From an uncultured Clostridia bacterium (GTDB lineage: Bacteria; Bacillota; Clostridia; Oscillospirales; Oscillospiraceae): a stretch of DNA of 32,525 bases. The notes beneath the pieces are model-generated. The model was not told the origin of the DNA. It ran no database searches and saw only the letters and a list, made by a program, of their open reading frames with translations. Position numbers and translations under genes: made by a program. Position 1 is the stretch's first letter. The number at the start of each line of letters is the position of its first letter. This document shows, piece by piece, positions 1 to 32,525 of this stretch. Location: contig CANAZG010000026.1 in NCBI GenBank assembly GCA_947365965.1, positions 1 through 32,525 on the forward strand. Direction: 5' to 3'.

Positions 1-65
1 GGAAACCTTGGTAGCACGCTGGTAGCGTTTTCACAGAATGTTCATATTTGGATTCTGGGCAGAAC

Positions 66-106
66 AAAAAAGAAACGGATTTGCCGCTAAACACAGCAAA
101 TCCGTT
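66..106 (-). terminator. Intrinsic terminator after the glycosyltransferase gene
   Basis: Perfect 11-bp arms (AACGGATTTGC at 74-84 and GCAAATCCGTT at 96-106) enclose an 11-nt loop. On the minus strand the stem is followed by TTTCTTTTTT. It sits about 60 bp past the stop of the glycosyltransferase at 169 and would end that transcript. Bases 1-65 hold nothing I can name. Confidence 0.8.
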
Positions 107-168
107 CTGATAAACAGTTTTATGACAATGTGGTAAACATAACGCCGTTTTGCGCGAAAAAATACCCT

Positions 169-1296
169 CTACCCTACTGCGGCCCGCTCCGGCAAGAGCG
201 CGCCGTACTGCTCCACGACCAGAGGAAACACCCGGTTCAGGCGGTACTCCAGGACCTTCTCCCTGGCCCGGCCAGCCAGATCCTGCCGCAGCTGGGAGTC
301 CTCCCGCAGCCGCCGGATGGCGGCGGCACAGGCCGCCGCGTCCCCGTAGGGGAACAGGAGGCCCGTCTCGCCGTCCCGGATCAGGTCCACGTGGCCCTTG
401 ACCGCGCTGGCCGCCAGCGGAAGCCCTGCGTACATGGCCTCCATGATGTTGAAGGGCAGCCCCTCGCTCCGGCTGGCGGACACCGCCGCGTCCGCCATGG
501 CGTACCACCGGCCCATGTCCCGGATATGGCCGGGGAAGAGGATCCGCGCCTCCAGCCCCAGCTCCGACGCCAGGGCCTGACACGCCGGGCGCAATGCGCC
601 GTCCCCGGCCAGGATCAGCGCAATGTCCTCCGGCAGCAGCGCCATGGCCCGGATGAGGGTCTCCTGGCTCTTGCGTTTGGAGAACTCCGCCCCGTAGATC
701 AGCACAAAGGTCTCCGGGGAGAAGCCGTACTCCTCCCGCATGTCCTGGCGGAGGGTCTCCGGCAGCCGGTCAAATTGGGAGAAATCCACGCCTACGCCGG
801 GAATATGTACCACGCTGCGGCCCAATCGGTATTTCTGCGCCGCCTCATAGTCCCATTGGTTCATAGTCAGCAGCAGATCCGTCTGAGGCGCGGTCATCCG
901 TTCCGCCGCCAGAAGCAGCTGGCGCTTCAGGGCCGGCGTGTCCTGGTCAAAGAGGTAGCCGTGGACCATGTTGGCCACCGCCGGACGCGCCCCCAGTCCC
1001 GCCAGGGCCAGCCGGGTGAAGAAGGCGGCCAGGGCGGTGTGGGTGCTGACGAAGTCATAGCCCTCCTGGCGGATGAGCCTCCGCAGCAGAGCCGCTGCCT
1101 GAAAATTTTTCGGCGAGCCCATGGATTTCTCCAGAGGCAGGTGGATGACCCTGTCCGCAAAGGGGAGCTCCTGGGGCGCACCGCCGCAGGCGGCATGGAC
1201 CTCCCAGCCCTGCTGCTGAAACCATTGCAGGTAGGGAAGGTGAAAGTTGACGATGTGGGAATAGGTGGACGCGGTGAAGAGCGCTTTGGGGGCCAT
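169..1296 (-). CDS. Glycosyltransferase family 4 (GT4)
   Basis: A 375-residue GT-B fold glycosyltransferase. The N-terminal acceptor domain opens with a short beta strand and Ser/His loop (ALFTASTYSHIVNFHLPYL), typical of GT4 enzymes acting on capsule or exopolysaccharide. The C-terminal donor domain carries the family signature around residues 275-310 (VSASRSEGLPFNIMEAMYAG), where the two Glu residues of the EX7E motif contact the nucleotide sugar. No membrane segment is seen, so it is probably cytosolic or peripheral. The ATG at 1296 is preceded by GAGGAGGG. It is the last gene of the minus-strand run but has its own promoter (1327-1355) and a terminator at 66-106. There are no other surface-polysaccharide genes nearby, so donor and acceptor cannot be assigned. 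Confidence 0.88.
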   Translation of the reverse strand: MAPKALFTASTYSHIVNFHLPYLQWFQQQGWEVHAACGGAPQELPFADRVIHLPLEKSMGSPKNFQAAALLRRLIRQEGYDFVSTHTALAAFFTRLALAGLGARPAVANMVHGYLFDQDTPALKRQLLLAAERMTAPQTDLLLTMNQWDYEAAQKYRLGRSVVHIPGVGVDFSQFDRLPETLRQDMREEYGFSPETFVLIYGAEFSKRKSQETLIRAMALLPEDIALILAGDGALRPACQALASELGLEARILFPGHIRDMGRWYAMADAAVSASRSEGLPFNIMEAMYAGLPLAASAVKGHVDLIRDGETGLLFPYGDAAACAAAIRRLREDSQLRQDLAGRAREKVLEYRLNRVFPLVVEQYGALLPERAAVG

Positions 1297-1326
1297 ATTC
1301 GCCCTCCTCTCGCCGTTTCTTACGCC

Positions 1327-1355
1327 ATTATAGCACAGCCCTGCCCTGGGGGCAA
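1327..1355 (-). promoter_or_regulatory. Sigma-A type promoter for the GT4 gene
   Basis: On the minus strand, TTGCCC (1350-1355), a 17-bp spacer and TATAAT (1327-1332) with the extended TGC just before the -10. It lies in the 76-bp gap between the TIGR01440 gene and the glycosyltransferase, so the latter can be expressed independently of the tetrapyrrole operon. Confidence 0.7.
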
Positions 1356-1372
1356 CGGCGTTTTTCTGGAAG

Positions 1373-1933
1373 CTAGCGGCTCTCCCCCTCGTAGCAGGCC
1401 CGGCTGCCGCCGATGAACTTGGGCCGGGTCCGGGCGCAGAGGAGAAGGGCCTGACCGATGTGGTCCAGGCTCAGCCGCACCGGCACCGCCACGTCCCGCA
1501 GGTGCATCCCGATGAGGGTGCCGCCGATGTCCATGCCCCCGTGGGCCCGGATGTGCTCCACTGCCACCGGATGCCGGAAGGCCTCCCAGGCGGCGGTGGC
1601 GAAGGAGCCGCCCGCCTTGGGCTGGGGGCGGACGCTGACCGGGTCATAGCCGTATCGCTCCGCGCCCTCCGCCTCCAGGATCAGCGCCCGGTTCAGGTGC
1701 TCGCAGCACTGGGCGGCCAGGAAGATCCCACGCTCCTCCAGAACCGGGTAGATCCCCTGGAACACCGCCTGGGCGGTCTCCAGGCTGGAGGCCTTGCCGA
1801 TCTGCCCGCCGGTGATCTCCGAGGAGGAGCACCCCACCACGAACAAATCCCCCGGCCGGAGCCCCGATGCCGCCAGCAGCTCCTCCGCCGCAGTGCGGGC
1901 CTGGGCCTGAATCTCCTGATACACGTTTTCCAT
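1373..1933 (-). CDS. TIGR01440 / DUF436 family protein (YwlG-like)
   Basis: A 186-residue protein that matches the YwlG/TIGR01440 family over its full length, with the landmarks FVVGCSSSEITGGQIGKASS near residues 32-51, CCEHLNRALILE near 80, and HGGMDIGGTLIGMHLRDVAVPVR near 131-153. The biochemical role of the family is not established to my knowledge; the conserved Cys, His and Asp residues suggest a thiolase-like or metal-dependent fold. The start codon follows the hemB stop with no gap, so it is probably translated from the tetrapyrrole mRNA. This neighbourhood is the only functional hint. Confidence 0.85.
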   Translation of the reverse strand: MENVYQEIQAQARTAAEELLAASGLRPGDLFVVGCSSSEITGGQIGKASSLETAQAVFQGIYPVLEERGIFLAAQCCEHLNRALILEAEGAERYGYDPVSVRPQPKAGGSFATAAWEAFRHPVAVEHIRAHGGMDIGGTLIGMHLRDVAVPVRLSLDHIGQALLLCARTRPKFIGGSRACYEGESR

Positions 1934-2917
1934 CTATCCGATCTCCCCCTGGCGGATGGCGTCCGCCAGTTCCTTGGCGTAGTAGGTGATGAGCATGTTG
2001 GCCCCGGCCCGGAAGACCGCCAGGGCGGTCTCGCACATGATCCGCCTCTCGTCCACCAGCCCGGCCGCGGCGGCGGACTTTATCATGGCGTACTCTCCGG
2101 ACACCGAGTAGGCGCACATGGGCAGATCAAAGGCCTCCGCGCAGGACCGGAGCACATCCAGGTAGCACAGGGCGGGCTTGACCATGAGGATGTCCGCGCC
2201 CTCCGATGCGTCCAGGGCGCACTCCCGCAGGGCCTCCCGGCTGTTGTGGGGGTCCATCTGGTAGCCCCGGCGGTCCCCAAAGGCGGGGGCGGACCCGGCG
2301 GCCTCCCGGAAGGGGCCGTAGAAGGCGGAGGCGTACTTGGCGGAGTAGGCCATGATGGGGGTGGTCTGGAAGCCGTTCGCGTCCAGGGCGGACCGCAGGG
2401 AGGCGATGCGGCCGTCCATCATGTCCGAGGGGGCCACCATGTCCGCCCCGGCCCGGACGTGGCTGACGGCGATCCTGGCCAGACAGTCCAGAGTCTTGTC
2501 GTTGTCCACCTCCTGGCCGCAGAGGATACCGCAGTGGCCGTGGTCCGTATACTCGCACATGCACACGTCGGTGATGACGTAGAAGTCCGGATACCTCGCC
2601 TTGATGGCCCGGACGGCCTCTTGGACCACGCCCTGCTCCGCCCAGGCGAAGGAGCCGCAGCCGTCCTTCTCCGCCGGCAGGCCGAAGAGGATGGCGTGGG
2701 TCACGCCGTGGGCCAGACATTCCTCCACAGCCTTACACACGCTGTCCAGGCCGTAGTGGTTCTGGCCCGGCAGGCTGGCGATGGGACGCACGCCGGACAG
2801 GGTCTCGTCCACAAAGATGGGGTAGATCAGGGCGTCCGGGCTGAGCCGGGTCTCCCGGCACAGGCGGCGGACCTCCTCCGTCCGCCGGAGACGGCGGGGG
2901 CGGTTGATAAGCTCCAT
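1934..2917 (-). CDS. hemB: Delta-aminolevulinic acid dehydratase (porphobilinogen synthase)
   Basis: 327 residues, full length. It condenses two 5-aminolevulinate molecules to porphobilinogen in the cytosol. The Cys-rich stretch DVCMCEYTDHGHCG (about 117-130) matches the zinc-dependent subtype. The Schiff-base lysines lie in HVRAGADMVAPSDMMDGR (about 193-210) and in MVKPALCYLD near residue 245. The ATG at 2917 has GGAGGAA a few bases upstream. One base separates it from the cobA/hemD stop and it abuts the next gene, as expected for an operon. Although its product feeds HemC, hemB is transcribed after hemC and cobA/hemD. Confidence 0.96.
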   Translation of the reverse strand: MELINRPRRLRRTEEVRRLCRETRLSPDALIYPIFVDETLSGVRPIASLPGQNHYGLDSVCKAVEECLAHGVTHAILFGLPAEKDGCGSFAWAEQGVVQEAVRAIKARYPDFYVITDVCMCEYTDHGHCGILCGQEVDNDKTLDCLARIAVSHVRAGADMVAPSDMMDGRIASLRSALDANGFQTTPIMAYSAKYASAFYGPFREAAGSAPAFGDRRGYQMDPHNSREALRECALDASEGADILMVKPALCYLDVLRSCAEAFDLPMCAYSVSGEYAMIKSAAAAGLVDERRIMCETALAVFRAGANMLITYYAKELADAIRQGEIG

Positions 2918-2918
2918 G

Positions 2919-4421
2919 TTATTTTCCTCCGTTTGTCAGGTTGATTGCCAGCTCCGTCAGAGCGTCCATGGAGGCCCGCTCCGCCACCCGCACCGGGATG
3001 CCGTGCCGGCGGGCCTCCCCGGCGGTCTGCTCCCCGATGCACAGGCCCAGGGTTCGGCTGAAATCCGCGTCCGGCCCCAGGGCGGCCATCAGGCCCCGGA
3101 CCGTGGAGGCGGAGGTAAAGGCGATGAAATCGAAGCGTCCCTCCTCCAGTTCCCGGCGCAGCTCCTGGGAGCGGGCGGTGTTGCAGACGGTGCGGTAGAC
3201 CGGGATGTCGTCAAAGGCCGCGCCGTGCCGGGCCAGAGCCTCGGCAATGCCGGGGGCCCCCTCCTCCGCCCGGAGCAGCAGAACCCTGCCCCCAGCGGCG
3301 GCCAGCGCCTCCCCCAGGTGGGCACCGTCGCAGCGCTCCGGCACCAGATCGGCCTCCAGGCCGTGGCCGGAGAGGGCCCTGGCCGTGGCCGGACCCACGG
3401 CGGCCAGCCGGAGCGGGGCCAGATGCCGGGCGTCCCGCCCCAGGCTCCGCAGGCCCTGCCAGAAGGCATCCACCCCGGCGGGGCTGGTGAAGGCCAGCCA
3501 CTGGTAGGCGGACAGGTCCTCCAGCGTAGCCTCCATGGCCGGGCAGGGGAGGATGGGGGCGGTCTCGACGCAGGGCCAGGACGTGACCTCCGCCCCCAGC
3601 TCCCGCAGGCGGCCCGTCAGGGTCCCGGCCCGGTCCCTGGGGCGGGTGACCAGGATCCGCTTCCCCCGCAGGGGCAGCCGGTCAAACCAGCACAGCTCCT
3701 CCGCCAGGGCGCACACGCCGCCCACCACCAGCAGGGCCGGGCTGCGGATGCCCGTGGCGGCGGCCCGCTCCGGCAGGCTCTCCAGGGCGGCGGCGCACCG
3801 GCGCTGGCCGGGCAGGGTGCCGTTCTCCACCATGGCGGCGGGGGTGGCCCCGTCCATGCCCGCCGCCAGCAGCCCCGCCACAATGGCCGGCATGGCGGTC
3901 ACGCCCATGAGGAACACCAGGGTCCCCCTGGTCCGGACCAGGGCCTCAAAGTCGATTCTCAGGGGCTCCCCCTCCCGGGCGTGGCCGGTGATGATGTGGA
4001 GGGAGGAGGCGTAGTCCCTGTGGGTCACCGGGATGCCGCCGTAGGCCGCCGCCGCGATGGCGGAGGTCACGCCGGGGATCTCCCGGAAGTCCACCCCCTG
4101 CCGGGCCAGATGCTCCAGCTCCTCGCCCCCCCGGCCGAAGACGAAGGGGTCCCCGCCCTTCAGCCGCACCACGTTGTGGCCCTTCTGAGCCTCCTCCGCC
4201 AGGATCTGGTTGATCCGGTGCTGGGGGACCGGGTGGCGGGAGGCCTCCTTGCCCACGTCGATGGTCTGGGCCCCCGCCGGGATCCGCTCCAGCACCGCCG
4301 GGCTCACCAGCCGGTCATACACCACCACGTCCGCCTGCTCCAGGGCCCGCAGCCCCTTGATGGTCAGCAGCTCCGGGTCCCCGGGGCCCGCGCCCACCAG
4401 CGTTACTCTGCCTGCCGTCAT
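2919..4421 (-). CDS. cobA-hemD: Uroporphyrinogen-III C-methyltransferase / uroporphyrinogen-III synthase fusion
   Basis: A 500-residue bifunctional enzyme common in clostridia. Residues 1-240 are a SAM-dependent CobA/SUMT domain: VTLVGAGPGDPELLTIKG at the start, VVYDRLVSP, then RLKGGDPFVFGRGGEE, and MGVTAMPAIV. Residues about 250-495 are HemD, beginning at GKRILVTRPRDRAGTLTGRL, with FTSPAGVDAF and FIAFTSASTVRGLM. HemD closes hydroxymethylbilane to uroporphyrinogen III and CobA methylates it at C2 and C7 to precorrin-2, committing flux to siroheme and cobalamin. The start ATG overlaps the hemC stop by 4 bp (ATGA), indicating translational coupling. Confidence 0.96.
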   Translation of the reverse strand: MTAGRVTLVGAGPGDPELLTIKGLRALEQADVVVYDRLVSPAVLERIPAGAQTIDVGKEASRHPVPQHRINQILAEEAQKGHNVVRLKGGDPFVFGRGGEELEHLARQGVDFREIPGVTSAIAAAAYGGIPVTHRDYASSLHIITGHAREGEPLRIDFEALVRTRGTLVFLMGVTAMPAIVAGLLAAGMDGATPAAMVENGTLPGQRRCAAALESLPERAAATGIRSPALLVVGGVCALAEELCWFDRLPLRGKRILVTRPRDRAGTLTGRLRELGAEVTSWPCVETAPILPCPAMEATLEDLSAYQWLAFTSPAGVDAFWQGLRSLGRDARHLAPLRLAAVGPATARALSGHGLEADLVPERCDGAHLGEALAAAGGRVLLLRAEEGAPGIAEALARHGAAFDDIPVYRTVCNTARSQELRRELEEGRFDFIAFTSASTVRGLMAALGPDADFSRTLGLCIGEQTAGEARRHGIPVRVAERASMDALTELAINLTNGGK

Positions 4422-5293
4422 GGCCGTCCCTCCTTCAATTCCCGGGCCAGACGGCGGGCCAGGGCCTCCCCCTGGTCCGCCGGACCCTCCGCGTTGGCTG
4501 TGTACATGGTCTCGCTGCCGTCCACATAGAGGCCGGCAATATGGATGCGCTCCCCGGAGACGACGGCGTGGGCCGCCGTGGGGGAGGAGCAGCCCCCGTC
4601 CAGCTCCCGGACAAAGGCCCGCTCCGCCAGGGCGCAGAGGGTGGCCTCCCGGTCCCGGAGACAGTCAAAGAGGGCCGGGTCCAGCTCCCGGCGGCGCTGG
4701 ACCGCCAGAATGCCCTGGCCCGCCGCGGGCAGCAGCTCCTCGGGAGAGAACAGGCGGCAGATGCGCCCCTCCAGGCCCAGCCGCTTCAGTCCGGCCGCCG
4801 CCAGCGCCAGGGCCCCGAATTCCCCCTCATCCAGCTTTCGCAGCCGGGTGAGCACGTTGCCCCGGACGGGCCGGACCTCCACGCCGGGGAAGAGCTTTTG
4901 CAGCTGGAGCCGCCGCCGGGCGGAGGAGCAGCCGATGGGCCTGTCCGGATCCAGGGCGTCCGCCCCCAGTGGGAGCACCAGCGCGTCCCGGGGGTCCTCC
5001 CGCCGGGAGAAGGCCGCCAGGGGCAGGTCCTCCGGCAGGTCCATGGGCAGATCCTTGCAGCTGTGGACCGCCAGATCTACCCATCCCGCCCGGAGGGCGG
5101 CCTCCAGCTCCTGGACAAAGAGGCCCTTGCCGCCGATCTTGTCCAGGGTTCGGTCCAGAATGATATCGCCAGTGGTCTTCATGGTTACCAGCTCCAGCTG
5201 AACGTCCGGGTGGGCCCGGGCGATCTCCGCCATCACCAGCTCCGACTGGGCCACCGCCAGCCGGCTCTCCCGGCTGCCTACGCGAAGCTTCAT
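4418..5293 (-). CDS. hemC: Hydroxymethylbilane synthase (porphobilinogen deaminase)
   Basis: 291 residues. It polymerises four porphobilinogen units to hydroxymethylbilane. The N-terminus LRVGSRESRLAVAQSELV, the loop GLFVQELEAALRAGWVDLAVHSCKDLP (about 55-81) and RRRLQLQKLFPGVEVRPVRGNVLTRL are diagnostic. The dipyrromethane cofactor is attached to the Cys in LDGGCSSPTAAHAV (about residue 235). Slightly shorter than most homologues (about 305) at the C-terminus. AAGGAGG precedes the ATG. A 78-bp gap to sirC is largely filled by palindrome element A (5317-5379). Confidence 0.96.
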   Translation of the reverse strand: MKLRVGSRESRLAVAQSELVMAEIARAHPDVQLELVTMKTTGDIILDRTLDKIGGKGLFVQELEAALRAGWVDLAVHSCKDLPMDLPEDLPLAAFSRREDPRDALVLPLGADALDPDRPIGCSSARRRLQLQKLFPGVEVRPVRGNVLTRLRKLDEGEFGALALAAAGLKRLGLEGRICRLFSPEELLPAAGQGILAVQRRRELDPALFDCLRDREATLCALAERAFVRELDGGCSSPTAAHAVVSGERIHIAGLYVDGSETMYTANAEGPADQGEALARRLARELKEGRP

Positions 5294-5316
5294 GTGGTCC
5301 TCCTTCGTTTGTGGCT

Positions 5317-5379
5317 ATCCTTTTCTTTGTGAACAAAGAAAAGGATCAAAAGAAAAACTTTTTAGATTTTTTCAGAGCA
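5317..5379 (+). repeat. AT-rich palindromic repeat, copy A
   Basis: Perfect 14-bp arms (5317-5330 ATCCTTTTCTTTGT and 5333-5346) are followed by the conserved tail CAAAAGAAAAACTTTTTAG and then TCAGAG. Read on the minus strand, the tail begins CTCTGA, and this TGA is the sirC stop codon. It lies between sirC and hemC inside an operon, so it may reduce read-through or stabilise mRNA ends. See the other five copies. Confidence 0.75.
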
Positions 5380-5803
5380 CTTCCCGTATCCGTCTGGCGG
5401 CCTGGGCGGTTCTGCGGTGGTCCGTGCCGTCCCCCACAACCCCCGCCACCAGCCCCGCGCCCTCGCAGATGGCGGGGAAGAAGAAATCGCAGTCCGCCGG
5501 ACAGTCCGAGCGGTTGAAGAGAACCCCCTCCCGCCGGGCCTCCCGGCCCACGGCGGCGTTCACCGCTCCGTCGTCCGTGGCGGCCACCGTCAGGAAGACG
5601 CCGGCCAGATCCCCGTCCCGGTAGGTCCGGGGGAGGTGGGCCGCCCCCGCCAGGGGGCCGGCCAGCCGGGGGGAGATGACGGTCACCTCCGCGCCGAACC
5701 GGCACAGCACCTCCGCCCGGCGCAGGCCCACTGGCCCGCCGCCCACCACCACGGCCCGCCGGCCGGTGAGATCAACGAACAGGGGGAACCGGCTATTGCC
5801 CAT
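5372..5803 (-). CDS. sirC: Precorrin-2 dehydrogenase (SirC-like), short form
   Basis: 143 residues. NAD-binding Rossmann domain with the N-terminal signature FPLFVDLTGRRAVVVGGGPVGLRRAEVL (about 6-33), a VISPRLAG segment, FLTVAATDDGAVNAAVGREAR, and NRSDCPADCDFFFPAI near 97-112. This is the first domain of SirC/Met8p and the N-terminal part of CysG. It oxidises precorrin-2 to sirohydrochlorin. The C-terminal dimerisation/chelatase helices found in homologues of about 200 residues are missing. The stop codon falls at the edge of palindrome A, so the repeat may have trimmed the gene; a naturally short clostridial form is the alternative. It overlaps cobI by 11 bp. Confidence 0.85.
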   Translation of the reverse strand: MGNSRFPLFVDLTGRRAVVVGGGPVGLRRAEVLCRFGAEVTVISPRLAGPLAGAAHLPRTYRDGDLAGVFLTVAATDDGAVNAAVGREARREGVLFNRSDCPADCDFFFPAICEGAGLVAGVVGDGTDHRRTAQAARRIREVL

Positions 5804-6485
5804 CCCGCTTCACCACCACCACGGAGAAGTACCCGCTGTCCGCCGGCGCGTCGGCAAACCGGGGAAACACCCGCTCCCCCTCCATGCCGCAGTTCTCCAC
5901 CATGGCCGCGCCCTCCAGAAGGGACGCCTCCTCCAGCTTCTGCCGCAGCGCGCCCAGCTCCCGCCCGGCCTTCATGAACACCAGATTGGCGTCCACGGCC
6001 AGACAGTCGGCCACGTCCCGGTGGGAGGCGGGGACGATCAGCAGCCTGTCGCTGCCCTCGCACAGCCCGGTCCCCAGGGCCGCCGCCACTGCGCAGAAGG
6101 AGGGCACCCCGGGGATCAGCCGGGCCTCATAGCCCATGGCCAGCGCCCGGCGGTGGATGTACAGGTAGGTGGAGTAGACCGAGGGGTCCCCCAGGGTGAT
6201 GTAGGCCACCGTCTTTCCCTCCTCCAGCAGGGCGGCGATATCGGCGGCGATCCGGTCATGGGCCCGCTCCAGGGCCGCCGGGTCCCGGACCATGGGGGTG
6301 GAGCAGGGGAGGATGGTCTTGCCCTCGATGAGCTCCCCCACGATCTGCATGGCGGTCTTCTCCCCCGCGCCCTTGTCGGGCACGGCGATCACGTCCGCCT
6401 GGGAGAGAATGCGGTGGGCCTTGATGGTCAGCAGTTCCGGGTCCCCGGGGCCCACGCCCACGCCGTATAGAATGCCTTTTTTCAC
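5793..6485 (-). CDS. cobI: Precorrin-2 C20-methyltransferase
   Basis: 230 residues (CobI/CbiL). A tetrapyrrole methylase fold: GILYGVGVGPGDPELLTIKAHRIL at the N-terminus, VIAVPDKGAGEKTAM (the CobI-type insertion), GKTVAYITLGDPSVYSTYLYI (about 113-133), and GVPSFCAVAAALGTGL. It adds the C20 methyl to (cobalt-)precorrin-2, so at least part of the window supports cobalamin synthesis. Whether the cobalt-early or cobalt-late substrate is used cannot be read from the sequence; anaerobic clostridia normally use the cobalt-early route. It starts with GTG, which overlaps the lgt stop as GTGA. Confidence 0.9.
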   Translation of the reverse strand: MKKGILYGVGVGPGDPELLTIKAHRILSQADVIAVPDKGAGEKTAMQIVGELIEGKTILPCSTPMVRDPAALERAHDRIAADIAALLEEGKTVAYITLGDPSVYSTYLYIHRRALAMGYEARLIPGVPSFCAVAAALGTGLCEGSDRLLIVPASHRDVADCLAVDANLVFMKAGRELGALRQKLEEASLLEGAAMVENCGMEGERVFPRFADAPADSGYFSVVVVKRDGQ

Positions 6486-7411
6486 TGCGCTGTGTCCTCC
6501 TGTTCCTGAATGGGCTCCGCGGCCTCCATGGCCGCCTTCCGATGGACGTACAGGGCCTCCCGGCCCCGGGGGCGGCGCTTGTTCACGATCAGCACCCCCA
6601 GGGCCGCCGCGGCCAGCGCCACGCTCAGCAGCTGGCTGACCCGGATGGGCTGGCCGAAGAGCTCCCAGCCGAAGAGCTTGAGGGTGTCGGTGCGCAGGCC
6701 CTCGATCCAGGCCCGGCCCAGGCCGTACCAGATGAAGTAGAAGCAGGCGTTCTCCCCGTCAAAGCTCCGGCGCTTGGCGATGACGAACACGATCAGCGCC
6801 AGCCCGATCAGATTCCACAGGCTCTCGTAGAGGAACGTGGGGTGGACCTCGATATACTCCGAGGCCGTCACCCACACCCGCATCCGCCAGGGCAGGGCAG
6901 TCTCCCCGCCGAAGGCCTCCCGGTTGACGAAGTTCCCCCACCGGCCCACGGCCTGACCGATGAGCAGGCCCATGACCCCCAGGTCCGCGAAGGCGCCGAA
7001 GGGGATCTTCTTTTTCCGGCAGAAGACGTGGAGAACAAGATAGGCCGTGATGATGGCCCCGTAGATGGCCAGCCCCCCGTCCCAGATGGCGATCATCCGG
7101 CCCGGGTTCAGGCTGCCGTCCGCGTTTCGGAACAGGTCCAGGTAGAAGATCACATAGTAGAGTCTGGCCCCCAGGATGCACAGGGGGATCTGCCAGATCA
7201 TCATGTCGTAGATGTTGTCCTCGGTGATGCCATACCTCTTGCTCTGCCGGCAGCAGAACAGGATGGCCAGAATCAGCCCCGTGCAGATGATGATCCCGTA
7301 CCAGCGGATGCCGTTGCCGATGGGGATGGCCACCGGATCCGGGTTTACGGACCAGTCCCCAAAGAGCCCGGGGAAGCTGATGGGCATGTCGGTCCTGGCG
7401 TATTCGTACAT
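6482..7411 (-). CDS. lgt: Phosphatidylglycerol-prolipoprotein diacylglyceryl transferase
   Basis: 309 residues, integral membrane protein with about seven hydrophobic helices. It transfers diacylglycerol from phosphatidylglycerol to the lipobox Cys of prolipoproteins. The Lgt signature GQAVGRWGNFVNREAFGG lies near residues 150-167 and IRWYGIIICTGLILAI contains the N-terminal catalytic-region Tyr. HPTFLYESLWN and GLGRAWIEGLRTDTL are further family blocks. I chose the ATG at 7411 because AGGAGG (7423-7428) is 11 bp away, whereas the in-frame TTG at 7420 would be only 2 bp from it. It follows the M16 pair and is coupled to cobI. Confidence 0.95.
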   Translation of the reverse strand: MYEYARTDMPISFPGLFGDWSVNPDPVAIPIGNGIRWYGIIICTGLILAILFCCRQSKRYGITEDNIYDMMIWQIPLCILGARLYYVIFYLDLFRNADGSLNPGRMIAIWDGGLAIYGAIITAYLVLHVFCRKKKIPFGAFADLGVMGLLIGQAVGRWGNFVNREAFGGETALPWRMRVWVTASEYIEVHPTFLYESLWNLIGLALIVFVIAKRRSFDGENACFYFIWYGLGRAWIEGLRTDTLKLFGWELFGQPIRVSQLLSVALAAAALGVLIVNKRRPRGREALYVHRKAAMEAAEPIQEQEDTAQ

Positions 7412-7437
7412 AGCTGTCAATACCTCCTTATGCGGCG

Positions 7438-8709
7438 CTACGCCCCCGGCCGGATGGCGGAGAGGGCGGCGCAGTCCCCGGTGACGTTCTCCCGCAGGAA
7501 GGCCTCCACATCCGCCTTGGTGATGGCGTCAAAGACCTCTGGGAAGCGGTAGTAGTCATAGCCCCCGAAGCGGCCGTTGGTCATGCCGATGGCGATGCCC
7601 TCAAAGGAGTTCAGCCCCCGGATCATGGAGCCGTAGGCGGAGCGGCGGATCTGCTGGTAGAACGCCTCGCCAATCCCCTCCCGGGCCAGACGCTCCGCCT
7701 GCCGGACGATCTCCCCGGTCACATAGGCCGGGTCCTTGGCGTCGCCCCCCACGAAGAGGTACGCCGCCCCGGGCACCTGATCCAGGTTGCCCCCCAGGCT
7801 GCCGTTGATGGCCCCCTCCTCATAGAGCCGGGTGTAGAGGGGGCTGCTCTCGCCGAAGAGAACGTCGCAGGCCATGGCCCCGGTGATGGACTGTCGGAGC
7901 CGGGCCTCCCCCTGCTCCTGGGGCAGGCACTTGAAGCCGGCCAGGAACATGGGCATGGACACCTCCATGGTCTCCCACCTCTCCCGCTGGGCCGGGGTCC
8001 GGCCCTCCTGGCCGCCGTAGTCCCGGGCCACGGCCTCCCCGGCCTCCCCGGGCAGAATGGCCTCCGCCTCGGCGGCCACCCGCTCCGGGTCCACGTCCCC
8101 CACGCAGACCAGCACCATGTTGGAGGGGGTGTAGAAGGCCCGGTGGCAGTCGTAGAGGGTCTGGGGGGTGATCTGCCGGATGCTCTCCACCGTCCCCGCC
8201 ACAGGGAAGCGCACAGGGCTCTCCTGGTAGAGGCACTCCATCAGGTTGGCGTACACCCGCCAGTCCGGATCGTCCTCCACCATGCGGATCTCCTGGGCGA
8301 TGATGCCCTGCTCCTTCTCCACGCTCTCCTGGGTGAAGTAGGGCACGGAGACAAAGCTGAGGAGGATGCGGAGGTTCTCATAGAACTTCTCCGTACAGGT
8401 GAGGTAGTAGGCGGTCATGGAGCAGCTGGTGAAGGCGTTCTCCGACGCGCCGTTCTTGGCCAGCTCCTGGAGGGCGTTGCCCTCCTCGGTGTCGAACATC
8501 TTGTGCTCCAGATAGTGGGCAATGCCGGCGGGGGTGTCCTGCCAGACCCCGTTGACCTGAAAGCGCAGGTCCATGCCCCCGTACCGGGTGGCAAAAAAGG
8601 CGTACTGCTTGGCGTGGCGCGGCTTGCTGACCACAATGACCTCCAGGCCGTTTTTCAGCCTTTGGCGAAAGACCTTCTCCCCCAGCCGGGGGTACTCCTT
8701 GACGATCAT
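7438..8709 (-). CDS. M16 family zinc peptidase, catalytic partner (YmfH-like)
   Basis: 423 residues. The inverted zincin motif HYLEH (in GIAHYLEHKMFDTEEGNAL, about residues 66-70) provides both His ligands and the catalytic Glu; the distal Glu ligand is probably in EKEQGIIAQEIRMVEDDPDWR (about 136-156). The second domain starts near residue 230. It resembles B. subtilis YmfH and clostridial processing proteases. Only 2 bp separate it from the upstream YmfF-like gene, so the two are probably made as a heterodimer in the cytosol. The substrate is unknown. Family members have been linked to peptide processing and feeding, but no precursor peptide is visible here. Confidence 0.9.
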   Translation of the reverse strand: MIVKEYPRLGEKVFRQRLKNGLEVIVVSKPRHAKQYAFFATRYGGMDLRFQVNGVWQDTPAGIAHYLEHKMFDTEEGNALQELAKNGASENAFTSCSMTAYYLTCTEKFYENLRILLSFVSVPYFTQESVEKEQGIIAQEIRMVEDDPDWRVYANLMECLYQESPVRFPVAGTVESIRQITPQTLYDCHRAFYTPSNMVLVCVGDVDPERVAAEAEAILPGEAGEAVARDYGGQEGRTPAQRERWETMEVSMPMFLAGFKCLPQEQGEARLRQSITGAMACDVLFGESSPLYTRLYEEGAINGSLGGNLDQVPGAAYLFVGGDAKDPAYVTGEIVRQAERLAREGIGEAFYQQIRRSAYGSMIRGLNSFEGIAIGMTNGRFGGYDYYRFPEVFDAITKADVEAFLRENVTGDCAALSAIRPGA

Positions 8710-8711
8710 CG

Positions 8712-9968
8712 TCAGGCCTCCTTTCCCTTGAGAAAATAGATGGTGTCCAGCTCCAGGGCCTGGGCCGCCGCCTGGATCTGCTCCCCGGTGACGGAGCTGA
8801 TGTCCTTCATCAGGCCCTCGATGGTGTCCCCGGCGCCGCTGATGGTCTGGCCCATGATAAAGTCCTCCAGGGCCCCGGCGGAGTCCTCGATGGAGCGGAG
8901 GCTGTTGAGGAGGGAGCTGCGGGCCCCCTGGAGCTCCCAGTCCTCCCAGTCCCCCGCCTTCAGGGCCTCCAGCTGGGCGGTGATCTCGGCTACCGCCCGG
9001 TCATAGTTCCCACACTCGATGCCCGAGGACACGGTGACCAGCCCCTTGAGGCGGTGGTAGCTGCTGCCGGCGTAGTAGCACAGGCTCAGCTTCTCCCGCA
9101 CGTTCAGGAAGAGCTTGGAGGTGCTGGTGCCGCCGAACATGGCGTCCAGCATCAGGTTGGCGGGCACGTCCGGGCACTGGGTGCGAAAGCCCATGCCCAG
9201 CTTGCCCTGGGACACGTCCATCTCCTCCGTCACCACCAGGGGCTCCGGGCGGACGGGCCGCCGGGTGGTGGGGGCGGGCTCCAGAAGTCCCTCCCTGGGC
9301 AGGCGGGCAAAGGCCCCGGCAAAGGCCCCGGCCACCCGCTCCTCCGGCGCGGAGCCGCAGTAGAAGAGCTCCAGCCGCCCCTGGGGCAGCATGGAGCGGT
9401 AGTGGGCGTCCAGCTCCTCCAGGGTGATGCGCTCCATGTCCTCCGCGGACCCCAGCAGGCGCACGGCGTAGGGCTCCCCGGCGCACATCTCCTCCAGCAG
9501 GCGGCGGGCGGCGTAAACCCGCTTATCGTTGACAATGCTGTGGATCTCGTCGATGAGATTGGCCCGCTCGCTGTCCGCGTAGTCCCTCCGCAGCCGGCCC
9601 TCCTGAAGGGCGGGGGCGCAGAACATGTCCCCCATGAGCTCCGCCGTCTTCTCCAGCAGCGCCTCCCCCGGGGGCAGGAAGCGGTCCTCCACGCAGCTGG
9701 CGGTGAAGCCAAAGACCTGGTTCTCCCCCATCCTGCGCAGCTGGGGGCCCAGCCGGGCCCCGTAGAGCATGTCCAGCTCCCGGCCCAGGGCCGCCATATC
9801 CGGCAGCCGGGCGGTGCCACGGCCCAGGACGTTGACCAGCAGGGCGTTGCGCCCCGCCGTGCCGGCGCGCAGGGGGGCCGCCATCTGGGCGCTGAAGTAG
9901 CTGGTCTTGAACTTGTCCGACGGGATATGGGTGAGATACACATTGTCCATGAGCATCTGTCGTGTCAT
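8712..9968 (-). CDS. M16 family peptidase homologue, non-catalytic partner (YmfF-like)
   Basis: 418 residues from the ATG at 9968, chosen because AAGGAGA (9978-9984) is 9 bp upstream and the family alignment begins there. No HXXEH motif is present: the corresponding helix reads RNALLVNVLGRGTARLPDM, so zinc cannot be bound. The C-terminal half keeps the M16 substrate-binding Arg/Tyr segment, REKLSLCYYAGSSY, near residue 295. This matches paired M16 peptidases (YmfF/YmfH) in which one subunit cleaves and the other binds substrate. First gene after the promoter at 10012-10040. Confidence 0.88.
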   Translation of the reverse strand: MTRQMLMDNVYLTHIPSDKFKTSYFSAQMAAPLRAGTAGRNALLVNVLGRGTARLPDMAALGRELDMLYGARLGPQLRRMGENQVFGFTASCVEDRFLPPGEALLEKTAELMGDMFCAPALQEGRLRRDYADSERANLIDEIHSIVNDKRVYAARRLLEEMCAGEPYAVRLLGSAEDMERITLEELDAHYRSMLPQGRLELFYCGSAPEERVAGAFAGAFARLPREGLLEPAPTTRRPVRPEPLVVTEEMDVSQGKLGMGFRTQCPDVPANLMLDAMFGGTSTSKLFLNVREKLSLCYYAGSSYHRLKGLVTVSSGIECGNYDRAVAEITAQLEALKAGDWEDWELQGARSSLLNSLRSIEDSAGALEDFIMGQTISGAGDTIEGLMKDISSVTGEQIQAAAQALELDTIYFLKGKEA

Positions 9969-10011
9969 ATTCCGGTTTCTCCTTTTCTTTCTGTGACAGA
10001 GTATTATGCCT

Positions 10012-10040
10012 AGTATATACCTTTTCCGCCAGAGTTTCCA
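10012..10040 (-). promoter_or_regulatory. Promoter of the M16-lgt-tetrapyrrole operon
   Basis: On the minus strand, TGGAAA (10035-10040), 17 bp, TATACT (10012-10017), about 45 bp upstream of the YmfF-like start. With close gene spacing down to 1373, this could drive about 8.6 kb: M16 pair, lgt, cobI, sirC, hemC, cobA/hemD, hemB and TIGR01440. Confidence 0.6.
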
Positions 10041-10145
10041 TAGGCTGGCACAGATTTTTGCAATTGCCCCAAAAAGAATCGGCGGACGATGCCGCCGACG
10101 GGCCCCGGGAGACAAAAAATCCCGGAGAAAAGAGCGCGATTGTCA

Positions 10146-10174
10146 TTGAAAATTTTTTGAAAAGAAGGTATAAT
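10146..10174 (+). promoter_or_regulatory. Sigma-A promoter of the apgM-like gene
   Basis: TTGAAA (10146-10151), 17-bp spacer, TATAAT (10169-10174), 31 bp before the GTG start. It is divergent from the M16 operon promoter. The intervening region holds small GC hairpins (10080-10097, 10104-10125) of unknown role. Confidence 0.8.
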
Positions 10175-10204
10175 GAAAAAAATCTGTGCGAAGGAGGCAT
10201 TTCA

Positions 10205-11443
10205 GTGAAATATCTGCTTGTGATCGGGGATGGCATGGCCGACGACCCGGTCCCCCAGCTTGGAAACAGGACCCCCCTCCAGGCCGCCTCGATCCCGGCC
10301 ATTGACCGGCTGGCCGCCCGGGGGGTGGTGGGCAGCGTCATCAACTGCCCGCCGCCTCTGGCCGCCGGCAGCGAGACCGCCATCCTGTCCATCTTCGGCT
10401 GCGACCCCCGGCGCTATTTCACCGGCCGGTCCCCCATGGAGGCCGCCGCTGTCGGCATCCCCATGGCCCCCGGCGACGCGGCCTTCCGCTGCAACCTTGT
10501 CTCCTTCGAGGACGGGGACATGCCCCTGGCGGAGAAGCGGATCCTCTCCCACAGCGCCGGCTCCATTGACGGAGATTCCGCCCTGGCCGCCGCTGCGGCG
10601 CTGCTGGAGGACCCCCGCTTCGCCCGGGCTCTGGAGGAGGCCCGGATGGAGCTCCACACCTTCCCCGCCTTCCGCCAGCTGGCTGTGCAGCACCAGAGCG
10701 ACCTCTCCGGCATCCGCTTCACCCCGCCCCACGACCACCTGGGGGAACCTGCGGGGCCCTACTTCCCCACAGGAAACGACCGGGCGGAGGTCTTTGCCCG
10801 CCTCATGACCCTGGCCCACCAGATCCTGGACCGCCACCCGGTCTCCGAGAAGCGCCGGGCCGCAGGCAGGCTGCCCGCCAACGGCATCTGGTTCTGGGCC
10901 GAGGGCACGGCGGTGGCGCTGCCCTCCTTCCGGGAGCAGTACGGCCTGGACGGCGCGGTGGTCAGCGCCGTGCCCCTCTGCCACGGCATCGGGGCCCTCC
11001 GGGGCCTGGAGATGGTGGAGGTGGAGGGCGCCACCGGCGAGCTGGACACCAATTTCTCCGGCAAGCTGGAGGCCGCCTGGGAGAAGCTGAACCAGTACGA
11101 CTTCGTGTGCCTCCACCTGGAGGCCCCTGACGAATGTACCCACAACGGGGATCTGCCCGGGAAGATGCAGGCCATTGAGTGGCTGGACAGCCGCCTGACC
11201 GCCCCGCTGGTGGAGCGCCTGGACAAGGCGGGCATAGACTACCGGGTCCTCCTTCTCAGCGACCACAAGACCCTCACCTCCACCCGGGGCCACAGCGGCG
11301 GCCCGGTGCCCTTCCTGCTCTTCGACAGCCGCCGGGATACCGGCGCGGGCCGCTCCTACGACGAGGAGGCCGGGGAGGCGGGGCCCTTTGTGGAGAACGG
11401 CTGGGACCTGCTGGACATGCTGTTTGAAAGAAAAGCAATTTAG
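10205..11443 (+). CDS. apgM: ApgM-like 2,3-bisphosphoglycerate-independent phosphoglycerate mutase family protein; candidate homoserine kinase
   Basis: 412 residues from GTG 10205; AAGGAGG (10191-10197) is 7 bp upstream. It belongs to the alkaline-phosphatase superfamily: KYLLVIGDGMAD at the N-terminus binds metal, the catalytic Ser lies in AGSETAILSIFGCDP (about 60), and APDECTHNGD, SDHKT and RGHSGGPVPF supply the remaining metal ligands near 305-370. Archaeal-type ApgM interconverts 2- and 3-phosphoglycerate. In some bacteria lacking ThrB, relatives have been proposed to act as homoserine kinase. A threonine synthase is present at 19172-20656, which makes the second role worth considering. 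Sequence alone does not decide. Confidence 0.85.
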   Translation: MKYLLVIGDGMADDPVPQLGNRTPLQAASIPAIDRLAARGVVGSVINCPPPLAAGSETAILSIFGCDPRRYFTGRSPMEAAAVGIPMAPGDAAFRCNLVSFEDGDMPLAEKRILSHSAGSIDGDSALAAAAALLEDPRFARALEEARMELHTFPAFRQLAVQHQSDLSGIRFTPPHDHLGEPAGPYFPTGNDRAEVFARLMTLAHQILDRHPVSEKRRAAGRLPANGIWFWAEGTAVALPSFREQYGLDGAVVSAVPLCHGIGALRGLEMVEVEGATGELDTNFSGKLEAAWEKLNQYDFVCLHLEAPDECTHNGDLPGKMQAIEWLDSRLTAPLVERLDKAGIDYRVLLLSDHKTLTSTRGHSGGPVPFLLFDSRRDTGAGRSYDEEAGEAGPFVENGWDLLDMLFERKAI

Positions 11444-11471
11444 AATAATATAAAAGATGGAGGAGAAAACC

Positions 11472-12752
11472 ATGAAAGAGAAGCTCAAGAGCGTGGGCAT
11501 GAAGCCTGCGGACATCCTGTTGCCCAAGGACTGCGACATGACCCGCTGGGCGGTGGTGGCCTGCGACCAGTTCACCTCCCAGCCCGAGTACTGGGAGGAG
11601 GTGGACCGCATCGCCGGCGACGCCCCCAGCGCCCTGCGCCTGATCCTGCCCGAGAGCAAGCTGAACGAACCCAACGTGGACGAGCACATCGCCAACATCA
11701 ACCGCTCCATGGAGGACTATCTGGCCCGGGACATCTTCCAGACCTACCCCGATTCCATCATCTACATCGAGCGCACCCAGTCCGACGGCCAGGTGCGCCC
11801 CGGCCTGGTGGCGGCGGTGGACCTGGAGAAGTACGACTACACCCCCGGCTCCGGCTCCCTCATCCGGGCCACCGAGGGCACGGTCCTGGAGCGCATCCCC
11901 CCCAGAGTCCGGGTCCGCAAGGACGCGCCCATCGAGCTGCCCCACGTGATGCTCCTCATTGACGACCCCAAGAAGACCTGCATTGAGCCCATCCGGGCCG
12001 CCGCCGGCTCCATGGAGCAGGTGTATGACTTTGAGCTGATGATGAAGGGCGGCCACCTCCGGGGCTGGAAGCTCTCCCAGGCCCAGACGGAGGTCCTGGC
12101 CGATGCCCTGGCCAATCTGGCCAGCGACGACGCCATGCGGGAGAAGTACGGCGTGTCCGGCGTGCCTCCCCTGGTCTTCGCCGTAGGCGACGGCAACCAC
12201 TCCCTGGCCACCGCCAAGACCTGCTATGAGAACCTCAAGAAGGTCACCCCCCAGGACCAGTGGGAGAGCCTCCCCGCCCGGTACGCCCTGGTGGAGATCG
12301 AGAACCTCCACGACGAGTCCCTCCGCTTTGAGGCCATCCACCGGGTGGTCTTCGGCGTGGACCCGGAGAAGCTGCTGGCCGCCTTCAAGGAGTTCTACCC
12401 CACCGCCCGGGACGGCCAGGGCGTGGGCCACACCATCGCCTACACCTGGGCCGGCGGCTCCGGCTATCTCAACGTCCCCAACCCCAGGGTCCAGCTGGCC
12501 GTGGGCACCCTCCAGAACTTCCTGGACGCGTACCTCAAGGAGAACGGCGGCGAGGTGGACTACATCCACGGCGACAAGGTCACCGACGATCTGGGCGCAA
12601 AGCCCGGCAACATCGGCTTCAAGCTCCCCGCCATGGGCAAGGACCAGCTGTTCAAAACCGTCATCGCCGACGGCGTGCTGCCCCGCAAGACCTTCTCCAT
12701 GGGTCACGCGGAGGACAAACGCTACTACGTGGAGGGACGGAAGATCAAGTAA
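11472..12752 (+). CDS. DUF1015 family protein
   Basis: 426 residues from the ATG at 11472 (GGAGGA at 11459-11464 gives a 7-bp spacing; the in-frame ATG at 11457 would leave no ribosome binding site). The match to the clostridial DUF1015 family runs the full length: MKPADILLPKDCDMTRWAVVACDQFTSQPEYW at the start, PESKLNEPNVDEHI near 65, and FAVGDGNHSLATAKTCYEN at about 236-254. No enzymatic role is firmly known. Conserved GDGNHSLA looks like an active-site loop. It is 28 bp downstream of the ApgM-like gene and probably co-transcribed, so a link to phosphoglycerate, serine or threonine metabolism is possible. Confidence 0.85.
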   Translation: MKEKLKSVGMKPADILLPKDCDMTRWAVVACDQFTSQPEYWEEVDRIAGDAPSALRLILPESKLNEPNVDEHIANINRSMEDYLARDIFQTYPDSIIYIERTQSDGQVRPGLVAAVDLEKYDYTPGSGSLIRATEGTVLERIPPRVRVRKDAPIELPHVMLLIDDPKKTCIEPIRAAAGSMEQVYDFELMMKGGHLRGWKLSQAQTEVLADALANLASDDAMREKYGVSGVPPLVFAVGDGNHSLATAKTCYENLKKVTPQDQWESLPARYALVEIENLHDESLRFEAIHRVVFGVDPEKLLAAFKEFYPTARDGQGVGHTIAYTWAGGSGYLNVPNPRVQLAVGTLQNFLDAYLKENGGEVDYIHGDKVTDDLGAKPGNIGFKLPAMGKDQLFKTVIADGVLPRKTFSMGHAEDKRYYVEGRKIK

Positions 12753-12754
12753 TC

Positions 12755-12804
12755 ATTCTTTTTTCTTGAAAGAAAAAAGAATCAAAAAAGAACTTTAGAG
12801 GGGG
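12755..12804 (+). repeat. AT-rich palindromic repeat, copy B
   Basis: Arms of 13 bp (12755-12767 ATTCTTTTTTCTT and 12770-12782), then the tail CAAAAAAGAACTTTAGAGG. It begins 2 bp after the DUF1015 stop. On the other strand the tail reads CCCTCTAAAG, and its TAA is the stop of the 74-residue gene. It could act as a two-way terminator between convergent genes. Confidence 0.75.
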
Positions 12805-13019
12805 TTTTCGATGGCCTCGCGCAGACCCGCGCCCGTGCGCAGGCCCAGAAGGAACGCGTTGCCGGCATAGAACTCCAGCGTCCGGGCGTACTCCTTCCGC
12901 AGCCTCTCGTCCAACGTGGTTTCCATCAGGGAAAGGGATGCCTCATAGCCTGTGGCGTCCCTTTCCTCTAATTGCGGTTTAATGTACTCGGCATACAGCC
13001 AGCGCGTAAAATCCGTCAT
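12795..13019 (-). CDS. Small helical protein of unknown function, divergent from XRE regulator
   Basis: 74 residues, not recognised. The sequence (start MTDFTRWLYAEYIKPQ) is predicted to be mostly helical, with charged and aromatic residues, one hydrophobic patch near 52-60 (AGNAFLLGL), no Cys and no signal peptide. It has AAAGGA 9 bp before its ATG and a perfect consensus promoter (13072-13100) overlapping an inverted repeat. The stop codon lies in palindrome B. Lying divergent to a small XRE gene, it is probably the regulator's target; it could be a toxin-like or housekeeping accessory protein. A few codons of a second copy survive at about 13338-13353. Confidence 0.6.
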   Translation of the reverse strand: MTDFTRWLYAEYIKPQLEERDATGYEASLSLMETTLDERLRKEYARTLEFYAGNAFLLGLRTGAGLREAIENPL

Positions 13020-13043
13020 TGCTTTTTTTCCTTTCTTGTGATA
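13015..13043. repeat. 29-bp direct repeat, copy 1 (start region of the 74-residue gene)
   Basis: An exact 29-bp match to 13349-13377. It covers the first codon and the ribosome binding site of the minus-strand gene. The 334-bp spacing equals one regulator unit, showing a tandem duplication of promoter region plus XRE gene. Confidence 0.9.
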
Positions 13044-13054
13044 ATATTAAACGC

Positions 13055-13071
13055 AGGATATTGCGTATCCT
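13055..13071. promoter_or_regulatory. Inverted repeat, likely XRE operator in unit 1
   Basis: AGGATA TTGCG TATCCT, a perfect 6-bp inverted repeat immediately downstream of the -10 box (13072-13077) of the minus-strand promoter, so binding would block transcription start. A further GTATCC half-site lies in the spacer (13085-13090). The small XRE protein encoded alongside is the natural ligand. Confidence 0.6.
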
Positions 13072-13100
13072 ATTATAGCACGCAGTATCCAGCGTGTCAA
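13072..13100 (-). promoter_or_regulatory. Consensus sigma-A promoter for the 74-residue gene
   Basis: On the minus strand, TTGACA (13095-13100), exactly 17 bp, TATAAT (13072-13077). A perfect promoter of this kind is usually held down by a repressor, in keeping with the inverted repeat beside it and the XRE gene that starts at 13110 on the other strand. Confidence 0.8.
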
Positions 13101-13109
13101 GAGGATATA

Positions 13110-13337
13110 ATGGATTATAGACTTTTTTTCAAAAATAAACTGCGTGAATTGCGGCAGAAAAGCGGGGAAACACAAGTACAAGCAGCAAAAGCACTGGGCG
13201 TTTCTCCAAGGTTTTATCAGAGTCTTGAATTAGGTGAAAACCTTCCTGGCATAGAGCTTTTCTTCGCCCTTGCGGACCACTTCGGCGTATCACTGGATGA
13301 GTTGGCCGGACGGAGCGAGGAGGAGCGGCGGCCATAG
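13110..13337 (+). CDS. XRE/Cro-type regulator 1
   Basis: 75 residues, a single HTH_3 domain (residues about 7-65): LRELRQKSGETQVQAAKALGVSPRFYQSLELGENLPGIELFFALADHFGVSLDELAGR. The recognition helix is the segment VSPRFYQSLE. No extra sensor or multimerisation domain, so it is a DNA-binding dimer only. ATG 13110 with AAGAGGA 4-5 bp upstream. It is a clear paralogue of regulator 2 (13449-13679), with the same length and the ALADHFGVSLD.LAGRSEE ending. Likely autoregulatory and a repressor of the divergent 74-residue gene. Confidence 0.9.
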   Translation: MDYRLFFKNKLRELRQKSGETQVQAAKALGVSPRFYQSLELGENLPGIELFFALADHFGVSLDELAGRSEEERRP

Positions 13338-13348
13338 AATTGAGATTG

Positions 13349-13377
13349 GTCATTGCTTTTTTTCCTTTCTTGTGATA
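13349..13377. repeat. 29-bp direct repeat, copy 2 (remnant of a second divergent gene start)
   Basis: Identical to 13015-13043. Reading on the minus strand it retains the ribosome binding site and ATGAC start, and the next few codons (ATGACCAATCTC) resemble those of the 74-residue gene (ATGACGGATTTT) before running into the end of regulator 1. The second copy of the gene has therefore been lost while its control region stayed. Confidence 0.85.
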
Positions 13378-13405
13378 GGATACGCAGAAATCTTGGTGCG
13401 TTCCT
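13377..13405. promoter_or_regulatory. Imperfect inverted repeat, likely XRE operator in unit 2
   Basis: AGGATACGCA (13377-13386) and TGCGTTCCT (13397-13405) pair with one bulged base. It lies at the same place relative to the minus-strand -10 box as the unit 1 operator and shares GCGTWTCCTA-like half-sites, so the two XRE paralogues may cross-bind. Confidence 0.5.
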
Positions 13406-13410
13406 ACTAC

Positions 13411-13439
13411 ATCATAACAAACAAACTTTGATGCGTCAA
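13411..13439 (-). promoter_or_regulatory. Retained minus-strand promoter in unit 2 (now antisense to regulator 1)
   Basis: On the minus strand, TTGACG (13434-13439), 17 bp, TATGAT (13411-13416), at the position homologous to the perfect promoter of unit 1. As its own gene is gone, a transcript from here would run antisense through regulator 1. Confidence 0.55.
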
Positions 13440-13448
13440 GAGGATAAT

Positions 13449-13679
13449 ATGGAATTAAGAGAATTTCTTAAAAAAAGACTTCGTTTGTTGCGCACAGAGC
13501 GCGGCGAGACCCAAGCGCAAGTTGCTCAAGGTATTGGGGTTGGTCCCCAGCATTATCAAAAATTTGAGTATGGCGCAAACCTACCTAATCTCGAAAACTT
13601 CATCGCCCTTGCGGACCACTTTGGCGTGTCCCTGGACTATCTGGCGGGGCGGAGCGAGGAGAAGGAGCCGCGTCCATGA
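13449..13679 (+). CDS. XRE/Cro-type regulator 2
   Basis: 76 residues, a single HTH_3 domain paralogous to regulator 1: LRLLRTERGETQAQVAQGIGVGPQHYQKFEYGANLPNLENFIALADHFGVSLDYLAGR. The recognition helix differs (GPQHYQKFE against SPRFYQSLE), so the DNA specificity may have shifted after duplication. AGAGG precedes the ATG by about 6 bp. Its stop overlaps the start of the zinc-ribbon membrane gene (ATGA), so the two are translated together. Confidence 0.9.
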   Translation: MELREFLKKRLRLLRTERGETQAQVAQGIGVGPQHYQKFEYGANLPNLENFIALADHFGVSLDYLAGRSEEKEPRP

Positions 13680-13909
13680 AGCTGACGCTGGGACAGGTGC
13701 GGCTGCTGATGTTCGTGTTCGGCCTGCTGGCGCTTATCCTTGTGACCCTGGGCGCATCTCTGCGGATTATACCGGCGCTGTACATCGGGCTGTTGTCCTT
13801 TGTCCTGTCGGTCCTGGTGCGGTTCGCGCTCTACCGCTGTCCCCATTGCCGCAAGCAGCTGAAACAGCATACCGGGCTGCGCTGTCCCTACTGCGGGGAG
13901 TGGCTGTAG
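13676..13909 (+). CDS. Small membrane protein with C-terminal zinc ribbon
   Basis: 77 residues. Two hydrophobic helices (about 8-27 and 30-50: RLLMFVFGLLALILVTLG and IPALYIGLLSFVLSVLVRFAL) are followed by a cytosolic zinc ribbon with two CxxC knuckles, CPHC and CPYC, 14 residues apart. Not a family with a known function to me. Its 4-bp overlap with XRE regulator 2 implies a partnership: it could anchor a partner at the membrane or signal to the regulator. No signal peptide cleavage site is apparent. Confidence 0.75.
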   Translation: MKLTLGQVRLLMFVFGLLALILVTLGASLRIIPALYIGLLSFVLSVLVRFALYRCPHCRKQLKQHTGLRCPYCGEWL

Positions 13910-13944
13910 ACCGCCCCAATATGTACACGCAGTCCGAAAACCAT

Positions 13945-13987
13945 CTCTAAAATTCTTTTTGATACTTTTTCTTTTAAGAAAAAGTAT
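13945..13987 (-). repeat. AT-rich palindromic repeat, copy C
   Basis: Reverse orientation. The tail reads CTCTAAAATTCTTTTTG on the plus strand (13945-13961), then 12-bp arms ATACTTTTTCTT (13962-13973) and AAGAAAAAGTAT (13976-13987). It sits between the zinc-ribbon gene and ispE, 24 bp before the ispE start, and may separate the two transcripts. Confidence 0.75.
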
Positions 13988-14011
13988 ATTTACTAAAAAA
14001 CGGAGGCTTCC

Positions 14012-14899
14012 ATGACACACACAGAACCCGCGTTTGCAAAACTGAACCTGACCCTGGACATTTTGGGCAAGCGCGAGGACGGCTACCACAACATGCGCAT
14101 GGTGATGCAGTCCATTGATCTGCACGACGTGGTGACCGTCTCCACCCGGGAGACCCCCGGCCTGACCCTGACCACAGACCTCCCCTTCCTGCCCAGGGGG
14201 GACGGCAACATCGCCGGCAAGGCGGCGGCCCGGTTTTTCCAGGCCACCGGCCAGTGCGCCCCAGGCCTCGCCATCGACATCCGCAAAAAAATTCCCGTCT
14301 GCGCCGGCATGGCCGGCGGCAGCAGCGACGGCGCGGCCGTACTGCGGACCCTCCGCCGCCTCTGCGCCCCGGACATGCCCCAGAAGGAGCTGGAGGAGAT
14401 CGGTGCGCTGGTGGGCAGCGACGTGCCCTACTGCGTCCGGGGCGGCACGGTCCTGGCCGAGGGCCGGGGCGAGATTCTCACGGATCTGCCGCCCCTGCCG
14501 CCCTGCTTCCTGGTGGTGTGCAAGCCCGCCTGCTCCGTGTCCACGCCGGAGCTCTTTGGACTGGTGCGGAGCAAGCGGCTGCGCTGCCACCCATACACCG
14601 CCGCTCTCCTCTCCGCCCTGGAGCAGGGGGATCTGGAGGCTGCCGCCCATCGATTCTACAACGTATTCGAGGACGTGCTGCCCGCCCGGTACTCCCAGGT
14701 GTTCGAGCTCAAGGGCGCGCTCCTGGAGCGGGGGGCCATGGCCGCCTCCATGACCGGCAGCGGCCCCTCGGTGTTCGGGCTCTTCCGGGATGAGGAGCCC
14801 GCCCGGCAGGCGGCGGAGGCCCTGGCGGGGTCCTGCCAGGAGGTGTTCCTGTGCCGGCCCGTGGCCAGGGAGGATGTCTCTTCTTCTTTTTCTTTTTGA
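14012..14899 (+). CDS. ispE: 4-diphosphocytidyl-2-C-methyl-D-erythritol kinase
   Basis: 295 residues, GHMP kinase of the MEP isoprenoid pathway; phosphorylates the 2-hydroxyl of CDP-ME with ATP. The N-terminal motif AFAKLNLTLDILGKREDGYHNMRMVMQSI (about 8-36) carries the catalytic Lys, the glycine-rich ATP loop is PVCAGMAGGSSDGAA (near 95-109) and MTGSGPSVFGLF lies near 247-258. GGAGG is 5 bp before the ATG. The last residues (SSSFSF) and the TGA stop are encoded by the first arm of palindrome D, so the natural C-terminus was probably rewritten by the repeat. The catalytic core is intact. Confidence 0.95.
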   Translation: MTHTEPAFAKLNLTLDILGKREDGYHNMRMVMQSIDLHDVVTVSTRETPGLTLTTDLPFLPRGDGNIAGKAAARFFQATGQCAPGLAIDIRKKIPVCAGMAGGSSDGAAVLRTLRRLCAPDMPQKELEEIGALVGSDVPYCVRGGTVLAEGRGEILTDLPPLPPCFLVVCKPACSVSTPELFGLVRSKRLRCHPYTAALLSALEQGDLEAAAHRFYNVFEDVLPARYSQVFELKGALLERGAMAASMTGSGPSVFGLFRDEEPARQAAEALAGSCQEVFLCRPVAREDVSSSFSF

Positions 14900-14933
14900 A
14901 AAAAGAAAAAGAAGCAAAAAGAAAAACTTTTAG
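14883..14933 (+). repeat. AT-rich palindromic repeat, copy D
   Basis: Perfect 15-bp arms (14883-14897 and 14900-14914) around GA, then the tail CAAAAAGAAAAACTTTTAG. The ispE stop codon (14897-14899) lies in the hairpin tip. Probably also the ispE transcription end, though the downstream run is A-rich rather than T-rich on the plus strand. Confidence 0.8.
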
Positions 14934-14969
14934 TCCATCTTTTATTTCTTCCCATCTTTTTCAGAAAAT

Positions 14970-15034
14970 TGGTATAAAACACCAGAACACCGTCCATACT
15001 GGATACAGACATTCCAGTTTGGACGGTGTTTTTT
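14970..15034 (+). promoter_or_regulatory. Extended -10 promoter followed by a 5' terminal hairpin with T run
   Basis: TGG TATAAA (14970-14978) resembles an extended -10 box. About 8 bp later starts an 18-bp stem with one mismatch (14986-15003 and 15013-15030, loop TACAGACAT), closed by TTTTTT (15029-15034), directly before the ATG of a 75-residue reading frame. It may be an intrinsic terminator of ispE, or a hairpin at the very 5' end of the small gene's mRNA that controls it. No clear -35 box is present. Confidence 0.5.
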
Positions 15035-15262
15035 ATGAAATTGAGAAATAAGCTTCTCCTCTCCGCGCTCATCGGCTTCTGCGCCATGCTGCTCTCTACT
15101 ACGCCCATGTGGTGGGGCGTGCTCTTCTCCCCCATTGCCCAGCAGCTCACCACCGCCCCCGTTGCCGAGGACACCTCCGGCGGCGTCTGCTGGGAGGAGG
15201 ATGGTACGGTCCTCCGCTTCAAGTCCCTTGATCTGCTGTTTTCTTTCCTCCATCAATCATAG
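15035..15262 (+). CDS. Small putative membrane or secreted peptide, unknown function
   Basis: 75 residues from ATG 15035. The N-terminus KLRNKLLLSALIGFCAMLLSTT is a basic segment plus hydrophobic helix, like a signal peptide or anchor, and the remainder is polar with one Cys (SGGVCWEEDG). No family recognised. Its only possible ribosome binding site (GGACGG) is buried in the stem of the hairpin just upstream, so expression is doubtful or conditional. Codon composition is in line with neighbours, which argues for a real gene. Confidence 0.45.
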   Translation: MKLRNKLLLSALIGFCAMLLSTTPMWWGVLFSPIAQQLTTAPVAEDTSGGVCWEEDGTVLRFKSLDLLFSFLHQS

Positions 15263-15264
15263 CG

Positions 15265-15305
15265 GGAAACGGCCCGTTCGGACAAAATCCGAACGGGCCG
15301 TTTCC
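15265..15305. terminator. Strong hairpin between convergent genes
   Basis: Perfect 18-bp arms (15265-15282 and 15288-15305) with loop CAAAA, placed between the small plus-strand gene (ends 15262) and the AGCS symporter (minus, ends 15376). There is no long T run on either side; its symmetry would suit a bidirectional terminator or mRNA 3' end. Confidence 0.6.
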
Positions 15306-15375
15306 TGTCTGCCCTTGGGGCGGGAGCTGGGGCCGGTCCCGCAGCTCCCGCCCGTGAAAGGGGAGGGAGAAAAGC

Positions 15376-16794
15376 TTACTTGCGCAGGTTCTTTTTGCCG
15401 GAGAAGTATTCGTTCGTCAGCTTGAAGACCACAGGGCACAGTACAATAATACCGATCAGGTTGGGGATTGCCATCAGACCGTTGAGGGTGTCGGCGATGT
15501 CCCAGGCAAGACCCAGCTCCATGGTGGCGCTGATGATGATGACCAGAGTATAGATGATCTGATAGGGCTTGATGGCCTTGTTGCCCAGGATGAACTCCCA
15601 GCAGCGGGTGCCGTAGAGGCCCCAGCTGAGGATGGTGGACAGGGCGAACAGGCTCAGGCCAATGGCGATAATCAGAGCGCCGATCTTGGGCCCGAACACG
15701 GTGCCCAGGGCCTGTGCGTTCAGGGCGGTGGTGCCCTGTACGCCGTAGTTCAGAGTGGCGTCGTCCAGCGCCAGCAGGATGGTCAGACCGGACAGGGTGC
15801 AGATGACGATGGTGTCCATGAACACCTCGAAGATGCCGTAGAGACCCTGCTTGACGGGGTTGGACTCGGAGGAGGCGGCGTGGGCGATAGGAGCGGAGCC
15901 CAGACCGGCCTCGTTGGAGAACACGCCGCGCTTGACGCCCCAGGTGATGCACAGCTTCACGCCGATGCCGGCGGCGCCGCCGGTGACAGCCTCGGGACTG
16001 AAAGCGCCCTGGAAGATCATGCCGAACACGCGGGGAATCTCGCCGATGTTGAAGAGCACCACAGCCAGACAGGCCAGGATATAGATGGCGCTCATCACGG
16101 GCACCAGCTTCTCGGTGACGGCGCCGATGCGCTTGATGCCGCCGATGAGGACCACGCCCACGATAATCATCAGGATGATGGCCAGGACGATGTTAATCAT
16201 GTTCCTGCTCTCCGCGGCGGCGGGAACAAAGGCCTGGATAGCGGTGTTGATGGAGTCGGTGATGTTGCCCACCTGCACGGCGTTGCCGATACCGAAGGAG
16301 GCGAGGCCGCCGAAGATACAGAAGATGACGCCCAGCCACTTCCAGTTCTTGCCAAGGCCGTTCTTGATATAGTACATGGGGCCGCCAACCCAGTCGCCCT
16401 GGGCGTTGCGCTCACGGAACTTGACGCTCAGGAGAACCTCGGAGTACTTGGTGGCCATGCCCAGCAGAGCGGACACCCACAGCCAGAAGATAGAGCCGGC
16501 GCCGCCCAGGGTCACGGCGGTGGTGATGCCGGCGATGTTGCCGGTGCCGACGGTGGCGGCCAGCGCGGTAGTCAGGGCCTGGAAGGGAGTGACCTCGCCC
16601 TCCTTGGCCTCGTGCTTGTCAAACATTTTGCCGATGGTGTTTTTCATGGCGTAGCCGAACTTCCTGAACTGGAAGCCCTTCAGGCCCACAGTGAGGATAA
16701 TGCCCGCGCCCATGAGGAGAACCAGTGCGGGAACGCCCCACACAATGCCGTTCAGCCAACCGTTGCCGGCAGCGATCGCGCTATAGATATCCAT
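15376..16794 (-). CDS. Sodium:alanine/glycine symporter (AGCS family)
   Basis: 472 residues with about ten membrane helices. AGCS landmarks: GNIAGITTAVTLGGAGSIFWLWVSALLGMATKYSEVLL near 100-137, WVGGPMYYIKNGLGKNWKWLG, and KRGVFSNEAGLGSAPIAHAAS near 293-313. It imports small neutral amino acids with Na+. The tandem glycine riboswitch upstream indicates that glycine is a likely substrate or signal; glycine-riboswitch-controlled AGCS genes are common in Firmicutes. ATG 16794 follows AAGGAGAGA. Monocistronic, with a hairpin after it. Confidence 0.95.
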   Translation of the reverse strand: MDIYSAIAAGNGWLNGIVWGVPALVLLMGAGIILTVGLKGFQFRKFGYAMKNTIGKMFDKHEAKEGEVTPFQALTTALAATVGTGNIAGITTAVTLGGAGSIFWLWVSALLGMATKYSEVLLSVKFRERNAQGDWVGGPMYYIKNGLGKNWKWLGVIFCIFGGLASFGIGNAVQVGNITDSINTAIQAFVPAAAESRNMINIVLAIILMIIVGVVLIGGIKRIGAVTEKLVPVMSAIYILACLAVVLFNIGEIPRVFGMIFQGAFSPEAVTGGAAGIGVKLCITWGVKRGVFSNEAGLGSAPIAHAASSESNPVKQGLYGIFEVFMDTIVICTLSGLTILLALDDATLNYGVQGTTALNAQALGTVFGPKIGALIIAIGLSLFALSTILSWGLYGTRCWEFILGNKAIKPYQIIYTLVIIISATMELGLAWDIADTLNGLMAIPNLIGIIVLCPVVFKLTNEYFSGKKNLRK

Positions 16795-16827
16795 ACTCTC
16801 TCTCCTTAATTTTATTTACATACCGGG

Positions 16828-16858
16828 AATAAAATAGAGGAGACGCCTGAGCGTCTCC
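16828..16858 (-). terminator. Expression-platform terminator of the glycine riboswitch
   Basis: On the minus strand, GGAGACGC, loop TCAG, GCGTCTCC (16839-16858), then TCTATTTTATT. It lies between the aptamers and the AGCS start. The preceding GGGAGACGGGG (about 16859-16869) can compete for the same partner, giving a plausible antiterminator. Confidence 0.65.
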
Positions 16859-16927
16859 CCGTCTCCCAGAGAAAAACAGCCTCCCAGCCACCCCAGGAAG
16901 ACCGGTTCCCGGGCTGGCCATATAGCG

Positions 16928-17100
16928 GGTTCTGTCCTTTTGCCTGAGAGATTACGGGGATCGGCCGTTTGCACCTTCGGCACCCGCGCCAGCGGGCTTC
17001 TCCAGAATTTCGTCCGCCCGCAGTCCTGCCGTCTGGCACCTGGACGAGTTACGCCTTTGGTGGGAGCTCTTCCCCGGGGAATCCCTCCACTCTCCTGCGG
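16928..17100 (-). ncRNA. Tandem glycine riboswitch (gcvT type)
   Basis: Read on the minus strand. Aptamer 1 (about 17100-17015) starts GGAGAGTGGAGGG and holds CACCAAAGGCG and TCCAGGTGCCAGACGG. Aptamer 2 (about 17005-16930) starts TCTGGAGAAGCCC, carries the hallmark GCCGAAGGTGCAA and ends ATCTCTCAGGCAAAAGGACA. These are the conserved pieces of the glycine class. Two aptamers on one RNA bind glycine, with the expression platform at 16828-16870. In front of a transporter gene such switches may turn expression either on or off; the terminator suggests transcriptional control. This element explains most of the 512-bp gap 16795-17306. Confidence 0.92.
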
Positions 17101-17130
17101 ACATCTTCCGAGTATGTAGTTGATAAATGT

Positions 17131-17159
17131 ATTTTACCAGATTCTCTCAGCTTATGCAA
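17131..17159 (-). promoter_or_regulatory. Promoter of the glycine riboswitch / AGCS transcript
   Basis: On the minus strand, TTGCAT (17154-17159), 17 bp, TAAAAT (17131-17136) with TGG just before (extended -10). The start would be near 17124, about 25 bp ahead of aptamer 1. Confidence 0.7.
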
Positions 17160-17191
17160 GCATTTTTTACAGAACATTCACAGTTTTTCTC

Positions 17192-17230
17192 TTGACAACC
17201 CTGCCCTCTTTGTGGAAAATAGGATATAAT
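17192..17230 (+). promoter_or_regulatory. Probable promoter region of the nitroreductase-Nudix gene
   Basis: TTGACA (17192-17197) and TATAAT (17225-17230) are both perfect but 27 bp apart, too far for one promoter. TTGACA with AAAATA at 17216-17221 (18 bp) is an alternative pairing. A promoter is likely here but its exact boxes are uncertain. Confidence 0.35.
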
Positions 17231-17306
17231 GTCGATTCTTACCCTTTTTAAGGGGCTGAAACATCCGGCGCCGGCGCCCTGGGGGCCCGTCCGGAAAGGA
17301 GGAGCC

Positions 17307-18398
17307 ATGAATCTGTTGGAAGCTGTTTGGGTCCGCCGCTCCCAGCGGACCTATCTGCCCCGTCCCCTGGAGGAGGTCCAGCGGGAGCAGCTGGGCAAGG
17401 CCCTGGCGGAGTGCAGCCGCCGCTCCGGACTGCATCTCCGGCTGGTGTGTCCCCGGGTCTCGCCCTTTGCGGGCCAGGGGCGTCTGAAGGGGGCCCGGGA
17501 GTATCTCCTGCTGGCCGGTCCGGCGGAGGATCCGGATCTGGAGGAGAAGTGCGGCTACTGGGGAGAGGAGCTGGTCCTCACCGCTGCGGCCATGGGCCTG
17601 GGGACCTGCTGGGTGGGCGGGACCTATGACCGGGAGGCCTGTCTGGCCCAGCTGGAGCCGGGGGAGACCCTGGTGTGCGTGGCGGCGGTGGGCATTCCCG
17701 AGGGAAGTCCTGCCCCCCGGCCCCTGCGGCCCGCCGGGGAGCTGGCCCTGCTGACGGACTCTGCGCCGGCCTGGTTTGACGCCGGCATCGCCGCCGTGCA
17801 GCGGGCCCCCTCGGCCATGAACCGGCAGGGGTACCGCTTCCAGCTCCGGCCCGACGGTGCCGTCCAGGCCCGGCTCTCCGGGGGCGGGTCCTTTGCCCTG
17901 GTGGATCTGGGCATCGCCAAGCGCCACTTCCAGCTGGGGGCCCACGGCGGCGTGTGGACCTGGGGCGACGGCGGGGTGTTCCATAAGGCGGCGGAAGAGA
18001 AGTCCTGCGGCGCGGTGATCTGGCGGCCCGCAGGGGAGGGGAGGGAGTACCTTCTGGCCCGCCACAACGGGGGCCACTGGAGCTTCCCCAAGGGCCACGT
18101 GGAGGGCCGGGAGAGCGAGCGAGAGACCGCCGCGCGGGAGATATGGGAGGAGACAGGCCTCACGGCGGACATCGACACAGGGTTCCGCCGGGTGGTCACC
18201 TACTCCCCCGGGCCGGGGATCGTCAAGGACGTGGTCTTTTTCACCGCCACCCCCGCCGGGGGCACGGAGCGCCGCCAGGAGGCGGAGATCGCCCAGCTGG
18301 GCTGGTTCTCCTTCCGGGAGGCCCGGGCCCTGGTCACCTATGCCACAGACGAGGAGGTCCTGCTGGCGGCGGAGGCCTATCTCAGGGAAAAATCGTGA
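17307..18398 (+). CDS. Nitroreductase-like domain fused to a Nudix hydrolase
   Basis: 363 residues from ATG 17307, with AAGGAGGA just upstream; an earlier in-frame start at 17229 has none. Residues 1-215 match TM1586-type nitroreductase-like proteins: RRSQRTYLPRPL, GYWGEELVLTAAAMGLGTCWVGG, APSAMNRQGYRF and ALVDLGIAKRHF, expected to bind FMN. Residues about 230-360 are a Nudix domain with a full Nudix box (about 263-285: GHVEGRESERE then REIWEETGL), in the style of Ap4A/NUDT2-like enzymes (GGHWSFPKGH). The stop lies before a shared hairpin. Fusion of the two folds in one chain is uncommon; the substrate might be a nucleotide or flavin derivative. Confidence 0.88.
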   Translation: MNLLEAVWVRRSQRTYLPRPLEEVQREQLGKALAECSRRSGLHLRLVCPRVSPFAGQGRLKGAREYLLLAGPAEDPDLEEKCGYWGEELVLTAAAMGLGTCWVGGTYDREACLAQLEPGETLVCVAAVGIPEGSPAPRPLRPAGELALLTDSAPAWFDAGIAAVQRAPSAMNRQGYRFQLRPDGAVQARLSGGGSFALVDLGIAKRHFQLGAHGGVWTWGDGGVFHKAAEEKSCGAVIWRPAGEGREYLLARHNGGHWSFPKGHVEGRESERETAAREIWEETGLTADIDTGFRRVVTYSPGPGIVKDVVFFTATPAGGTERRQEAEIAQLGWFSFREARALVTYATDEEVLLAAEAYLREKS

Positions 18399-18434
18399 AA
18401 AATAGAGGGAGGAGGGGCTGGCCCCTCCTCCCTC
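18396..18434 (-). terminator. Shared terminator between Nudix fusion and phosphoesterase genes
   Basis: Perfect 14-bp arms, GAGGGAGGAGGGGC (18405-18418) and its complement (18421-18434), separated by only 2 nt. On the minus strand it is followed by TCTATTTTTCACGATTTTT, so it ends the phosphoesterase transcript; the stem includes part of that gene's stop codon. On the plus strand there is no T run. Confidence 0.7.
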
Positions 18435-19119
18435 ATTCCATGATCTTTTTCGGCGCAAAGCGGAGGTAGTCCGCCGCCACCAGGGCGTAGCCCACGCCCT
18501 CCACCGTCCCCTCAATGGCCCGCTTGTGGGTGGGGCCGTGGAGGTGGCCGTAGAAGCACCGCTCCACCCCGTATTCCTCCAGCTTCCGCAGGATCTCCGG
18601 GCAGCGGTACCCGGCGTACAGGGGCGGGTAGTGGAGGAAGGCCAGGATCTTCCTGCCCTCCGCCGCCTTCATCGACGCCTCCAGACGGCCCACCTCCCGG
18701 TTGAGCACCTTCTCGTTGTGGCCGGACTGCTCCTCCTCGTAGAACCACCCCCGGGTCCCGCACAGGGCGTAGTCCCCGTAGGCGTGGCAGTTGTTGTGGA
18801 GGATGCCAATGGTGGTGATGCCGTTGTCCTGGAAGAAACGGGTCATCTTGGCGGCGGTGGTCCACCAGTAGTCGTGGTTCCCCTTCACCAGCAGCTTTTT
18901 CCCCGGCAGGCGGTCGATGAAGCGGAAGTCCTCCAGACTCTCCTGGAGGTCAATGCCCCAGGAGGTGTCCCCGCACAGGACGGTCACATCCTCCGCCGTG
19001 AGCCGGGAGAAGGCCTCCTCCAGCCGCTGGACGTGGTTGGCCCAGCCCGGGCCGAATACGTCCATGGGCTTGTTGACAGACAGGGACAAATGCAGATCGC
19101 CGATTGCGTAGAGGGCCAT
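18433..19119 (-). CDS. Calcineurin-like metallophosphoesterase
   Basis: 228 residues. All five metal-binding blocks are visible: GDLHLS (about 7-12), GDTSWG (about 50), GNHDYWW (about 79), HYPP (about 162) and GHLHGPTH (about 191-198), which coordinate two metal ions. It has no signal peptide or membrane helix, so a cytosolic phosphatase or phosphodiesterase. The substrate is unknown; the WGIDL and NHDYWW blocks match a clostridial subgroup annotated only as phosphohydrolase. It starts 52 bp after the thrC stop on the same strand, so it may be co-transcribed. Confidence 0.9.
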   Translation of the reverse strand: MALYAIGDLHLSLSVNKPMDVFGPGWANHVQRLEEAFSRLTAEDVTVLCGDTSWGIDLQESLEDFRFIDRLPGKKLLVKGNHDYWWTTAAKMTRFFQDNGITTIGILHNNCHAYGDYALCGTRGWFYEEEQSGHNEKVLNREVGRLEASMKAAEGRKILAFLHYPPLYAGYRCPEILRKLEEYGVERCFYGHLHGPTHKRAIEGTVEGVGYALVAADYLRFAPKKIME

Positions 19120-19171
19120 AGGCGGACTCCTTTTTCGTGGAAAAGTTGGGGGCGGCAGTCCGGGGGTCAGA

Positions 19172-20656
19172 TCACTTCAGAAAATCCAGCACCACGTCCT
19201 CCATGGCCTCCCGCTTTGTCACCTGATGGAACCGGGGGGCCTTGCCCTTCAAGGCGGCCAGACGGACCGGCGCGGCCACGCCGGTGGCGGCCTCCAGCTG
19301 GGCGATGCGCTCCACGCTGTCCGATACCGGGGTCTCGCCGATAGCGGAGAGGACGCTGTCGCAGAATTTGTAGGGGCTGGCGGTGGAGAGGAAGACGGCC
19401 GGGGTCATATCGCCGGTCTCCCTGCGGTAGTCGGTGAGCACCTTGGCCGCCACGGCGGTGTGGGTGTCGATGAGATAGCCGCAGCGGTAGAGCTGGGCCA
19501 CGGTGGAGGCGGTGTCCTCCTCGCCGCAGAAGCCGCCGTAGAACAGCTCCCCCAGCTTTGCGCGCATCTCCTCGGGGATCTCATAGCGGCCCCGCTCCCG
19601 CAGCTGCTCCATCAGGGAGCGGATGAGCCCGTCGTCCCCGCCGCTCAGATCGAAGAGCAGCCGCTCCAGGTTGCTGGAGATGAGGATGTCCATGGAGGGG
19701 GACATGGTGGTGTGGAAGGGGCGGTTGCGGTCGTACACGCCGGTGCGGAGAAACTCCGTGAGCACATCGTTGCAGTTGGAGGCGCAGATGAGCTTCCCCA
19801 CCGGCAGTCCCATCCGCCGGGCGTAGTAGCAGGCCAGGATGTTGCCGAAGTTCCCGGTGGGCACGCAGAAGTTCACCTTGTCCCCCAGCTTGATCTCCTT
19901 GGCGTTGAGGAGGTCGCAGTAGGCGGAGATATAGTAGACCACCTGGGGCAGGATGCGCCCCCAGTTGATGGAGTTGGCGGAGGAGAGGAAGCATCCCCGC
20001 TTCTCCAGCTCCTCCCGGATGGCCGGATCGGAGAAGATGCGCTTGACGCCGTTCTGGGCGTCGTCGAAGTTGCCCTCCACGGCGCACACGCCTACGTTGT
20101 CCCCCTCCTGGGTGACCATCTGAAGCTTCTGGATCTCGCTGACCCCGTCCCTGGGATAGAATACCAGAATCTTGGTCTGCTCCACGTCCGCAAAGCCCTC
20201 CATGGCCGCCTTGCCGGTGTCCCCGGAGGTGGCCACCAGAATGCAGGCGGTCTTCTCCTCGCCGGTCATCCTCAGGCTGGTGGAGAGCAGCTGGGGCAGC
20301 ATTTGCAGGGCCATGTCCTTGAAGGCGCTGGTGGGCCCGTGCCACAGCTCCAGGCACCAGGTGTGCCGGTCCATCTGGCGCAGGGGGGCTGCGGCGGGGG
20401 CGTCGAACCGGTCCGGGCCGTAGGCCCGCTCGGCGAAGAGGCTCAGATCCTCGGGCCGGAATTGCTCCAGATACTTGCCCATGATGTAGGCCGCCCGGCG
20501 GGGATAGGACATGCCCCGCAGCATCTCCACGTCCAGGGCCCGGAGCACAGGGAAGTGGACGGGCGTGAACAGCCCGCCGTCCCGGCTCAGCCCCATCGTG
20601 ATGGCCTCCGCCGCGCTCACCCGCAGGCTCTTGTCTCGCGTACTCAAATATTGCAT
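19172..20656 (-). CDS. thrC: Threonine synthase
   Basis: 494 residues from ATG 20656 (GGAGG 8 bp upstream; a longer reading frame from 20683 lacks a site). PLP-dependent, converts O-phosphohomoserine to threonine. The N-terminus MQYLSTRDKSLRVSAAEAITMGLSRDGGLF is that of the long ThrC form, the PLP lysine lies in LWHGPTSAFKDMALQ (about 105-119), and phosphate binding is provided by VATSGDTGKAA (about 140-150) and VPTGNFGNILA (about 258-268). Last member of the lepB operon. No hom or classical thrB in the window; the ApgM-like protein at 10205 is a candidate for the missing kinase. Confidence 0.96.
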   Translation of the reverse strand: MQYLSTRDKSLRVSAAEAITMGLSRDGGLFTPVHFPVLRALDVEMLRGMSYPRRAAYIMGKYLEQFRPEDLSLFAERAYGPDRFDAPAAAPLRQMDRHTWCLELWHGPTSAFKDMALQMLPQLLSTSLRMTGEEKTACILVATSGDTGKAAMEGFADVEQTKILVFYPRDGVSEIQKLQMVTQEGDNVGVCAVEGNFDDAQNGVKRIFSDPAIREELEKRGCFLSSANSINWGRILPQVVYYISAYCDLLNAKEIKLGDKVNFCVPTGNFGNILACYYARRMGLPVGKLICASNCNDVLTEFLRTGVYDRNRPFHTTMSPSMDILISSNLERLLFDLSGGDDGLIRSLMEQLRERGRYEIPEEMRAKLGELFYGGFCGEEDTASTVAQLYRCGYLIDTHTAVAAKVLTDYRRETGDMTPAVFLSTASPYKFCDSVLSAIGETPVSDSVERIAQLEAATGVAAPVRLAALKGKAPRFHQVTKREAMEDVVLDFLK

Positions 20657-20679
20657 GATCGTATCCTCCAGGAGCGCGT

Positions 20680-21036
20680 TCACTCAAACGCGCTCATAAT
20701 ATACTTGACGTGCCAGCCGTCCTCCCGGGCCCACACCTCCGCCACATCGAACCGGCAGGGGCAGTCCAGCGGGCTCTGGGTCAGATAGAAGGACGCCGCC
20801 TGCCGCAGCCGCCGGCGCTTGGCGGGGGTGACGGCCTCCCGGCCCGGGGCGATGGCGTCCGGGGAGCGGGTCTTCACCTCCACAAAGCAAAGGATCCCCG
20901 CCGGGTCCCAGGCCACCAGATCCAGCTCCCCCCAGCGGCAGCGGTACTGCCGGGCCAGGATCCGGTAGCCCCGCTCCTCCAGGGCCGCAGAGACGGCGGC
21001 CTCCCCCAGGTCTCCCCGCCGCTTCCGCTCATCCAA
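20680..21036 (-). CDS. yraN: UPF0102 (YraN) family nuclease-like protein
   Basis: 118 residues of the YraN family with a restriction-endonuclease-like core: GDLGEAAVSAALEERGYRILARQYRCRWGELDLVAWDPAGILCFVEVKTRS (about 8-59). GE-LDLVAWD and FVEVKTR are the metal-binding PD-(D/E)XK elements. Its role in bacteria is not settled; frequent linkage to rnhB, as here, suggests nucleic-acid processing. Overlaps rnhB by 8 bp. Confidence 0.9.
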   Translation of the reverse strand: MDERKRRGDLGEAAVSAALEERGYRILARQYRCRWGELDLVAWDPAGILCFVEVKTRSPDAIAPGREAVTPAKRRRLRQAASFYLTQSPLDCPCRFDVAEVWAREDGWHVKYIMSAFE

Positions 21037-21667
21037 GGCGGCCGGCCTCCCACTTTTTCAGAAAGCTCCTGCGGTGGACGGGGCTGGGGCCGAACTGGTC
21101 CAGCATGGCGTAGTGGAGGGCCGTGCCGTACCCCTTGTGCTTCTCAAATCCGTACTGGGGGTACTGCTCCGCCAGCCCGGTCATGTACCGATCCCGGCTC
21201 ACCTTGGCCAGGATGGAGGCCGCAGCGATGCTGACGCTGCGGCTGTCCCCCTTCACCACCGTCTCGTGGGGAGTGGTGATGGCGAAGCGGCGGCCCTTGT
21301 CCCGGTTTCCGTCGATGAGGGCGTAGTCCGCCGCCGGGTCCAGGCCGTCGATGGCCCGCTGCATGGCCAGCATCCGGGCGCTGAGGATGTCTGTTGCATC
21401 GATCTCCTCCGGCCCCGCCCAGGCCACGGCCCAGGCCAGCGCCCCCTGCTGAATCTGGTCAAAGAGGGCCTCCCGCCGCTTGGCGGTGACCTGCTTGGAG
21501 TCGTTGAGCCCCGCCAGAACCAGGTCAGGGGGCAGAATGACGGCGGCGGCGTACACCGGGCCCGCCAGGGGGCCCGCCCCCGCCTCGTCGCAGCCGCAGA
21601 CCATGCCAAAGCCCCGCCTGCGGGCAGTCTCCTCCAGCTCCCATATGGGGACCGTCTTTTTATTCAT
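21029..21667 (-). CDS. rnhB: Ribonuclease HII
   Basis: 212 residues from ATG 21667, which sits within the last codons of rbgA; the frame extends further upstream only through rbgA. It cleaves the RNA strand of RNA-DNA hybrids and single ribonucleotides. The first catalytic motif, GCDEAGAGPLAGPVYAAAVIL (Asp-Glu near 22-23), the second acid in ALIDGNRDK (about 111) and DSRSVSIAAASILAKVSRD (about 134-152) are all present. Note DEAGAGPLAG in place of the usual DEAGRGPLAG: the Arg is replaced by Ala. Sequence otherwise canonical. Confidence 0.93.
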   Translation of the reverse strand: MNKKTVPIWELEETARRRGFGMVCGCDEAGAGPLAGPVYAAAVILPPDLVLAGLNDSKQVTAKRREALFDQIQQGALAWAVAWAGPEEIDATDILSARMLAMQRAIDGLDPAADYALIDGNRDKGRRFAITTPHETVVKGDSRSVSIAAASILAKVSRDRYMTGLAEQYPQYGFEKHKGYGTALHYAMLDQFGPSPVHRRSFLKKWEAGRLG

Positions 21668-22532
21668 TCTCCAGCTCCTCCGGCGCTTCCAGGGTGAACC
21701 GGCCCAGCCTGCCGTCCCGGAACTCGTCCAGCAGCGCCCGGGCCATGCGCTCGGTGTCGATCTCGCCGCCCCGGACCACAAATCCCCGCTTCCGGCCCGC
21801 CCGGGTGAGCAGGTCATAGCCGCTCTCCTCCGGCTCCGGCTGGATTTTGTACCGCTCCGCCAGGGCCTGGGGGTAGCGCCGGCCCAGATAGGCCATCAGG
21901 CGGCTGGCCAGCTCCTCCAGGTCCATCACCTCGTCCCGCACCGCGCCGGTGCAGGCCAGACAGAAGCCCACCCGGGGGTCCTCAAACTTGGGCCACAGCA
22001 TCCCCGGGGTATCCATCAGCTCCAGGCTCTGGTCCACTGGGACCCACTGCCCGGTCCGGGTGACGCCGGGCCGGTCCTCCGCCTTGGCGGTCTTCCGGCG
22101 GGAGACTTGGTTGATGAAGGTGGACTTGCCCACGTTGGGGATGCCCAGGATCATCACCCGGACCATCCGGCCCGCCTGCCCCCGCTGGGCGTAGGCGGCC
22201 AGCTTGTCCGAGAGCAGCTCCCGCACCGTAGCCGGGAACTGCCGGACCCCCTGTCCGGTCTTGGCGTTGGCCTCCAGCACGGCGCAGCCACGCCGCTGAA
22301 AATAGTCCCGCCAGCGGCGGGTGGCCGCCGGGTCCGCCAGATCCACCCGGTTGAGGACGATGAGCCTGGGCTTGTCCGCCGTCAGCTCCTCCATGTCCGG
22401 GTTCCGGCTGGCGATGGGGATCCGGGCGTCCAGGATCTCGCACACAGCGTCCATGTGGCGCAGCTGCTGGACGATCATCCGCCGGGTCTTGGTCATGTGG
22501 CCGGGGTACCACTGGATGTTCATTCCCTCCAT
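21660..22532 (-). CDS. rbgA: Ribosome biogenesis GTPase RbgA (YlqF)
   Basis: 290 residues. A circularly permuted GTPase needed for maturation of the large ribosomal subunit. N-terminal NIQWYPGHMTKTRRMI (about 5-20), then G4 NRVDL (about 61-65), the P loop GIPNVGKSTFIN (about 130-141), GVTRTGQW (G2) and DTPGMLWPK (G3, about 174), with the RNA-binding ANTAR-like C-terminal domain. ATG 22532 preceded by AAAGGGA; a second ATG at 22523 is possible. 25 bp after lepB and overlapping rnhB. Confidence 0.95.
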   Translation of the reverse strand: MEGMNIQWYPGHMTKTRRMIVQQLRHMDAVCEILDARIPIASRNPDMEELTADKPRLIVLNRVDLADPAATRRWRDYFQRRGCAVLEANAKTGQGVRQFPATVRELLSDKLAAYAQRGQAGRMVRVMILGIPNVGKSTFINQVSRRKTAKAEDRPGVTRTGQWVPVDQSLELMDTPGMLWPKFEDPRVGFCLACTGAVRDEVMDLEELASRLMAYLGRRYPQALAERYKIQPEPEESGYDLLTRAGRKRGFVVRGGEIDTERMARALLDEFRDGRLGRFTLEAPEELENE

Positions 22533-22557
22533 GGCGCGCTCCCTTTCTCCGTGTCTC

Positions 22558-23190
22558 TCACTGGACCAGCCCGATGCGGCCCCACTCCCGGGCCCCCAGG
22601 TCCGGCGTCGTGCCCGGCAGCAGCAGGAACACCGCCTTGCCCTGGAGGTAGCCCTCCTTCACGGGCCCCAGGCGGGCGCTGCGGCTGTCGGTGCTGTGGT
22701 CCCGGTGGTCCCCCATGACGAACACCTCGTCCTCCGCCAGGGTCAGGGGGAAGCGGGTGCCCTCGATGGTGTCGGTGACGCCCTTCACATAGGGCTCGTC
22801 CAGGGCCTCGCCGTCCACGTACACCGTGGCGGTGGCCAGGTCAATGTCAACGGTCTGTCCCCCCACGGCGATAATTCGCTTGATGAGGGTGTCGCTGAGA
22901 TCGGCGTTGTAGTTGTTGATGACCACCACATCCCCGGGGTGAAAGTCGCAGAAGGCTGCGTTGACCACCAGCAGGCGGTCCCCGGTGTACAGCGTATCCT
23001 GCATGGACGGACCGCTGACCCCGATGAGGCGGAAGGCGAAGGTGAACAGCAGCACCACGCCCACCACCGCCGTAATGAGGGCCTGGGCCCAGCAGTAGAG
23101 CATACCCTCCAGGGATTCCGGTTTCGCCTCCCCCTGCTCCGGGGAGGCGGGATTCTCCGGGGTATCCAGCTTGTTATTTTCCTCTGCCAT
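22558..23190 (-). CDS. lepB: Signal peptidase I
   Basis: 210 residues. One N-terminal membrane anchor (about 35-58) after an acidic, Pro-rich cytosolic tail of about 30 residues. Catalytic Ser62 in GVSGPSMQDTL and the general-base Lys104 in LIKRIIAVGG form the Ser-Lys dyad; VFVMGDHRDHSTDSR is box E. Cleaves signal peptides of exported proteins. AAGGAG lies 9 bp before ATG 23190. First gene of the lepB-rbgA-rnhB-yraN-thrC operon. Confidence 0.96.
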   Translation of the reverse strand: MAEENNKLDTPENPASPEQGEAKPESLEGMLYCWAQALITAVVGVVLLFTFAFRLIGVSGPSMQDTLYTGDRLLVVNAAFCDFHPGDVVVINNYNADLSDTLIKRIIAVGGQTVDIDLATATVYVDGEALDEPYVKGVTDTIEGTRFPLTLAEDEVFVMGDHRDHSTDSRSARLGPVKEGYLQGKAVFLLLPGTTPDLGAREWGRIGLVQ

Positions 23191-23244
23191 GGCAGCACAC
23201 TCCTTAGCATAAACTGGTCTTGAGTAAATGGGTTCTAATGTAAC

Positions 23245-23273
23245 AGCATACCATAGTTTTCAGGGGATTTCAA
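23245..23273 (-). promoter_or_regulatory. Promoter of the lepB operon
   Basis: On the minus strand, TTGAAA (23268-23273), 17 bp, TATGCT (23245-23250) with TGG immediately before it (extended -10). The start of transcription would be near 23238, 48 bp before lepB. Confidence 0.75.
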
Positions 23274-23306
23274 CTGGGAAGTTGGTACGGGCTCCGCCCG
23301 GCGGGC

Positions 23307-23341
23307 AAAAAAAGAGGGGACGGGCCAGAACCGGCCCGTCC
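23307..23341 (-). terminator. Intrinsic terminator after nfeD
   Basis: On the minus strand, GGACGGGCC (23333-23341), loop, GGCCCGTCC (23318-23326), then CCTCTTTTTTT. It ends the nfeD transcript and separates it from lepB. Confidence 0.85.
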
Positions 23342-23351
23342 TCTTCTCAGT

Positions 23352-23813
23352 TTACGCTCTCTCCCCCACGGCGGCTCTGGACCGGACGATCAGCTTCACG
23401 CCCTCCATGCCCTCGATCTCCACCACAGTTCCGGCCGGGAGGCGCTGGCCGTCGGCGCTCCTGGCCGTCCAGGTCTTGCCGTCCACGTACACCGCGCCGG
23501 TGGGGCCCTCGTTGTCGATGTCCTCCGTCACCCGGGCCTCGCAGCCCAGCAGACGGTCCGCGTTGGTGGGCACCACGTGGGGCGCTACGAACCGCTTCGC
23601 CAGGGGACGCACCGCCGCGCAGGCCGCAATGGACACCACCACAAAGATCAGCAGCTGGGCGGTCAGCGACGCGCCGGCATAGGCCGCGAAGGTGGCGCAC
23701 AGCGCCCCCGCAGCGAACCAGATGGACACCAGCGTCAGGGTGGCCGCCTCCACAAACACCGACAGTGCCACCACGCCCAGCCAAATCCACACCATCATAT
23801 CCTTGACAAGCAT
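23352..23813 (-). CDS. NfeD family membrane protein
   Basis: 153 residues. Two or three hydrophobic helices in the first 70 residues (VWIWLGVVALSVFVEAATLTLVSIWFAAGALCATF; LTAQLLIFVVVSIAACAAV) are followed by a C-terminal OB-fold domain (about 88-150: LLGCEARVTEDIDNEGPTGAVYVDGKTWTARS). This is the short NfeD form that usually partners with a flotillin-like protein in membrane microdomains. No flotillin gene is adjacent: a terminator follows immediately. Own promoter at 23855-23883. Confidence 0.88.
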   Translation of the reverse strand: MLVKDMMVWIWLGVVALSVFVEAATLTLVSIWFAAGALCATFAAYAGASLTAQLLIFVVVSIAACAAVRPLAKRFVAPHVVPTNADRLLGCEARVTEDIDNEGPTGAVYVDGKTWTARSADGQRLPAGTVVEIEGMEGVKLIVRSRAAVGERA

Positions 23814-23854
23814 TGCAACCCTTCCTTTCTCTCGGTCTCTTTGCTTCTTATTAC

Positions 23855-23883
23855 AGTATACTACGCCGGCGGTCCGCCGTCAA
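23855..23883 (-). promoter_or_regulatory. Promoter of nfeD
   Basis: On the minus strand, TTGACG (23878-23883), 17 bp, TATACT (23855-23860), 42 bp before the nfeD ATG. Confidence 0.75.
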
Positions 23884-23898
23884 TCGGAGCTTACAGGC

Positions 23899-23936
23899 AG
23901 AGGCCCGGCGTCCCTGTGGCGGAACGCCGGGCCTCT
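23899..23936. terminator. GC-rich hairpin after the HD-domain gene
   Basis: 13-bp arms AGAGGCCCGGCGT (23899-23911) and ACGCCGGGCCTCT (23924-23936) with a 12-nt loop, 3 bp past the HD gene stop. There is no T run on the minus strand, so it may act as a pause or mRNA-end stabiliser rather than a classical terminator. Confidence 0.5.
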
Positions 23937-23939
23937 GTA

Positions 23940-24473
23940 CTACTGCCGCCGGGCGTGGACGGCGGGCATGAGCTTGCGGTACCAGCCCAGCATGTGCCAG
24001 CACACTGTCTCCCCCACCTCCTTGGAGGCCACCAGCTTGTCGGCCAGGGTCAGCACCCAGGCCTCGGAGGTCTGGGGCCAGGGGGCCAGGGGGAACATGT
24101 GGCTGGTGATGGCCTGCCGCTGGCGCTGGTCCAGATCAAACATCCGGCCCGCCCGCCGGGCGGCGTGGGCCCCGTGGATAAAGGCGTGCATGTGCTTGAT
24201 CCGCCGCCAGCCGGAGTAGCGCTGCATGAAGCGGCGGTGCCGCTCGCTCTGCCAGTCGTAGCCAAAAAAGTCGTGGAGCAGGGCCGCCCGGGTCACCGCC
24301 CGGATCCGTTCCTCCCGCATGTGGAACCGCCTGGCCAGCCGGTAGGCGCACCGGGCGGTGGACACCGAGTGGATGTACAGGGAGTTCTTGCCGCCGTGGT
24401 GGGGGCAGGCCCGCAGCTGTAAAAAGAGCGGATGATTGGTGATATCCGCCGTCATTTGCTGAAAAGATTCCAT
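23940..24473 (-). CDS. HD-domain phosphohydrolase
   Basis: 177 residues of the HD superfamily. The first His lies in SLYIHSVSTARCAYRLARR (about 31-49), the HD doublet in ALLHDFFGYDW (about 64-74), and the further metal ligands in HAFIHGAHAARRAG (about 96-109) and a distal Asp in LTLADKLVA (about 141-149). Such stand-alone HD proteins in clostridia are usually annotated only as HD-domain hydrolases acting on nucleotides or phosphate esters. It is divergent from the NiaR-like gene; the 223-bp gap contains both promoters. Confidence 0.88.
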   Translation of the reverse strand: MESFQQMTADITNHPLFLQLRACPHHGGKNSLYIHSVSTARCAYRLARRFHMREERIRAVTRAALLHDFFGYDWQSERHRRFMQRYSGWRRIKHMHAFIHGAHAARRAGRMFDLDQRQRQAITSHMFPLAPWPQTSEAWVLTLADKLVASKEVGETVCWHMLGWYRKLMPAVHARRQ

Positions 24474-24525
24474 GCAGATACGTCCTCCTTCGCGCCGCTG
24501 GAAACAGCCTCGTCATGATACCTCT

Positions 24526-24555
24526 ATTATATACAACCCGGCCGGTCAAATGCAA
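24526..24555 (-). promoter_or_regulatory. Promoter of the HD-domain gene
   Basis: On the minus strand, TTGCAT (24550-24555), 18 bp, TATAAT (24526-24531), about 50 bp before the HD gene start. Confidence 0.65.
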
Positions 24556-24622
24556 GTGGAAATTCAGGATGGATTTCTTAAGATTTCCTGGGGGCCTGTC
24601 CCCACCGCCGGGGGAGGCCGCC

Positions 24623-24652
24623 TTGACGGGAGGCGGCGCAAGGGGGTATACT
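24623..24652 (+). promoter_or_regulatory. Promoter of the NiaR-like gene
   Basis: TTGACG (24623-24628), 18 bp, TATACT (24647-24652), 44 bp before the ATG at 24697. An AAAGGAG ribosome binding site lies at 24682-24688. Confidence 0.65.
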
Positions 24653-24696
24653 GGAGGGGACGGGGGCGGAAGCGCCCCGCGAAAGGAGCTGATGAC

Positions 24697-25203
24697 ATGA
24701 CGGCATCCCAGCGGCGGGAGGCGATTCTGGCCGCGCTGGCCCAGGCGGAGGGCCCGGTAAGCGCCGGGGCCCTGGCCGGCCGGTTCGGCGTGAGCCGGCA
24801 GGTGATCGTGGGGGACGTGGCCCTGCTGCGGGCCGGCGGCGCGGCGGTGACCGCCACCGCCAGGGGCTACGTGGCGGAGCGGGAGCGGACGGGGACGGTG
24901 GGCCGGGTGGCCTGCCGCCACGGGGCCGTGGATATGGAGCGAGAGCTGCGGATCATGGTGGACAACGGCTGCACGGTGGTGGACGTGATCGTGGAGCACC
25001 CGGTCTACGGCCAGCTGACAGGGGCCCTGGGGCTCTCCAGCCGGTACGACGTGGACCAGTTCGTCCTCCGGGCCGGCGCGGCCCCGCCCCTGTCCCTGCT
25101 CACCGAGGGGATCCATCTCCACACCCTGGCCTGCCCGGACGAGGCCTGCTTCCGGCGGGTGCGGGAGGAGCTGGCCCGGGCGGGGTTTCTGCTGGCACTA
25201 TAA
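24697..25203 (+). CDS. niaR: NiaR-type transcriptional repressor (HTH plus 3H domain)
   Basis: 168 residues. Residues 1-55 form an HTH_11 winged helix (QRREAILAALAQAEGPVSAGALAGRFGVSRQVIVGDVALLR). Residues 70-165 form the 3H domain, named for three conserved His, visible in CRHGAV, VEHPVYGQLTG and GIHLHTLACP; in NiaR these bind metal and nicotinate as co-repressor. It should repress genes for niacin uptake or NAD synthesis; none is in the window, so its targets are elsewhere. Its stop overlaps the end of the convergent CorC gene by 6 bp. Confidence 0.9.
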   Translation: MTASQRREAILAALAQAEGPVSAGALAGRFGVSRQVIVGDVALLRAGGAAVTATARGYVAERERTGTVGRVACRHGAVDMERELRIMVDNGCTVVDVIVEHPVYGQLTGALGLSSRYDVDQFVLRAGAAPPLSLLTEGIHLHTLACPDEACFRRVREELARAGFLLAL

Positions 25204-26442
25204 ATCGCCGGCGGGGCTCGCGGCGATCTCCACCTCCGCCACCTTGTGGCAGTCCATGGAGATCACCGTAATCACCAGCTGCTCATAGCGGAAGCTGTCC
25301 CCCGGAACGGGCAGCTTTCCGATCTGTTCCATGACCCAGCCGCTGAGGGATATCATCTCGGAGTGGAGCTTGAGGCCAAAGAAGCCGCACACGTCGTCTA
25401 AATCCACGGAGCCGCTGACCCGGTAGGCGTGATCCCCGATCCTGCGGAACATCTCGGAAACCTCGTCGTGCTCGTCCCAGATCTCCCCCACCAGCTCCTC
25501 CAGAATGTCCTCCATGGTCACAATCCCGCAGGTTCCGCCGTACTCGTCCAGGACCACCGCCACATGGGTCTTGCCCTTCTGAAGCAGGCGCATGATGGCG
25601 CTGATTTTCTCGCTTTCCAGCACATAGACCACCGGCGCGACGATCTTTGCAATCTCCTGCTGGGTGATTCCGGAGCCGGTGTAGAAGTCCTTCAGGTGAA
25701 TCACGCCGACAATATTGTCGATGCTGTTTTCATAGATCAGAATCCGGGAGAATTTTGACTGGGAGAACAGCTGGGCCAGCTGCTCCTTGGACACATCCGC
25801 AGGCGCCGCCGCCAGATCCACCCGGTGGGTGAGAATATCGCCGGCCTCCTGCTCGGTAAACTCAATAGCGTTGCGCAGCAGCTCCCCCTCGTCCTTGTCA
25901 ATGCTGCCGTCCTGCTGAACCTCCTCAACCAGCATCAGCAGCTCCTCCTGGGACATCTTTCTGTCCGCCTCCGCCCGCAAAAGACGGGAGAGGAGCCGCT
26001 TCCAGGCGGAGAAGATCACGTTGAGCGGGGTGAGGATCCAGATCAGGACGCTCAGAAAGGGTGCGGAGAACATGGCAAAGCGCTCCGGGCAGTCCTTGGC
26101 AATGCTTTTGGGGGAGATCTCCCCAAAGATCAGCACCACCACGGTGACAACCACCGTGGAGACCGTCGGGCCAATATCCCCGCAGAGCTGGACAAACAGC
26201 ACCGTGCCCAGGGAGGCGGTGGCGATATTGACGATGTTGTTGCCGATCAGGATGGTTGAGATGAGTTTGTCGTACTGCTCCGAGAGCCTGCAGGCGAGGA
26301 CGGCCTTTCGGCTGCCCTTTTCCGCCAGGGTTTTCAGTCTCGTGCGGTTCAGGGAGGAAAAAGCGGTTTCCGTTGCGGAAAAATAGGCGGAAAACAGAAC
26401 CATAACCGCCATAATCACTGCGTATGTAAGGGTATTTGGCAT
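25198..26442 (-). CDS. CNNM/CorC-HlyC family transporter with CBS domains
   Basis: 414 residues from ATG 26442 (AAAGGAG 10 bp upstream). The DUF21 membrane domain (about 1-190, four hydrophobic helices, with [26 protein letters not shown] and [19 protein letters not shown]) is followed by a CBS pair (about 205-330, ending in [32 protein letters not shown]) and a C-terminal CorC_HlyC domain. DUF21 proteins of this type (B. subtilis MpfA/YhdP relatives, animal CNNM) export Mg2+ or other divalent cations and bind Mg-ATP at the CBS pair. The 5' leader (26443-26650) is unusual: see the leader gene and the terminator in it. Confidence 0.92.
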
Positions 26443-26508
26443 GAAAAAATAACTCCTTTGTCCTTGTTCATGTTGTGTTGGCCGCTTCAGGGATGGGCCC
26501 CGAAACGC

Positions 26509-26551
26509 AAAAAAAGCATGTCCGCCCCGCTTTCTAGCAGCGCAGATATGC
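26509..26551 (-). terminator. Leader terminator (attenuator) upstream of the CorC gene
   Basis: On the minus strand, a 16-bp stem with two mismatches (5' arm 26551-26536 starting GCATATCTGCGCTGCT, 3' arm ending GGACATGC at 26516) is followed by seven T (26515-26509). It lies between the promoter (26656-26684) and the coding start (26442), so it can only be a conditional terminator. AGCAGC (about 26604-26599) can pair with GCTGCT in its 5' arm and may act as part of an antiterminator. Confidence 0.75.
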
Positions 26552-26614
26552 CAAACACAAAGAACGGTATACAAAGTTGCTACAGTTTCCCTCGCAGCTG
26601 CTGTCACTGTCCAT
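26534..26614 (-). CDS. Putative leader peptide of the CorC-type transporter
   Basis: 26 codons on the minus strand, ATG at 26614, TAG at 26536-26534. The encoded peptide starts MDSDSSCEGNC and contains four Cys (positions 7, 11, 20, 26). GGGAGG lies upstream (12 bp from the ATG; a TTG start in frame at 26626 would be directly adjacent). The last codons and the stop fall in the 5' arm and loop of the terminator, so a ribosome reaching the end would prevent the hairpin from forming. Acidic N-termini such as MDSD destabilise translating ribosomes when Mg2+ is low in known Mg2+ leaders. That gives a possible sensor, but function is inferred. Confidence 0.5.
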   Translation of the reverse strand: MDSDSSCEGNCSNFVYRSLCLAYLRC

Positions 26615-26655
26615 TGAGCCGATCAACCTCCCTTCTGTAGGATAATGATACCCGT

Positions 26656-26684
26656 ATTATAGGCGACGGCGGCGATTCTGTCAA
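26656..26684 (-). promoter_or_regulatory. Consensus promoter of the CorC leader transcript
   Basis: On the minus strand, TTGACA (26679-26684), 17 bp, TATAAT (26656-26661). Start near 26649, giving an untranslated leader of about 207 nt. Control is therefore probably exerted in the leader, not at initiation. The rest of the 396-bp gap (26685-26838) shows only GC-rich sequence and the hairpin below. Confidence 0.85.
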
Positions 26685-26790
26685 TACGGAAATCCGGCGG
26701 GACGCCGTCCCTGGCCCGGCGGGGTTTGCCGGATCTTGCCGAGGTTCGGCGGCTTGACGATATCGCCGCCCGGGCGGATCGGAACAGGAA

Positions 26791-26820
26791 CGCGCCCCCT
26801 ATGAAAGCATAGGGGGCGCG
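26791..26820. terminator. Hairpin after the ECF S-component gene
   Basis: Perfect 13-bp arms, CGCGCCCCCTATG (26791-26803) and CATAGGGGGCGCG (26808-26820), loop AAAG. It begins 18 bp past the stop of the ECF gene. No T run follows on the minus strand, so its strength as a terminator is uncertain. Confidence 0.55.
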
Positions 26821-26838
26821 TGATATGCGTTCAGCCAA

Positions 26839-27480
26839 TCAGGAGGGCATTCCGGGCATCCTCCGGAGTAGAAGCGGGGTCTTTTCCAGGGCCTTGCACA
26901 CCGCGCCCACCACGACGCAGGAGACAATGGCCTCAGGGATGCCGGCGGCATAGGCGGTGGTCATGACCAGCTGGCCCACGCCGCTGAGGTCTACGCCGTA
27001 GAAGGAGGAGATGACCTCCGCGCACAGGCCCCAGAGCAGGCCCAGATAGAAAACGGTGTTCAGCGCGGAGCCCACAAAGCCGGTAACCATGTACCCGACA
27101 ACAGAGGCCTTCTCGCGGACAGCCGGAATCCGCCGCAGGCCCGCCGCCAGCAGGCCGGACAGCCAGCCCATGAGGATGCGGGCGCCCATGCACACGAGGA
27201 TATACGCAAAGGGGGAGTGGGCCAGGGCCAGGGTGGCGAAGGGGTCCGCGCCGGGCATGGTCAGCACCTTAATCATGGCGCTCAGGCCGAAGAAGAAGCC
27301 CAGGAGCGCGCCGGCGGCCGGCCCCATCATGGCCGCGCCCACAATGACCGGCATCTGGATGGTGGTTGCCGCGATGGGCCCGATGGTCAGGTAGCCCAGG
27401 GGGGTGAAGGACAGAAGGAAGATGATTGCCACCAGTATCGCCATACGTGTGATCTGCTGGACTTTGCTGCTGCTGTTCAT
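26839..27480 (-). CDS. panT: ECF transporter S component, probably pantothenate-specific
   Basis: 213 residues, about six membrane helices, with the N-terminal ITRMAILVAIIFLLSFTPLGYLTIGPIAATTIQMPVIVGAAMMGPAAGALLGFFFG typical of S components (Ala-rich first helix for contact with the T component). S components capture a vitamin at the outer membrane face and use a shared energising module (not in this window). coaX lies directly upstream on the same strand, and clostridial genes of this type are often linked to pantothenate metabolism, so pantothenate is the likely substrate. That is an inference from neighbourhood and could be wrong for another vitamin. Confidence 0.75.
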   Translation of the reverse strand: MNSSSKVQQITRMAILVAIIFLLSFTPLGYLTIGPIAATTIQMPVIVGAAMMGPAAGALLGFFFGLSAMIKVLTMPGADPFATLALAHSPFAYILVCMGARILMGWLSGLLAAGLRRIPAVREKASVVGYMVTGFVGSALNTVFYLGLLWGLCAEVISSFYGVDLSGVGQLVMTTAYAAGIPEAIVSCVVVGAVCKALEKTPLLLRRMPGMPS

Positions 27481-27548
27481 GTTGTTTCTCCTTTTGAGGA
27501 TATTTCACCTCGTGCTGTCGTCTCCCGCCGGGGGAGTACGGCGCACAA

Positions 27549-27577
27549 ATTATATAATAACGGCAAAGCAGCCGTCA
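27549..27577 (-). promoter_or_regulatory. Possible promoter of the ECF S-component gene
   Basis: On the minus strand, TGACGG (27572-27577), 17 bp, TATAAT (27549-27554), just past the coaX stop. Between it and the ATG is a small stem-loop (CTCCC and GGGAG, near 27520-27535). If real, the ECF gene is expressed both from here and by read-through from coaX. Confidence 0.4.
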
Positions 27578-28366
27578 TTACCTGGCTTTCTGCCTGGGGC
27601 GGTTGGTCTCGTAGAGGCACCGCAGCCCCTTGAGGGTGAGATCCGGGTCCCGGATCACCTCACGGCTGCACAGGGCCGTCACCAGCTCCCCGGACCCGCC
27701 GGTGGCCACGCACACCGCGCCCGCCATGCCCGGCAGAGCGGTGAAGCGGCCGATAAAGCCGTCGATCATCATGGCGCTGCCCCACAGCAGGCCCCGGCGG
27801 ATGGCGTCGGCGCTGTTGCGGCCCAGGCAGGCCTCCTCCGCCCCCGCCAGCTCAATGGCGGGCAGCAGGGCGGTGGTCTCCTTGAGCATCTCCGCGCTGG
27901 GCCGGATGCCCGGCACGATGCACCCGCCCAGGTAGGTCCGGCTCTCGTCCACCGCCGCCACGGTGGTGACCGTGCCCGCGTCGATGAGCACCAGGGGCGC
28001 GCCGTACTCCGTCAGAGCCGCCAGGGTGTCCGCCACGATGTCACTGCCCAGCTGGGAGGGATCGTCAATGCGGATGCGGAAGCCCGTGCGCATACCGGGC
28101 CCCACCCGCAGCACCGGCACGGCCGCCACGGTCCGGGCCGCCGCTTCCACCAGTCCCGTCACCGCCGGCACCACCGAGGAGAGGATGCACCCGTCGATCT
28201 CCTCCCGGCCGATGCCGTGGAGGCGCAGCAGGTCATAGAACATGGCCGCGTACTCGTCCGCGCTGCGCCGGGTCTGGACGGAGGCCTTGGCCCGCATCCG
28301 GAGCCGCTGTCCCTGGAAGACGCCCAGGGTCACGTTGGAGTTGCCGATATCAATGGCCAACAGCAT
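27578..28366 (-). CDS. coaX: Type III pantothenate kinase
   Basis: 262 residues. ASKHA fold kinase, phosphorylates pantothenate in the first step of CoA synthesis; this class needs a monovalent cation and is not feedback-inhibited by CoA. Seen: LLAIDIGNSNVTLGVF (phosphate 1 loop, about 2-17), LGSDIVADTLAAL (about 108-120, the conserved Asp in the pantothenate site), VLIDAGTVTTVAAVD (phosphate 2, about 126-140) and GGCIVPGIRPSAEML (about 147-161). AAAAAAGGAGGAC precedes the ATG. The downstream gap to the ECF gene is 97 bp. Upstream are palindromes E and F. Confidence 0.94.
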   Translation of the reverse strand: MLLAIDIGNSNVTLGVFQGQRLRMRAKASVQTRRSADEYAAMFYDLLRLHGIGREEIDGCILSSVVPAVTGLVEAAARTVAAVPVLRVGPGMRTGFRIRIDDPSQLGSDIVADTLAALTEYGAPLVLIDAGTVTTVAAVDESRTYLGGCIVPGIRPSAEMLKETTALLPAIELAGAEEACLGRNSADAIRRGLLWGSAMMIDGFIGRFTALPGMAGAVCVATGGSGELVTALCSREVIRDPDLTLKGLRCLYETNRPRQKAR

Positions 28367-28390
28367 AGGCGTCCTCCTTTTTTGTCATCA

Positions 28391-28436
28391 TTCTTTTTCT
28401 TGAAAGAAAAAGAAGCAAAAAGAACTTTCAGAGGGG
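28391..28436 (+). repeat. AT-rich palindromic repeat, copy E
   Basis: 11-bp arms TTCTTTTTCTT (28391-28401) and AAGAAAAAGAA (28404-28414), then the tail GCAAAAAGAACTTTCAGAG. Opposite in orientation to copy F, which lies 58 bp further on, with a GC-rich stem (28447-28455 with 28472-28480) between. Confidence 0.75.
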
Positions 28437-28493
28437 ATATCCTGTAGCTGCCGGCGGTCCTGCGGCAGACTGCCGGCAGCCCCGTTTTTGCGG

Positions 28494-28547
28494 CTTTCAG
28501 GTTTTTCTTATGATACTTTTCTTTGTTCACAAAGAAAAGTATCATAA
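28494..28547 (-). repeat. AT-rich palindromic repeat, copy F
   Basis: The longest copy: 19-bp perfect arms (28508-28526 TTATGATACTTTTCTTTGT and 28529-28547), with the tail CTTTCAGGTTTTTC on its left (reverse orientation). It abuts the stop codon of the DUF2284 gene (28549-28551). It shares the centre TTTGTTCACAAA with copy A, read on the other strand. Confidence 0.8.
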
Positions 28548-28548
28548 C

Positions 28549-29076
28549 CTAAAAGCAGTACATGCTGAAAAACGCCACCACGCCGGGTCCGCAGTCGTAC
28601 TCCATGCCGCACTTCTCCGCCAAGTCCTTCACAAACACGCAGTAGGCGGACATGCAGGAGTATTGCAGCGACGGAAACCGGCAGGGCGCGCCCTCTGCCA
28701 GAGCGCAGGGCGTACACAGGCCGCACCCGCTGGCCCCCACCATCAGCCCCGGCTCCCCCGCCCAGTCCATGAGCTCCCGGGTCAGCTTGTTGTGCCGGGC
28801 CTTGGCGGGCTTGGTCCGGCTCTCGTCCATGGGGTCCTCGATGTCCCACATGGTCTGCATCACCAGCGCCCGGGGCCAGCGCAGGATCCGCTGGCGCATC
28901 TCCTCCACAGTGCCGCAGTCCGGCGGGCAGCTGTAGTTGACCCCGTACTTCCCGCACAGGTTCTCCTGACACAGGGGGCGGAAGGAGGGCACGAAGGTGA
29001 TGTCCTTGGTGTCGATCAGCGCGGCGTTGGCAAAGCCCAGCGACAGCGCGTGGTCCAGCAGCGATTGCTTGTTCAT
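28549..29076 (-). CDS. DUF2284 Cys-rich metal-binding protein
   Basis: 175 residues. The family is recognised from the Cys clusters: CQENLCGKYGVNYSCPPDCGTVEEM (about 35-59), ASGCGLCTPCALAEGAPCRFP (about 114-134) and the C-terminal MEYDCGPGVVAFFSMYCF. Such proteins are annotated as predicted metal or iron-sulfur binding; the role is unknown. It has no export signal, so it is probably cytosolic. A gap of 148 bp to the divergent MoxR gene contains the promoters of both. The stop directly abuts palindrome F. Confidence 0.85.
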   Translation of the reverse strand: MNKQSLLDHALSLGFANAALIDTKDITFVPSFRPLCQENLCGKYGVNYSCPPDCGTVEEMRQRILRWPRALVMQTMWDIEDPMDESRTKPAKARHNKLTRELMDWAGEPGLMVGASGCGLCTPCALAEGAPCRFPSLQYSCMSAYCVFVKDLAEKCGMEYDCGPGVVAFFSMYCF

Positions 29077-29154
29077 GGTTCCCGTCCTCCTGACAGCGCT
29101 TTTATCCGGCTCCTATTGTACACCTTCCGGCGCGGTTTTTCCACAGAAATGTGA

Positions 29155-29183
29155 TTGCATTTTTCCTGAAAATATGGTATCAT
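29155..29183 (+). promoter_or_regulatory. Promoter of the moxR-VWA operon
   Basis: TTGCAT (29155-29160), 17 bp, TATCAT (29178-29183) with TGG before it (extended -10), 42 bp before the MoxR start. Confidence 0.65.
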
Positions 29184-29225
29184 ACCCCTGAAAATCTGTT
29201 AAATACTTAACAAAGGAGATGCCCT

Positions 29226-30119
29226 ATGGATATTTCTTCCCTGAAAGCCAGACTGGACGCGGCCCAGTATGTCTGCGACGACGGTCTGGCCACCACCCTG
29301 CTGGTGGCCCTGCAGCTGGGCCGGCCCCTGCTCATCGAGGGCGCGGCGGGCGTGGGCAAGACGGAGATCGCCAAGGTCATGGCCGGGGCCCTGGACCGGG
29401 AGCTGGTGCGGTTACAGTGCTACGAGGGCCTGGACGAGAGCAAGGCCCTCTATGAGTGGAACTACCAGAAGCAGCTTCTGAGCATCCAGGTGCGGATGAA
29501 CCGCCAGGACCCCGACGAGCTCACCCGCTCACTCTTTGGCGACGAGTACCTGCTGGAGCGGCCCCTGCTCCGGTCCATCCGGTCCGAGAAGCCGGTGGTG
29601 CTGCTCATCGACGAGATCGACAAGGCGGACGAGGAGTTTGAGGCGTTCCTGCTGGAGCTGCTCAGCGAGATGCAGGTCACCATCCCCGAGGTGGGGACCA
29701 TGCGGGCCAAATCCGTGCCCTTCGTGGTCCTCACCTCCAACCGGGCCCGGCCCCTCAGCGAGGCCCTCCGCCGCCGCTGCGCCTACCTCTATATCCCCTA
29801 CCCGGACGTGGAAAAGGAGGTGGCCATCATCCGCGCCAAGCTGCCCCATGCCGGGGACCGGCTGGCGGTGCAGGTGGCCCAGGCGGTCCACGATCTGCGG
29901 GAGAATGACGCCATCCTGAAAAAGCCCTCCATCGCCGAGACACTGGACTGGGTGTCCGCCCTGGAGGCCCTGGGCATCAGCGATCTGGACCGGGAGGCCG
30001 CCCGGCGGACCCTGGGCTTTGTGCTCAAGAGCAGCGAGGACATGGAGGCCGCCCTGGCCTGCGAGGAGGCGCCTGACCACCACCACTGCGGCGCCTGCGG
30101 CCACGCCGGGCAGCCATGA
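29226..30119 (+). CDS. MoxR-type AAA+ ATPase
   Basis: 297 residues. Walker A GAAGVGKT (39-46), Walker B VVLLIDEIDKAD (Asp-Glu 129-130), sensor 1 near VLTSNRARPLSEALRRRCAYLYIPYP (about 168-193) with the Arg finger. MoxR proteins remodel or insert cofactors together with a VWA partner, here the next gene, coupled by a 4-bp ATGA overlap. The C-terminus ends in a short Cys/His-rich tail (DHHHCGACGHAG) not typical of MoxR, which could bind metal. AAGGAGAT lies 5 bp before ATG 29226. Confidence 0.93.
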   Translation: MDISSLKARLDAAQYVCDDGLATTLLVALQLGRPLLIEGAAGVGKTEIAKVMAGALDRELVRLQCYEGLDESKALYEWNYQKQLLSIQVRMNRQDPDELTRSLFGDEYLLERPLLRSIRSEKPVVLLIDEIDKADEEFEAFLLELLSEMQVTIPEVGTMRAKSVPFVVLTSNRARPLSEALRRRCAYLYIPYPDVEKEVAIIRAKLPHAGDRLAVQVAQAVHDLRENDAILKKPSIAETLDWVSALEALGISDLDREAARRTLGFVLKSSEDMEAALACEEAPDHHHCGACGHAGQP

Positions 30120-31381
30120 GCGTCTACCTGGAGAAGCTGGCGGAGTTCTCCGGCCTGCTGCGCCGGGAGGGGCTGACGGTGGGCCTGCGGGAGACGGAGG
30201 ACGCCTGCCGCCTGCTGGCGGACTGGAACCTGACGGACCGGGAGACGGTCCGCTGCGCCCTGGAGACCGTGTACGCCAAGAGCCGGGAGGAGCAGGCCGC
30301 TTTCCGGCGGGCCTTTGACGGCTTCTTTGTCAGCGTGGAGAGGCGGGAGGCCCTCCGCCGCCGCCATGAGGAGGAGGCCCAGGCCCTGGCCCAGCGCCGG
30401 GCGGAGGCGGAGCGGGAGCTGCAGGTCAACGGCCACCCCATTGACCTGCGGGAGGACCTCCAGGAGGTCTATATTCGCATGGGCGAGGAAAAGCGGCGGG
30501 AGCTGATGGAGATGCTGGAGAAGACCCGGGGCACCATGGACCGCAGCCCGGACAAGCTCTACAGCAGCTTTATCCGCTCCGTGTTCATGCGCTTTCTGCT
30601 GGAGCAGCAGATGGTGATGGAGGACGCGGCGGTGGGCTGCGAGGCCTCGGACCCGGATCTGGCCCTGCTCTACCGGGACATCTCCCACTTCAAGGACGCA
30701 GACGTACCACGGGCCGCCGCCCTCATCGACGCCATCTCCCGGCAGCTGGACGCCCAGCTCTCCCGCCAGCGCCAGACCGGCGGACACAGCGGCAAGCTGG
30801 ACTTCAAGCGCACCATCCGCAGGGGGCTGGAGACCGGCGGCAGCTTCTATCGCCTCTCCTACAAGCGCAAGCGGCGCACCCGCCGTCGGCTGGCGCTGCT
30901 GTGCGACGTGTCCGGGTCCATGCTCCAGTTCTCCGAGTTCGCCCTGCGCTTCCTCAAGTCCATGAGCGACGTGTCCGAGTCCTCCCAGATCTTCCTCTTC
31001 TCCGAGCAGGTCCATCTGGTGGACCCCTTTGCCCTGCAAAATATGGACGCCTTCCGGGACTACGTCCGCACCTCCGGCCTCTACGGCCGGGGCACCGATC
31101 TGGGTTCCGCCCTGGAGCAGGTCTGCCGCCGCCCCGGGGCCCTGGGCCCCTCCACCACCCTGCTCATCCTCTCCGACACAAAGACCATCGACATCCCCCG
31201 GGCCGCCCGGTCCCTGCTGGAGGCCCGCCGTCAGGCGGGGAAGGTCCTCTGGCTCAACCCCATCCCGGAGGGCAAATGGCCCTATGTGCGCAGCATCCAG
31301 ACCATGTCCGCCCTGTGCCAGATGCTTCCGTGCAGCACCCTGGACGAACTGGCGAGAGCCTGCCGGAAGCTGCTTCGATAG
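30116..31381 (+). CDS. CoxE-like VWA domain protein
   Basis: 421 residues. The N-terminal ~230 residues are helical and charged (coiled-coil-like region 78-105). The C-terminal VWA domain starts near 255: MIDAS residues Asp264-x-Ser-x-Ser in CDVSGSM, Thr in GRGTDLGSAL (about 325), and Asp in LILSDTKTID (about 363). Matches the CoxE/YeaD-type partner of MoxR ATPases, which in other bacteria assist maturation of metalloenzymes such as CO dehydrogenase. No such enzyme is nearby, so the client is unknown. Cytosolic. Confidence 0.9.
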   Translation: MSVYLEKLAEFSGLLRREGLTVGLRETEDACRLLADWNLTDRETVRCALETVYAKSREEQAAFRRAFDGFFVSVERREALRRRHEEEAQALAQRRAEAERELQVNGHPIDLREDLQEVYIRMGEEKRRELMEMLEKTRGTMDRSPDKLYSSFIRSVFMRFLLEQQMVMEDAAVGCEASDPDLALLYRDISHFKDADVPRAAALIDAISRQLDAQLSRQRQTGGHSGKLDFKRTIRRGLETGGSFYRLSYKRKRRTRRRLALLCDVSGSMLQFSEFALRFLKSMSDVSESSQIFLFSEQVHLVDPFALQNMDAFRDYVRTSGLYGRGTDLGSALEQVCRRPGALGPSTTLLILSDTKTIDIPRAARSLLEARRQAGKVLWLNPIPEGKWPYVRSIQTMSALCQMLPCSTLDELARACRKLLR

Positions 31382-31483
31382 GGACGGGTGCGAAAAGCGG
31401 GCATGGAAGCGGGATTGATAGCCCTATAAATATTTGTTATGGCCCGATCACTCACTTTTTGCGGAAATCGGCACAATACGCAC

Positions 31484-31512
31484 TTGACATTTTCCCCATC
31501 GGATGGTATGCT
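31484..31512 (+). promoter_or_regulatory. Promoter of the cold-shock gene
   Basis: TTGACA (31484-31489), 17 bp, TATGCT (31507-31512). The transcript would have a 5' leader of about 108 nt, in which CGCCGCC and GCGGGGC (31567-31584) can form a stem followed by TTCTTTTT. Long leaders are usual for csp genes. Confidence 0.75.
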
Positions 31513-31627
31513 ATCCATGTGTTCGGAACTGTACAAATTGGTCACTGCTAGTGGACGGGCACCCTACGCCGCCTTCTTGCGGGGCTTCTTTTTGCACTGG
31601 TTTAATTATTTACTAGGAGGCTTCCCA

Positions 31628-31840
31628 ATGATTTCTGGAACTGTGAAATGGTTTAACGCGGAGAAGGGCTACGGCTTTATCTCCAACGACGATGGCAGCG
31701 GCGATGTTTTCGTCCACTTCTCCGCCATTCAGGGCACGGGCTACCGCACCCTCAGCGAGGGGCAGAAGGTTACCTACACCGTTGAGCCTGATCCCAAGAA
31801 CAGCAGCAAGATGCGCGCGGTGGATGTCACTGCCGTCTGA
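31628..31840 (+). CDS. csp: Cold-shock protein (CspA family)
   Basis: 70 residues, single OB-fold. RNP1 [10 protein letters not shown] (about 14-23) and RNP2 DVFVHFSAI (about 27-35) are intact; starts [15 protein letters not shown], as in CspB/CspA. Binds single-stranded RNA and DNA as a chaperone. AGGAGG (31615-31620) lies 7 bp before the ATG. Ended by a terminator at 31865-31899. Confidence 0.96.
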
Positions 31841-31855
31841 TTGCTCCTTTCACAG

Positions 31856-31899
31856 AAAAAAAGCCGGGCTGTCCTATCTCAGGACAGCCCGATTTTTTT
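31856..31899. terminator. Bidirectional terminator between csp and the DtxR-type gene
   Basis: 11-bp perfect arms CGGGCTGTCCT (31865-31875) and AGGACAGCCCG (31881-31891), flanked by AAAAAAA (31856-31862) and TTTTTTT (31893-31899). T runs on both strands suit the two convergent genes. Confidence 0.9.
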
Positions 31900-31953
31900 G
31901 TCAAAACAGGACAATTTAAGCCGCTCGCGTTGGGAAAATTTTCGCCGCAAGCT

Positions 31954-32355
31954 TCAATTTTCTGGCAGGTCACCGCCCGCCGCCCCCTCCATGGTGCGCC
32001 GGACGTGGGCCTTGATCTTCTCAAAGGTCTCCGGGCTCAGATCGTGCTCCACCTTGCAGGCGTCGGAGGAGGCGGTCTCCTCGCTGACGCCCAGATAGAC
32101 GAAAAAGTCCGTCAGGGTCCGGTGGCGCTCGTAGATTCCCTCGGCAATGGCCGCCCCGGCGGGCAGCAGCTTGATGGAACCGTCGGGTTCCATCTCAATG
32201 TACCCGCTCTCCCGCAGCTTCTTCATGGCTACGCTGACGCTGGGCTTGGAGAACCCCAGCTCGTTGGCCACGTCGATGGAGCGGACCGTGGCCCGCCGCC
32301 GCCCGATCACCAGGATCGCCTCCAGATAGTCTTCCGCCGATTCATAGATGCGCAT
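31954..32355 (-). CDS. DtxR/MntR family metal-dependent regulator
   Basis: 133 residues: winged helix (about 5-65, AEDYLEAILVIGRRRATVRSIDVANELGFSKPSVSVAMKKLRESGYI) plus dimerisation domain; no SH3-like third domain. The metal-site residues read Asp9, Glu12, His78, Cys100, Glu103, His104. Asp9 matches MntR while Cys100 (in CKVEHDLS) matches DtxR/IdeR, so preference for Mn or Fe is unclear. It should repress metal uptake genes when metal-loaded. No transporter is adjacent on this side. Confidence 0.9.
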   Translation of the reverse strand: MRIYESAEDYLEAILVIGRRRATVRSIDVANELGFSKPSVSVAMKKLRESGYIEMEPDGSIKLLPAGAAIAEGIYERHRTLTDFFVYLGVSEETASSDACKVEHDLSPETFEKIKAHVRRTMEGAAGGDLPEN

Positions 32356-32433
32356 GTGCGGTTACCGCCTCTTCCCGCGGGATGACGCCCCGCGATTTTA
32401 GAACCTGTATAGCTGGGGATTCGCTGTGCTCCC

Positions 32434-32462
32434 AGCATACCACAGAAGGGATCAAAATACAA
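32434..32462 (-). promoter_or_regulatory. Promoter of the DtxR-type regulator
   Basis: On the minus strand, TTGTAT (32457-32462), 17 bp, TATGCT (32434-32439) with TGG before it. Beyond it to 32525 I see only AT-rich sequence with another TTGACA (32489-32494 on the minus strand). Confidence 0.6.
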
Positions 32463-32525
32463 TCAATTCCTCTAGGGCATGTTTGAAAATTGTCAACACG
32501 CCCAAATAGCGGGCCTTTTTCTGCC

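Follow-up and report, generated by a model that had tools for sequence, protein, structure and literature searches.

To our knowledge, sensing of Mg2+ by acidic nascent chains that destabilise the ribosome is known from only a few enterobacterial genes. Other divalent-cation genes are preceded by the M-box, yybP-ykoY and NiCo riboswitches, which are located in 5' leaders, often with terminators. In the pyrBI system, the variable is pausing of RNA polymerase on UTP. For the leader peptide MgtL of enterobacterial mgtA, PMC11282234 describes that low Mg2+ favours ribosome drop-off, that acidic residues matter in E. coli when they are among the first 30, at a stage when the chain has yet to fill the tunnel, and that completed translation keeps a Rho-dependent terminator accessible, the importer being on at low Mg2+. 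Staphylococcus aureus requires MpfA, a CNNM relative, for Mg2+ export and for growth when Mg2+ is high, and internal Mg2+ rises in its absence, the authors leaving open whether it is itself a Mg2+ transporter or a regulator (PMC6711546). PMC12421838 reports that Salmonella corC and mgpA are expressed more strongly when Mg2+ is high, and cites a sequence for intrinsic ribosome destabilisation (IRD) at the N-terminus of CorC (YbeX).

Here, we analyse a locus in a stretch of 32,525 nucleotides from an uncultured Clostridia bacterium, referred to below as the window. We regard it as probable that this locus is a ribosome-mediated transcription attenuator, in which an acidic leader peptide and Mg2+-dependent ribosome drop-off would control a terminator located before an exporter gene.

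Results

Organisation of the locus

The locus is read from the minus strand and comprises the following features.

26656..26684, minus strand: sigma-A promoter, TTGACA-17-TATAAT, with 12/12 consensus matches
26627..26632, minus strand: Shine-Dalgarno sequence GGGAGG of the leader ORF, read from the sequence
26534..26614, minus strand: leader peptide ORF, 26 codons plus stop, with the acidic N-terminus MDSDSS, an acidity that recurs in orthologues
26559..26564, minus strand: TTCTTT in a T-rich stretch adjoining the hairpin on its 5' side, tentatively an RNA polymerase pause element
26515..26552, minus strand: intrinsic terminator hairpin, into which the end of the leader ORF extends, -21.7 kcal/mol, with a stem that covaries in 39 orthologous leaders
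26509..26515, minus strand: T tract of the terminator, 7 T, read from the sequence
25198..26442, minus strand: gene for a CNNM/CorC-type membrane transporter, presumed to be the regulated gene (Pfam PF01595, PF00571 and PF03471)

The original prediction had described a perfect sigma-A promoter, a 26-codon MDSDSS frame with four Cys, and a stem with seven T followed by the transporter start. The promoter, with its 12 matches, was indeed found at that place on the minus strand; the coordinates of the frame (26614-26534) were right; and the hairpin (26552-26515), the T7 tract (26515-26509) and the ATG of the CNNM gene (26442, 66 nt downstream from the T tract) follow one another as described. The final codons and the TAG stop codon of the leader ORF are contained in the 5' arm and loop of the hairpin, again as originally noted. 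The leader peptide reads MDSDSSCEGNCSNFVYRSLCLAYLRC before the stop. A presumed untranslated stretch of about 35 nt precedes the ORF, and the spacing of 12 nt between the Shine-Dalgarno sequence and the ATG is rather long. Folding of the leader gave a z-score of -2.74. The assignment of the downstream gene to the CNNM/CorC type was borne out by its 414-residue product, which contains the CNNM transmembrane domain, the CBS pair and the CorC_HlyC domain. NCBIfam models match this protein only under their cut-offs, and its solved relatives include 7m1t and CNNM4.

Searching Rfam with positions 26400-26720 of the window gave no match up to an E-value of 10, and searching 33 related loci returned only tRNA, RNase P and, elsewhere in L032, a fluoride riboswitch. 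The leader thus matches no known riboswitch in Rfam, in keeping with the original prediction. Elsewhere in the window, Rfam reports the cspA thermoregulator, a family from enterobacteria, at 31498-31895 on the plus strand (85.2 bits for a cut-off of 78) and a single glycine riboswitch aptamer at 16922-17015 on the minus strand.

The acidic N-terminus recurs before CNNM genes

A direct search with the window peptide matched 29 of 300 family genomes at E≤1, the window's own included; at E<0.001, only two matches besides the window were obtained, both upstream from CNNM genes. Since the query was too short, this approach was replaced by gene-first and covariance-model searches. The gene-first sample comprised 80 CNNM loci (L031-L110), the best 80 of 582 confirmed orthologues, which are 51-79% identical over the best segment and mostly derive from metagenome assemblies. 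An ORF was counted if it began with ATG or GTG 90-300 nt upstream from the gene (gene starts being guessed by script), followed a Shine-Dalgarno-like motif, spanned at least 12 codons and encoded at least three Asp/Glu among residues 2-9. Such an ORF was present in 41/80 loci, as compared with a mean of 0.87 in dinucleotide shuffles (maximum 4 in 30 runs) and none in the reverse complement of the same loci. Raising the threshold to four acidic residues left 20/80 loci against 0.03 in shuffles. Inspection by eye, which admitted weaker Shine-Dalgarno sequences and the MDEPP and MDS[CSP] types, identified a leader in about 60 of the 80 loci (63 candidate rows, 7 discarded and 4 added) and none of this kind in about 20. 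The window ORF is not a chance ORF.

The nearest relatives found, L002 and L003/L031, encode CNNM proteins 77-79% identical to that of the window. Their leaders, MDSDGDCINPAYRLLCLAYLRC and MDSDGDGISFAYRLLCLAYLRC, are four codons shorter, and the frame is kept; the leader frame is therefore intact in close relatives. These leaders contain three and two Cys, respectively, versus four in the window. Cys residues thus vary freely even among the nearest relatives, and the thiol or metal role that the original prediction had offered for them was not supported; sensing through Cys was rejected.

Among 118 leaders, a set chosen partly for acidity, Asp and Glu account for 39% of residues 2-10 versus 6% of residues 11-20. 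The alignment of 39 leaders used below (A1) was picked with an acidity score, so that its acidity is in part a product of this choice; unbiased counts come from the fixed rule as applied to the gene-first samples (CNNM-1, CNNM-2, MgtE and P-type ATPases). The acidic versions found before CNNM genes are of the Asp-Ser, Asp-Asp and Asp/Glu-Pro types (MDSDSSD, MDDSD, MDEPP, MDDSPLPEP), with MDEPP in six CNNM-1 loci. Recurrence of these different versions before the same genes indicates that charge and Pro, rather than particular codons, are kept. A fixed C-terminal arrest motif was also considered and rejected: LCLAYLRC followed by the stop codon occurs in 1/80 loci (L031), plus L002/L133. The leader of L120 also ends in AYLRC and a stop; since AYLR is merely what the conserved stem encodes in one of its frames, it is no general arrest motif. 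In one locus (L201, G607:C11), the CNNM protein itself starts with MDSDSSTKII. The transporter looks here as though it had taken over the destabilising stretch, which recalls the IRD sequence cited for E. coli CorC (PMC12421838).

Coding selection was assessed in two sets. In 53 curated leaders, picked for starting with MD, pN/pS over codons 2-8 was 0.45 in frame, and the two other frames gave 0.93 and 0.85. The Asp2 codon of these leaders is GAC in 40 and GAT in 13, and Ser3 codons are AGY in 29 and TCN in 4 of the curated leaders. A less biased test relied on similar leaders of the same length, taken as 15 independent pairs, and used all codons 5' of the hairpin. It gave 44 synonymous changes in 154 sites, 77 nonsynonymous changes in 668 sites, and a pN/pS of 0.40 (Fisher p = 5e-7, approximate because change counts are partly fractional). 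The synonymous changes expected of a coding frame, as in GAC/GAT and AGY/TCN usage, are thus found. These substitution patterns indicate that the leader peptide is under purifying selection, and the ORF is presumably translated.

Genes located behind the leaders

Covariance model R1 was built from A1, which contains CNNM-1 leaders only, so that some of the CNNM-1 matches are training members; the E-values are rough. Of 300 family genomes, 67 were matched at E≤0.01, in 74 rows. All 57 full-length or nearly full-length sites were fetched, and 17 partial, mostly terminator-only rows were left out. Leaders were identified at 50 of the 57 sites; six were not leaders (L155, L156, L159, L160, L167 and L169) and one was doubtful. 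In the latter (L165, G211:C32), an acidic frame before a CNNM-1 gene reads ATA GAT CAC AGC GAC, with ATA at the start position, and is either a decaying leader or a rare start. The 50 leaders precede CNNM-1 genes (17), genes of the CNNM-2 subfamily (29), whose products are 25-32% identical to the window protein, P-type ATPases (3, the truncated L148 included) and a YtvI/AI-2E-type gene (1); the partial gene of L134 was assigned to CNNM-2 by its start. Residues 2-9 include three or four Asp/Glu in 45 leaders and two in five. Of the 50 leaders, 49 precede genes for probable cation exporters.

When R1 was applied to 391 genomes of the class, 31 were matched at E≤0.001, and 29 loci were examined besides the window (G556 being left out). 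Leaders were found before 16 CNNM-1 genes, one CNNM-2 gene and three P-type ATPases, and once at a contig end; they belong to ten families besides the window's. The remaining loci were L201, in which the match falls in the N-terminus of the CNNM protein, and seven sites that are not leaders (L196, L198, L200 and L202-L205). The nearest PDB entry to L176, a complete P-type ATPase, is the Listeria Ca2+-ATPase lmo0841, the NCBIfam Ca2+-ATPase models scoring under their cut-offs. The PaeA polyamine-exporter model was the best match, under its cut-off, for the two CNNM-2 proteins that were scanned.

Model R2, built from the CNNM-2 and ATPase leaders, matched 77/300 genomes at E≤0.003. Among the near-full unseen sites, 27 of 29 were examined (the plus-strand row of G003:C35, G032:C14 and partial rows being left out). 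New leaders were found before 11 CNNM-2 genes, a number that counts a duplicated copy and also three near-identical species; three sites were located before Na+/Pi cotransporter-PhoU genes, one weak site before an MgtE gene, and 12 sites were not leaders (L323-L325, L327, L328, L331 and L333-L338). The ORFs before the Na+/Pi cotransporter-PhoU genes (L320, L321 and L322) begin with MDDASFRRPP, MLDDAEQRD and MADASFWRP and, if they are leaders, would link phosphate with cation control. The weak match before the MgtE Mg2+ importer (L332, G166:C78) has a hardly acidic ORF, MDAGSSRGTTEG; it may have arisen by chance, or else the device is used here in the opposite sense. Both the Na+/Pi and the MgtE cases are few, with less acidic leaders, and are taken as leads only.

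Several arrangements were noted in the course of these surveys. In G237:C14 (28442-28869), two acidic leaders lie back to back, L142 and L164, one located before a CNNM-2 gene and the other before a gene for a YtvI/AI-2E-family membrane protein. In G211:C144, a single contig contains identical leaders with the same CNNM-2 gene start (L315 and L316), oppositely oriented and separated by about 28 kb, reflecting either a duplication or an assembly artefact. In G135:C37, a leader (L148) directly precedes a P-type ATPase frame whose first part is missing from the assembly.

Gene-first control samples comprised the 30 best-matching class loci per search, with starts allowed to 60 nt from the gene (90 under the CNNM-1 rule). 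For CNNM-2, 10/30 loci passed the rule against 0.33 in shuffles, and 20/30 failed; one of the ten (L211) resembles the end of the upstream gene. Further CNNM-2 ORFs recognised by eye begin with MEDSTDGDNP, MEDLPYTEQ, MDDSPSPRS, MDDSSGPEPGPG and MDDIPEDIR. The Asp/Glu-Pro leaders of the CNNM-2 or control set, MDDSPLPEP and MEDSSVSDIEPPS, and the MDEPP type resemble the EPDP motif of MgtL. No acidic ORF was detected by the rule at 30 loci of the MgtE importer (0/30; shuffles 0.43) or at 29 P-type ATPase loci (0/29; shuffles 0.27), L254 having been dropped for its short upstream sequence. No leader was found in 28 loci of P-type ATPases 45-63% identical to L176; L236, which is 77% identical, has the leader MDDGDRSN, which fails the Shine-Dalgarno rule. 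P-type ATPases were thus rejected as a general target, and only the subgroup nearest to L176 has the leader.

Conservation of the terminator and position of the stop codon

RNAalifold analysis of A1 (39 aligned leaders) yielded a single consensus structure, the terminator stem of 12 pairs. In this stem, 92.7% of cells are paired (85.0% in shuffles) and 37 are doubly changed (13.4 in shuffles). Nine of the 12 pairs display changes on both sides, a number reached by 15/500 shuffles, and the covariation score was reached by 0/500. Compensatory changes, to which the original prediction had pointed as a check of the stem, are therefore present. A competing antiterminator of the trp type was rejected, as RNAalifold returned the terminator stem only, with the proviso that the 5' part of A1 aligns poorly and that a weak alternative fold could be missed. 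The stem is unusually conserved in sequence (A1 columns 114-157, GCATAYCTGCG...). In many leaders GCG or GTG comes after the T tract, even though loci differ in the frame in which the tract is read.

A promoter with at least 9/12 matches is found within 90 nt upstream in 103/117 leaders. In these 103 leaders, the -10 box ends 29-59 nt, mostly 34-42 nt, before the leader start codon, leaving little room for an aptamer. Together with the negative Rfam searches, this spacing argued against a metal riboswitch, which was set aside.

The geometry of the leaders was examined in 118 non-redundant sequences (79 CNNM-1, 32 CNNM-2 and 7 P-type ATPase leaders, one of the latter, L195, assigned by its leader alone since the contig ends). 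A hairpin was detected in 112 of them. The distance from the start codon to the hairpin has a median of 60 nt (IQR 57-65, range 42-99). Of the stop codons, 47 fall inside the hairpin and 40 after it; another 22 precede it by 1-12 nt, and three are more distant. A stop codon thus lies in, after or at most 12 nt before the hairpin in 109/112 leaders, and a ribosome finishing the peptide would nearly always sit on the terminator. Conversely, given the distance between start codon and hairpin, a ribosome lost in the acidic stretch would not reach the terminator. The proposal that completed translation opens the terminator is consistent with this geometry, which leaves the direction of control to be inferred. 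According to PMC4824070, termination at a Rho-independent terminator of E. coli is nearly abolished when a stop codon is only a few nucleotides away and is unaffected when the distance exceeds about 27-30 nt; terminators placed within the initial 100 bp of a coding sequence can nevertheless be efficient.

Over 60-100 nt, RNA polymerase would probably be ahead of the first ribosome, so that the device would need a polymerase pause. In Bacillus subtilis, transcription is thought to outrun translation, and TTNTTT is a motif at which NusG pauses the polymerase. This motif is present 4-25 nt before the hairpin in 12/51 leaders, including that of the window (26564-26559), for 3.8 expected (maximum 9 in 300 runs). 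The hairpin is preceded by a T-rich tract, which also encodes hydrophobic residues. Contact with a T-rich non-template region is described in PMC6851288. The motif and the tract are at most suggestive of a polymerase pause element.

Discussion

According to the mechanism that we propose, RNA polymerase would start near position 26649, producing a short leader mRNA on which a ribosome would initiate at the acidic ORF. At low Mg2+, and perhaps low polyamine, the Asp-rich stretch of the first ten or so residues would cause the ribosome to drop off, as in MgtL. The RNA before and through the hairpin would then be free, the terminator would fold and the exporter would be off. At high Mg2+, the ribosome would survive, reach the 5' arm of the terminator and the stop codon, and mask the hairpin, allowing transcription of the CNNM exporter gene. 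Polyamines might substitute for Mg2+ as the signal. The proposed direction suits exporters, since MpfA is needed at high Mg2+ and since corC and mgpA rise under the same condition. We lean, by a narrow measure, towards an extension of this mechanism to a regulon of the Clostridia, in which the ribosome would act as a gauge of Mg2+ or divalent cations and more than 100 acidic leaders would switch on CNNM-1 and CNNM-2 Mg2+ exporters and LMCA1-like Ca2+-ATPases, possibly also Na+/Pi cotransporters and a YtvI-like gene.

The same attenuator could report general translation capacity (initiation, ribosome supply, or an antibiotic or ABC-F state), the acidic codons setting the threshold. The signal cannot be read from the anatomy alone, the ABC-F factor EttA modulates MgtL via acidic residues (PMC11282234), and three Na+/Pi-cotransporter genes also have leader-like elements; since a sensor of this kind would not be expected to place 49 of 50 leaders before genes for probable Mg2+/Ca2+ exporters, we hold this explanation to be unlikely. 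The purifying selection acting on the residues would also suit an acidic mini-protein with a function of its own, such as a regulator of the exporter that binds metal, with a terminator that merely trims expression. Against this quite improbable reading, the C-termini, which track the terminator stem, differ in length and frame as well as in sequence, and conservation mostly concerns the composition of the first ten or so residues. A classical amino-acid attenuator that senses the charging of Asp or Ser (or Cys) tRNAs would explain why Asp and Ser codons crowd the leader start, but in MD-type leaders, from the third residue on, different loci replace Asp by Glu, Ser, Cys, Pro or Gly, the targets are ion transporter rather than biosynthesis genes, and RNAalifold found the terminator stem only in A1, which makes this alternative highly improbable.

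Genes for divalent-cation transporters are typical riboswitch targets, and a metal-sensing riboswitch upstream from the terminator would turn the ORF into an incidental feature. This is scarcely credible given the little room left by the -10 box (29-59 nt from the start codon in 103/117 leaders), the lack of any Rfam riboswitch at the leaders searched, the terminator stem being the only conserved structure, and the coding selection on the ORF. As for a chance ORF over an ordinary terminator or a small-RNA gene, terminator-only matches of the model do exist (17/74 R1 rows), but acidic ORFs at 41/80 CNNM loci for 0.87 expected and leaders at 50/57 near-full R1 sites leave this possibility next to no weight.

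If ribosome-mediated attenuation by acidic leaders is correct, a Clostridia-wide version would supply a control for the excess-cation genes of the CNNM/CorC family in Gram-positive bacteria and would point to ribosome destabilisation as a principle of regulation in wide use. The Asp-Ser, Asp-Asp and Asp/Glu-Pro leaders would also offer about 100 natural variants from which to learn which nascent chains destabilise ribosomes.

Among the matches listed in a search of open-access PubMed Central, a scope that excludes subscription papers and preprints, no description of acidic leader peptides was found, whether for CNNM genes, for Ca2+-ATPase genes or for Clostridia. With MgtL, which controls enterobacterial mgtA through its EPDP motif, the leaders share a short ORF before a divalent-cation transporter gene, acidic residues at the extreme N-terminus, sometimes as Asp/Glu-Pro, and, here as a proposal, a downstream transcription decided by the fate of the ribosome. 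The difference is that completed translation would here mask an intrinsic terminator, before exporters, so that the output would be inverted with respect to MgtL. The overlap of a leader ORF with an intrinsic terminator, whose hairpin would be blocked by a ribosome close behind the polymerase, recalls pyrBI and pyrE; here, however, the variable would be ribosome survival, and a pause site is only suggested. The M-box, yybP-ykoY and NiCo riboswitches differ from the window leader, which has no Rfam match and in which only the terminator structure is conserved. E. coli YoaL, the leader suspected for mgpA, is non-acidic and overlaps yoaE. The corC IRD and yoaL-mgpA systems resemble the present one by CorC-family excess-cation genes, induction at high Mg2+ and a proposed control by the nascent chain (PMC12421838). 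The IRD of corC is located within the CorC protein itself, in contrast to the leader position observed here, although the CNNM protein of L201 starts with MDSDSS. IRD leaders and ribosome-masked terminators are thus known kinds of control, whereas their combination, the export-side logic and the breadth of distribution appear to be new. If true, the proposed regulon would mirror MgtL in Gram-positive bacteria, on the export side, with the logic inverted and with masking of a terminator as its output.
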